Below, one piece after another: positions 1 to 36,299 of a stretch of 36,299 nucleotides of DNA. Source of the DNA: Thiocapsa sp. KS1 (lineage in GTDB: Bacteria; Pseudomonadota; Gammaproteobacteria; Chromatiales; Chromatiaceae); NCBI RefSeq assembly GCF_001499735.1, contig NZ_LN848257.1, positions 2,305,403 through 2,341,701 on the forward strand, written 5' to 3'. Every line of letters starts with the position of its first letter. Positions within the stretch are counted from its first letter, which is position 1. The notes below the pieces were generated by a model. It worked only from the letters and a program-made list of their open reading frames with translations, was not told where the DNA came from and made no database searches. Made by a program: the position numbers and the translations under genes.

Positions 1-28
1 GATGGGGTTGTCTGAGACGGCCGATTGA
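1..28 (+). CDS. 3' end of an unseen upstream gene (tentative)
   Basis: A reading frame is open from base 2 and stops with TGA at 26-28, seven bases before the kinase start at 36. If real, it is the last few codons of a gene in the same operon as the kinase. TorS-type kinases are often preceded by a TorT-like periplasmic binding protein, but nothing visible here identifies the product. Confidence 0.25.
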
Positions 29-35
29 TCCGACG

Positions 36-2327
36 ATGTTCTCCGGCATCCAAGCCCGTCTACTGCTGATCCTGGGCCTCGCGGCTCTGGCGATCACGCT
101 CGCAAGCGCCATGGCGCTGATGGCGCTGCTGGAAACCCGTGCCGGGGTGGCGACGGTCATGGAGCGCGAGCTGCCGGCGTCCAACGCCGCCTTGGTGCTG
201 GCGCGCGTCGGCGAGCGGCTGGAGGATCGCGCGCCTGCACTGCTGGCCGCGAAAGATGCCGAGGCGCGCCAACGCCAGATCGCCCTGATCAACCGTGACC
301 TGCGCTCCCTGGCCAGCGAGACCGAGCGGCTGCGCGACCTGCATCCGGCCGGCAGCGACGGGGTCGCGGACATCGCCCGGCTAGCGCCCGAGCTGGCGGC
401 TAACCTGCGGGATCTGGCCCGGGCGCTGGAGCAACAGGCAACGCTCGGTGTTGCACTGCAGGACCAACGCGAGCGGCTGCTCGCCCTGCGCGAGCGCGTA
501 CAGCAGATCCTGGGGCCTTCGATCCTGCTGGTGAGCGATGTCGTGGAACGTGATACGGACGTCGACCCGGGGCTCTTTCGCCGCGCGGCCGGCGCGCAAG
601 GACCGCTCTTGGACGCGGAGCGCTTGGCGGGCTCGGCCTTCAGCGACCTGCTGCTCGGGGCCGAGTCGCCGGGCCTCGATCAGGTGCGGCTGTTCCGAGA
701 CTCCTTCGAGCGCACCCGCGGTCAGCTTGCGGACCTGCTCCCGAGGATTCCGTCGGGACTGCGCCCGGAGCTGGCACAGGCGATCGCCGACCTGGAGGTC
801 CAACTTCACGCCGACGGCGTCTTCCGATTGCGCGAGCAGGAGATCGCGACCATCGAGGGTGCGGAGTCTCTGGTGACGGCGAGCCGCGGCATCGCCGCCA
901 CGCTCAAGACGCGAGTGGATGCGCTGGTGCACTCGGCCAGCGAGACCATCGCCCGGGCCGCGGGCGCCATGGGCGACACCCTGCTGACCAATACGCTGAT
1001 CTTCGTCGCCGTCAGTATCGCGGTGGTGCTGCTGGCGACCCTCGTCTCCTACCGGTTCCTGGTGCGCGACATCAGCCTGAACCTGCGTGCGGTCACCCGA
1101 GCCATGCAGCGCCTCGCAGGCGGCGAGCGCGATGCCCGGGTACCGGCGATGGATCGGCGCGACGAGATCGGCGACCTGGCCCGTGTCTTCAACGTCTTCA
1201 AGGACAATGCCTTTCGCATGGAGACGGTGGAGGGCCAGCTGCGCCAGGCCCAGAAGATGGAGCTGGTCGGGCAGCTCACCGGCGGTATCGCCCACGACTT
1301 CAACAACATCCTCGCCGCCATCCTCGGCAATCTGACCTATTTGGAGCCCAAGCCCGGAGACGACCCGATGCTGCGCGAGCGTTGGCAGCGGGCCATGGGG
1401 GCGACGGATCGCGCGGTGCGCCAGGTGGAGCGATTGCTCGCTTTCTCCCGGCGCCAACGGCTCGCGCCCGAGATCGTGGATATCAATGCGCTGGTCGGCG
1501 GCATGCTGGATCTGCTCGAGGTGAGCGTCGCGGAGGGCACCGAGCTGCGCGCCCTGCTCGCCCCGGACCTGCCGCGTGTGCGGGTCGACCCCGGACAGCT
1601 CGAGAATGCGCTGATGAATCTGGTCATCAACGCACGCGATGCCTTGGACGGCGGCGGTCGGATCAGCGTGACGACCGCGGCTGCCGGTGACGATGCCGTC
1701 GAGGTCGCGGTCGAGGATACGGGCCGGGGCATCCCCGCGGACGTCCTCGAACGCGTCTGCGAGCCCTTCTTCACCACCAAAGCACCCGGCAAGGGCAGCG
1801 GACTCGGGCTCAGCATGGTGTATGGCTTCGCCCGCCAGTCCGGGGGCGAGATGCGGATCGAGAGCCGCATGGGTGAAGGCACGACCGTGCGCATCCGGCT
1901 TCCGGTCGCCGAGGCTTCCACGCTGGTTGTCGAGCATGTCGGAGCTGCAGTCCGGAACGCACCGCCGCAGGGCAACGGCGAGTGCGTGCTGGCGGTCGAC
2001 GACGACAGCGAGGTGCTGGCGACCACGGCCGATCAGCTCCGAGGTCTCGGATATCGCGTCCTGACCGCGGGCGACGGGGCGACGGCCTTGGAGCTGCTGC
2101 AGCAGGAGCCCGCGATCCGCTTGCTCTACACGGATGTCGCGATGCCGGCACCTTGGGACGGGGTCACCCTGGCCCGCGAGGCGCGCTCACGCCGACCGGA
2201 CCTGGCGCTCTTGTTCACATCCGGCGGGACCCGCGAAATCAAGGACCCGGCCGCCGCGTTGCTCCGCAAGCCGGTCACAATGGAGCATCTGGCTCACGCG
2301 GTGCGGCAGGCGATCGATGGCGAATAG
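36..2327 (+). CDS. TorS-like hybrid sensor histidine kinase
   Basis: Inner-membrane two-component sensor of 763 aa. The order is: TM helix at about residues 8-30; a long, mostly helical periplasmic region (about 31-312) resembling the TorS sensor domain; a second TM at about 315-340; a HAMP linker; a HisKA domain with the phospho-accepting His420 in GGIAHDFNN; a HATPase domain with N box (NLVINARDAL), G1 (VEDTGRGIP), F box (FFTTK) and G2 (GKGSGLGLSM); and a C-terminal receiver domain (about 650-763) with Asp700 in YTDVAMP and the conserved Lys in LRKPV. No Hpt domain is present, unlike E. coli TorS, so the relay must use another protein or the receiver is self-regulatory. It converges on a TorR-like regulator at 2436-3173, its likely partner. 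No torCAD-like reductase is in view, so the signal (TMAO, DMSO, nitrate or other) is unknown. Confidence 0.9.
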   Translation: MFSGIQARLLLILGLAALAITLASAMALMALLETRAGVATVMERELPASNAALVLARVGERLEDRAPALLAAKDAEARQRQIALINRDLRSLASETERLRDLHPAGSDGVADIARLAPELAANLRDLARALEQQATLGVALQDQRERLLALRERVQQILGPSILLVSDVVERDTDVDPGLFRRAAGAQGPLLDAERLAGSAFSDLLLGAESPGLDQVRLFRDSFERTRGQLADLLPRIPSGLRPELAQAIADLEVQLHADGVFRLREQEIATIEGAESLVTASRGIAATLKTRVDALVHSASETIARAAGAMGDTLLTNTLIFVAVSIAVVLLATLVSYRFLVRDISLNLRAVTRAMQRLAGGERDARVPAMDRRDEIGDLARVFNVFKDNAFRMETVEGQLRQAQKMELVGQLTGGIAHDFNNILAAILGNLTYLEPKPGDDPMLRERWQRAMGATDRAVRQVERLLAFSRRQRLAPEIVDINALVGGMLDLLEVSVAEGTELRALLAPDLPRVRVDPGQLENALMNLVINARDALDGGGRISVTTAAAGDDAVEVAVEDTGRGIPADVLERVCEPFFTTKAPGKGSGLGLSMVYGFARQSGGEMRIESRMGEGTTVRIRLPVAEASTLVVEHVGAAVRNAPPQGNGECVLAVDDDSEVLATTADQLRGLGYRVLTAGDGATALELLQQEPAIRLLYTDVAMPAPWDGVTLAREARSRRPDLALLFTSGGTREIKDPAAALLRKPVTMEHLAHAVRQAIDGE

Positions 2328-2330
2328 CTG

Positions 2331-2450
2331 CGTAGGTCGGGTTAGGCGCGCCCGGTATGCGTTTTCGCGCTTGCTCGGAGGCTTACGGCGCGCCGTAACC
2401 CGACGTGACAACGGAGATCGTCGGATTACGCTGCGCTAATCCGATCTACG
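2331..2450. repeat. Palindromic repeat, family A (CGTAGGTCGGGTTAG type), copy 1
   Basis: A GC-rich repeat fills the gap between the convergent kinase and regulator genes. It starts with CGTAGGTCGGGTTAGGCGCG and contains several inverted arms: GTCGGGTTA against TAACCCGAC, GGCGCGCC twice, and GTCGGATTA against TAATCCGAT. It ends in ATCTACG, the inverse of its start. A related copy lies at 31304-31437. It could fold into strong hairpins on both strands and so act as a bidirectional terminator. The C-terminal codons and TAG stop of the TorR-like gene lie inside it. Confidence 0.8.
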
Positions 2451-3173
2451 CTGCCCCATCTGTTCCACATCGGCATCGAAGACATAGCCTGCGCCGCGCT
2501 CGGTTCGGATAAGCCTCGGTGCATGGCTGTTGGATTCGATCTTTCGGCGCAGGCGCATGATGAGGACGTCGATGGTGCGATCGAAGACATCGGCTTCGAA
2601 CGAATGGGTGCGCTCGAGCAGATGCTCCCGACTCAAGACCCGGCGCGGGGCGTCGAGGAAAGCCTCCAGCAAGAGAAACTCGGCGTTGGTCAGGGACACC
2701 GGAATCCCGTCGGGGTCGGTCAGGAGACGGGCGGAGAGATCGAGCATCCAGCCGGCGAAACGCCTGCAATCGTGTCGGGGGGATACCGTGAGCGCGGGCA
2801 TCGTCGCACCGGCGGACGTGCGACGCAGCACCGCCTTGATCCGGGCGATCAGCTCGCGCGGGTTGAAGGGCTTGACCACATAGTCGTCGGCACCGATCTC
2901 CAGCCCGACAATCCGGTCCACATCCGAGCCCATGCCCGTCAGCATGATGATCGGGATCGTCGAGGCGGCGCGCAGGCGCCGCGCAATCGTCAGACCGTCC
3001 TGATCGGGCAGACGGATGTCGAGCAGGATGATGTCGGGCGTGTGCTGCCGCAACAGCTCGGTCAGCTCCGCGTCGCTGCCGGCTTGGAGCAGGTCCCAAC
3101 CCTGCTGACGGACCTCGTGCGCGACCAGATCCCGGATGTCCGGATCATCGTCGACGATGAGCACCTGGATCAT
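2436..3173 (-). CDS. OmpR/TorR-family response regulator
   Basis: DNA-binding response regulator of 245 aa. The N-terminal receiver domain (about 1-118) carries the acidic pocket (VDDD), the phospho-acceptor Asp in LLDIRLPD, the Thr in MLTG and the Lys in VVKPFNP. The C-terminal winged helix (about 150-236) has the OmpR-family features SLTNAEFLLLEAF, RVLSREHLLE, RTIDVLIMRLRRKIE and TERGAGYVF. It is convergent with the TorS-like kinase and is the best candidate for its partner. The last residues (RRSD) and the TAG stop are encoded by a palindromic repeat, which suggests the original 3' end was replaced. Target genes are unknown; the nap operon next door is one possibility, by position only. 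Confidence 0.93.
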   Translation of the reverse strand: MIQVLIVDDDPDIRDLVAHEVRQQGWDLLQAGSDAELTELLRQHTPDIILLDIRLPDQDGLTIARRLRAASTIPIIMLTGMGSDVDRIVGLEIGADDYVVKPFNPRELIARIKAVLRRTSAGATMPALTVSPRHDCRRFAGWMLDLSARLLTDPDGIPVSLTNAEFLLLEAFLDAPRRVLSREHLLERTHSFEADVFDRTIDVLIMRLRRKIESNSHAPRLIRTERGAGYVFDADVEQMGQRRSD

Positions 3174-3309
3174 GCGAGCACGAAGGCGCAGACAAAGATC
3201 AACGGCGTATCACGGCATCGGCGGATGCTGGACGAGGCGATGCTCGAACCCGAACATAGCAACCGACCAAGACCGTCGTGCGGCAGCGGTTTCTGCCGCC
3301 ATCCCGGAA

Positions 3310-3792
3310 TCAATAGCGCCCGCCGGTCTTGTGCATGTAGTTCGCGAGCTCGGTGCGCTCGAGGTTGACCCGCATCAGGTTCGTGTGGGTGATGCGGAAG
3401 ATCGCACGCATGACCTTGTAGACGAGCCGCGGATGGGTCTCGACAAGGGCCTCGAAATCATCGGGCTCCAGGGTCAGAACACTGCTGTCGTCCTCCGAGC
3501 GCAAGGCTGCCTTGCGCGCGGAGCCGTCGACAAAGGCACGCGTGCCGGCGCACTCGCCCGGACGCATCCGATACACCGGCTCTTCGACCCCGCCGACCGT
3601 CTTGCAGACGCACAGACGCCCCTCCGCCAGCAGAAACAGGGTGCGCCGCTGCTCGTCCTCCGAGACCAGCAATTCCCCGTTGGTTAGCCTGACGACGCCC
3701 ATGTGCTCCGCCAGAATCGACGCCTCCCTCTCGTCGAGCTCGGTGCCGAGCACCGAGCTGCGCACTATTGCCGCACGATCCATCTGATTCAT
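3310..3792 (-). CDS. Cyclic-nucleotide-binding-domain protein without output domain
   Basis: A 160-aa protein made almost entirely of one CRP-type nucleotide-binding fold: NGELLVSEDE, LFLLAEGRLCV, RMRPGECAGTRAFVDG and VLTLEPDDFEALVETHP match the beta-roll and phosphate-binding-cassette region. It is followed by a helix (about 130-150). There is no helix-turn-helix, kinase or cyclase domain, so it is not a normal CRP/FNR regulator. I placed the start at 3792 because GGGAGATC lies just upstream; an in-frame ATG at 3849 has no such signal. It lies 147 bases downstream of napB on the same strand and may be co-transcribed with nap. What it binds and what it acts on are not visible; it may work through a protein partner. 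Confidence 0.75.
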   Translation of the reverse strand: MNQMDRAAIVRSSVLGTELDEREASILAEHMGVVRLTNGELLVSEDEQRRTLFLLAEGRLCVCKTVGGVEEPVYRMRPGECAGTRAFVDGSARKAALRSEDDSSVLTLEPDDFEALVETHPRLVYKVMRAIFRITHTNLMRVNLERTELANYMHKTGGRY

Positions 3793-3939
3793 CGACCGAT
3801 CTCCCGTTTCTCTCCGACACAAAGGACAGTGTGCAGTCATCGTGCGCAAGCGCAGCAGGTGCGCACGCGCATGAAGGTCCCGTGAGTTTAGCGCGTCGGA
3901 TCGGGATCTGCCCCGTCGGTGAAGCGCGCAGGGATGCGG

Positions 3940-4413
3940 TCAAGGCGCGTCGAAATCATTTCCGACCAGCAGATTCGCCTCGGTCTGCGGGACGTGGCAC
4001 TGGGTACAGAAATAGCGGGTCCCGATGATCTTTTTCTCGACCGTACCCGGATCGCTGCGCAGGCTCACGTAATGACTCTCGGGCATCGGCGAGGGTTCGT
4101 CCGCGTCCTTGTCCTGGTCCCAGAGATCCTGGTCGTGATGACATTTCAGGCACTTGTTGTTCTTCAGCGTAATCAGTCCGGACTCCTCGATGCTGTGCGG
4201 GATCAAGGGCGGGGCATCCTCGAACGCGGTCGGCAAGGTCGAATCGGCATCCTCGGGATCGATCGAAAGATACTCGAAGCTCACCGGGTCGGGGGAATCG
4301 AAAACGGTCCCGGCCAGATCCTCGTCGATCCATGACAGGTCTTGTGCAAGGGCAAAGCTGCCGGCCAGAACGACCCCGGCGACGACCGCGAGGGAACGGG
4401 GAAGCATGATCAT
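3940..4413 (-). CDS. napB: NapB, diheme cytochrome c subunit of periplasmic nitrate reductase
   Basis: Small periplasmic electron-transfer subunit (157 aa) that passes electrons to NapA. A signal peptide covers about residues 1-23, ending ALAQ. Two CxxCH heme motifs are visible: CLKCH at 88-92 and CTQCH at 136-140. The upstream stretch PPLIPHSIE and the later PESHY fit the distal-histidine regions of NapB. The start ATG at 4413 overlaps the napH stop (ATGA) and is preceded by GGAGG at a good distance. It is the last recognisable nap gene of the operon. Confidence 0.96.
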   Translation of the reverse strand: MIMLPRSLAVVAGVVLAGSFALAQDLSWIDEDLAGTVFDSPDPVSFEYLSIDPEDADSTLPTAFEDAPPLIPHSIEESGLITLKNNKCLKCHHDQDLWDQDKDADEPSPMPESHYVSLRSDPGTVEKKIIGTRYFCTQCHVPQTEANLLVGNDFDAP

Positions 4414-5303
4414 GGGTTATCCTCCTTCATTATGAGCTTGGGATGCGCCGGGAACGAACCGGGACCTCGTTTGCTTAAGCGCCAACCGAATGTCAGGCTC
4501 TTCTCCGGGCAGATCGGGATACACCGCGCGCAATTCGTACAATCCCCCGAAAGGACCTGGCCATCCTGTACCAGGCGTTTGAGATTCAAGACCTGAGGCT
4601 CCGGGCAGATTGCTTGGCAATCCCCGCAGCCGGTGCAGGTGGCTTGGTCGAATTTGACCCTGACCTGGGCCGTGTGCCGTCCTACCAATGCATAAAAGGC
4701 ACCGAGTGGACAGAGGTGACCGCACCAACCGTGCTTCACGACCAGCCAATCGAACAAAAAGAGGCCGACCAATGCGGTCCAGCCCAAACCCAAACCGAAG
4801 ATGATCTCGCGATGCATGGCTCCGATCGGGCTGACCCATTCGAATGCCGGAAGCCCGATCAAGATCGACAGCAGCAGCGCGAGAGCCAGCACGGTATAGC
4901 GCAGGTGACGGGGAATCCCGAAGAGGTTCTTGCGCCAGGTCTTGCGATGCAATACGGCCGCGAAGTCGGTGACCATATTCACCGGACAGACCCAGGAGCA
5001 CCAGACCCTGCCGCCCAGGATCAAGAAAACGCCCAAAACGAGCGCAGCGCCAAGTAGAATCTCGACCTGGAGGGCGTGCCCCGTTAAAAGGATCTGAAGT
5101 GTCGCGAAGGGATCGGCGAGCGTCACCTGCCCGAGAACCTCCGACGCACTCAGGTTTCCGCTCAACATTGGGAGTCCGAATAAGGACCAGCCCCAATGCA
5201 GCGTGCCGAAGAACAGCAGCAAGACGCCGATCTGAACAACCCGCCGCAGGATCAAATAGCGCCAGCTCCAGAGGGCGGGCGTTGGCTGCCGATTCCTCGC
5301 CAT
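4410..5303 (-). CDS. napH: NapH, membrane quinol-oxidising ferredoxin
   Basis: Polytopic membrane iron-sulfur protein of 297 aa, which with NapG forms a quinol dehydrogenase feeding NapA/NapB. About four TM helices lie in the first 220 residues. The cytoplasmic motifs CSWVCPVN and CGHLCPLG are the CxxxCP signatures typical of NapH. Two [4Fe-4S] binding motifs follow near the C terminus (CTGCGDCQAICPEP and CTNCARCIPICPE). Its ATG directly follows the napG stop with no gap, and its TGA overlaps the napB start, so translation is probably coupled. No napC is present in the window, so NapGH is probably the main quinol route here. Confidence 0.95.
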   Translation of the reverse strand: MARNRQPTPALWSWRYLILRRVVQIGVLLLFFGTLHWGWSLFGLPMLSGNLSASEVLGQVTLADPFATLQILLTGHALQVEILLGAALVLGVFLILGGRVWCSWVCPVNMVTDFAAVLHRKTWRKNLFGIPRHLRYTVLALALLLSILIGLPAFEWVSPIGAMHREIIFGLGLGWTALVGLFLFDWLVVKHGWCGHLCPLGAFYALVGRHTAQVRVKFDQATCTGCGDCQAICPEPQVLNLKRLVQDGQVLSGDCTNCARCIPICPEKSLTFGWRLSKRGPGSFPAHPKLIMKEDNP

Positions 5304-6071
5304 CTAATACCCCGGCCCATTCAGATAATCCAACCCAGGCGCCTGACCCTGCGCCGGTGCGGAATCCATCTGTCCCTTCCGGGTGTCGCCTGGTCCCGAG
5401 CCGGGCGTCGTGCCGTCTGCCTGCTTCCAGCCCATCCTGAAATGGTCGCCGATCTTGCCCTGAATCAACTCGGCAGGAAGCACCTTGATGGCCGCGATCT
5501 CGGTCGGACAGGCGTTCTCGCAGATGCCGCAACCCGTGCAGCCTTCGCTGAGAACGATCGGCAGGAGCATGGCATGCTTGCTCAATTCACGCCGTCGTGT
5601 TTCGACGCGAATCGCCGTGTCCCGAAGCGGGCAGACCCGATAACAGATCTCGCAACGCAGGCCCTGCCAGGAGAGACAATGCTCGGTGTCGATAAAGGCG
5701 AGACCCATCCGCGAGTCCATGACATCCTCCAGTGCCGGGGAAAGCGCACCCGTCGGACAGGCGGCCTTGCATGGGATGTCGTGACAGAGGTAGCAGGGGA
5801 TCTGCCGCGGCTCGAAATAGGGCGTGCCCAGCGGGGCATGGTCGGCCAAGGCGGCCAGTGTCAAGGTGTCGTATGGACAGGCGACGACGCAACGTCCGCA
5901 TTTGATGCAGAGCGCATTGAAGTCCGCATCCGGAAGCGCACCGGGCGGGCGCAGGGCCAACGGCTCGGCGCGGGCGTTCTGAATGACGAGATACGACCAG
6001 AGCATGCCGCCGCTGGTCGTGACGGCCGCGCCTTGAATGGTCTTCTGTATGAAACCGCGCCGCGTGGTCAT
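5304..6071 (-). CDS. napG: NapG, periplasmic ferredoxin-type protein
   Basis: Periplasmic protein (255 aa) with four [4Fe-4S] clusters that works with membrane NapH. A Tat-type signal (TTRRGFIQK) lies at the N terminus. Cysteine clusters follow: CIKCGRCVVACP, CYLCHDIPCKAACP, CEICYRVCP and CTGCGICENACP. I chose the ATG at 6071 because it puts the twin-arginine motif at the usual distance from the start; an in-frame ATG at 6131 would add 20 residues, and neither has a clear ribosome site. The napA stop is 93 bases upstream. The C-terminal tail (about 220-255) is Gly/Pro rich. Confidence 0.94.
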   Translation of the reverse strand: MTTRRGFIQKTIQGAAVTTSGGMLWSYLVIQNARAEPLALRPPGALPDADFNALCIKCGRCVVACPYDTLTLAALADHAPLGTPYFEPRQIPCYLCHDIPCKAACPTGALSPALEDVMDSRMGLAFIDTEHCLSWQGLRCEICYRVCPLRDTAIRVETRRRELSKHAMLLPIVLSEGCTGCGICENACPTEIAAIKVLPAELIQGKIGDHFRMGWKQADGTTPGSGPGDTRKGQMDSAPAQGQAPGLDYLNGPGY

Positions 6072-6164
6072 GATCGGTGAGTCGCCGGACGTGATGAAAG
6101 CACTCGGCTCGCTCGGATGGGTACGACACATCCGAGCACTGTCGATGAACCCGACAAGGGCGCG

Positions 6165-8909
6165 CTACACCTTGTAGATCTTGATCGCGGTCTTTTTGAA
6201 GTCCTCTTCCTTGGAGATCGGACAGGTCGCATCGATGCAGAGCTTGTTGACGAACACCGACTCGTCGAAAAAGGCCATGAAGCTATAGCCGCGCGGTGGC
6301 CGATTACGGCCCGTGGTTTCGATCACCGCCTTGATCTTGCCCCGTCGTGATTCGATCCAGACCGTATCCTGACGTTTGAGACCGCGCGCCTCGGCATCCT
6401 TCTCGTTCATGTCCAGCACTGCCGCCGGCATAGCCCGATGCAGCTCCGGCACACGTCGCGTCATGGTGCCGGTATGCCAGTGCTCGAGCAAACGCCCGGT
6501 GCAGAGCCAGAGGTCGTAGTTTCCGTCGGGCGATTCGACCGGTGCGGCGTAAGGTCTGAAGAAGATCTTCGCCTTGCCGGGGAATTTGGTCTTCTCCTCG
6601 GTCGTTGGACCGTTCAGATTGCCGGTCACCAACTCCTTCATGGCGCCGCCGTAGAATTCGATCTCGCCGTTCTTGACATAGGGATCGTATTTGGCGTTGA
6701 AGCGCCATGGCGTCTCTTTGCCGTCGATCACCGGCCAACGCAGACCGCGTACGTCGTCCTGATAATAGACATCGAACGGCGCCAGATCATGGTGATGACC
6801 GCGCCCGAAGGCGGCGTATTCTTCAAATAGCGCCTTCTCGACAAACCAATCCACACCGAGATGCTTGACCGTGTGATTGTCGTGTCCCTTGGCGACGGGA
6901 TCGGGCCAGGCGAACGCCTTGTTCTCCGGTGTTTCGAAGAGCGCCTCATAGAGGGTCATCTCCGGTGTGTAGCCCATCTCCTGAGCAGCGGCCATCACAT
7001 CGGGGAGTTTTCCCTCCTCGAATCCCTCGTCTTTTAGGCCGGGAATGGGTTGCTCCTTCCAGACCTCCGCCAGGGTGATGCGTTTGGAGAATTCCAGGAT
7101 CTGCCACAGATCGCTGCGTGCCTCTCCCGGCGGTGGAACCTGCTCGCGCCAGAGCTGGGTACGGCGCTCGGCGTTCCCGTAGCCGCCCCATTTCTCGAAG
7201 ATCATGGCGACGGGCAGGATCAGATCGGCCACCTTGGCCGAGATGCTCGGATAGGCATCGGAGACGACGATGAAGTTGTCGTTCTCGCGTGCCGCCTTCA
7301 GCCAATGGTTGGCATTGGCGACATGCTGGAAGGGGTTGTTGACCTGCACCCAGACCCACGACATGGAGCCATCTTCCAGATCGCGCATGATCTTGGTGAT
7401 GTGACTCCCGGGTTTTGGATTGAGCGTCTTGGGCGGCAGCTTCCAGGTCTGCTCGGTGATGTCCCGGTGTTTGGCGATGTTGACGACCATGTCGGCCGGC
7501 AGACGATGACTGAAGGTGCCGACCTCGCGCGCGGTCCCGCAGGCGGAAGGCTGGCCGGTCAGGGAGAAGGGGCTGTTGCCGGGCTCGGCGATCTTTCCCA
7601 ACAGAAGATGCACGCTGTAGATCTGCTCGTTGACCCAGGTCCCACGCACATGCTGGTTGAAGCCCATAGTCCAGAAACTGACCAGCTTGCGCTTCGGGTC
7701 GGCGTAGAGATCCGCCAGACGCACGAGCTTGGCCTTGAAGGCATCCAAAGATTCTTCGGAGTCGCCCTTGGCCAGCTCGGCGACGAAATCCAGCGTGTAG
7801 GGCGCGACCCCGGCCTTGAAGTCCTCGAAACCGACCAGCCAGTGTCGGTCGGCCGTGGCCGCGTTGGCCTGTTTGATGGTGTGAACCTGCTCGGGATCCA
7901 GTCCGATGCCGATCGCCTCGTCCCGCGTCAGGGTCACCTCGACCTCGCGCGCCTGGATATCCTTTTCGGCTTCGAACGCGAATTTGTCGGTCGCACGCAT
8001 CCCGTAACCGATATCGGTCGGGCCGGCGCAGAAGACACAATGGGCATCGACGAAGGCTTGATTCACGGCATCGCGCTGGATGATCTCGCGCGCCAGGTAA
8101 TTGAGCAGCGCCATGTCGGTATTCGGCTTGATGATGATCTCGAGATCCGACCCTTCGGAGGTCATGTTCCGCAGGGTCGTGATGTTGACGATCTTCATGT
8201 CCGAATGGCCGAGGCGACGGTCGATGACACGCTGCCAGAGGACCGGATGGGCCTCGGCCATATTCGCGCCCCAAGCGACGACCGTATCCGTGTATTCGAT
8301 ATCGTCGTAATTGCCCGGCGGCTCGTCGATGCCGAAGACCTGCATGAATGCAGCCACGGCCGAGGCCATGCAATTGCGCGCATTGGGATCGATGTTGTTG
8401 CTGCGAAAACCGGCCTTCATCAGCTTGGTCATCGCATAGCCTTCCTGGATCAGCCATTGGCCGGAGCCGATGACGCCGATCCCGGTCGGTCCTTTTTCTT
8501 CGTAGGCTTTCTTGAACTGGATCGCCATCTCGTCGAAGGCCTGATCCCAGGTCACCGGGGTGAACTTACCCTTCTTGTCGAATCGCCCGTCGGTCATCCG
8601 CATCAAGGGCTGCGTCAGGCGATCCTTGCCGTAGAGGATCTTGCCGTTGAAGTAACCCTTCACGCAGTTCAGACCGCGATTGACCGGGGCGTCGGGATCA
8701 CCTTTGGTCGCGACGATCTTGCCGTCCTGCGTCGCGATCATGATGCCGCAGCCCACACCGCAGAAGCGGCAGACGCCTTTATCCCAGCGCCAGTCCTGCT
8801 CGGTCTCGGCCGCCGCTGCGCTGGCGACGCGGCTGATGGGTATTCCGACGGCCATGGCTGTCGCGGCAGCGACGCCCGACTTCAGAAAGTTGCGGCGACT
8901 GAGCTCCAT
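6165..8909 (-). CDS. napA: NapA, periplasmic nitrate reductase catalytic subunit (long type)
   Basis: Molybdopterin (bis-MGD) enzyme reducing nitrate to nitrite in the periplasm. The protein is 914 aa. It has a Tat signal (SRRNFLK, about residues 4-10), a [4Fe-4S] motif with Cys47, Cys50, Cys54 and Cys82, and the Mo-ligand Cys180 in ARNCMASAV. The start at 8909 is fixed by an excellent GAGGAGGAAT ribosome site; the frame stays open upstream to 9452 but that part overlaps napD. E. coli NapA is about 830 residues. The extra length sits mainly after GYGMRATD (about 35 residues) and in the C-terminal third. From memory, those insertions and blocks such as [19 protein letters not shown] and the ending [10 protein letters not shown] resemble the long NapA of Campylobacter and relatives. 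Confidence 0.97.
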
Positions 8910-8974
8910 GATTCCTCCTCGATCTCGTTGTATTTTTTGAGCGCTCGCCCGTGCGGGTCGGGCGAGTGTGTAGC

Positions 8975-9253
8975 CTATGACGCGGCCATTTCGGCGGGGA
9001 TCGCGTCCCATTCGGGGAGTATTTCGTCGAACACGTGGTAGACCATCTCGGCCAGCATCACGCCGGGCAACGCCTTGATGCGGCTGAGCGCGGCAACCTC
9101 CTCGTCGACCGTCTCGGCCTCCTGCACGACCACGATCCGCCCGGTCGCAGGCTCGGCGTGATGGACCTCGACTCCGGGCAGCGCGTTGAGCGCGAGCGTT
9201 GCGTCTTCGACTTGAGCGGGCGGGACGACGACCAGGATTCCTGAGAGATTCAT
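8975..9253 (-). CDS. napD: NapD, NapA maturation chaperone
   Basis: Small cytoplasmic chaperone (92 aa) that binds the NapA Tat signal peptide during cofactor insertion. It shows the ferredoxin-like fold pattern of the family: an opening beta strand (NLSGILVVV), a helix around [15 protein letters not shown], a strand (GRIVVVQEA) and a second helix and strand ([21 protein letters not shown]). I chose ATG 9253 because GGAGAC lies 8 bases upstream and because the protein then starts as NapD proteins usually do. It is the first gene of the nap operon and ends 65 bases before napA. Confidence 0.92.
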
Positions 9254-9323
9254 CTGTGAGTCTCCGGGGTCGGTTAGGCTTTGTGACATCGCTCGCAAGC
9301 CCGGCCACATCGCCGATCGGAGT

Positions 9324-9359
9324 GGTAGGGTGGACAAGCGCAGCGCAGTCCACCCTACC
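9324..9359. repeat. Palindromic repeat, family B (GGTAGGGTGGAC hairpin)
   Basis: A perfect 12-bp inverted repeat: GGTAGGGTGGAC at 9324-9335 and GTCCACCCTACC at 9348-9359, with a 12-nt loop AAGCGCAGCGCA. It is a REP-like element lying between the FNR box and napD, so it would be in the 5' leader of the nap mRNA if the operon starts near the FNR box. It could affect messenger stability or early termination. Confidence 0.8.
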
Positions 9360-9425
9360 GGCCGGTTTGATGAACAATGCCGGCTGGGTCAGTGCGGACG
9401 CTAGCGCCGCCGCTGGCGAGGAACC

Positions 9426-9439
9426 TTGATTCTCATCAA
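9426..9439 (-). promoter_or_regulatory. Perfect FNR/ANR/DNR box upstream of nap
   Basis: TTGAT-TCTC-ATCAA matches the FNR-family consensus TTGAT-N4-ATCAA in all ten specified positions. Its centre is about 180 bases upstream of napD. On the minus strand TAGCGT at 9404-9399 is at roughly the spacing expected for a -10 element of a class II promoter (FNR centred near -41.5). Low-oxygen or NO control of nap by this site is likely; the exact promoter is inferred. Confidence 0.75.
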
Positions 9440-9741
9440 GAATCACGAGCAAATAATCTGATCGTCCGGAAGCGGTGTCGAAACAGCTTTAGCAAAGGAT
9501 GCCTGTAGGCATTTTGTTTTTGTGGTACAGAGCGAGCCGAGCGGAGATGCCCGCCAACCTTCGCGGGCGAAACATCGGGCATTCGACCAGACATGAACGG
9601 CCATCGACTGCGGTAGCAGGTCTCGCGACCGGACCGCGGACACGACAAGCTCAATCGGAATAGAATCCGCGTAGACGTGAGACCGTGACGGCGGCACGCC
9701 GGTCGTCCGGTCGGACTCAGCGCCTTGATGAGGAGAGATCA
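9440..9741. other. Intergenic region between nap promoter and unknown membrane gene
   Basis: About 300 bases without a convincing gene. It holds a small hairpin (ATGCC/GGCAT around a TGTA loop, near 9500-9513) followed by TTTTGTTTTT, and an interrupted palindrome around 9545-9590. The promoter of the gene at 9742 presumably lies here, but no clear element stands out. Confidence 0.5.
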
Positions 9742-10179
9742 GTGTCCGACGTGCAAGAAACCGCGGCTCAACCCGCCATCGTACAAGCCGTGCTGCGTCT
9801 TCCCCCGGCCGAGCAACAGCGGCTCCTGGGCTGGTCGCGTGGTCTGGGGGAGATTCGTTACGGGACCTTGCGCGGATTCAAGAAGGCGGCGGCCATGCTC
9901 GCGCTGACCCGCGATCGCAAGGCAACCTGGCCGTTACTAAAAGTGCTGGCTCTGGCCTTGAAGCACGTCGTCTGGGACGCGCGCTCCTGGACATTCCGAC
10001 TGGGCGTGGGGGCGGTCATTGCCACCTTTGTGGCGGCCGAGAACGGCGGCGCCGGTATCGTGGCCTTGGGCGATGGGATCGGGCTCCCGCTGTGGATGTT
10101 GATCGGTGCCGGCGGCGTCTTGATCGGTCTGTTGGCGGACACGATCGAGAAACGGAGGATGACGCGCCTCAAGGGCTAG
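9742..10179 (+). CDS. Hypothetical membrane protein, two C-terminal TM segments
   Basis: A 145-aa protein I do not recognise. The GTG start at 9742 is supported by AGGAGAG at 9731-9737. The first 90 residues are soluble and helix-rich with basic patches (RGFKKAAAMLALTRDRK). Two hydrophobic segments follow (SWTFRLGVGAVIATFVAA and LWMLIGAGGVLIGLLAD), then a basic tail (EKRRMTRLKG). An inner-membrane protein with a cytoplasmic N-terminal part is the simplest reading. It stands alone between the divergent nap operon and a downstream ATPase gene on the same strand. Confidence 0.65.
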   Translation: MSDVQETAAQPAIVQAVLRLPPAEQQRLLGWSRGLGEIRYGTLRGFKKAAAMLALTRDRKATWPLLKVLALALKHVVWDARSWTFRLGVGAVIATFVAAENGGAGIVALGDGIGLPLWMLIGAGGVLIGLLADTIEKRRMTRLKG

Positions 10180-10417
10180 CTCGGCGGGCAATGCGAGCGG
10201 CTTTAGATGAGTGAAAGGCCCTACCTTTTGAACCTGCCATTCCTCGTACGGCGCGATGAGTCTGCGAGCCGCACGCTGTGCGGACACGTCCTCGCCCTAC
10301 ACTACGGACCGTTCCGACGCAGGCCGCGCGCATCGGTGCGGAGTTACCCGCATCATGGCCACGGGATCTCTGCTACCCTTTTGCGATCGCCAGACTCTAC
10401 GACCGTCAAACCTCCCG

Positions 10418-11992
10418 ATGCGCTTTTTCAATACCGAAGGACCGAACCGGGCCGAGGATCACTACACGCTGCCGCCGCTTTCGCGCTGGGATCTGGATGA
10501 GATCCTGATGCTGATCGAGCAGAAGAAGTATTTTCTGCTCCATGCGCCGCGTCAGACCGGCAAGACCACTTGCCTGCTTGCGCTGATGGAGCGGCTCAAC
10601 GGGGACGGTCGCTATCGGGCGCTCTACGCCAACATCGAAACGGCACAGACCACGCGCGAGGACGTCGCGCGCGGCATGGCTGCCATCTGCAGCGTGCTCG
10701 GTCGATCCGCGCGACTCTATCTCGACGATACGCGACTCGCCGACTGGTGCCGCACCGATGGTACGGATGTCCCGGCCGAGGATCGTCTCAGTCAACTGCT
10801 CGAGCTCTGGGCCGCGGCCGATCCACGCCCCGCCGTGCTGCTGCTCGACGAGGTCGACGCCTTGGTCGGCGACACGCTGGTCTCGGTGCTGCGTCAGTTG
10901 CGTGCCGGTTATACCCAGCGTCCCGCGCGTTTTCCCCAGACCATCATTCTCTGCGGGGTGCGCGACCTGCGTGATTATCGTATCCACGCCAGTTCCGAGG
11001 CCGTTGCCATCACGGGCGGCAGCGCGTTCAACATCAAGGCTGAATCGTTACGTTTGGGCGATTTCAGCGCACATGAGACTAAGGCGCTACTTGAAGAGCA
11101 CACGCACGAGACAGGGCAACTGTTCACGCCCGAGGCACTCGAACACGTCTGGCGTTTGACCCAAGGCCAGCCCTGGCTGGTCAATGCCCTCGCGTATGAA
11201 GTCTGTTTCCGCATGCCCGAGGGGCGCGATCGCACCCGTCCGATCGATCGGGAGATGATCGACCGGGCCAAGGAGAATCTGATCCTGCGCCGGGTCACCC
11301 ATCTCGACCAGCTCGCCGACAAGCTGCGCGAGCCGCGTGTGCGCCGGGTCATCGAGCCGATGCTGGCGGGCACGGGTTTGGGCACGGTTCCCGAGGACGA
11401 CCGTCAGTATCTGGTGGATCTGGGACTGCTCCGCCGCGACGGAGCGGGTGGATTGGTCGTGGCCAATCCGATCTACCGCGAGGTGTTGCCGCGCGCCCTG
11501 GCCGGCGGTCCCCAGGACTCCTTGCCGCGGATCAGCCCGACCTGGCTCTCAGCCGATGGCGGACTGGATCCGCGGCGCCTGCTCGATGCCTTTCTCGCCT
11601 TTTGGCGTCGGCACGGCGAGGCGATGCTGGGCAGCGCGCCCTATCACGAGATTGCCCCGCATCTGGTGCTGATGGCCTTCCTGCATCGGGTCGTCAACGG
11701 TGAGGGGACGCTGGAGCGTGAATATGCCATCGGCGCCGGGCGCATGGATCTGTGCCTGCGCTACGGTGCGCTGACGCTCGGCATCGAGCTGAAGGTATGG
11801 CGCGACGGACGGCCCGATCCGCTGACCGAGGGACTGGTGCAGCTCGATGGCTATCTGGCCGGACTGGGTCTGGACAGCGGCTGGCTGGTGATCTTCGACC
11901 GGCGTGCCGATCAACCGCCCATCGCCGAACGCACGGCCTGTGCGGAGGAGATAAGTCCGGGCGGGCGACGGATCCAGGTGGTGCGTGCTTGA
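10418..11992 (+). CDS. AAA-like ATPase with C-terminal PD-(D/E)XK nuclease-like domain
   Basis: A 524-aa protein. The N terminus (RFFNTEGPNRAEDHYTLPP) is typical of a family of stand-alone AAA-like ATPases. Walker A is APRQTGKTT (about residues 45-53) and Walker B is AVLLLDEVDAL. A helical/winged region follows (GQPWLVNALAYEV, VRRVIEPMLAG). The C terminus (about 420-524) contains GAGRMDLCLRYG and LGIELKVWRDG, whose D...ExK spacing fits the PD-(D/E)XK nuclease fold. I start it at 10418, where the family's N-terminal motif begins; ribosome-site support is weak and ATGs at 10355 or 10256 are possible. Its role is unknown: such proteins are often accessory genes, but no defence partner is adjacent. 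Confidence 0.8.
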   Translation: MRFFNTEGPNRAEDHYTLPPLSRWDLDEILMLIEQKKYFLLHAPRQTGKTTCLLALMERLNGDGRYRALYANIETAQTTREDVARGMAAICSVLGRSARLYLDDTRLADWCRTDGTDVPAEDRLSQLLELWAAADPRPAVLLLDEVDALVGDTLVSVLRQLRAGYTQRPARFPQTIILCGVRDLRDYRIHASSEAVAITGGSAFNIKAESLRLGDFSAHETKALLEEHTHETGQLFTPEALEHVWRLTQGQPWLVNALAYEVCFRMPEGRDRTRPIDREMIDRAKENLILRRVTHLDQLADKLREPRVRRVIEPMLAGTGLGTVPEDDRQYLVDLGLLRRDGAGGLVVANPIYREVLPRALAGGPQDSLPRISPTWLSADGGLDPRRLLDAFLAFWRRHGEAMLGSAPYHEIAPHLVLMAFLHRVVNGEGTLEREYAIGAGRMDLCLRYGALTLGIELKVWRDGRPDPLTEGLVQLDGYLAGLGLDSGWLVIFDRRADQPPIAERTACAEEISPGGRRIQVVRA

Positions 11993-12168
11993 ACGTAGAG
12001 ACCGTCCAGCGGGCAGCGGCTGACCTTGTGTTCGGCGCCAAACCGGTATCATGAGCACCTTAAGTGGTTGGGTAGCCGGCCGCGTGCCCAACGGATTGGT
12101 TGCGTCATCTATTTGTTGTTGACCCCGGAGATCGCGCCGCCTCGGCCTGACGGATTGCCGCTTTCGGG

Positions 12169-12885
12169 CTAATCCAACGCCCTTCCCTCCCCTGCCTCCT
12201 CGTGCGTGCGCCCGTCGCGGATGTGATAGATACGCCGGAAGGTCGGAATGATCTTCTCGTCGTGGGTGACGACGATGACGGCGGTCCGATACTGCCCGGC
12301 CATGCGGTTGAGGATGCGGATGACGCCGAGGGCGCGCTCGCTGTCGAGCGGCGCGGTGGGCTCGTCGGCGAGGATCACCGGCGGGCGGCTCACCAGGGCG
12401 CGGGCGATGGCGACGCGCTGTTGCTCGCCGCCGGAGAGCTGCGACGGCATGGCGCGGGCGCGATGCTCGACATCCAGCGCCGCGAGCAGCTCGCGCGCCC
12501 GCTCGCGCGACTCGCCGTTGGGGCGGCCCGCGAGCATCGGCAGCAGGGCGACGTTGTCGGTGACGTCCAAGAAGGGGATGAGGTAGGGCGCCTGGAAGAC
12601 GAAGCCGATCTTGTCCCGACGCAGGGCGCGCAGGTCGCGGATGCGCCAGCCATTGTCGTAGATGGTTTGATCGCCCAGGATCATGCGCCCGCCGGTGGGC
12701 TCGATCACGGCGCCCAGACATTTGAGCAGGGTGCTCTTGCCGGATCCCGAGGGTCCGACGAGTCCGACCACCTCGCCGGGAGCGACCGCCATGTCGACAC
12801 CCCTGAGCGCGTCCACCGCGGTGTCGCCGCTGCCGTAGCGCTTGCGCAGCTCCTCGATGCGGATGCCTTGGGTGTCGTCAGCCAC
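12169..12885 (-). CDS. ABC exporter ATP-binding subunit (DevA/MacB/LolD type)
   Basis: Cytoplasmic ATPase (238 aa) of a MacB/DevA-like exporter. Motifs in order: Walker [11 protein letters not shown]-loop GFVFQAPYL, signature LSGGEQQR, Walker [10 protein letters not shown] and the switch His in VVTHD. I place the start at the GTG at 12885, which overlaps the permease stop (GTGGCTGA); an in-frame ATG at 12921 would lie well inside the permease gene. It is the last gene of a three-gene operon with the permease and adaptor. The substrate cannot be read from the sequence. Confidence 0.92.
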
Positions 12886-14146
12886 CGATGGCCTCCGCCG
12901 GGTCGACCCGGAGCGCGGCACGGATGGCGACCAGGCTCGCCAGCACGCAGATGATCACCACGACCAGGAAGCCGCGCGCGGCATCGCCGGGGAGCAGCAG
13001 GACGTATTTGGGAAAGATGGGCGCCCAGAGGGTCGCCACGGTCTTGCCGACAACGAAGCCGATCACCCCGAGCCCGAGCGCCTGTTGCAGGATCATCCCG
13101 GCGATGGTGCGGTTGCGCGTGCCGATGAGCTTCAGCACCGCGATCTCGCGGATCTTGCCGAGCGTGAGGGTGTAGATGATGAAGGCCACGATGGCGGCGC
13201 TCACCACCGAGAGGATCACCAGGAACATGAAGATCTGACGGGCAGAGGTGGCGATCAGCTTGGCCTGGAGGATCTCGTTCATCTCGGCGCGGGTGTAGAC
13301 GGTCAGATGCTTCCAGCGTCGGATGTCGGCGGCGACCTCGTCGGCATTGGCACCGGGCTCGAGACGCACCAGAATGGCGTTCACCGAGCTGCTCTGGGTT
13401 TGGGCAGAAAGCACGGCATCGAGCACCTCCGGCTGACCGGGTCGGTTGAAGACGGGGTTGGCCGCGGTGCGGCGGCGCTGCGCGATGATGGCGTCGTTGT
13501 CCTTCAGGAACTGGGCCTCCTGGGCGTCCTTCAGGGGGATGTAGACCATGGGGTCACCGCCCGAGGAGACTGCGCGACGGGTGAGCCCGACGATGGTGTA
13601 GAGATTGCGGCGGATGCGCACCTGTTCGCCGAGCCGAAAGCCGGTAGTCACGTCCGCGACCGCCTCGTAATGGCCGCGGGTAAGGTGTCGCCCGGCGACC
13701 AGGAAGGGCGGTTGACCCGGCTCGCCGAAACCGCCGGGAACCACGCCGACGATCATGGCTCGGCGCTCGCGCGCGGCCTCGTCGCCGGCTGGACTGCCCG
13801 CCTGAACGCCGGTCTGATTCGGGGCGGCCTGATTCGGGGCGACGGGCCGCACCTGCATGGTGAGATAGGTGACGTTGGCCGCGCGCGCGACGCCCGGCAG
13901 GGTCAGGATGCCCCGGTAGAGATCGTCGGCTAGGGTGGACGGCTCAGCGTAAGGGCCGAGCGTGTCTTTCTGCACCGCCCAGAGGTCCGCCCCGCTGTTG
14001 TCGAGCAGCACCTCGGCATCATCGACCATGCCGCGGTAGATGCCGGCCATGGAGAGCGTCACGCCGATCAGGAGCCCGAGACCCACACCGGTAAAGACGA
14101 ACTTGCCCCAGGCATGGAGGATGTCGCGCCCGGCGAGGCTGATCAT
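12878..14146 (-). CDS. FtsX-like ABC exporter permease (DevC type)
   Basis: Inner-membrane subunit of 422 aa. One TM helix is near the N terminus (about 17-36), followed by a periplasmic MacB-like domain of about 220 residues and three C-terminal TM helices (around IFMFLVILSVVSAAIVAFII, LGLGVIGFVVGKTVATLWA and GFLVVVIICVLASLVAI). This four-TM arrangement is that of MacB/DevC/FtsX permeases. The motif GKIREIAVLKLIGTRNRTI between the second and third TM is the usual FtsX coupling loop. The ATG at 14146 overlaps the stop of the adaptor gene (ATGA), and its own stop overlaps the ATPase start, so the three proteins are probably made together. Confidence 0.93.
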   Translation of the reverse strand: MISLAGRDILHAWGKFVFTGVGLGLLIGVTLSMAGIYRGMVDDAEVLLDNSGADLWAVQKDTLGPYAEPSTLADDLYRGILTLPGVARAANVTYLTMQVRPVAPNQAAPNQTGVQAGSPAGDEAARERRAMIVGVVPGGFGEPGQPPFLVAGRHLTRGHYEAVADVTTGFRLGEQVRIRRNLYTIVGLTRRAVSSGGDPMVYIPLKDAQEAQFLKDNDAIIAQRRRTAANPVFNRPGQPEVLDAVLSAQTQSSSVNAILVRLEPGANADEVAADIRRWKHLTVYTRAEMNEILQAKLIATSARQIFMFLVILSVVSAAIVAFIIYTLTLGKIREIAVLKLIGTRNRTIAGMILQQALGLGVIGFVVGKTVATLWAPIFPKYVLLLPGDAARGFLVVVIICVLASLVAIRAALRVDPAEAIGG

Positions 14147-15336
14147 CGGGGCAGACCGGGGATCTGCTCGACGATCTCAATCCGACGTCCGGGCCGGAGC
14201 GGGACGCGGGAGTGCAGGATTACGCGATCGCCGGAGGCCAGACCGTCGCGGATCTGGACCCAACCCTCCAGGTCCCGCGCGCCGGTCTCGACCGCGACGA
14301 AGCGCGGACCGGCGTCATCCAACACCCAGACGCCGAGCTGGCCGTCGCGACGCTGCAAGGCGGCATTGGGCAGCGCCGGGGCGGGTTCAAGCGGCTCCAG
14401 GGCCACGGTCACCTCGGCCAGCTCGCCGAGTCGGGGCAGCGGCTCGGGCAGCGTCGAAAACGCGATCTTCGCGCGAAACTCCTCGGTGACGGCGTCGGCC
14501 CGCGGCTCGATCCGCAGCACCTCGCCCGGCAAGGTATCCAGCGGCAGCGAGCGCAGCGCGATGCGGGCCCCCAGATCGGCACGCAGCGCCCCGGCGCCGA
14601 GCTGATCGAAGCGGACATCGATCCAGAGACGGCTCGGGTCGATCACCTCCACGACCGACTGACCCGCCACGACGGTGCTGCCGGGCTCCGCGTCGCGCGA
14701 GACCACCAGTGCATCCACCGGGGCGATCAGGCGCAGATTGGCCCGCTGCTGCACCAATGCCTCGCGCTCGGCACGGACCCGCACCAGATCCTGCTCCGCG
14801 GATTCCAGATTGGCCACGGCCAGCGCCAGACCCGCCTCGGCGACCTGGGCCTCCTGACGCTTGGCCTCCGCCGTATCCTCGCTGGCCGTACGGGACAGCA
14901 GAAGCTGCTCGTAGCGGGCGACCTGGGCGCCGGCGAAATCCCGCCGCGCCTGTGCATCGCCGACCTGAGCACGGGCCGCGACGACGCCGGACTCTGCACC
15001 GTGCAATGCCGCGTCCGCCGCGGCGACCCGGTCGTCGAGATCGACCGGATCCATCTCGCCGAGCAGTTGGCCGGCCTCGACCCGATCACCCACCTGCACC
15101 TCGACCCGCCGCACCCGGCCGGCAAAGGTCGGGCCGATGCGGTAGGTGTAGCGCGCCTCGACCGTGCCGACCCCGAACAGGGTCGGGGTAACGGGACGCA
15201 TCTCGACCGTGGTCAGGGTTACGGGCACCGCGGCCAACGGACCCGAGGTCAGCGCCAACCAGAGGAAGGCGCCGATGAGCGGAACGAGCACGGCGAGCAG
15301 GACGACGACACGCCGGCTTGGCTTGGGAAGGTTCAT
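14143..15336 (-). CDS. HlyD/MacA-type periplasmic adaptor protein of an ABC exporter
   Basis: Membrane-fusion protein of 397 aa, anchored by one N-terminal TM (VVVLLAVLVPLIGAFLWLAL). It has the split lipoyl/barrel-sandwich halves (RVRRVEVQVGDRVEAGQLLG and LRLIAPVDALVVSRDAEPGS) flanking an alpha-helical hairpin (about 100-185), then beta-barrel and membrane-proximal domains. I chose ATG 15336, which puts basic residues just before the TM; the frame is open to 15459 but the extra residues look non-coding. An FNR-type box (TTGAC-TAAG-GTCAA) is centred about 82 bases upstream, so the exporter may be induced at low oxygen or by NO. Confidence 0.9.
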   Translation of the reverse strand: MNLPKPSRRVVVLLAVLVPLIGAFLWLALTSGPLAAVPVTLTTVEMRPVTPTLFGVGTVEARYTYRIGPTFAGRVRRVEVQVGDRVEAGQLLGEMDPVDLDDRVAAADAALHGAESGVVAARAQVGDAQARRDFAGAQVARYEQLLLSRTASEDTAEAKRQEAQVAEAGLALAVANLESAEQDLVRVRAEREALVQQRANLRLIAPVDALVVSRDAEPGSTVVAGQSVVEVIDPSRLWIDVRFDQLGAGALRADLGARIALRSLPLDTLPGEVLRIEPRADAVTEEFRAKIAFSTLPEPLPRLGELAEVTVALEPLEPAPALPNAALQRRDGQLGVWVLDDAGPRFVAVETGARDLEGWVQIRDGLASGDRVILHSRVPLRPGRRIEIVEQIPGLPR

Positions 15337-15411
15337 AGGGGGCTCGAAAGCAATGGCGAGCGACTCGGGAGAGCCGGTTGAGAAGGATGGGGATGGAGCC
15401 ACGCTTCGGCC

Positions 15412-15425
15412 TTGACTAAGGTCAA
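15412..15425 (-). promoter_or_regulatory. FNR/DNR-type box upstream of the exporter operon
   Basis: TTGAC-TAAG-GTCAA is a perfect inverted repeat that differs from the FNR consensus only by T-to-C at the innermost position of each half. The same variant occurs upstream of bchE. Its centre is 82 bases before the adaptor start, a workable distance for an activator site plus leader. The assignment is by motif only. Confidence 0.55.
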
Positions 15426-15655
15426 AGGTACGGGGTGCCGGCTCTCCGAGACGTGCCAAGTCGCCGCCGGATCTACGAACTAGATCCGCCGCAGAGACAC
15501 CGCGACGGAGGTGATGGTGATCGCAGAGCGATCAGGAATCGACACGAACGCGACGATGCCTTGATCCGCAGACACATCGGTCCAAGTTGGATGGGGTGGT
15601 CATCGGGGCGACGCACCGCGGGCGTCACGCGGCGCAGAGCGCCAAGGGGGCATGC
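15426..15655. other. Intergenic region, no gene seen
   Basis: This stretch lies between the exporter promoter and the 3' side of bchE. Short frames are present but lack coding character and ribosome sites. A small inverted repeat (CGGATCTA/TAGATCCG) lies around 15469-15488. Nothing else is recognisable. Confidence 0.5.
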
Positions 15656-15678
15656 GTGACACCGCGGAACGGTGTCAC
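15656..15678 (-). terminator. Strong hairpin downstream of bchE (candidate terminator)
   Basis: GTGACACCG at 15656-15664 pairs perfectly with CGGTGTCAC at 15670-15678 around a 5-nt loop (CGGAA). It is about 50 bases past the bchE stop. There is no clear U-tract on the minus strand, so it is a stable 3' structure or a non-canonical terminator rather than a textbook one. Confidence 0.45.
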
Positions 15679-15728
15679 GAGCCCTTGAGGGTTTGGGTGG
15701 CCGGTCTGTTGAGCGAGGCCCTTCGCCC

Positions 15729-17393
15729 CTACTCGATCATCACCTTGACCGACGCCTTGGCGGCCGTTTTGGGCAGCGTCGGCGGCGCGACCGTGAGGGC
15801 ATCGATCTCGGCCTGATCGAGCTGCTCCTTGCCGCCGCCGCAGGCCATGATCTGGGCCTGGACGTCGCCCTTGAGCTTGCGGCTGTGCTTGGCCTTCCAG
15901 TCGGTACCGCCCTCGGCGACGCGGGTGCGTTTGGGGTCGAAGTGGAAGTCGACCTTCTTCTTGGACTGCGGACCCCAGTAGTTGACCTTGCCCAGATCGT
16001 AGAACTTGCGCTCGAAGCCGGCCTTGAGGAAGGCCTTCAGACAGCCGAGCAGATAACGCCGGCGCTCGCCGCTGCCGGCCCAGGGGTAGGAGAAGAGCGC
16101 CTTGTGCATGTAGAAACGGCGATAGTTGTGCATGACGCGGTCGAGCAGCTCGGCGCGATCCATGGCGGCCGGCTTGATGATGGGCGTGACGAAGTTGTAC
16201 TTCTCGTAGTCGAAGATCTCGACCTTGTCGCCCAGCTCGCGGAAGAGATCCGTGAAGGGCCAGGGGGTGTACATGGCCCAGTTGGCGAGATCCGGTTTCC
16301 AGTCGCGCGCCATCTGATAGGTCTCTTCGAGGGTCTCGGCGGTCTCGTTTTCGAGCCCGACGATGAACTGTGCCTCGGTGAGGATGCCCGCATCGCGCAG
16401 CAGACCGATCGCCCGCTTGTTGTCGGCGACCGTGGTCTCCTTGTTGAAGCGGTCGAGCTTGAGCTGCGCCGCCGCCTCGGTGCCGAGCGAGACATGGATC
16501 AGGCCGGCCTTGCGATAGAGCGGCAGCATGTCCTCGTCACGCAGGATGTCGGTGACGCGGGTGTTGATGCCCCAGAGGATGCCGAGATTGCGCTCGATCA
16601 GCTCTTCGCAAAAGGCGATGAACTTCTTGCGATTGATGGTCGGCTCCTCGTCGGCGAGGATGAAGAAACCGACGTCGTGATCGCGCACCAGGGTTTCGAT
16701 CTCGTCGACGACCTTCTTGGGATCACGGATGCGGTAGTCGCGCCAGAACTTCCACTGCGAGCAAAAGGAGCAGGTATAGGGACAACCGCGGGCCATGTTC
16801 GGGATGGCAACGCGCTTGTTGAGCGGGATGTAGTTGTACTTGTCCCACTCCAGCACGCCCCAGTCGGGTGTGATGGCGTCCAGGTCCTTCACGGTCGGGG
16901 CGGCCGGGGTGGCGATGATCTTGCCGTCGACGGCGTAGGCGATGCCTTTGACCTTGCCGCGCTCCTCGGGCCAACGGCCTTCATCGATGGTGCGGACCAG
17001 ATCGACGATGATCTCCTCGCCCTCGCCGCGCACGATGGCGTCGATCCAGGGCGCCTCGCCCAAAACCTGCTGATACATGAAGGTGGCATGCACGCCGCCG
17101 AGGACAGTGACGATCTTGGGGTCGATCTCCCTGACGATCTCGAGCAGACGCTGGGCCTTGTAGATGGAGGGCGTGATGGCCGTGCAGCCGACGACGTCGG
17201 GGCGATACGCGACGATGGCGGCGCGGACCTGCTCCTCCGACAGGTCGTTGGTCATGGCGTCGACGAAGCGCACCTCGGTGAAGCCCGCGGTCTTGAGCGC
17301 TCCCGTGAGATAGGCCACCCACGCCGGCGGCCAATTGCCGGCGATCTCGGCGCCGCCCGAGTGGTAGTTTGGGTGGATGAAGAGAATGCGCAT
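15729..17393 (-). CDS. bchE: BchE, anaerobic Mg-protoporphyrin IX monomethyl ester oxidative cyclase
   Basis: Oxygen-independent enzyme forming the isocyclic ring of (bacterio)chlorophyll; uses cobalamin and radical SAM chemistry. The 554-aa protein starts [19 protein letters not shown], a hallmark of BchE. A B12-binding-type Rossmann domain covers about 1-150 ([23 protein letters not shown]). The radical-SAM motif GCPYTCSFC has Cys204, Cys208 and Cys211. The C-terminal part ([21 protein letters not shown]) is also family-typical. I chose ATG 17393 because it gives this canonical N terminus. No other photosynthesis gene is in the window, so bchE lies apart from the main pigment cluster. Its promoter holds both an FNR-type box and a PpsR/CrtJ palindrome. 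Confidence 0.95.
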
Positions 17394-17419
17394 GCGTCGA
17401 GCCCCCGGCCGATGGTGAG

Positions 17420-17437
17420 TGTCAATGAAGATTGACA
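17420..17437 (-). promoter_or_regulatory. PpsR/CrtJ-type operator at the bchE promoter
   Basis: TGTCAATGAAGATTGACA is a perfect inverted repeat (TGTCAAT / ATTGACA around GAAG) and fits TGT-N12-ACA, the known binding motif of the photosynthesis repressor PpsR/CrtJ. It ends 27 bases upstream of the bchE start. Relative to the FNR-type box at 17457-17470 it falls where the -10/start region of a class II promoter would be, a sensible place for a repressor. Confidence 0.75.
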
Positions 17438-17456
17438 GTCGACCTCCTTGTCGTCC

Positions 17457-17470
17457 TTGACACAGGTCAA
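17457..17470 (-). promoter_or_regulatory. FNR/DNR-type box upstream of bchE
   Basis: TTGAC-ACAG-GTCAA is a perfect inverted repeat of the FNR-family type, centred 70 bases before the bchE start. A transcript start about 41 bases downstream would fall inside the PpsR/CrtJ-type palindrome. bchE is known to need FNR-type activation in purple bacteria such as Rhodobacter; that this box does so here is inference. Confidence 0.65.
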
Positions 17471-17528
17471 ATCCGTCCGGGCGGCTCGGATTTGCGGGTC
17501 TTGCCGGCGCGATCGCGTGCGATGGGAT

Positions 17529-17542
17529 CTGACCTAGGTCAA
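17529..17542 (+). promoter_or_regulatory. Imperfect FNR/DNR-type box upstream of hemerythrin
   Basis: CTGAC-CTAG-GTCAA differs from the local TTGAC-N4-GTCAA motif at one outer base. It is centred 62 bases upstream of the hemerythrin ATG at 17598. GAGAAT at 17564-17569 is at the spacing expected for the -10 of a class II promoter. The motif and spacing agree, but the site is weaker than the others. Confidence 0.5.
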
Positions 17543-17597
17543 GGACGACCCGATCTAGGTCGGGAGAATGCCGCGTCACGCAACCGGAGGACTCGCC

Positions 17598-18035
17598 ATG
17601 ACCGACTCGATCGCCACCTTTATGACCGACGACCATCAGCGCTGTGACCACCTGCTCGCCGCCTGCGAGCAGGCGGTCTCGGGCGGCGATTGGACGCGAC
17701 TCGCGGAGCAGGCCAAGGATTTCTCGAATGCATTGCTCGGCCATTTCGACATGGAGGAGCAGGTGCTGTTTCCGGAGCTGGTCGCCGTCAGCCCCTGGGC
17801 CTCCGGTCCGACCGGCATGATGACCATGGAGCACGGTCAGATGCGCTCCTTGGTGGAGGAGCTCGAGGACGCGGTCGGCACGCAGGACGCAGACGCCTGT
17901 CTCGGCATCCTCGAGACGCTCCACCTGGTGATCCAGCAGCACAACTCGAAGGAAGAAGGCATCCTCTATCCGATGGCCGAGGAGAATCTGGGCGACCAGA
18001 CCCCGGACATCCTGAGCCGGCTGCAGGCGGCCTAG
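17598..18035 (+). CDS. Hemerythrin-like domain protein
   Basis: Cytoplasmic four-helix di-iron protein of 145 aa. The HHE pattern is visible: [10 protein letters not shown], then [14 protein letters not shown] (H-x3-E-x4-F/P), [10 protein letters not shown], and a C-terminal [15 protein letters not shown]. These histidines and acidic residues would bind two irons and oxygen or NO. Start ATG 17598 has GGAGG at 17586-17590. It is followed after 3 bases by a DUF2249 gene, and an NnrS-like gene comes next. This trio is common near denitrification genes, so a role in NO sensing, binding or repair is plausible but not proven. Confidence 0.9.
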
Positions 18036-18038
18036 ACG

Positions 18039-18305
18039 ATGGACAGAACACTCGACGTCAGCGATCTTCCCGCCCCGGAGCCGATGGAGCGAATCCTCGA
18101 TGCGCTCGCCGACCTGCCGCCGGGCGATCGCCTGTGCGTACTCCATCGTCGCGAGCCCTATCCGCTCTACGACATGCTGCGACGCATGGGCTACCGCTGG
18201 GAGATCAGCTCCGAGGACGATCGGTATCGCATCCTGATCTCGCCCGTACCGCAGCATCAGCGTCCGGTCAGTCGATTGCGGCAACAGGGTGCGAGCCGTT
18301 TTTAA
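18039..18305 (+). CDS. DUF2249 domain protein
   Basis: An 88-aa protein, a single TusA-like DUF2249 fold. The conserved block [24 protein letters not shown] (residues about 32-55) and the following strand YRILISP are characteristic. DUF2249 proteins often sit next to hemerythrin and NnrS genes; their biochemical role is unknown. It starts 3 bases after the hemerythrin stop, so the two are surely co-transcribed. The TAA stop at 18303-18305 lies in the terminal repeat (TTAAACC) of the 193-bp element, so the C-terminal tail may have been changed by that insertion. Confidence 0.85.
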
Positions 18306-18494
18306 ACCGTGCCCGGCGCGGTATGCGATGTTTTGGGATGGGATCGGCCCCGGCAGACTTAACAACCGCTGGAGTCGGCGCGGTTTAAGATATTAAAAAA
18401 TATATTATTTTAAACCGCGCCCCCGATAAGGGCCGTGGATGCACTAAACGCCGAACTCACTCGAAAGTTAGCATCTCGCTCCGGACGCGGTTCA
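18302..18494 (+). repeat. 193-bp MITE-like repeat element, copy 1
   Basis: The element starts TTAAACCGTGCCC and ends GGACGCGGTTCA, giving imperfect terminal inverted repeats. Inside is a strong hairpin at about 18377-18421: GGCGCGGTTTAA pairs with TTAAACCGCGCC around an AT-rich loop containing AATATATT. A second copy of the same length lies at 29217-29409 in the opposite orientation; I estimate about 80-90% identity by eye over the whole length. There is no transposase gene, so it is a non-autonomous mobile or REP-like repeat. It separates the DUF2249 gene (whose stop it contains) from the NnrS-like gene (starting 6 bases after it). Confidence 0.85.
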
Positions 18495-18499
18495 AAAAA

Positions 18500-19771
18500 A
18501 TGATGGATACCGGCGGACTTTCTCTCGATCAGGCTCCGCCGATCGACATCCCCGCGCGCTTCTTCCTGACCGCGCCGCTGTTTGCGATCGCCGCCGGACT
18601 GCTCTTAGCCTGGCAAGGCCCGACCCTCCTGGTCTCGCGCTGGATGCCCGGCGCGCTCGCCGCGACCCACCTGATCGCCATCGGTTACCTCGGCCTGATC
18701 ATGTGTGGCGCGCTGCTGCAGATGTTGCCTGTGATCGCCGGTGCGCCGGTGCCGGCGGTGCGACTGGTCGGCACCCTGACCCATCTCCTGCTCACCTGCG
18801 GTGCCGCCGGGTTGGCGTTGGGCCTGGGCGGCGGGGACTCTGCCGCTCTGCTGGCCGGCGGTGTCTCTGCCGGACTGGGTTTCCTGGCCTTCGTATTCCC
18901 CGCCGCCATCGCGCTGGTGCGGGCGCGCGGTGTGCCGGGCACGCTGCTCGCCCTGCGCGCAGCGGCGATTGCGCTGGTCGTGACGGTGATCCTGGGTCTC
19001 CTGCTGGTCGCCGTCGTCCTGGGTTGGCCGCGGCTGCCGGACTTTTCCCGTGCGGTCGATGCGCATGCCGCCTGGGGCCTGATGGGCTGGGTCGGACTGC
19101 TCGTCATAGGCGTGGCTATTCAGGTGCTGCCGATGTTCTATGTGACGCCGGCCTATCCTGCGCCGATGCGGCGGTGGCTAGCTCCCGCCCTCTTGATCGG
19201 GATCGCCGGGGCCAGTGTGGCCTGGATCATCGGCGATGCGCTTCTCGGTCGGCTGCTGTTCGGTGCGACCGGACTGGGTTTCGTGGGCTTTGCCGTGACG
19301 ACGCTTGTGCTGATCCGGCGCCGACAGCGGCCGCGGCTCGATCCGACTCTGATCCATTGGTGGTCGGCGATGCTGAGTCTCTGCATGGCGGCCGTCTCCT
19401 GGGCCTTCGCGGCGCCGCCGACGCTGGTCGGCGTGCTGCTGCTGGTCGGGTTGGGCGTCGGCCTGCCGGCAGGGATGCTGTTTAAGATCATGCCGTTCTT
19501 GACCTGGTTTCATCTCCAGCATCGTCAACTCGCCGCCGGGCGTTTCGATCTGCGCATCCCGCACATGGGCGGTCTGCTGTCGATCCGTTGGGCGCAGGCG
19601 CAGGTCGGCCTGCATCTGCTCGCACTGGGGCTGCTCTGCGGAGCGGTCTTCGTTCCGGCGCTGGCGCGACCGGGCGGCCTGATTCTCGCGCTGTCCTCGG
19701 CGGTGTTGCTGGTCCTGCTGATCGGTGTTGCACGCACCTATAGGCGCTTTGCCGAGCGCCTTGCACTGTGA
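18500..19771 (+). CDS. NnrS-like / heme-copper-oxidase-I-like polytopic membrane protein
   Basis: A 423-aa integral membrane protein with about 12 TM helices. Family-like blocks are HLIAIGYLGLIMCGALLQMLP (about residues 57-77), HAAWGLMGWVGLLVIGVAIQVLPMFYVTP and LPAGMLFKIMPFLTWFHLQ; conserved His residues in the first two could bind heme. Such proteins are found with hemerythrin/DUF2249 genes in denitrifiers and are related to NnrS and oxidase subunit I. The exact function (NO stress tolerance, heme/copper handling) is not known. The start ATG-ATG at 18500/18503 follows an A-run and has no ribosome site, because the 193-bp element ends just upstream. Confidence 0.8.
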   Translation: MMDTGGLSLDQAPPIDIPARFFLTAPLFAIAAGLLLAWQGPTLLVSRWMPGALAATHLIAIGYLGLIMCGALLQMLPVIAGAPVPAVRLVGTLTHLLLTCGAAGLALGLGGGDSAALLAGGVSAGLGFLAFVFPAAIALVRARGVPGTLLALRAAAIALVVTVILGLLLVAVVLGWPRLPDFSRAVDAHAAWGLMGWVGLLVIGVAIQVLPMFYVTPAYPAPMRRWLAPALLIGIAGASVAWIIGDALLGRLLFGATGLGFVGFAVTTLVLIRRRQRPRLDPTLIHWWSAMLSLCMAAVSWAFAAPPTLVGVLLLVGLGVGLPAGMLFKIMPFLTWFHLQHRQLAAGRFDLRIPHMGGLLSIRWAQAQVGLHLLALGLLCGAVFVPALARPGGLILALSSAVLLVLLIGVARTYRRFAERLAL

Positions 19772-19927
19772 CGGACGACACGGCCCGCGCCTGAAAGCGC
19801 TCGCTCCCGAGCCAAGCCGGATATACTGCCGCCGGGATGACGGATGGGGTTTCCGTGCGGCCGATCCATCCGCCGTTCCTGTCGTTGCTGCTTCGACGGC
19901 CGCATCTCCACTCTCGGCGACCCCATT

Positions 19928-20452
19928 ATGTTCAAAGAAGAACGCACCGAATCCCGCTTCGACTGGTCGATGCTCGGCAACCTCGACGAGGGTCGGCCCA
20001 ATCTGGGCGATTCCATGAATGTTGCCGTCTACCGGCTGATGCAGTTCACGCTGCGCGATGTCATGATCCAAAAACTCGGTGTCTCGGAAGCCGATCATTT
20101 GTTCTACGACGCGGGCAAACGGGCGGGCGAGGAGTTCTACAAAAACGTCCTGACGCAAAAGCACGACTTCCAAGCCTTCGTGGCCGATCTTCAGGACTCG
20201 CTCAAACAGTTGAACATCGGCATCCTCCGTGTGGAGAAGGCCGATCTGGATCAACTGCGGTTTACGCTGACGGTCGCGGAAGATCTCGATTGCTCCGGTA
20301 TCCCGGTCTGCGGCGAGCAGGTCTGCACCTACGATGAAGGCTTCATTCACGGACTGCTCACATCCCACACGGGCCGCGAGTTTCAGGTCCGCGAGGTCGA
20401 TTGCTGGGCCTCCGGCGATCGGGTCTGCCGCTTCGAGGCACAGGCGCTTTGA
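19928..20452 (+). CDS. V4R-domain sensor protein
   Basis: A 174-aa protein with a V4R (4-vinyl reductase) fold, a ligand-binding domain related to heme-NO-binding and BchJ-like proteins. Typical elements are RLMQFTLRDVMIQKLG, LFYDAGKRAGEEFYKN and the C-terminal CTYDEGFIHGLL...CWASGDRVCRFE, with several Cys (CSGIPVCGEQVC, DCWASGDRVC) that could bind metal. I start at ATG 19928, since the upstream in-frame extension to 19844 looks non-coding; ribosome-site support is weak. It ends 22 bases before a SiaA-like phosphatase gene that has no membrane sensor of its own, so this protein is the likely input module. The ligand is unknown. Confidence 0.85.
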   Translation: MFKEERTESRFDWSMLGNLDEGRPNLGDSMNVAVYRLMQFTLRDVMIQKLGVSEADHLFYDAGKRAGEEFYKNVLTQKHDFQAFVADLQDSLKQLNIGILRVEKADLDQLRFTLTVAEDLDCSGIPVCGEQVCTYDEGFIHGLLTSHTGREFQVREVDCWASGDRVCRFEAQAL

Positions 20453-20474
20453 CGGCCACACGGAGCCACCGCGC

Positions 20475-21671
20475 ATGATCCAGGTCGATATCGGCGATCT
20501 CGATCGGCTCACCGAGGCGAGCTATCGGATCCTGCGCGGCGAAAAACCGCCGCTTCTGGAGCTGCCGCCCGAGTACCCGGACAACGAGTTTCGTCAGTTC
20601 GTCGAGTACTTCAACCGGCTGATCGGCGAATACACCCTGTTCGCCGATTTCATGTATGCGATGGCGCGCGGTGAGCTGGACTACGAGCCGCCGGCCAGCA
20701 AGATGCGCGTCGTGCAGTCGTTCAAGAGCCTGCAGGCCAATCTGCGTCATCTCACCTGGAAGACCCAGCAGATCGCCGCCGGCGATCTGACGCAGCGGGT
20801 CGACTTCATGGGCGACTTCTCGGCCGCCTTCAACGAGATGACACGCCAGTTGGAGCAGGCGTTCGCGGATGTGAGCGCGGAGAAAGAGCGCTCGGATCAG
20901 CTCCTGCTGCGCGTGACCGACAGCATCCAGTACGCCCAGCGCATCCAATCGGCACTGCTGCCGGCGGATACGGCGTTCGGTCCGGCCGGGGTCGAGGGAA
21001 TCAGTCTCTGGCTGCCGCGCGATATCGTCGGCGGGGATCTCTTCTGCGTCGAAACCTGTCCCGCCGGCGTGCTGGTGGCGCTCCTGGATTGCACCGGCCA
21101 TGGCGTGCCCGGCGCCCTGATGTCGATGCTTGCGGTGGCCGGTCTGCGACGCCTGATCCAGGATGAAGCCTGCCATGCGCCTGCCGACCTACTCCACGGC
21201 ATGAATGACTGGGTCAAAACAACCCTGCGACAGGAAACCGACGAGAGCCCGTCGGACGACGGCCTGGATGCGGCCATCTGCCTGCTGCGTCCGGATGCGG
21301 GCGAGCTGATCTTCGCCGGGGCGCACCTGCCGCTCTACCGGATGCACGACGGCGCGCTCGAGGTGATCCGCGGCGACCGGCCGAGTCTGGGCTACAAGCG
21401 CTCACGCAGCGACGTCGTCTTCACCAGCCACAGCTTCCCGCTGGATCCGGGCAGCGTCTTCTATCTCTGCTCGGATGGTCTCCTGGATCAGCCCGGTGGC
21501 TCGCGCGGACTCCCGTTGGGCCGGTCGGGCTTCAGGCGGATGGTCGAGGCGATTTGGGATCAGCCGCTCGCAACACAGCGGGCGCACATCGAGGCCGCGT
21601 TCCTGGCCCATGCGGGTGAGTACGAGCGGCGCGACGATGTGACGCTCCTCGGCTGGCGGGCGCTCGCATGA
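20475..21671 (+). CDS. SiaA-like PP2C/SpoIIE phosphatase with HAMP-like segment
   Basis: A 398-aa protein. An N-terminal helical domain (1-95) leads to a HAMP-like helix pair (about 98-130; IAAGDLTQRVDFMGDFSAAFNEM) and a coiled coil (127-160). The SpoIIE/PP2C phosphatase domain follows, with metal ligands Asp188 in VGGDLF and Asp205 in DCTGHGVPGALMSM, plus DDGLDAAI and CSDGLLDQ. In Pseudomonas, SiaA dephosphorylates SiaC, releasing it to activate the diguanylate cyclase SiaD. Genes like siaD, siaC and siaB lie just downstream on the other strand. Unlike the Pseudomonas protein it has no TM helices, so it should be cytoplasmic. CGGAG at 20461-20465 supports the start. Confidence 0.88.
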   Translation: MIQVDIGDLDRLTEASYRILRGEKPPLLELPPEYPDNEFRQFVEYFNRLIGEYTLFADFMYAMARGELDYEPPASKMRVVQSFKSLQANLRHLTWKTQQIAAGDLTQRVDFMGDFSAAFNEMTRQLEQAFADVSAEKERSDQLLLRVTDSIQYAQRIQSALLPADTAFGPAGVEGISLWLPRDIVGGDLFCVETCPAGVLVALLDCTGHGVPGALMSMLAVAGLRRLIQDEACHAPADLLHGMNDWVKTTLRQETDESPSDDGLDAAICLLRPDAGELIFAGAHLPLYRMHDGALEVIRGDRPSLGYKRSRSDVVFTSHSFPLDPGSVFYLCSDGLLDQPGGSRGLPLGRSGFRRMVEAIWDQPLATQRAHIEAAFLAHAGEYERRDDVTLLGWRALA

Positions 21672-21693
21672 ATCGGTGAGCCTCGAGCGCCCT

Positions 21694-22800
21694 TCACTCG
21701 GCAAGGTGTGCGATCACCCGATTGCGTCCGCTGCGCTTGGCCTCGTAGAGGGCCTGATCGGCCAGCTTCAACAGGGCGCCGATGGCGACCTGGCTGGTCG
21801 GCATGGTGCAGGTGCCGATGCTCACGGTAAAGCTCAGCATCGTGCCGTCCGGCATGGGCAGATAGGTTTGCTCGATGCTCCGGCGCAGCCGCTCGGCCAC
21901 GTCCTGCGTGGTCTCCGGGCTTGAGCTCGGCAACAGGATCGCGAACTCCTCGCCGCCGAGGCGGCCGATCAGGTCACCTTCGCGAAACTGTTTACGACAC
22001 AGACGCGATAAGGCCCGCAGCACCTCGTCGCCGATGTCGTGGCCATAGCTGTCGTTGATGCGCTTGAAGTGGTCGGCGTCCAGCATCAGGAGACCCATGT
22101 GCTGGTCCGAACGGCGACGGCGTTGCAGCTCATGCTCGCACAGCTCAAGGAAATGCCGACGGTTCAGCAGACCGGTCAGACCGTCGGTGGTCGCCAGATA
22201 ACGGAGCTCGTCCACCATGCGCTTGCGCTCGGTGATGTCCGAGAGGATGCCCTCCACGATCATGATCGGGGCGCTGTGGTCGTCCGCATGGGCGTGGGCG
22301 TTGATCTCGACCCAGATAATGCTGTCGTCCTTATGGAGCATCCGGGTCTGCAGGCGGGTCGCGCTGCCGTGCTCGGCCAGGTTGGCGATGAAACGCTCCT
22401 TCTCGGACTCGTCCAGGAAGGGCCAGAGCTCGTCTTCTTCGTGGACGCGCAGGAACTCCAACGGGGTGCCGTAGCCCAGCGTGTGCGCCATCGCCGGATT
22501 GACATCCAGGAATCGGCCGCTCAACTGAGCGATGAAGATGCCTTCGCTCACATTGTCGAAGAGCGAACGGTACTTCAGCTCGCTCTTGCGCAGACGGTCG
22601 TTGAGATGGTTGAGCTCGATCTGCATGCGGTCGCTGACCTTGATCAGCGAGCGCACGTGACGCAGCAGACGGCTGTACTGACCGGTCAGCTCGGCGAAGG
22701 GTTCGGACGCATCGCCGAGTCTTCCGGACGTCAAGAGATCCTCGGCGGCACGCAAGGTGCGCTCTTCGCCGTCGAGCAACCCCGGTGCGGGCGGTGTCAC
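21694..22800 (-). CDS. PAS-GGDEF diguanylate cyclase (SiaD-like)
   Basis: A 368-aa soluble enzyme making c-di-GMP. An N-terminal helical/coiled-coil region (1-70) precedes a PAS domain (about 72-195: YRSLFDNVSEGIFIAQLSG, GILSDITERK) and a GGDEF domain (about 205-366) with the active-site motif GGEEF. An RxxD inhibitory site (REGD) sits five residues before it, so product inhibition is expected. The GTG start at 22800 overlaps the siaC-like stop (GTGA), which indicates tight coupling; SiaC-type proteins bind and activate SiaD. The PAS domain is an addition relative to Pseudomonas SiaD, as I remember it. The gene is convergent with the siaA-like gene (22 bases between stops). Confidence 0.92.
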   Translation of the reverse strand: MTPPAPGLLDGEERTLRAAEDLLTSGRLGDASEPFAELTGQYSRLLRHVRSLIKVSDRMQIELNHLNDRLRKSELKYRSLFDNVSEGIFIAQLSGRFLDVNPAMAHTLGYGTPLEFLRVHEEDELWPFLDESEKERFIANLAEHGSATRLQTRMLHKDDSIIWVEINAHAHADDHSAPIMIVEGILSDITERKRMVDELRYLATTDGLTGLLNRRHFLELCEHELQRRRRSDQHMGLLMLDADHFKRINDSYGHDIGDEVLRALSRLCRKQFREGDLIGRLGGEEFAILLPSSSPETTQDVAERLRRSIEQTYLPMPDGTMLSFTVSIGTCTMPTSQVAIGALLKLADQALYEAKRSGRNRVIAHLAE

Positions 22801-23198
22801 GGGCGGGCCTCCAGCTCGACGAGACGAAACTCGACCGCGGTCAGCTCTTCACTGAAATCCTCGCCGCACTCCAGCGCCGTCTCGTTTTGCGGATCGTAAC
22901 GCCAGGTCACGCGGATCGACGCGCCGTTGCGTGCGGCGAGATCCAACAGATCAAGCAGATTCAGGATCACCTTGGTGCTGCTGCTGTTGAGATAACCGAT
23001 CTCGAGCTCGACTTCGACGGATTCTCCGGGTTGCAGGGCGTCGAGCAGCGCCTGCACCCATGCGAAGACCGGGGCGTAGAAGGCTGCGGCATTCTCCGGA
23101 TAGGACTCGCCCCTCAGCATGAGGCAACGCGCTGCCGCGTCAAACCGGATCTCGGGCGAGGAGCGCGTCGCTTCGATGATTAAGTCTTCCATTCGCAT
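22797..23198 (-). CDS. SiaC-like regulator (DUF1987)
   Basis: A 133-aa protein of the SiaC/DUF1987 family, with a STAS-like partner-switch fold. The key block is EIGYLNSSSTKVILNLLDLL: the Thr in SSSTK (about Thr75) corresponds to the threonine phosphorylated by SiaB and dephosphorylated by SiaA in Pseudomonas. Unphosphorylated SiaC activates the cyclase. ATGs at 23198 and 23192 are both possible; I used the first. It lies 13 bases after the siaB-like gene and overlaps the cyclase gene by a GTGA junction. Confidence 0.9.
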   Translation of the reverse strand: MRMEDLIIEATRSSPEIRFDAAARCLMLRGESYPENAAAFYAPVFAWVQALLDALQPGESVEVELEIGYLNSSSTKVILNLLDLLDLAARNGASIRVTWRYDPQNETALECGEDFSEELTAVEFRLVELEARP

Positions 23199-23211
23199 AA
23201 TCTCGTGTGCG

Positions 23212-23757
23212 TCAGATCGTGACGCTCAGGCTGAAGAAGGCGAACCGATCATCGATATCGGTCAAGGTGTAGAGCAATGGCCCGCTGGATTTACGTGCCA
23301 TCTCGATCAGACCCAGGCCGCCGCCGCCGGCAGCGGTGAGCGGCTCGCGCATCTGCCGGCGCTGCAGGGCCTTGAGCTCCGCCTTGTCGAGCCCGCTCAG
23401 ATGCTCCAGATGCGCGACCAGGCCGGGCGCGTCCGCGCGGTCGATCAGATTGCCCGAGCTGACGATATAACGGCCGTCGTCATGGGCGATGACGACGATA
23501 CCGGAATGACGCAGTTGGGCATGATCCGGATGCTGCTCCCAGCGCTTGATGTAGTTGCGCACGTTCTGCGCCTGCTCGATATAGATCGCGAAGACATCCA
23601 TGAGCGAAGAGCGCGCCAGGCTGGCGTCTTCCAAATAGTTTTTCACCGCATGACCGAGCTCTTCGATGATGCTGTGCGAGAAGGGGCCGCTGAAGCTCAT
23701 CAGGATGCCCTGGTGACTCAGTTGGCGCTGCAGTTGAACGAGATCGAGCTTGTCCAT
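23212..23757 (-). CDS. SiaB-like kinase (SiaB family)
   Basis: A 181-aa cytoplasmic protein of the SiaB family, a small GHKL-type kinase that phosphorylates SiaC on threonine. Visible features are ILMSFSGPFSHSIIEELGHAVKNYLE, FAIYIEQAQNVRNYIKRWE, and a Gly-rich ATP-lid-like stretch AAGGGGLGLIEMARKS (about 145-160). ATG 23757 is chosen because the family N terminus (DKLDLVQLQRQL) starts there, with GAGACA upstream. It is the first gene of siaB-siaC-siaD on the minus strand, facing the V4R-siaA pair. Confidence 0.87.
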   Translation of the reverse strand: MDKLDLVQLQRQLSHQGILMSFSGPFSHSIIEELGHAVKNYLEDASLARSSLMDVFAIYIEQAQNVRNYIKRWEQHPDHAQLRHSGIVVIAHDDGRYIVSSGNLIDRADAPGLVAHLEHLSGLDKAELKALQRRQMREPLTAAGGGGLGLIEMARKSSGPLLYTLTDIDDRFAFFSLSVTI

Positions 23758-24204
23758 GGTCGTGTCTCGGGGTCGGGTCTCGACGAATCCGGCAGTGCGA
23801 CGACATCGCGACGGAAGGAGCTTTGCGCCCACCTCGTCGTCGGGAAGCGTGCCCTGTCGATCGGGGTCCAACAGGAGGCGACAGGCGATCCGGCGTGGCG
23901 GTTAGTATAGACACTCCGATATCCGGGTGTCGAAGAGATGGCGGGGTGCGGGACTTACAAAGTGGCCGCTTGCCGGGACCGCCGACCTCAGCCGGCGTCG
24001 GCGGCAAGCGCGCCTCGGTTGAGCTGGTCGGCCCCGTCTTCGGCAATCCAAGCCGACTGAAGTCGGCGGTCCCGGGGGCTCGCGGGCGATTGAGCGACAG
24101 AGGCGGGGGTGGTCGGTGCCGATCGTCCTATTGCGGGCCGAGATGACCCCGGCGCGCTGGTGTGGGCTCCGGTGCTTACACGAGAGCCCGACCCGGAACC
24201 CTCC
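23758..24204. other. Intergenic region with a large GC-rich inverted repeat
   Basis: About 450 bases without a convincing gene, upstream of siaB and downstream of the DsrC-like gene. Its main feature is a repeat at 23973-24075, listed separately. The siaB promoter should lie between 23758 and about 23950; no clear box is seen. Confidence 0.5.
23973..24075. repeat. Palindromic repeat, family C (CCGGGACCGCCGAC arms)
   Basis: Perfect 14-bp inverted arms: CCGGGACCGCCGAC at 23973-23986 and GTCGGCGGTCCCGG at 24062-24075. Each is followed or preceded by a smaller hairpin (GCCGACCTCAGCCGGC-like on the left; GCCGAC-TGAA-GTCGGC on the right). It is a REP-like pair facing each other, located past the 3' end of the DsrC-like gene. 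Confidence 0.75.
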
Positions 24205-24846
24205 TCAATGCTCGCCCTTGGTGCGCAACAATCCGGCCAGGCGGTTGCCTTGCTTCTGCGGACCACCGCGCGGGAAGAGGCGATGCAGGTAGCGATTGCT
24301 GCCCTTCTCGCTGCCCCAGACCTTGCGAAAATGGGCAATCATGTCGCGCACCATGGCCTGGGTGCCATGCTTGGCATAACTGGCTCTCAGGAAGCGGATG
24401 ACCTCCCAGTGCTCGGCGTTCAGCTCGAGTCCGTCGTACTCAGCCAGGGCGCGGGCGAATTCCTCCGACCAATCCGACGGATCCACGAGATAGCCTTCGC
24501 TGTCGGTGAGGATCTCACGGGAACCGACCTGGATGCTGCGGGTCGTCATGTTGGGATAGGCGTTGCTGCCGGAGGGGAACTCGCCCGGCAGGCCCTTCGA
24601 GTCGCGCTCGGATTGGGTAATCGACCAAAGCTCGATCGGGATCTCGCCGTCTAGGCGCCCGTCGAAACGCTCCACACCGGACACCAGCACCTTGCCGCTG
24701 GTCGGCGGCAGATCGAAGCGCGCCACGCCCGCGCGGTCGGTAAGGACAGGCGCCGTCTCGGACCCGTCCGCGTCCAGCCTGAGGACCACGGGGGTGCGTT
24801 TCAGCGGCTCGTTCGTGACCTTCATGGACACCTTTACGTCGATCAT
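24205..24846 (-). CDS. Cysteine-less DsrC-like (RspA-type) protein with N-terminal beta-sandwich domain
   Basis: A 213-aa protein with two parts. Residues about 112-209 match the DsrC/TusE family (DSEGYLVDPSDWSEEFARALA, ELNAEHWEVIRFLR, NRYLHRLFPRGGPQKQ). However, both redox cysteines of DsrC are missing: the usual KQACKIAG is KQGNRLAG, and the C-terminal Cys-Val is replaced by GEH. It therefore cannot carry sulfur as DsrC does and resembles the cysteine-free RspA branch, thought to be regulatory. Residues 1-105 look like a beta-rich Ig/transthyretin-like domain (VVLRLDADGSETAPVLTDRAG, ARFDLPPTSGKVLVSGVERF). No signal peptide is seen. It is divergent from a LysR gene, which probably controls it. 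Confidence 0.8.
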   Translation of the reverse strand: MIDVKVSMKVTNEPLKRTPVVLRLDADGSETAPVLTDRAGVARFDLPPTSGKVLVSGVERFDGRLDGEIPIELWSITQSERDSKGLPGEFPSGSNAYPNMTTRSIQVGSREILTDSEGYLVDPSDWSEEFARALAEYDGLELNAEHWEVIRFLRASYAKHGTQAMVRDMIAHFRKVWGSEKGSNRYLHRLFPRGGPQKQGNRLAGLLRTKGEH

Positions 24847-24936
24847 GGTCTCGTCTCCGACTCCATCGATTTGGTTCTATATCATCAAATTAGCTGCTAC
24901 TTGAGCCCAAGACAAACGAATCCTTTCGGCGTTAGA

Positions 24937-24953
24937 TATCGCGTTTCTCGATA
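24937..24953. promoter_or_regulatory. Candidate LysR-type operator in the divergent promoter region
   Basis: TATCG-CGTTTCT-CGATA is a perfect 5-bp inverted repeat with a 7-base spacer, the general shape of LysR-regulator sites. It lies between the DsrC-like gene (start 24846) and the LysR gene (start 25048). On the minus side, TATAGA near 24880 could be the -10 of the DsrC-like gene. Assignment is by position and symmetry only. Confidence 0.45.
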
Positions 24954-25047
24954 CCAAAGAACTTAAGCCGTGTTTGCTCCGGCCCGCAGGGATTGATACA
25001 AAGGCGGATCAACATGACACGGGCGCATGCCATGCCGAACGCGGCTT

Positions 25048-26004
25048 ATGGACATTGAACAGGTCAGAACCTTCTTGGCGGTCGCCGCGCACGGGAGCTT
25101 CCAAGAGGCAGCCAACCGCGTGCACGTCACCCAATCTACGGTCAGCGCGCGCATTCAGGGCCTCGAGAATTACCTGAATGCCCGGTTGTTCGTGCGCAAC
25201 CGCGCGGGCGCGACACTGACGCCCGCGGGACGGCGGTTCCTTCGGCACGCCAAGACCCTGGTGCTCACACTCGAGCAGGCACGCCACGACGTGGGTCTGC
25301 CGAGCCGCTTTCGGGCCAGCATCACGGTCGGTGCCCGTATCGCCTTGTGGGACGGTTTCCTGCCGCTCTGGGCCGGGCGGATGCGCGAGCTTGCCCCGGA
25401 CGTCTCGCTGAGCAGCGAGATCGGTTTCGAGGACGATCTGATGCGGCGTATCGTCGAAGGCACGCTGGACCTTGCCTTGATGTACACGCCCCAGCACAGC
25501 GCCGGGCTGCAAGTCGAGCACCTGTTCGACGAGACCCTGGTCCTGGTAACCAGCGACCCGAAACGCACCGAGCTGGACGACGGTTATGTCTACGTGAGCT
25601 GGGGGCCGACCTTCTACGCCCAGCACAGCAAGGTCTACCCGGATCTGGAGCGACCGGCCCAGATGGCGAACATCGGCTGGCTCGGTCTGCAGTTGATTCT
25701 GGCCAACGGCGGGACCTGCTTCGTCCCCGAGCGGGTCGCTGCACCTTACGTGCGCGCAGGATGCCTGCACTTCGCGCCCGACAGCCCGAGGTTTCTGTTG
25801 CCGGCCTATGTGGTCTATCCCTTGGAAAGCGAATCGCCCGTGCTCGAGACGGCGTTGTCGACGCTGCGCACCATCATCAAAGAGCGATCGCCTGCCGACG
25901 GCGGCACGCCGACAGAATGCACGCCCGAGCCGATCGCCGTGTCGGGACACCCGCCGGAGCAGCCGCATGCACCTGCCCCGGCTCCCGAGTCGACGCTGAA
26001 TTGA
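25048..26004 (+). CDS. LysR-family transcriptional regulator
   Basis: A 318-aa regulator. The N-terminal winged helix-turn-helix (2-60) is classic: DIEQVRTFLAVAAHGSFQEAANRVHVTQSTVSARIQGLE. The effector domain (about 90-290) follows (ITVGARIALWDGFLPLW, GTLDLALMYTP, LFDETLVLVTSDP). A Pro/Ala-rich tail (about 295-318) is unusual and looks disordered. ATG 25048 is chosen because LysR proteins start MDIEQ-like; ATG 25027 is the alternative. It is divergent from the DsrC-like gene, its probable target. Its stop overlaps a possible TTG start of a downstream frame. Confidence 0.92.
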   Translation: MDIEQVRTFLAVAAHGSFQEAANRVHVTQSTVSARIQGLENYLNARLFVRNRAGATLTPAGRRFLRHAKTLVLTLEQARHDVGLPSRFRASITVGARIALWDGFLPLWAGRMRELAPDVSLSSEIGFEDDLMRRIVEGTLDLALMYTPQHSAGLQVEHLFDETLVLVTSDPKRTELDDGYVYVSWGPTFYAQHSKVYPDLERPAQMANIGWLGLQLILANGGTCFVPERVAAPYVRAGCLHFAPDSPRFLLPAYVVYPLESESPVLETALSTLRTIIKERSPADGGTPTECTPEPIAVSGHPPEQPHAPAPAPESTLN

Positions 26005-26222
26005 CCGATCGGGCCGAGCTTGCGGAGCAAATCAGATCGGCCTGCCTACAGGCCGCGTCGGCGGCCTACGAGCAGGCCGGCATCAGCGGTCTGTGCGGCG
26101 AAGGCCGTTGGAAGCTCGCAGTCCAGGCGCTCAAAACCCTTGATTTGGCACCTTTGCTCGAAACCTCGACGCCCGAAACCCGGAGACCGGCGACCCCGAA
26201 ACCAGAAGCGAGGAGAGGATCC
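26001..26222 (+). CDS. Small helical domain, in frame with the downstream hemerythrin (separate gene or N-terminal extension)
   Basis: A TTG at 26001 overlaps the LysR stop (TTGA) and opens a frame encoding TDRAELAEQIRSACLQAASA, AYEQAGISGLCGEGRWKLAV and QALKTLDLAPLLE. This reads as a compact helical domain with real coding character. A Pro/Arg/Thr-rich linker (STPETRRPATPKPEARRG) follows and runs, without any stop, into the hemerythrin ATG at 26223. So either this is the N-terminal part of a 218-aa fused protein, or a small gene that has lost its stop. I do not recognise a function for the domain. No good ribosome site precedes the TTG; coupling to LysR translation would be needed. Confidence 0.45.
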
Positions 26223-26657
26223 ATGCAGCGCATTGAACCCTTGCGGCGGCTGTCGAGCGAGCATCACGCCGGCTTGGTCATCGCACGGCGGGCGCGCGAG
26301 CTGGCGCGGAACGCACCCGACGCCCGCGAGGCCGCCTGGGCTGATCTGAGGCAACGCTTCGCCGACGAGCTAGAGCCCCATTTCAAGCTCGAAGAGCGCG
26401 GACTCTTGCCGGCGCTGCTGGCAGCCGGAGAAGGCGTGCTGGTGGAGCGTACCCTGGCCGAGCATCTGAGGATGCGTGCCATGATCGATGCAGGCGGACC
26501 GGAAGACCTCGGCGCGTTCGCCGAGGCGCTGGCGGATCACATCCGGTTCGAGGAGAAGGAGCTGTTCGAAACCGCCCAACGTGTTCTGGGGACCGAGGCT
26601 CTGGAGCGGATCCAGGCGCTTCACGATCGCGAGGCCGCGCCGGTCTGCCGAACTTGA
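26223..26657 (+). CDS. Hemerythrin HHE domain protein
   Basis: A 144-aa helical-bundle protein. The iron-binding pattern is RRLSSEHHAGLV (about residue 14), then ELEPHFKLEERGLLPAL, AEHLRMRAMI and LADHIRFEEKELFETAQ, which supply the His and Glu ligands of the HHE fold. The start at ATG 26223 is supported by GAGGAGAGG just upstream, although the same frame is open back to 26001. The function is probably binding of O2/NO or protection of iron-sulfur proteins. It differs clearly in sequence from the hemerythrin at 17598. Its stop codon overlaps an FNR-type box that serves the next genes. Confidence 0.88.
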   Translation: MQRIEPLRRLSSEHHAGLVIARRARELARNAPDAREAAWADLRQRFADELEPHFKLEERGLLPALLAAGEGVLVERTLAEHLRMRAMIDAGGPEDLGAFAEALADHIRFEEKELFETAQRVLGTEALERIQALHDREAAPVCRT

Positions 26658-26667
26658 TCTCCGTCAA
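26654..26667 (+). promoter_or_regulatory. FNR-type box with class II promoter, upstream of secreted protein/SCO pair
   Basis: TTGAT-CTCC-GTCAA matches the FNR consensus at nine of ten positions. Its centre (26660.5) lies about 41 bases before the start predicted from TATGCT at 26689-26694, a good -10 element. The spacing is exactly that of FNR-activated class II promoters. The expected transcript begins near 26701, 100 bases before the gene at 26801. Confidence 0.65.
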
Positions 26668-26800
26668 GGGATTGGAGGTTCTTCGCTCTATGCTGGAGCT
26701 TGCGCTTGGCTGCGGCCCGAAAGCCGTGACGACAGGTCATCCGCAACCCGAGCCCATCAGAGACGACACCGACCCCGCCGAAACCCTTTGGAGGCCGCGC

Positions 26801-27229
26801 ATGAGATTTCCGATTCTGACCGCTCTGCTGCTGTCGACGGGGCTCGCATGCGCCGACCCGACCGCGTCGACCGAGATCGGCTTCGCAGAGGTCCGGACGT
26901 TGGGAACGCTCAACGGTCAAGCGCTGGCCTGTCGGCAGTTCGCTGCGTCCGGCGAGGCGAAGGCATTGATCATCCGTTACGCGCCCAAGACGCGGCGCTA
27001 CGGAACCCTCTTCGAGACGGCGACCAACGCCGCCTTCCTCGCGGCGACCAAGGACGGTACGCCCTGCCCGACCAAGGCCGATCTGGCGGCGCGATTGGCT
27101 GAATCGGCGGCAGCACTGCAGGCGGTTTTCCCCGAACACGCGAATCCGGAGCAGGCGAAACCGGAACCCTCGGAGCCGCAACCGCCCGGCGCCGAGCCGT
27201 CCCTGTCGAACGACGAGACCGGATCATGA
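26801..27229 (+). CDS. Secreted protein of unknown function, upstream of SCO
   Basis: A 142-aa exported protein. A signal peptide covers about residues 1-18 (FPILTALLLSTGLACA; the Cys near the cleavage site leaves a lipoprotein possible, though the lipobox is poor). The mature part has two Cys (LACRQF and TPCPTK), and a tail rich in Pro and Glu (about 108-142). Start ATG 26801 has GGAGG at 26790-26794. Its stop overlaps the SCO gene start (ATGA), so the two work together; a periplasmic copper or thiol-related role is an inference from that partner. I do not recognise the family. Confidence 0.75.
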   Translation: MRFPILTALLLSTGLACADPTASTEIGFAEVRTLGTLNGQALACRQFAASGEAKALIIRYAPKTRRYGTLFETATNAAFLAATKDGTPCPTKADLAARLAESAAALQAVFPEHANPEQAKPEPSEPQPPGAEPSLSNDETGS

Positions 27230-27861
27230 GGATCCCCGTCGTCGCGCCGCTGGTTGCAGCACTGCTTCTGGCCGCCGGCATGGCCACGGCATCGGTCGAC
27301 GCCGCCGATGCGCCGGCCGACGACGAGACCCCGCCGAGTGGACGTTATCTGCTGATGGACGCCAACGGGCGTGCGGTCACCAACGCGGATTTCCCCGGCC
27401 AGTTCCAGCTCATCGCCTTCGGCTACACCTACTGCCCGGACATCTGTCCGACCACGCTGGTCGAGGCCGCGGCGATCCTGAAACGGTTGGGCGATCGCGC
27501 GGAACGCGTCCAGCCGATCTTCATCACGGTCGATCCGCAGCGCGATACCCCGCAGGTGCTGGCGACCTATACCGCCTACTTTCACCCGCGCATCATCGGT
27601 CTCACCGGCTCCGCATCGCTCATCGATCGCGCCGCCCAAAACTTCAACGCCCGTTACCGGAAGGTCAACGAGCCGGGCGCACCGCCCGATCGTTACCATG
27701 TCGACCATAGCGCCGGCATGTATCTCCTCGGCCCCGACGGGAGCTATATCCGCAAGTTCGGTTACTCGACACCCGCAGCCGAGATCGCCGAGCGGATCGA
27801 CGCATTGTTGTCCGAGACACCCGAGACGGGCACGGCACGGAACGATCGGCCGCCGCGGTGA
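27226..27861 (+). CDS. SCO1/SenC/PrrC family copper chaperone
   Basis: Membrane-anchored or secreted thioredoxin-fold protein of 211 aa. The N-terminal hydrophobic segment (about 5-22) is a signal or anchor. Copper ligands are Cys70 and Cys74 in the CPDIC motif and His161 in VDHSAG. Other family blocks are QLIAFGYTYCPDICP and FITVDPQRDTP. SCO proteins deliver copper to CuA centres of cytochrome oxidase or to nitrous oxide reductase, or act as periplasmic redox sensors (PrrC). Here it overlaps a secreted unknown under an FNR-type promoter, so it probably works at low oxygen. No CuA oxidase gene is nearby. Confidence 0.93.
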   Translation: MRIPVVAPLVAALLLAAGMATASVDAADAPADDETPPSGRYLLMDANGRAVTNADFPGQFQLIAFGYTYCPDICPTTLVEAAAILKRLGDRAERVQPIFITVDPQRDTPQVLATYTAYFHPRIIGLTGSASLIDRAAQNFNARYRKVNEPGAPPDRYHVDHSAGMYLLGPDGSYIRKFGYSTPAAEIAERIDALLSETPETGTARNDRPPR

Positions 27862-28032
27862 CACTCCAATTCGTTCGGCAACGGATCATCCCGAGCGTCC
27901 CTGCAGTCACAGCTTCCTCTTGTGTGCGCTGGCCCGGCGGCGTCAAACTCCCGCGTGCGGCGCCGATGCTTTGGTGCAAGGGGGTACCGGCGGGGTCGCG
28001 TCGCCCACGAATCGAGAACTGGAGATTTCGGG

Positions 28033-28578
28033 ATGAAAACAGGTGCAAAGGTCATCGCTGCAATCACTCTGGCTGCAGGTGCGGTATCGTCCGCGGTTGC
28101 TCAACAGGCCCCGGGGTGGAATATCGCGTGGGGAACCGCTCAGCCAGTGCCCTTGAGTCCATGGACCACTGCCCTGCTTGGTTTGCTGCTTGTCGCGGCG
28201 ACCTACGCCTTCCTGCGCAGGCGCAGCACGCAGGGAGGGGTTGCTCTTATCGCCGCGGCTGCCATCATTGGCTCGACTTACCTGACGGAAGGGTCATGGG
28301 CCACCCCTTCTTACGACCTGACAATCTCCACACCCGCGGGCTCAGCGTTCGTGAGCTGCCTTAACGGTGGTGCGGGCTCTGAACAACAGCAGCTGAACGG
28401 AATCGCCGCTATCCTCGTGGGCACGACGCTCGAGGACGGCGTGATCCTTTCCCGGGTCGACCCCAGCTTCCCGCTCAGTGCCGCCTCCGCGGTCACCCCG
28501 GCAATTGCCAACGCGTGCAGCGTCGGACTTCGAGTCACGCCAGCCACACCGTGCACCTTGCCCTGCAATCCGACTTAG
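28033..28578 (+). CDS. Midcut-by-XrtH type protein (exosortase H substrate)
   Basis: A 181-aa exported protein. A signal peptide spans about 1-23 (ending AVAQQ). In the middle, around residues 38-64, is an IPTL-CTERM-like sorting signal: PVPLSPWTTALLGLLLVAAT followed by YAFLRRRS, i.e. Pro-rich motif, TM helix and basic cluster. Normally such a signal is at the C terminus; its mid-protein position defines the midcut-by-XrtH family. The region after it (about 68-181) has a second hydrophobic stretch and several Cys near the end (CLNGG, NACSVG, PCTLPCNPT). GGAGAT at 28020 supports the start. The exosortase gene itself is not in the window. Confidence 0.75.
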   Translation: MKTGAKVIAAITLAAGAVSSAVAQQAPGWNIAWGTAQPVPLSPWTTALLGLLLVAATYAFLRRRSTQGGVALIAAAAIIGSTYLTEGSWATPSYDLTISTPAGSAFVSCLNGGAGSEQQQLNGIAAILVGTTLEDGVILSRVDPSFPLSAASAVTPAIANACSVGLRVTPATPCTLPCNPT

Positions 28579-28647
28579 AGATACGTCGATCGGCCGTGTC
28601 CGCCCAAGGCGGGCACGTAGTCGACCAAAATCCGTCTCAATCCACCA

Positions 28648-29135
28648 CTACTGCTGCTGAAGACGCTGCTCCAGCTCGGCGAGTCGCGCCTCCAACGCCC
28701 GGCACTGTCTGAGCTCCTCCTCGGCACGCGCCTCGGCGTGCTGTCTTGCCTGGTCGGCGGCTTGGCTTGCCTGCTCGGCCGCTTGTCTCCGCAGCTCGGC
28801 CGCCCGCCGCGTGAGCTCCGACTCCGCATGGCTGCGCAGTCGCTCGCCGGTGGCGGGATCATGGAAGCGCAGTTGTCCCTCGTCCAACCGCAGATCCAGG
28901 CCGAGCACGGCGCTGTGCATCCGCAGATCGGAGCCCGATCGCTCCTGCACGGGCAGCGGCCAATAATTGCGCTCGATTCCGGAGACATAGACATCCGGGC
29001 GGTCGCGGAAATGAATCCGCAGCGACTCGACCGCGTACATGAGCGGCTCGCGCTGAAAATCGCTCTCGGCCATGGGGGTTGCCCGTCGGAGTCCGGATAA
29101 TCGACGACATCGGAGGGAAAGAGCGGACTCGACAT
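28648..29135 (-). pseudogene. Degenerate Uma2-family (DUF820) nuclease-like gene
   Basis: Two frames together spell the ends of a Uma2 protein. The N terminus from ATG 29135 reads MSSPLFPSDVVDYPDSDGQP; then a five-C run (G5 on the plus strand at 29074-29078) shifts the frame, and the sequence continues MAESDFQREPLMYAVESLRI and HFRDRPDVYVSGIERNYW. After that it jumps straight to the C-terminal region (PLPVQERSGSDLRMHSAVLG, LRFHDPATGERL and a coiled coil of Ala/Glu/Arg/Gln). The catalytic PD-(D/E)XK core, about 100 residues, is missing. So there is a frameshift and an internal deletion, leaving a dead gene. It sits next to the second 193-bp repeat. Confidence 0.75.
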
Positions 29136-29216
29136 GGGATCGATCCTCTTTGCCGGTTTTTTGATTCACCGGCATGAGTATAACCCCTTGACCGATTAAG
29201 CTCGGATGTCGCGTGC

Positions 29217-29409
29217 TAAACCACGTCCAGAGCGGGATGCTCATTTTCGAGTGAGCTTGACGTTTGGTGTATCGACAACCATTAGCGGGTACGCGGTTTA
29301 AAATAATATATTTTTTAATATCTTAAACCGCGCCGGCTCCGACGGCCGTCAAGTCTGCCGGGGCAAATCCCATCCTAAAACTTCGCATACCGCGCTGGGC
29401 GCGGTTTAA
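29217..29409 (-). repeat. 193-bp MITE-like repeat element, copy 2 (inverted)
   Basis: The reverse complement aligns end to end with the copy at 18302-18494: it begins TTAAACCGCGCCC, holds the same AT-rich hairpin (GGCGCGGTTTAA ... TTAAACCGCG) and ends GGACGTGGTTTA. The same length and end points show that this is a defined element. The norD stop codon (29406-29408) is inside its TTAAACC end. Confidence 0.85.
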
Positions 29410-31244
29410 GCCGTCAGCCGCGCATAAAGAACCGGGAGCTGCGCCGGAAGCTCTGTAGGCCGGCGGATGACGACATAGCCGCCGGTGCCGAAGAGGTGGG
29501 GGAGATAGTCGTTGCCGCGCTCGTCGATGGTGACGCAGAAGCAGGTCAGGCCGAGGGCACGGGCTTCCTGGACGGCGCGGCGGGTGTCTTCGATCCCGTA
29601 GCGGCCTTCGTAGCGGTCGAGGTCGTTGGGTTTGCCGTCGGAGAGGATCAGCAGGAGACGGCGGCCGCCCGGCTGCGCGGCGAGCAGGCGAGTCGAGTAG
29701 CGGATGGCAGCGCCCATGCGGGTGTAATAGCCAGGCTTGATGGCGGCGATGCGCCCGCGCACGCCGGCGCCGTGCGGCTCCTCGAAGTCCTTCAGACTGT
29801 GAATGCGCACCGGGTCGCGACGGCGCGAGGAGAAGCCGAGCATGCCGAAGCGATCGCCGGTCGCGGCCAGGCTCTCGGCGAAGAGAAAGAGACTGTCGCG
29901 GATGACATCGATAACCCGTGCGCGATCGTCCACCCAGGTGTCGGTCGAGAGCGACAGATCCGAGAGCAGCAGACACACCAGATCGCGCGCCCCCTTGCGC
30001 ATGTCGCGATAGAGTCCGTCCGCATGGGTGCCGGCACCGGCTTGGCGGTCCGTGGCGAAACGCAGATAGGCGTCCAGATCGATCTCCTGTCCATCGGACT
30101 GGCCGCGCTGCCAGACCCGCGCCGGGGCGAGGGCTTGGAACTGGTGGCGCAGCCGATGGGCCGTGCGGCGCAGGTGCTCGGGCAGCTCGCAGGGTGTGGC
30201 GTCCGCGGCGATCAGCGGGACCACGCGACACTGATTCGGGCAAAGTGTGCCCTCTCGCCAGTCCCACTCGGGCAAGAGGATCCCCTCCGAGAGGACCAGG
30301 TCGTCCTCGGACTCGGCCGGCAGATCCAGATCAAATTTCAGACGCGCGCCGGATGCCTTACGGTCGCGCGCGACCGAGATGCGATCCAGATCGGCGGCGG
30401 CGGTGCGGGCGCGCTCGAGATCGTCCTCCTCGTCGGTCCCGCGGTCGACCTGCACATGCTCGCCCCAGGTGAGGATGTTCTCCATTCGGATCGTGATCAG
30501 CCCCTGGTCCTTCTCCGGCATGGCGACCCGCTCGGCACGTCGCCGACGGCGCTCGCCGAGCGACTCGACAGCGGCATCGCGATCGATGTCCTGCGCGTCG
30601 CCGCCGGATGGATCGGACCAGGCGCCTGCGGGGAGCCCGGGATCCGGATGCAGCCAGAGGATGACCGGATACGGCGGACGGCGCGCTGTCGGGAGCCGCG
30701 CGACACTGCCGGGATCCTCCAGCGCAAGACGGATGGCCTCTTCGCGCGCACGCTCGTCCGCCGGCAGGGCACGCGGATCCGGGCGTAGGTCGAGATGGGC
30801 ATTGAGCAGCCGCCGGTAGCGCGGGCGCAGGCCCGGAAATCGCGAGAGCGTCCGACGGGCCTGGTCCTGACTCTCGAGGAGCCAATCTCGGGTCGGGCCT
30901 GTTTGCCGTGCCGCGAGCGCGGCGAGCCAGATGTAGAGATCGCGATTGAGCGCACGCTCAGGGAAGAGGTCGATCCGGGCGGGTAGACGCAAGGAGCGCT
31001 CGTCGCGCCAGGCCAGCTCGACCTTGTCGTCGAGCCCGGCGAGTCGTTGTAGGAACCCGCGACGCGCGCCGTGATCGCACGCCTCCGCCGCTTCGACCTG
31101 GAGTCCGCCGTCGCCGCCCAGAGCACGGAAGAAGATCGCGATGGGGACGGCCACCTCTTCGAGCGTCACCGCCGCAAAGGGGTGCCGCCGCTCCGAGAGA
31201 CGGGTGATGGCGCGATGCCAGAGTGCTCCGACTTGTTCTTCCAT
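29406..31244 (-). CDS. norD: NorD, von Willebrand factor A protein for nitric oxide reductase activation
   Basis: A 612-aa cytoplasmic protein. NorD works with the MoxR-type ATPase NorQ to activate nitric oxide reductase, probably in metal insertion. The C-terminal VWA domain (about 410-612) has the MIDAS motif in LLLSDLSLSTDTW, plus GMLGFSSRRRDPVRI, RMGAAIRYSTRLL and LLILSDGKPNDLDRYEGRYG, all typical of NorD. The N-terminal 400 residues are helical with an Arg/Glu-rich middle. I use ATG 31244; a TTG at 31259 is also possible. It ends inside the 193-bp repeat, whose TTAAACC supplies the TAA stop. It is the last gene of the nor accessory cluster. Confidence 0.92.
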   Translation of the reverse strand: MEEQVGALWHRAITRLSERRHPFAAVTLEEVAVPIAIFFRALGGDGGLQVEAAEACDHGARRGFLQRLAGLDDKVELAWRDERSLRLPARIDLFPERALNRDLYIWLAALAARQTGPTRDWLLESQDQARRTLSRFPGLRPRYRRLLNAHLDLRPDPRALPADERAREEAIRLALEDPGSVARLPTARRPPYPVILWLHPDPGLPAGAWSDPSGGDAQDIDRDAAVESLGERRRRRAERVAMPEKDQGLITIRMENILTWGEHVQVDRGTDEEDDLERARTAAADLDRISVARDRKASGARLKFDLDLPAESEDDLVLSEGILLPEWDWREGTLCPNQCRVVPLIAADATPCELPEHLRRTAHRLRHQFQALAPARVWQRGQSDGQEIDLDAYLRFATDRQAGAGTHADGLYRDMRKGARDLVCLLLSDLSLSTDTWVDDRARVIDVIRDSLFLFAESLAATGDRFGMLGFSSRRRDPVRIHSLKDFEEPHGAGVRGRIAAIKPGYYTRMGAAIRYSTRLLAAQPGGRRLLLILSDGKPNDLDRYEGRYGIEDTRRAVQEARALGLTCFCVTIDERGNDYLPHLFGTGGYVVIRRPTELPAQLPVLYARLTA

Positions 31245-31303
31245 CGTTTTGGCGGACAACCCTTGCGTTGAAGGACGTCCGATCCCGCCGAGATGGCCTG
31301 GAT

Positions 31304-31437
31304 CGTAGGTCGGGTTAGCGCAGCGTAACCCGACACTAGGCGTCTCGGCAGACCACCGTCGGCGTCGGGTTACGGCGCGCGTTAAGCAATTGAGCTATAA
31401 GCCGACGTCGTACCAGGCGCGCCTAACCCGACCTACG
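31304..31437. repeat. Palindromic repeat, family A, copy 2
   Basis: The left arm CGTAGGTCGGGTTAG at 31304-31318 and the right arm CTAACCCGACCTACG (ending 31437) are perfect 15-bp inverted repeats. Inside are further palindromes: GTCGGGTTA/TAACCCGAC, and GGCGCGC with GCGCGCC. It is related to the copy at 2331-2450. It sits between norD and the upstream polyferredoxin gene, whose TAG stop (31433-31435) lies in the right arm. Confidence 0.8.
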
Positions 31438-32464
31438 CATGTCGGCAGGTTCCGGACAGTATGGCATTTGCGCTTGGAGTGCCGGACATCGGCGCCGGGC
31501 GTCCGGTGACGACCGGCAACGCCTCCGCGCCTTCGACCCAGCGCAGCAGGCTCTGCTGCGGGTCGCCGTGCTGGACCTGTGTGCAGGCCGAGATGCATTC
31601 GGCGCACTCCGTGCAGGTGAACATCTTGCGCTTGATCGTGCGTGGCTTCAGACGCATCGGACAGGCATGGTCGCAGGCGTTGTCGCAATCGGCGCAGGCT
31701 GCGGCGCGGCGGGTGTCGAAGCCGACCACCATCGCCCGATCGTTGGCCATCCAGGCGAGGCTCTGGAACAGACCGACCGCGCAGACATAGCGGCAGAAGA
31801 AATGGCGCGCGAGCAGGAACTCGACCGTGAACGCGATCGTGGCCGCCGTCAGGAAGATGCTCTGGTTACGGGTCAGGGTGCCGTTGAGCAGGTTGTGGTA
31901 GATCTCGAAGGGCGGCAGGAGATAGGTGAGCAGGGCCAGCGCCCAGAGGAATGCGAAGCCGACCACGGCGAGCAGGGTCGGGATCCAGTACCAGCGGTTC
32001 CAATACGGAGCCGACGCCGGGGACTTCGGGCTCGGATCCTGCGCGCCGGTCACCGTCATCGGGATCGGACCGCGCAGCGGCGGCGGCAGGGTGCGGCGCT
32101 CCCAGATGCTGGGTTTGCCGGAGGCGCGGCGCATCAGCGCGTTGATCGTCTCCACGACGGAGAAATGCGGACACAGCCAACCGCAATAGAGACGCCCGTA
32201 GCGCCAAGCAATGAACAAGAAGAGCGCAGCGCCGCCGAAGATCGGCAGAAAGCCGCGCACGAAGAGGTTGAACGTCGCATCGCCGATGCCGGTGCGACCG
32301 GCGAGAAAGTCCTCGATCCCGAGCGTCCAGTGCTGCCCGAACAGGATCGCGTGGCCGAGCGTCAGATCGATCCGAAAGAGATCGAGCGGCGGCGCCAGCA
32401 GGAAGAGCGCAAAGAAACCGACCTGAAACCAGGCTCGCCGCTGTTGCAGCCGGGTTCTAGACAT
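31433..32464 (-). CDS. Membrane polyferredoxin, CcoG/NapH/NosR-like
   Basis: A 343-aa membrane protein with about five TM helices and iron-sulfur motifs. LYCGWLCPHF and FFCRYVCAVG correspond to the CxxxCP-type motifs of NapH/NosR/CcoG proteins. Two [4Fe-4S] motifs follow: CADCDNACDHACP and CTECAECISACTQ. It probably moves electrons across or at the inner membrane, or serves in assembly of a heme/copper enzyme. Its start overlaps the stop of a small 3-TM protein, and it lies within the norE-F-Q...norD cluster, so its job is most likely tied to NO reductase. It is not a standard nor gene. The C-terminal 60 residues lack cysteines, and the stop lies in a repeat. Confidence 0.85.
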   Translation of the reverse strand: MSRTRLQQRRAWFQVGFFALFLLAPPLDLFRIDLTLGHAILFGQHWTLGIEDFLAGRTGIGDATFNLFVRGFLPIFGGAALFLFIAWRYGRLYCGWLCPHFSVVETINALMRRASGKPSIWERRTLPPPLRGPIPMTVTGAQDPSPKSPASAPYWNRWYWIPTLLAVVGFAFLWALALLTYLLPPFEIYHNLLNGTLTRNQSIFLTAATIAFTVEFLLARHFFCRYVCAVGLFQSLAWMANDRAMVVGFDTRRAAACADCDNACDHACPMRLKPRTIKRKMFTCTECAECISACTQVQHGDPQQSLLRWVEGAEALPVVTGRPAPMSGTPSANAILSGTCRHA

Positions 32465-32870
32465 GGCGTTTTGCCTGAGGACACCCGCCCGGAAGCGGCG
32501 GCCCGACCAAGGGGTAGCGCCAGCAGTGTCCAGCCAACGCCTTGGTCAGGCCGAAGACACCGAGCAGAACCAACGTAGTGTGACAGACGATGAAGTAGAG
32601 GATCACCAGCGTCCAGACGTACATGGCTCCGGCGCCGGCGATCGCCATGACCGCGGAGATCACGATGATCAGAAGCAATCCGGCCCAGAGACTCGCGCGG
32701 ACCGTTTGATCCAGATGCGCAGCCGCCAGCGGTGCGCGACCCTCCCGCCCCCAAAACGCGAGCGCCAGCAGGAACAGGAAACCGATCCCGGGCAGGATGA
32801 GCAGGTTGGCGAGATACAGCGACTCGGCGGCGATGGCGATCCGCCGACCTTCAGGCCGGGTACTCTTCAT
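32457..32870 (-). CDS. Small membrane protein in nor cluster, unknown
   Basis: A 137-aa protein with three clear TM helices: around LYLANLLILPGIGFLFLLAL, ASLWAGLLLIIVISAVMAIA and YVWTLVILYFIVCHTTLVLL. It ends with a Gly/Pro/Cys-rich tail (CWRYPLVGPPLPGGCP). I do not recognise it as a named nor gene. It overlaps the polyferredoxin gene start by 8 bases and follows norQ by 24 bases, so it is part of the same transcript; a role as membrane partner of the polyferredoxin is an inference. Confidence 0.75.
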   Translation of the reverse strand: MKSTRPEGRRIAIAAESLYLANLLILPGIGFLFLLALAFWGREGRAPLAAAHLDQTVRASLWAGLLLIIVISAVMAIAGAGAMYVWTLVILYFIVCHTTLVLLGVFGLTKALAGHCWRYPLVGPPLPGGCPQAKRHV

Positions 32871-32894
32871 GAGGCTTCAGCCACGTTTGATGGG

Positions 32895-33761
32895 CTAGAC
32901 GAGTGTCGCATCGATCACCTCCGCGAGTGCCGCAATGGTCTCGGCATCGTCGGTCAAGGGCTCGACCAGCGCGGCGAGACAGGCGTCGCGTGGGTCCATG
33001 CCGGCCTGGATCAGGGTCGCCGCATAGACGAGCAATCGCGTCGAGACGCCTTCCTCCAGATCGTGGTCCTTGAGTACGCGCAGCGAGCCGGCAATCCGCA
33101 CCAGCAGCTCGGCCCACGCGCTGTCGATCCCGGTCTCGCCGATGAGGATCGCGACCTCCAGGCGCGGCGCGAGAAAGCCGAGTGTGACGGCAACGAAGCG
33201 CTGGCGCGTGCTCGGCTTCATCCCCTTGAGCAGGTTCTGATAGCCGGGATTGTAGGAGACGACCAGCATGAATCCGGGCGGCGCTTGCAGCGTCTCGCCG
33301 GTGCGCTCCAACGGCAGGATACGTCGATCGTCGGTGAGCGGATGCAGCACCACCGTGGTGTCCTTGCGCGCCTCAACCACCTCGTCGAGATAGCAGATGG
33401 CGCCCTCGCGCACCGCACGCGTGAGCGGACCATCGCTCCAGAAGGTCCCCTCGGCGCCGATCAGATGACGCCCCACCAGGTCCGCCGCGGTCAGATCGTC
33501 ATGACAGGCGACGGTGTAGAGCGAGCGCGCCAGGCGCTCGGCCATATAGCGCACGAAGCGGGTCTTCCCGCAGCCCGTCGGCCCCTTGATCATCACCGGC
33601 AGACGATTGTGGAAGGCGTATTCGAAGAGCGCGACCTCGCGGCCTTGCGGCTTGTAAAAAATGGACTCGCGCTCCGTCTCGCCGGACGCCTGCGCCGCGT
33701 GACCGGCCATCGCGCCGGTATTCGGAATCGAGATCGGACGAACGGCGTGTCTGGATGTCAT
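32895..33761 (-). CDS. norQ: NorQ, MoxR-type AAA+ ATPase
   Basis: A 288-aa AAA+ ATPase of the CbbQ/NirQ/NorQ group. Walker A is KGPTGCGKTRF, Walker B is GAICYLDEVVEA, and sensor-type residues follow in MLVVSYNPGYQ; TRQRFVAVTLGF is the arginine-finger region. It acts with the VWA protein NorD as a chaperone pair activating NO reductase. CbbQ (RuBisCO activation) is nearly the same in sequence, but the neighbours norE, norF and norD decide in favour of NorQ. ATG 33761 is used. Six bases separate its start from the stop of the norF-like gene. Confidence 0.92.
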   Translation of the reverse strand: MTSRHAVRPISIPNTGAMAGHAAQASGETERESIFYKPQGREVALFEYAFHNRLPVMIKGPTGCGKTRFVRYMAERLARSLYTVACHDDLTAADLVGRHLIGAEGTFWSDGPLTRAVREGAICYLDEVVEARKDTTVVLHPLTDDRRILPLERTGETLQAPPGFMLVVSYNPGYQNLLKGMKPSTRQRFVAVTLGFLAPRLEVAILIGETGIDSAWAELLVRIAGSLRVLKDHDLEEGVSTRLLVYAATLIQAGMDPRDACLAALVEPLTDDAETIAALAEVIDATLV

Positions 33762-33767
33762 CTGTGC

Positions 33768-34061
33768 TCAACCGGCGAGTGTGAAGGCGATGGTGATCAG
33801 GGTTCCCGGGATCAACAGCCACAGGAGAATGACGAACCGCCAGGGTCCGCGTAGGCCCTTCAAACCCATAAAGAAATCGCCGATGAGCTGACCCTTGATC
33901 AAGGCAAAGCCCAGGACGAGCAGCGACAAGACCAATGCCCTGCTTCCGGAGAGCAGGTCGAAATGGCCGAGGGCGAAGGTCACCAGCGTCAGCACGACGA
34001 GCAGCAGATAGACCCGTGTGCAGGGACGCATCGCGGTTTGCGTTGTCATGACGGCATTCAT
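33768..34061 (-). CDS. norF: NorF-like / cytochrome c oxidase subunit IV-like protein
   Basis: A 97-aa membrane protein with three TM helices (VYLLLVVLTLVTFALGHF, ALVLSLLVLGFALIKGQLIG and RFVILLWLLIPGTLITIAFT). The motif FALIKGQLIGDFFMGL is typical of the small subunit-IV-like proteins that accompany NorE. In nor clusters this partner is called NorF. The ATG at 34061 overlaps the norE stop (ATGA); a second in-frame ATG at 34049 is possible. Confidence 0.85.
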   Translation of the reverse strand: MNAVMTTQTAMRPCTRVYLLLVVLTLVTFALGHFDLLSGSRALVLSLLVLGFALIKGQLIGDFFMGLKGLRGPWRFVILLWLLIPGTLITIAFTLAG

Positions 34062-34642
34062 CGCATCACATAGACCAAGGGGAAGAGAATAAGCCACACC
34101 AGATCGACCATATGCCAATAAACACCGCCGGTCTCCATGCCGGTATGCTCGCCCGCAGAGTAAGCCCCTTGGTGCGTCTTCAACGCCACCGCCGCCAGGA
34201 TCACCATACCAAGCACGACATGCAGGAAATGGAAGAAGGTCAAGGAGAGATAAAACATATAAAAGGTGTTGCTGCTCAGCCGCACACCTTCGCCGAAATG
34301 GTGGACATACTCCGCCGATTTGACGAACAGAAACAGGCCGCCCATGGCCAGTGCGGCAAGCAGCCAACGCACGCTCGTTTTGCGGTGATCCTCGCGGATC
34401 GCCGCAAGGGCGCGCACCACGAAATAGCTGCTGGTGATCAGGGCCAGGGTGTTGATCAGCGCTGCGCCCTTATCGAGCGTGGCCTGGTATTCATTGAACA
34501 TCGCCACGTCGCCCATGCGCGCGAAGGCATAGGAGGCGAAAAAGATGGCGAAGACCGCCAGCTCGGCGAGGATGAAGATCCAGATCGCCAAATCACCCGG
34601 CGGGTAACGGACGGGCGGTGCTGCCGTGAGCGTTGCGGACAT
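34058..34642 (-). CDS. norE: NorE, cytochrome c oxidase subunit III-like protein
   Basis: A 194-aa five-TM protein of the heme-copper oxidase subunit III family. Typical blocks are LAIWIFILAELAVFAIFFASY, KGAALINTLALITSSYFVVRA, KSAEYVHHFGEG, SLTFFHFLHVVLGMV and YWHMVDLVWLILFPLVYV. At 194 residues it fits NorE rather than the longer oxidase CoxC, and a subunit-IV-like gene and norQ follow. NorE supports full NO reductase activity in Paracoccus and Rhodobacter. It is the first gene of the cluster, with a perfect FNR box about 98 bases upstream. Confidence 0.9.
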   Translation of the reverse strand: MSATLTAAPPVRYPPGDLAIWIFILAELAVFAIFFASYAFARMGDVAMFNEYQATLDKGAALINTLALITSSYFVVRALAAIREDHRKTSVRWLLAALAMGGLFLFVKSAEYVHHFGEGVRLSSNTFYMFYLSLTFFHFLHVVLGMVILAAVALKTHQGAYSAGEHTGMETGGVYWHMVDLVWLILFPLVYVMR

Positions 34643-34733
34643 CGAGGGCTCTTGATCAGGTCGAATTGGGTCGGATCGGGCGTCGGCGGCCCTTGATTGG
34701 CCTGCATCCTAGCGGTGCGGTCGGATATCGGCT

Positions 34734-34747
34734 TTGATCGACATCAA
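34734..34747 (-). promoter_or_regulatory. Perfect FNR/ANR/DNR box upstream of norE
   Basis: TTGAT-CGAC-ATCAA matches the FNR-family consensus in all ten positions. The centre is about 98 bases before the norE start. It also lies 140 bases before the divergent chromate-transporter gene at 34882, so it could serve either side; the nor cluster is the more likely target. Confidence 0.75.
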
Positions 34748-34881
34748 ATCGCGCCTCACGATCTGCCGATATCATCCGGGCGCGAGTCGGGTTTCCGGAG
34801 AAGTTGCCGGCACTCCACCGCGACCGACGCCAACCGCCGACTCGACCGGTCCGGTCAAACGTGCACACATCGAGGTAAGCC

Positions 34882-36285
34882 ATGTCCAGCGCGCGCGAGG
34901 CCACAGCCCCCTACCCGCCCAAGCTACCCGCAACCCCGGTCGGCGACGCCCCGCCCGCGCATGTATCGCTGCGGGAGGCGTTTCGCTATTGGCTCAAACT
35001 CGGCTTCGTCAGCTTCGGCGGACCGGCCGGCCAGATCTCGATGATGCATACCGAGCTGGTGGAGCGCCGACGCTGGATCAGCGAGCATCGTTTCCTGCAT
35101 GCGCTGAACTACACCATGGTGCTGCCCGGCCCGGAGGCGCAGCAGCTCGCAACCTATATCGGCTGGCTGATGCACGGGACGCTCGGCGGCATTATGGCGG
35201 GTGTCCTGTTTGTCCTGCCGTCGCTCGCGATCCTGATCGCGCTGACCTACGTCTATTTAGCCTACGGCGATCTGCCCGTGGTCGCCGGCATCCTCTACGG
35301 GATCAAACCGGCAGTGACGGCAATCGTGGTATTCGCAGCCTGGCGCATCGGGTCCAGAGCACTGCGCAACGGCGCACTCTGGGCGATCGCCGCGGCGGCC
35401 TTCGTCGCCATTTTCGCGCTGAACGTGCCTTTTCCGGCGATCGTGCTCGGCGCGGGCCTGATCGGCTATCTGGGCGGGCGCATCGCGCCGGATCGATTCA
35501 AAACCGGCGGCGGGCATGGGTCCGGAGACGCCGACTATGGTCCGGCGATCATCGACGACAACACGCCTCTGCCGGCGCGCGCTCGCTTCTCTTGGCGGCA
35601 TACCTTGGGCTACGCCCTGGTCGGACTCACGCTCTGGGGTCTGGTCGAGGGTCTACTCTGGCTCGGCTACGGCTGGCAGGGAACGCTGACCCAGATGGGC
35701 TGGTTCTTCACCAAGGCGGCGTTCGTCACCTTCGGCGGCGCCTACGCGGTGCTGCCTTATGTCTATCAGGGCGGGGTCGAGACCCACGGCTGGCTGACCG
35801 GGACCCAGATGATCGACGGGCTGGCGCTGGGCGAAACCACCCCCGGACCGCTCATCATGGTGGTCGCCTTCGTCGGCTTCGTGGGTGCCTGGACCAAGGA
35901 GATCTTCGGCCCCGATGCCCTGCTGCTCGCCGGGATCGCGGGGGCGAGTGTAGCCACCTTCTTTACCTTCCTGCCGTCGTTCCTCTTCATCTTGATCGGT
36001 GCGCCGGCCATCGAAGCGACGCGGCATGATCTGACGTTCACCGCACCCTTGACCGGCATCACCGCGGCCGTCGTCGGGGTCATCGTCAATCTGGCGGTGT
36101 TCTTTGCCTGGCATGTCCTCTGGCCCGAGGGCAGCGCGGCGGCGCCCTTCGCCGGAGCCTTCGAGTGGTTCTCGCTGCTGCTCACGATCGCGGCATTCGT
36201 CGCGCTGTGGCGATTCAAGGTCGGCGTCATCCCGGTGATCGCGGCCTGCGCACTGGCTGGACTGGGTTACTCGCTTTTCCTTTAA
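34882..36285 (+). CDS. chrA: ChrA, chromate ion transporter (long, two-domain)
   Basis: A 467-aa inner-membrane exporter of the CHR family. Two homologous halves are visible: the N-terminal half begins FRYWLKLGFVSFGGPAGQIS and continues LNYTMVLPGPEAQQLATYIG; the C-terminal half has GWFFTKAAFVTFGGAYAVLP and GLALGETTPGPLIMVVAFVG. These FGGP/FGGAYAVLP and PGP(E/L) motifs define ChrA. About ten TM helices are expected. GAGGTAAG upstream of ATG 34882 is a good ribosome site. It is divergent from norE. A 40-residue stretch in the middle (RIAPDRFKTGGGHGSG) is a hydrophilic linker between the halves. It likely exports chromate (or sulfate-like anions). Confidence 0.94.
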   Translation: MSSAREATAPYPPKLPATPVGDAPPAHVSLREAFRYWLKLGFVSFGGPAGQISMMHTELVERRRWISEHRFLHALNYTMVLPGPEAQQLATYIGWLMHGTLGGIMAGVLFVLPSLAILIALTYVYLAYGDLPVVAGILYGIKPAVTAIVVFAAWRIGSRALRNGALWAIAAAAFVAIFALNVPFPAIVLGAGLIGYLGGRIAPDRFKTGGGHGSGDADYGPAIIDDNTPLPARARFSWRHTLGYALVGLTLWGLVEGLLWLGYGWQGTLTQMGWFFTKAAFVTFGGAYAVLPYVYQGGVETHGWLTGTQMIDGLALGETTPGPLIMVVAFVGFVGAWTKEIFGPDALLLAGIAGASVATFFTFLPSFLFILIGAPAIEATRHDLTFTAPLTGITAAVVGVIVNLAVFFAWHVLWPEGSAAAPFAGAFEWFSLLLTIAAFVALWRFKVGVIPVIAACALAGLGYSLFL

Positions 36286-36299
36286 GGCGATTTCCGGGA

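Follow-up and report, generated by a model that had tools for sequence, protein, structure and literature searches.

What can a DsrC-like protein do when it has lost the cysteines of DsrC, and what does it gain from an additional N-terminal domain? These questions are raised by a gene of the minus strand at 24205..24846 of the window, i.e. the whole stretch of 36,299 nucleotides of Thiocapsa sp. KS1 DNA analysed here. This ATG-start open reading frame encodes 213 amino acids; we named its family KGEH, after the terminal residues.

The C-terminal half is a DsrC domain (residues 101–213; 24208..24546, minus strand), recovered by Pfam, phmmer and Foldseek. The Pfam profile DsrC PF04358 matches residues 107–208 (E 5e-33, 114 bits for a cut-off of 24.9) and is the sole domain in the Pfam scan of the protein; among the NCBIfam profiles, TIGR03342 also matches this half. 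The closest solved relative is the A. vinosum DsrC 1yx3 (phmmer E 3.7e-20). Foldseek aligns the C-terminal half of the predicted model with 1yx3 at 40% identity (E 1.9e-8), and six further DsrC-family chains match at E ≤0.001. By profile and fold, the protein thus belongs to the DsrC/TusE structural family PF04358. It has neither the two redox cysteines that a functional DsrC bears on its C-terminal arm nor the penultimate cysteine of a functional TusE: these positions are occupied by Asn201 (KQGNRLAG) and Glu212 (KGEH), and the window's protein contains no cysteine at all, while 25 of the 72 full-length fusions have one to four elsewhere in the sequence. The initial annotation, which had recognised a DsrC fold deprived of both cysteines, was right on this point.

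It had also considered that close relatives might keep the cysteines. None of them does: Asn201 and Glu212 are found without exception in the 74 aligned sequences (the window and 73 of the 80 loci kept), so that a sequencing error or a recent mutation is excluded; the loci outside the alignment (L009, L014, L026, L051, L066, L079 and L081) have tails of identical pattern. The whole C-terminal arm, FPRGGPQKQGNRLAGLLRTKGEH (24208..24276, minus strand), is near-invariant and its tail GGPQKQGNRLAGL..KGEH almost constant; the alignment has 28 invariant columns, including G194 to L203, G205, K210, G211 and E212, with H213 close to invariant. In the accessible text of PMC3397948, DsrC is said to carry sulfane sulfur via its penultimate cysteine. 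As this cysteine is absent, KGEH cannot transport sulfane sulfur in the DsrC style, and an arm so constant without sulfur chemistry rather suggests a role in binding.

The N-terminal domain, first described as about 105 residues long, is real and conserved in the 72 full-length fusions, but its folded part is shorter. The AlphaFold2 model, built on the 74-row alignment (mean pLDDT 88.9), displays six strands within residues 2–73, then a linker and the DsrC fold; pLDDT is below 50 at residues 81–87 of the linker, so that the folded part would cover about 77 residues, not 105. The final residues of the model are also poorly scored (block mean 38). We thus distinguish a predicted beta-sandwich (residues 1–77; 24616..24846, minus strand) from a linker (residues 78–100; 24547..24615, minus strand) delimited by the model and the alignment and ending in an AYPNM motif; the short forms of the family start close to this motif. 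When the two halves are searched separately, as initially proposed, the C-terminal part is DsrC and the N-terminal part reaches no family model above cut-off: residues 1–105, searched by themselves, have no Pfam or NCBIfam match up to E 1, profile searches gave no solved relative at E <0.4, and CarboxypepD_reg is touched by 2 of 25 family members (E ≤0.01; best E 0.0039). Foldseek consistently, if weakly, returned transthyretin, hydroxyisourate hydrolase and CnaB folds (best E 8.9e-3, about 20% identity), none of them at E ≤0.001. Of the initial guess of an Ig/transthyretin-like sandwich, the six predicted strands stand; the kinship with transthyretin, 5-hydroxyisourate hydrolase, CnaB or CarboxypepD_reg, which share the predicted beta-sandwich, is plausible, not proven.

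One scan of public genomes yielded 364 relatives, from which 80 loci were kept; 72 are full-length fusions, L081–L087 are devoid of the extra domain and L079 begins at a contig end. KGEH fusions occur commonly among Chromatiaceae and their relatives, so the idea that the fusion is unique to the window's genome is rejected; it is a widespread conserved family and no oddity of Thiocapsa sp. KS1. In a maximum-likelihood tree of 110 domains all KGEH sequences form one clade (support 100/99, 60 rows), which takes in one degenerate row, L169_8905, from a tandem DsrC-like copy adjoining a KGEH fusion (L169:8905-9372). Fusions and short forms are mixed within this clade: the fusion label needs four changes, at least two of them forced, in a tree that rests on few columns and is uncertain in its details. 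As the two forms are not cleanly split, repeated gain or loss of the N-terminal domain is probable. The sister group (100/89) is a second cysteine-free DsrC paralogue, ending in RKGGY, that we call KGGY. Of the 15 dsr regions fetched, 12 hold it; wherever the piece also includes dsrC, the two genes are about 6–7 kb apart on opposite strands. Thiocapsa sp. KS1 has one (L003:1501-1812, i.e. C1:4881408-4881719); the other KGGY loci are L176-L179, L181-L186, L189, L190 and L224, and one more gene (L221) comes from a genome with no dsrA match (G296).

Who carries KGEH? We scored the best 8 candidates per genome in a class sample of 370 genomes, the best 20 in an order sample of 147 and the best 10 in a phylum sample of 299. 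In the class, 19 genomes carry KGEH (7 fusions and 12 short forms), clearly separated by score: at least 172 bits for KGEH, at most 123 for DsrC/TusE. All 19 have dsrA, found in 123 of the 370 genomes (Fisher p 3e-10), although in two carriers, G195 and G205, it was seen only as fragments below cut-off. In the order, the 50 carriers are all dsrA-positive, as compared with 133 of the 147 genomes overall; in the phylum, KGEH occurs in the window's genome and in two others, both dsrA-positive. The three samples, to which the dsrA tests were confined, thus contain 69 different carrier genomes, 69 of them with dsrA, these genomes being related and their species not independent points. Whether all carriers are sulfur oxidisers, as the initial annotation wondered, can be answered at the level of the gene: every sampled carrier has dsrA. 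In genome G717 dsrA and the short KGEH gene even share a strand, some 10 kb apart, and the latter adjoins a tetrapyrrole methylase gene, an arrangement that ties KGEH to the Dsr side too.

How donor and acceptor are matched in nitrate-using sulfur oxidisers is, to our knowledge, not well understood. KGEH is a concrete candidate for this link: its sampled carriers are all dsrA-positive, it often follows nar operons, and it has the look of DsrC without its chemistry. We tentatively favour, with a confidence slightly short of even, that KGEH works as a DsrC-like regulator or adaptor without redox function and links Dsr sulfur oxidation to the metabolism of nitrogen oxides, through a partner and a mechanism that we infer. 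The protein would be made under anaerobic or nitrogen-oxide conditions; its arm would bind a protein partner and carry no sulfur, the transthyretin-like domain might be a second binding module, and KGEH would adjust Dsr-based sulfur oxidation (the donor side) to the metabolism of nitrate, nitrite and NO (the acceptor side).

How far does KGEH resemble known proteins? We set it against 20 two-cysteine DsrC and 7 TusE-like sequences, one alignment column at a time. With 1yx3 it shares the predicted fold, W126, W147, R154, R167 and the KQxxRxAG framework of the arm. It differs from DsrC by Asn and Glu at both cysteine positions, by one Gly inserted before GP (the extra glycine at 194), by a tail without the prolines of LPKPTGCV, by the N-terminal domain added in the fusions and by segment 160–177, near-invariant in two-cysteine DsrC and replaced in KGEH. 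TusE has the same domain, but KGEH scores 94.6 bits with NF008562, below the cut-off of 191, and the TusE-like sequences compared retain the penultimate cysteine where KGEH has Glu212. KGEH proteins might even be dedicated dead DsrC copies, produced along with the enzymes of nitrate, nitrite and NO, that occupy the place of DsrC in the reverse sulfite reductase or in its delivery proteins. While nitrogen oxides are being dealt with, such copies would act as a gate on sulfur oxidation, or protect the siroheme against nitrite and NO; the sulfur and nitrogen cycles would then be linked by a protein, to which the transthyretin-like module would bring a second partner. We estimate this possibility at about one chance in four. 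The initial annotation had imagined a mimic that competes with DsrC or binds its partners, and had not foreseen the nitrogen-oxide company; the change of segment 160–177 weakens the idea of a plain mimic acting on all the partners of DsrC. The partners of DsrC may not be those of KGEH, and a conserved surface, as an argument for common partners, is not supported, since this segment differs.

Cysteine-free DsrC proteins are in themselves a known kind: Venceslau et al. in 2014 reportedly named an RspA type, for which a regulatory role is said to have been proposed. KGEH resembles it by the DsrC fold and the absence of both conserved cysteines; RspA may denote the KGEH family, the KGGY paralogue of the dsr clusters, or both. 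Apparently undescribed are the transthyretin-like fusion, the separate clade formed by KGEH and its position behind nar operons: the open-access literature searched offered no description that we recognised, either of this fusion or of nar operons with a cysteine-free DsrC. Several extra DsrC-family genes of A. vinosum and Thiocapsa bogorovii are mentioned, with no function given in the accessible text (PMC3368242, PMC10892978).

KGEH might also act on DNA. The divergent LysR-family regulator that the initial annotation assigned to the fusion is indeed there (25048..26004, plus strand, with HTH_1 and LysR_substrate matches), and such a gene is divergent in 27 of the 72 full-length loci. The intergenic region contains a palindrome, ATCG-N7-CGAT (24938..24952, no strand assigned), presumed to be the LysR operator; in the form ATCG-N5-8-CGAT it occurs in 26 of the 27 divergent LysR regions, window included, for a mean of 1.3 and at most 4 in dinucleotide shuffles, a comparison that is not an independent test since it was in these very sequences that the palindrome had first been noticed by eye. 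Upstream of the KGEH genes we also searched an FNR-like box, using an FNR-type consensus: 5 of 71 have it without mismatch and 14 with at most one (three of the latter, L008-L010, being close relatives with one mismatch each). The shuffles gave 0.03 and 0.7 respectively, pieces taken inside the gene 0/70 and 2/70, and the other genes of the same loci 7/620 and 26/620 (p 1e-5). The window's own site has more than two mismatches. We count both the palindrome and these boxes in favour of the adaptor or regulator proposed above. A role in transcription regulation has been put forward for DsrC itself, as a putative one in the accessible text of PMC7787665. This and the LysR linkage would agree with KGEH being a DNA-binding or transcription-level regulator, alone or with LysR, of nitrogen-oxide or sulfur genes. 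We find this unlikely: no LysR was matched in the pieces fetched around the short forms placed after nar, DsrC is the only domain that Pfam finds, and the invariant arm seems to resemble one inserted into a protein. As to expression, Alvin_0028, judging by the position of the gene in G391 probably the KGEH fusion gene of A. vinosum, is reported in the accessible text of PMC11267869 to rise about 2-fold on pyrite; this rise does not discriminate between the readings.

The neighbour genes were analysed in 17 kb pieces, some shortened by contig ends, around 26 short loci, namely 11 of the 12 short-form carriers of the class (the twelfth lying at a contig end), two phylum carriers and 13 further loci of the order, and around 14 fusion loci, with 15 two-cysteine dsrC loci and 25 random pieces at round positions as controls. 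A nitrogen-oxide gene was found in 20/26 short loci (one of which, L155, rests on a weak 31% NirB match) and 7/14 fusion loci, versus 1/15 for dsrC and 2/25 for random pieces. In 16 of the 26 short loci a narI match lies within 0.8 kb upstream on the same strand, the gap of about 0.7–0.8 kb in L144 and L151 leaving room for another gene; in three others, nirB-nirD-nasA-type genes precede the short gene. The locus checked by Pfam (L141:1737-9338) reads on one strand narG, narH, narJ, narI, the short KGEH gene, then an FKBP-type isomerase. Such places, this isomerase and genes close to some fusions that we take to be MoeA- and MoaD-like, could point to a maturation or assembly helper of nitrate reductases and other molybdoenzymes, for which the DsrC fold would merely be a scaffold. 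But the same operon already holds narJ, the usual chaperone, KGEH is found in none of the nine dsrA-negative narG genomes of the order, and fusions are often near genes for NnrS or HPP, neither of which is a molybdoenzyme; we hold this explanation for quite improbable.

In the 80-locus set, made of shorter pieces, 30 loci have a nitrogen-oxide gene, and 45 when HPP and CBS genes are added, which we tallied apart as their link to nitrite transport is only presumed. Within 1.2 kb of the 72 fusions we counted LysR 29 times, HPP 15, NnrS 10, CBS 8, Rrf2 6, NtrC-type 2 and NorD 1; at least one of HPP, NnrS, CBS, Rrf2 and NorD is so close in 30 fusions, none in 42. The window itself is a nap/nor-type island. 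Its minus strand encodes napA, the periplasmic nitrate reductase (6168..8909; NapA model 1319 bits, cut-off 904), napG (5304..6131; 308 bits, cut-off 269), a ferredoxin membrane protein with Fer4_5 that we take to be NapH-like (4410..5303), a VWA protein, presumably NorD-like, without NCBIfam match (29406..31259), a CbbQ/NirQ/NorQ-type AAA protein (32895..33761) and a COX3-family protein, presumably NorE-like (34058..34642). Two hemerythrin domains and a SCO1/SenC protein are also encoded.

At the scale of genomes, narG is present in 33 of the 147 of the order, and KGEH in 23/24 genomes with both dsrA and narG, 0/9 with narG but no dsrA and 27/109 with dsrA but no narG. The two forms differ: narG occurs in 16/19 short-form genomes (among which G473, a partial match to residues 120–213, was classed) versus 7/31 fusion genomes, 17 of these 31 having narG or napA. 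The tie to nitrogen is strong in short forms, but only partial in fusions. In the class, narG is found in 10 of the 19 carriers versus 10 of 61 dsrA-positive non-carriers (61 of 104 such genomes were analysed), so that 10 of 20 genomes with dsrA and narG are without KGEH. This, together with the absence of both narG and napA in 15 of the 50 order carriers and the lack of association with napA (92/147 overall; 34/50 carriers versus 58/97 others, p 0.37), would suit a paralogue of general structural use, or of the sulfur pathway, without any particular nitrogen-oxide tie, whose neighbourhood would reflect regulon clustering only. So would G391, probably A. vinosum, which possesses the fusion without nap or nar: no recognised nitrogen gene adjoins it, and its neighbours look by eye like a potassium transporter and gyrB. 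For A. vinosum, no genes of nitrate reduction are reported in PMC3368242, which lists subunit B of a nitric oxide reductase and NarX/NarL. We nevertheless give this general role a small probability, given the enrichment of the neighbours over the dsrC and random controls, the narG/dsrA pattern in the order and the FNR-like boxes. As for the adaptor or regulator that we favour, these counts and G391 speak against it, as do the 42 fusions without any of the counted families so close, and the carriers without nitrate reductase disfavour a purely nitrate role. Finally, a decaying pseudo-paralogue or an artefact, which the loss of both redox cysteines might evoke, is refuted by the near-invariance of the arm in 74 sequences, with no stops in the listed fusion matches, and has practically no chance of being true.

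A few minor observations can be added. The open reading frame at 18500-19768 of the window resembles a membrane protein and matches nothing in Pfam or NCBIfam; its assignment as NnrS is unsupported, having no Pfam match, and a relative of it sits directly downstream of the fusion in L008-L010. Adjoining the fusion gene, 20334-23757 holds genes for a SpoIIE phosphatase, a GGDEF-PAS protein, SiaC and DUF6272, which we take to be a Sia-type signalling cluster. Of 42 pattern hits in viral_contigs, tblastn confirmed none, and the plasmid matches (15 records, eight annotated tusE) cover at most 48% of the query. In L062 and L071 the KGEH fusion is accompanied by an adjacent second family member encoded on its strand. 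The genome of Thiocapsa sp. KS1 has seven DsrC-family matches in all, including genes with odd C-termini (L004-L007, e.g. YYCHSC in L004); its assembly reaches 10.4 Mb in 43 contigs, with a stated contamination of 1.13%, compared with 4.0–5.7 Mb for the eight other members of the genus in the order sample.
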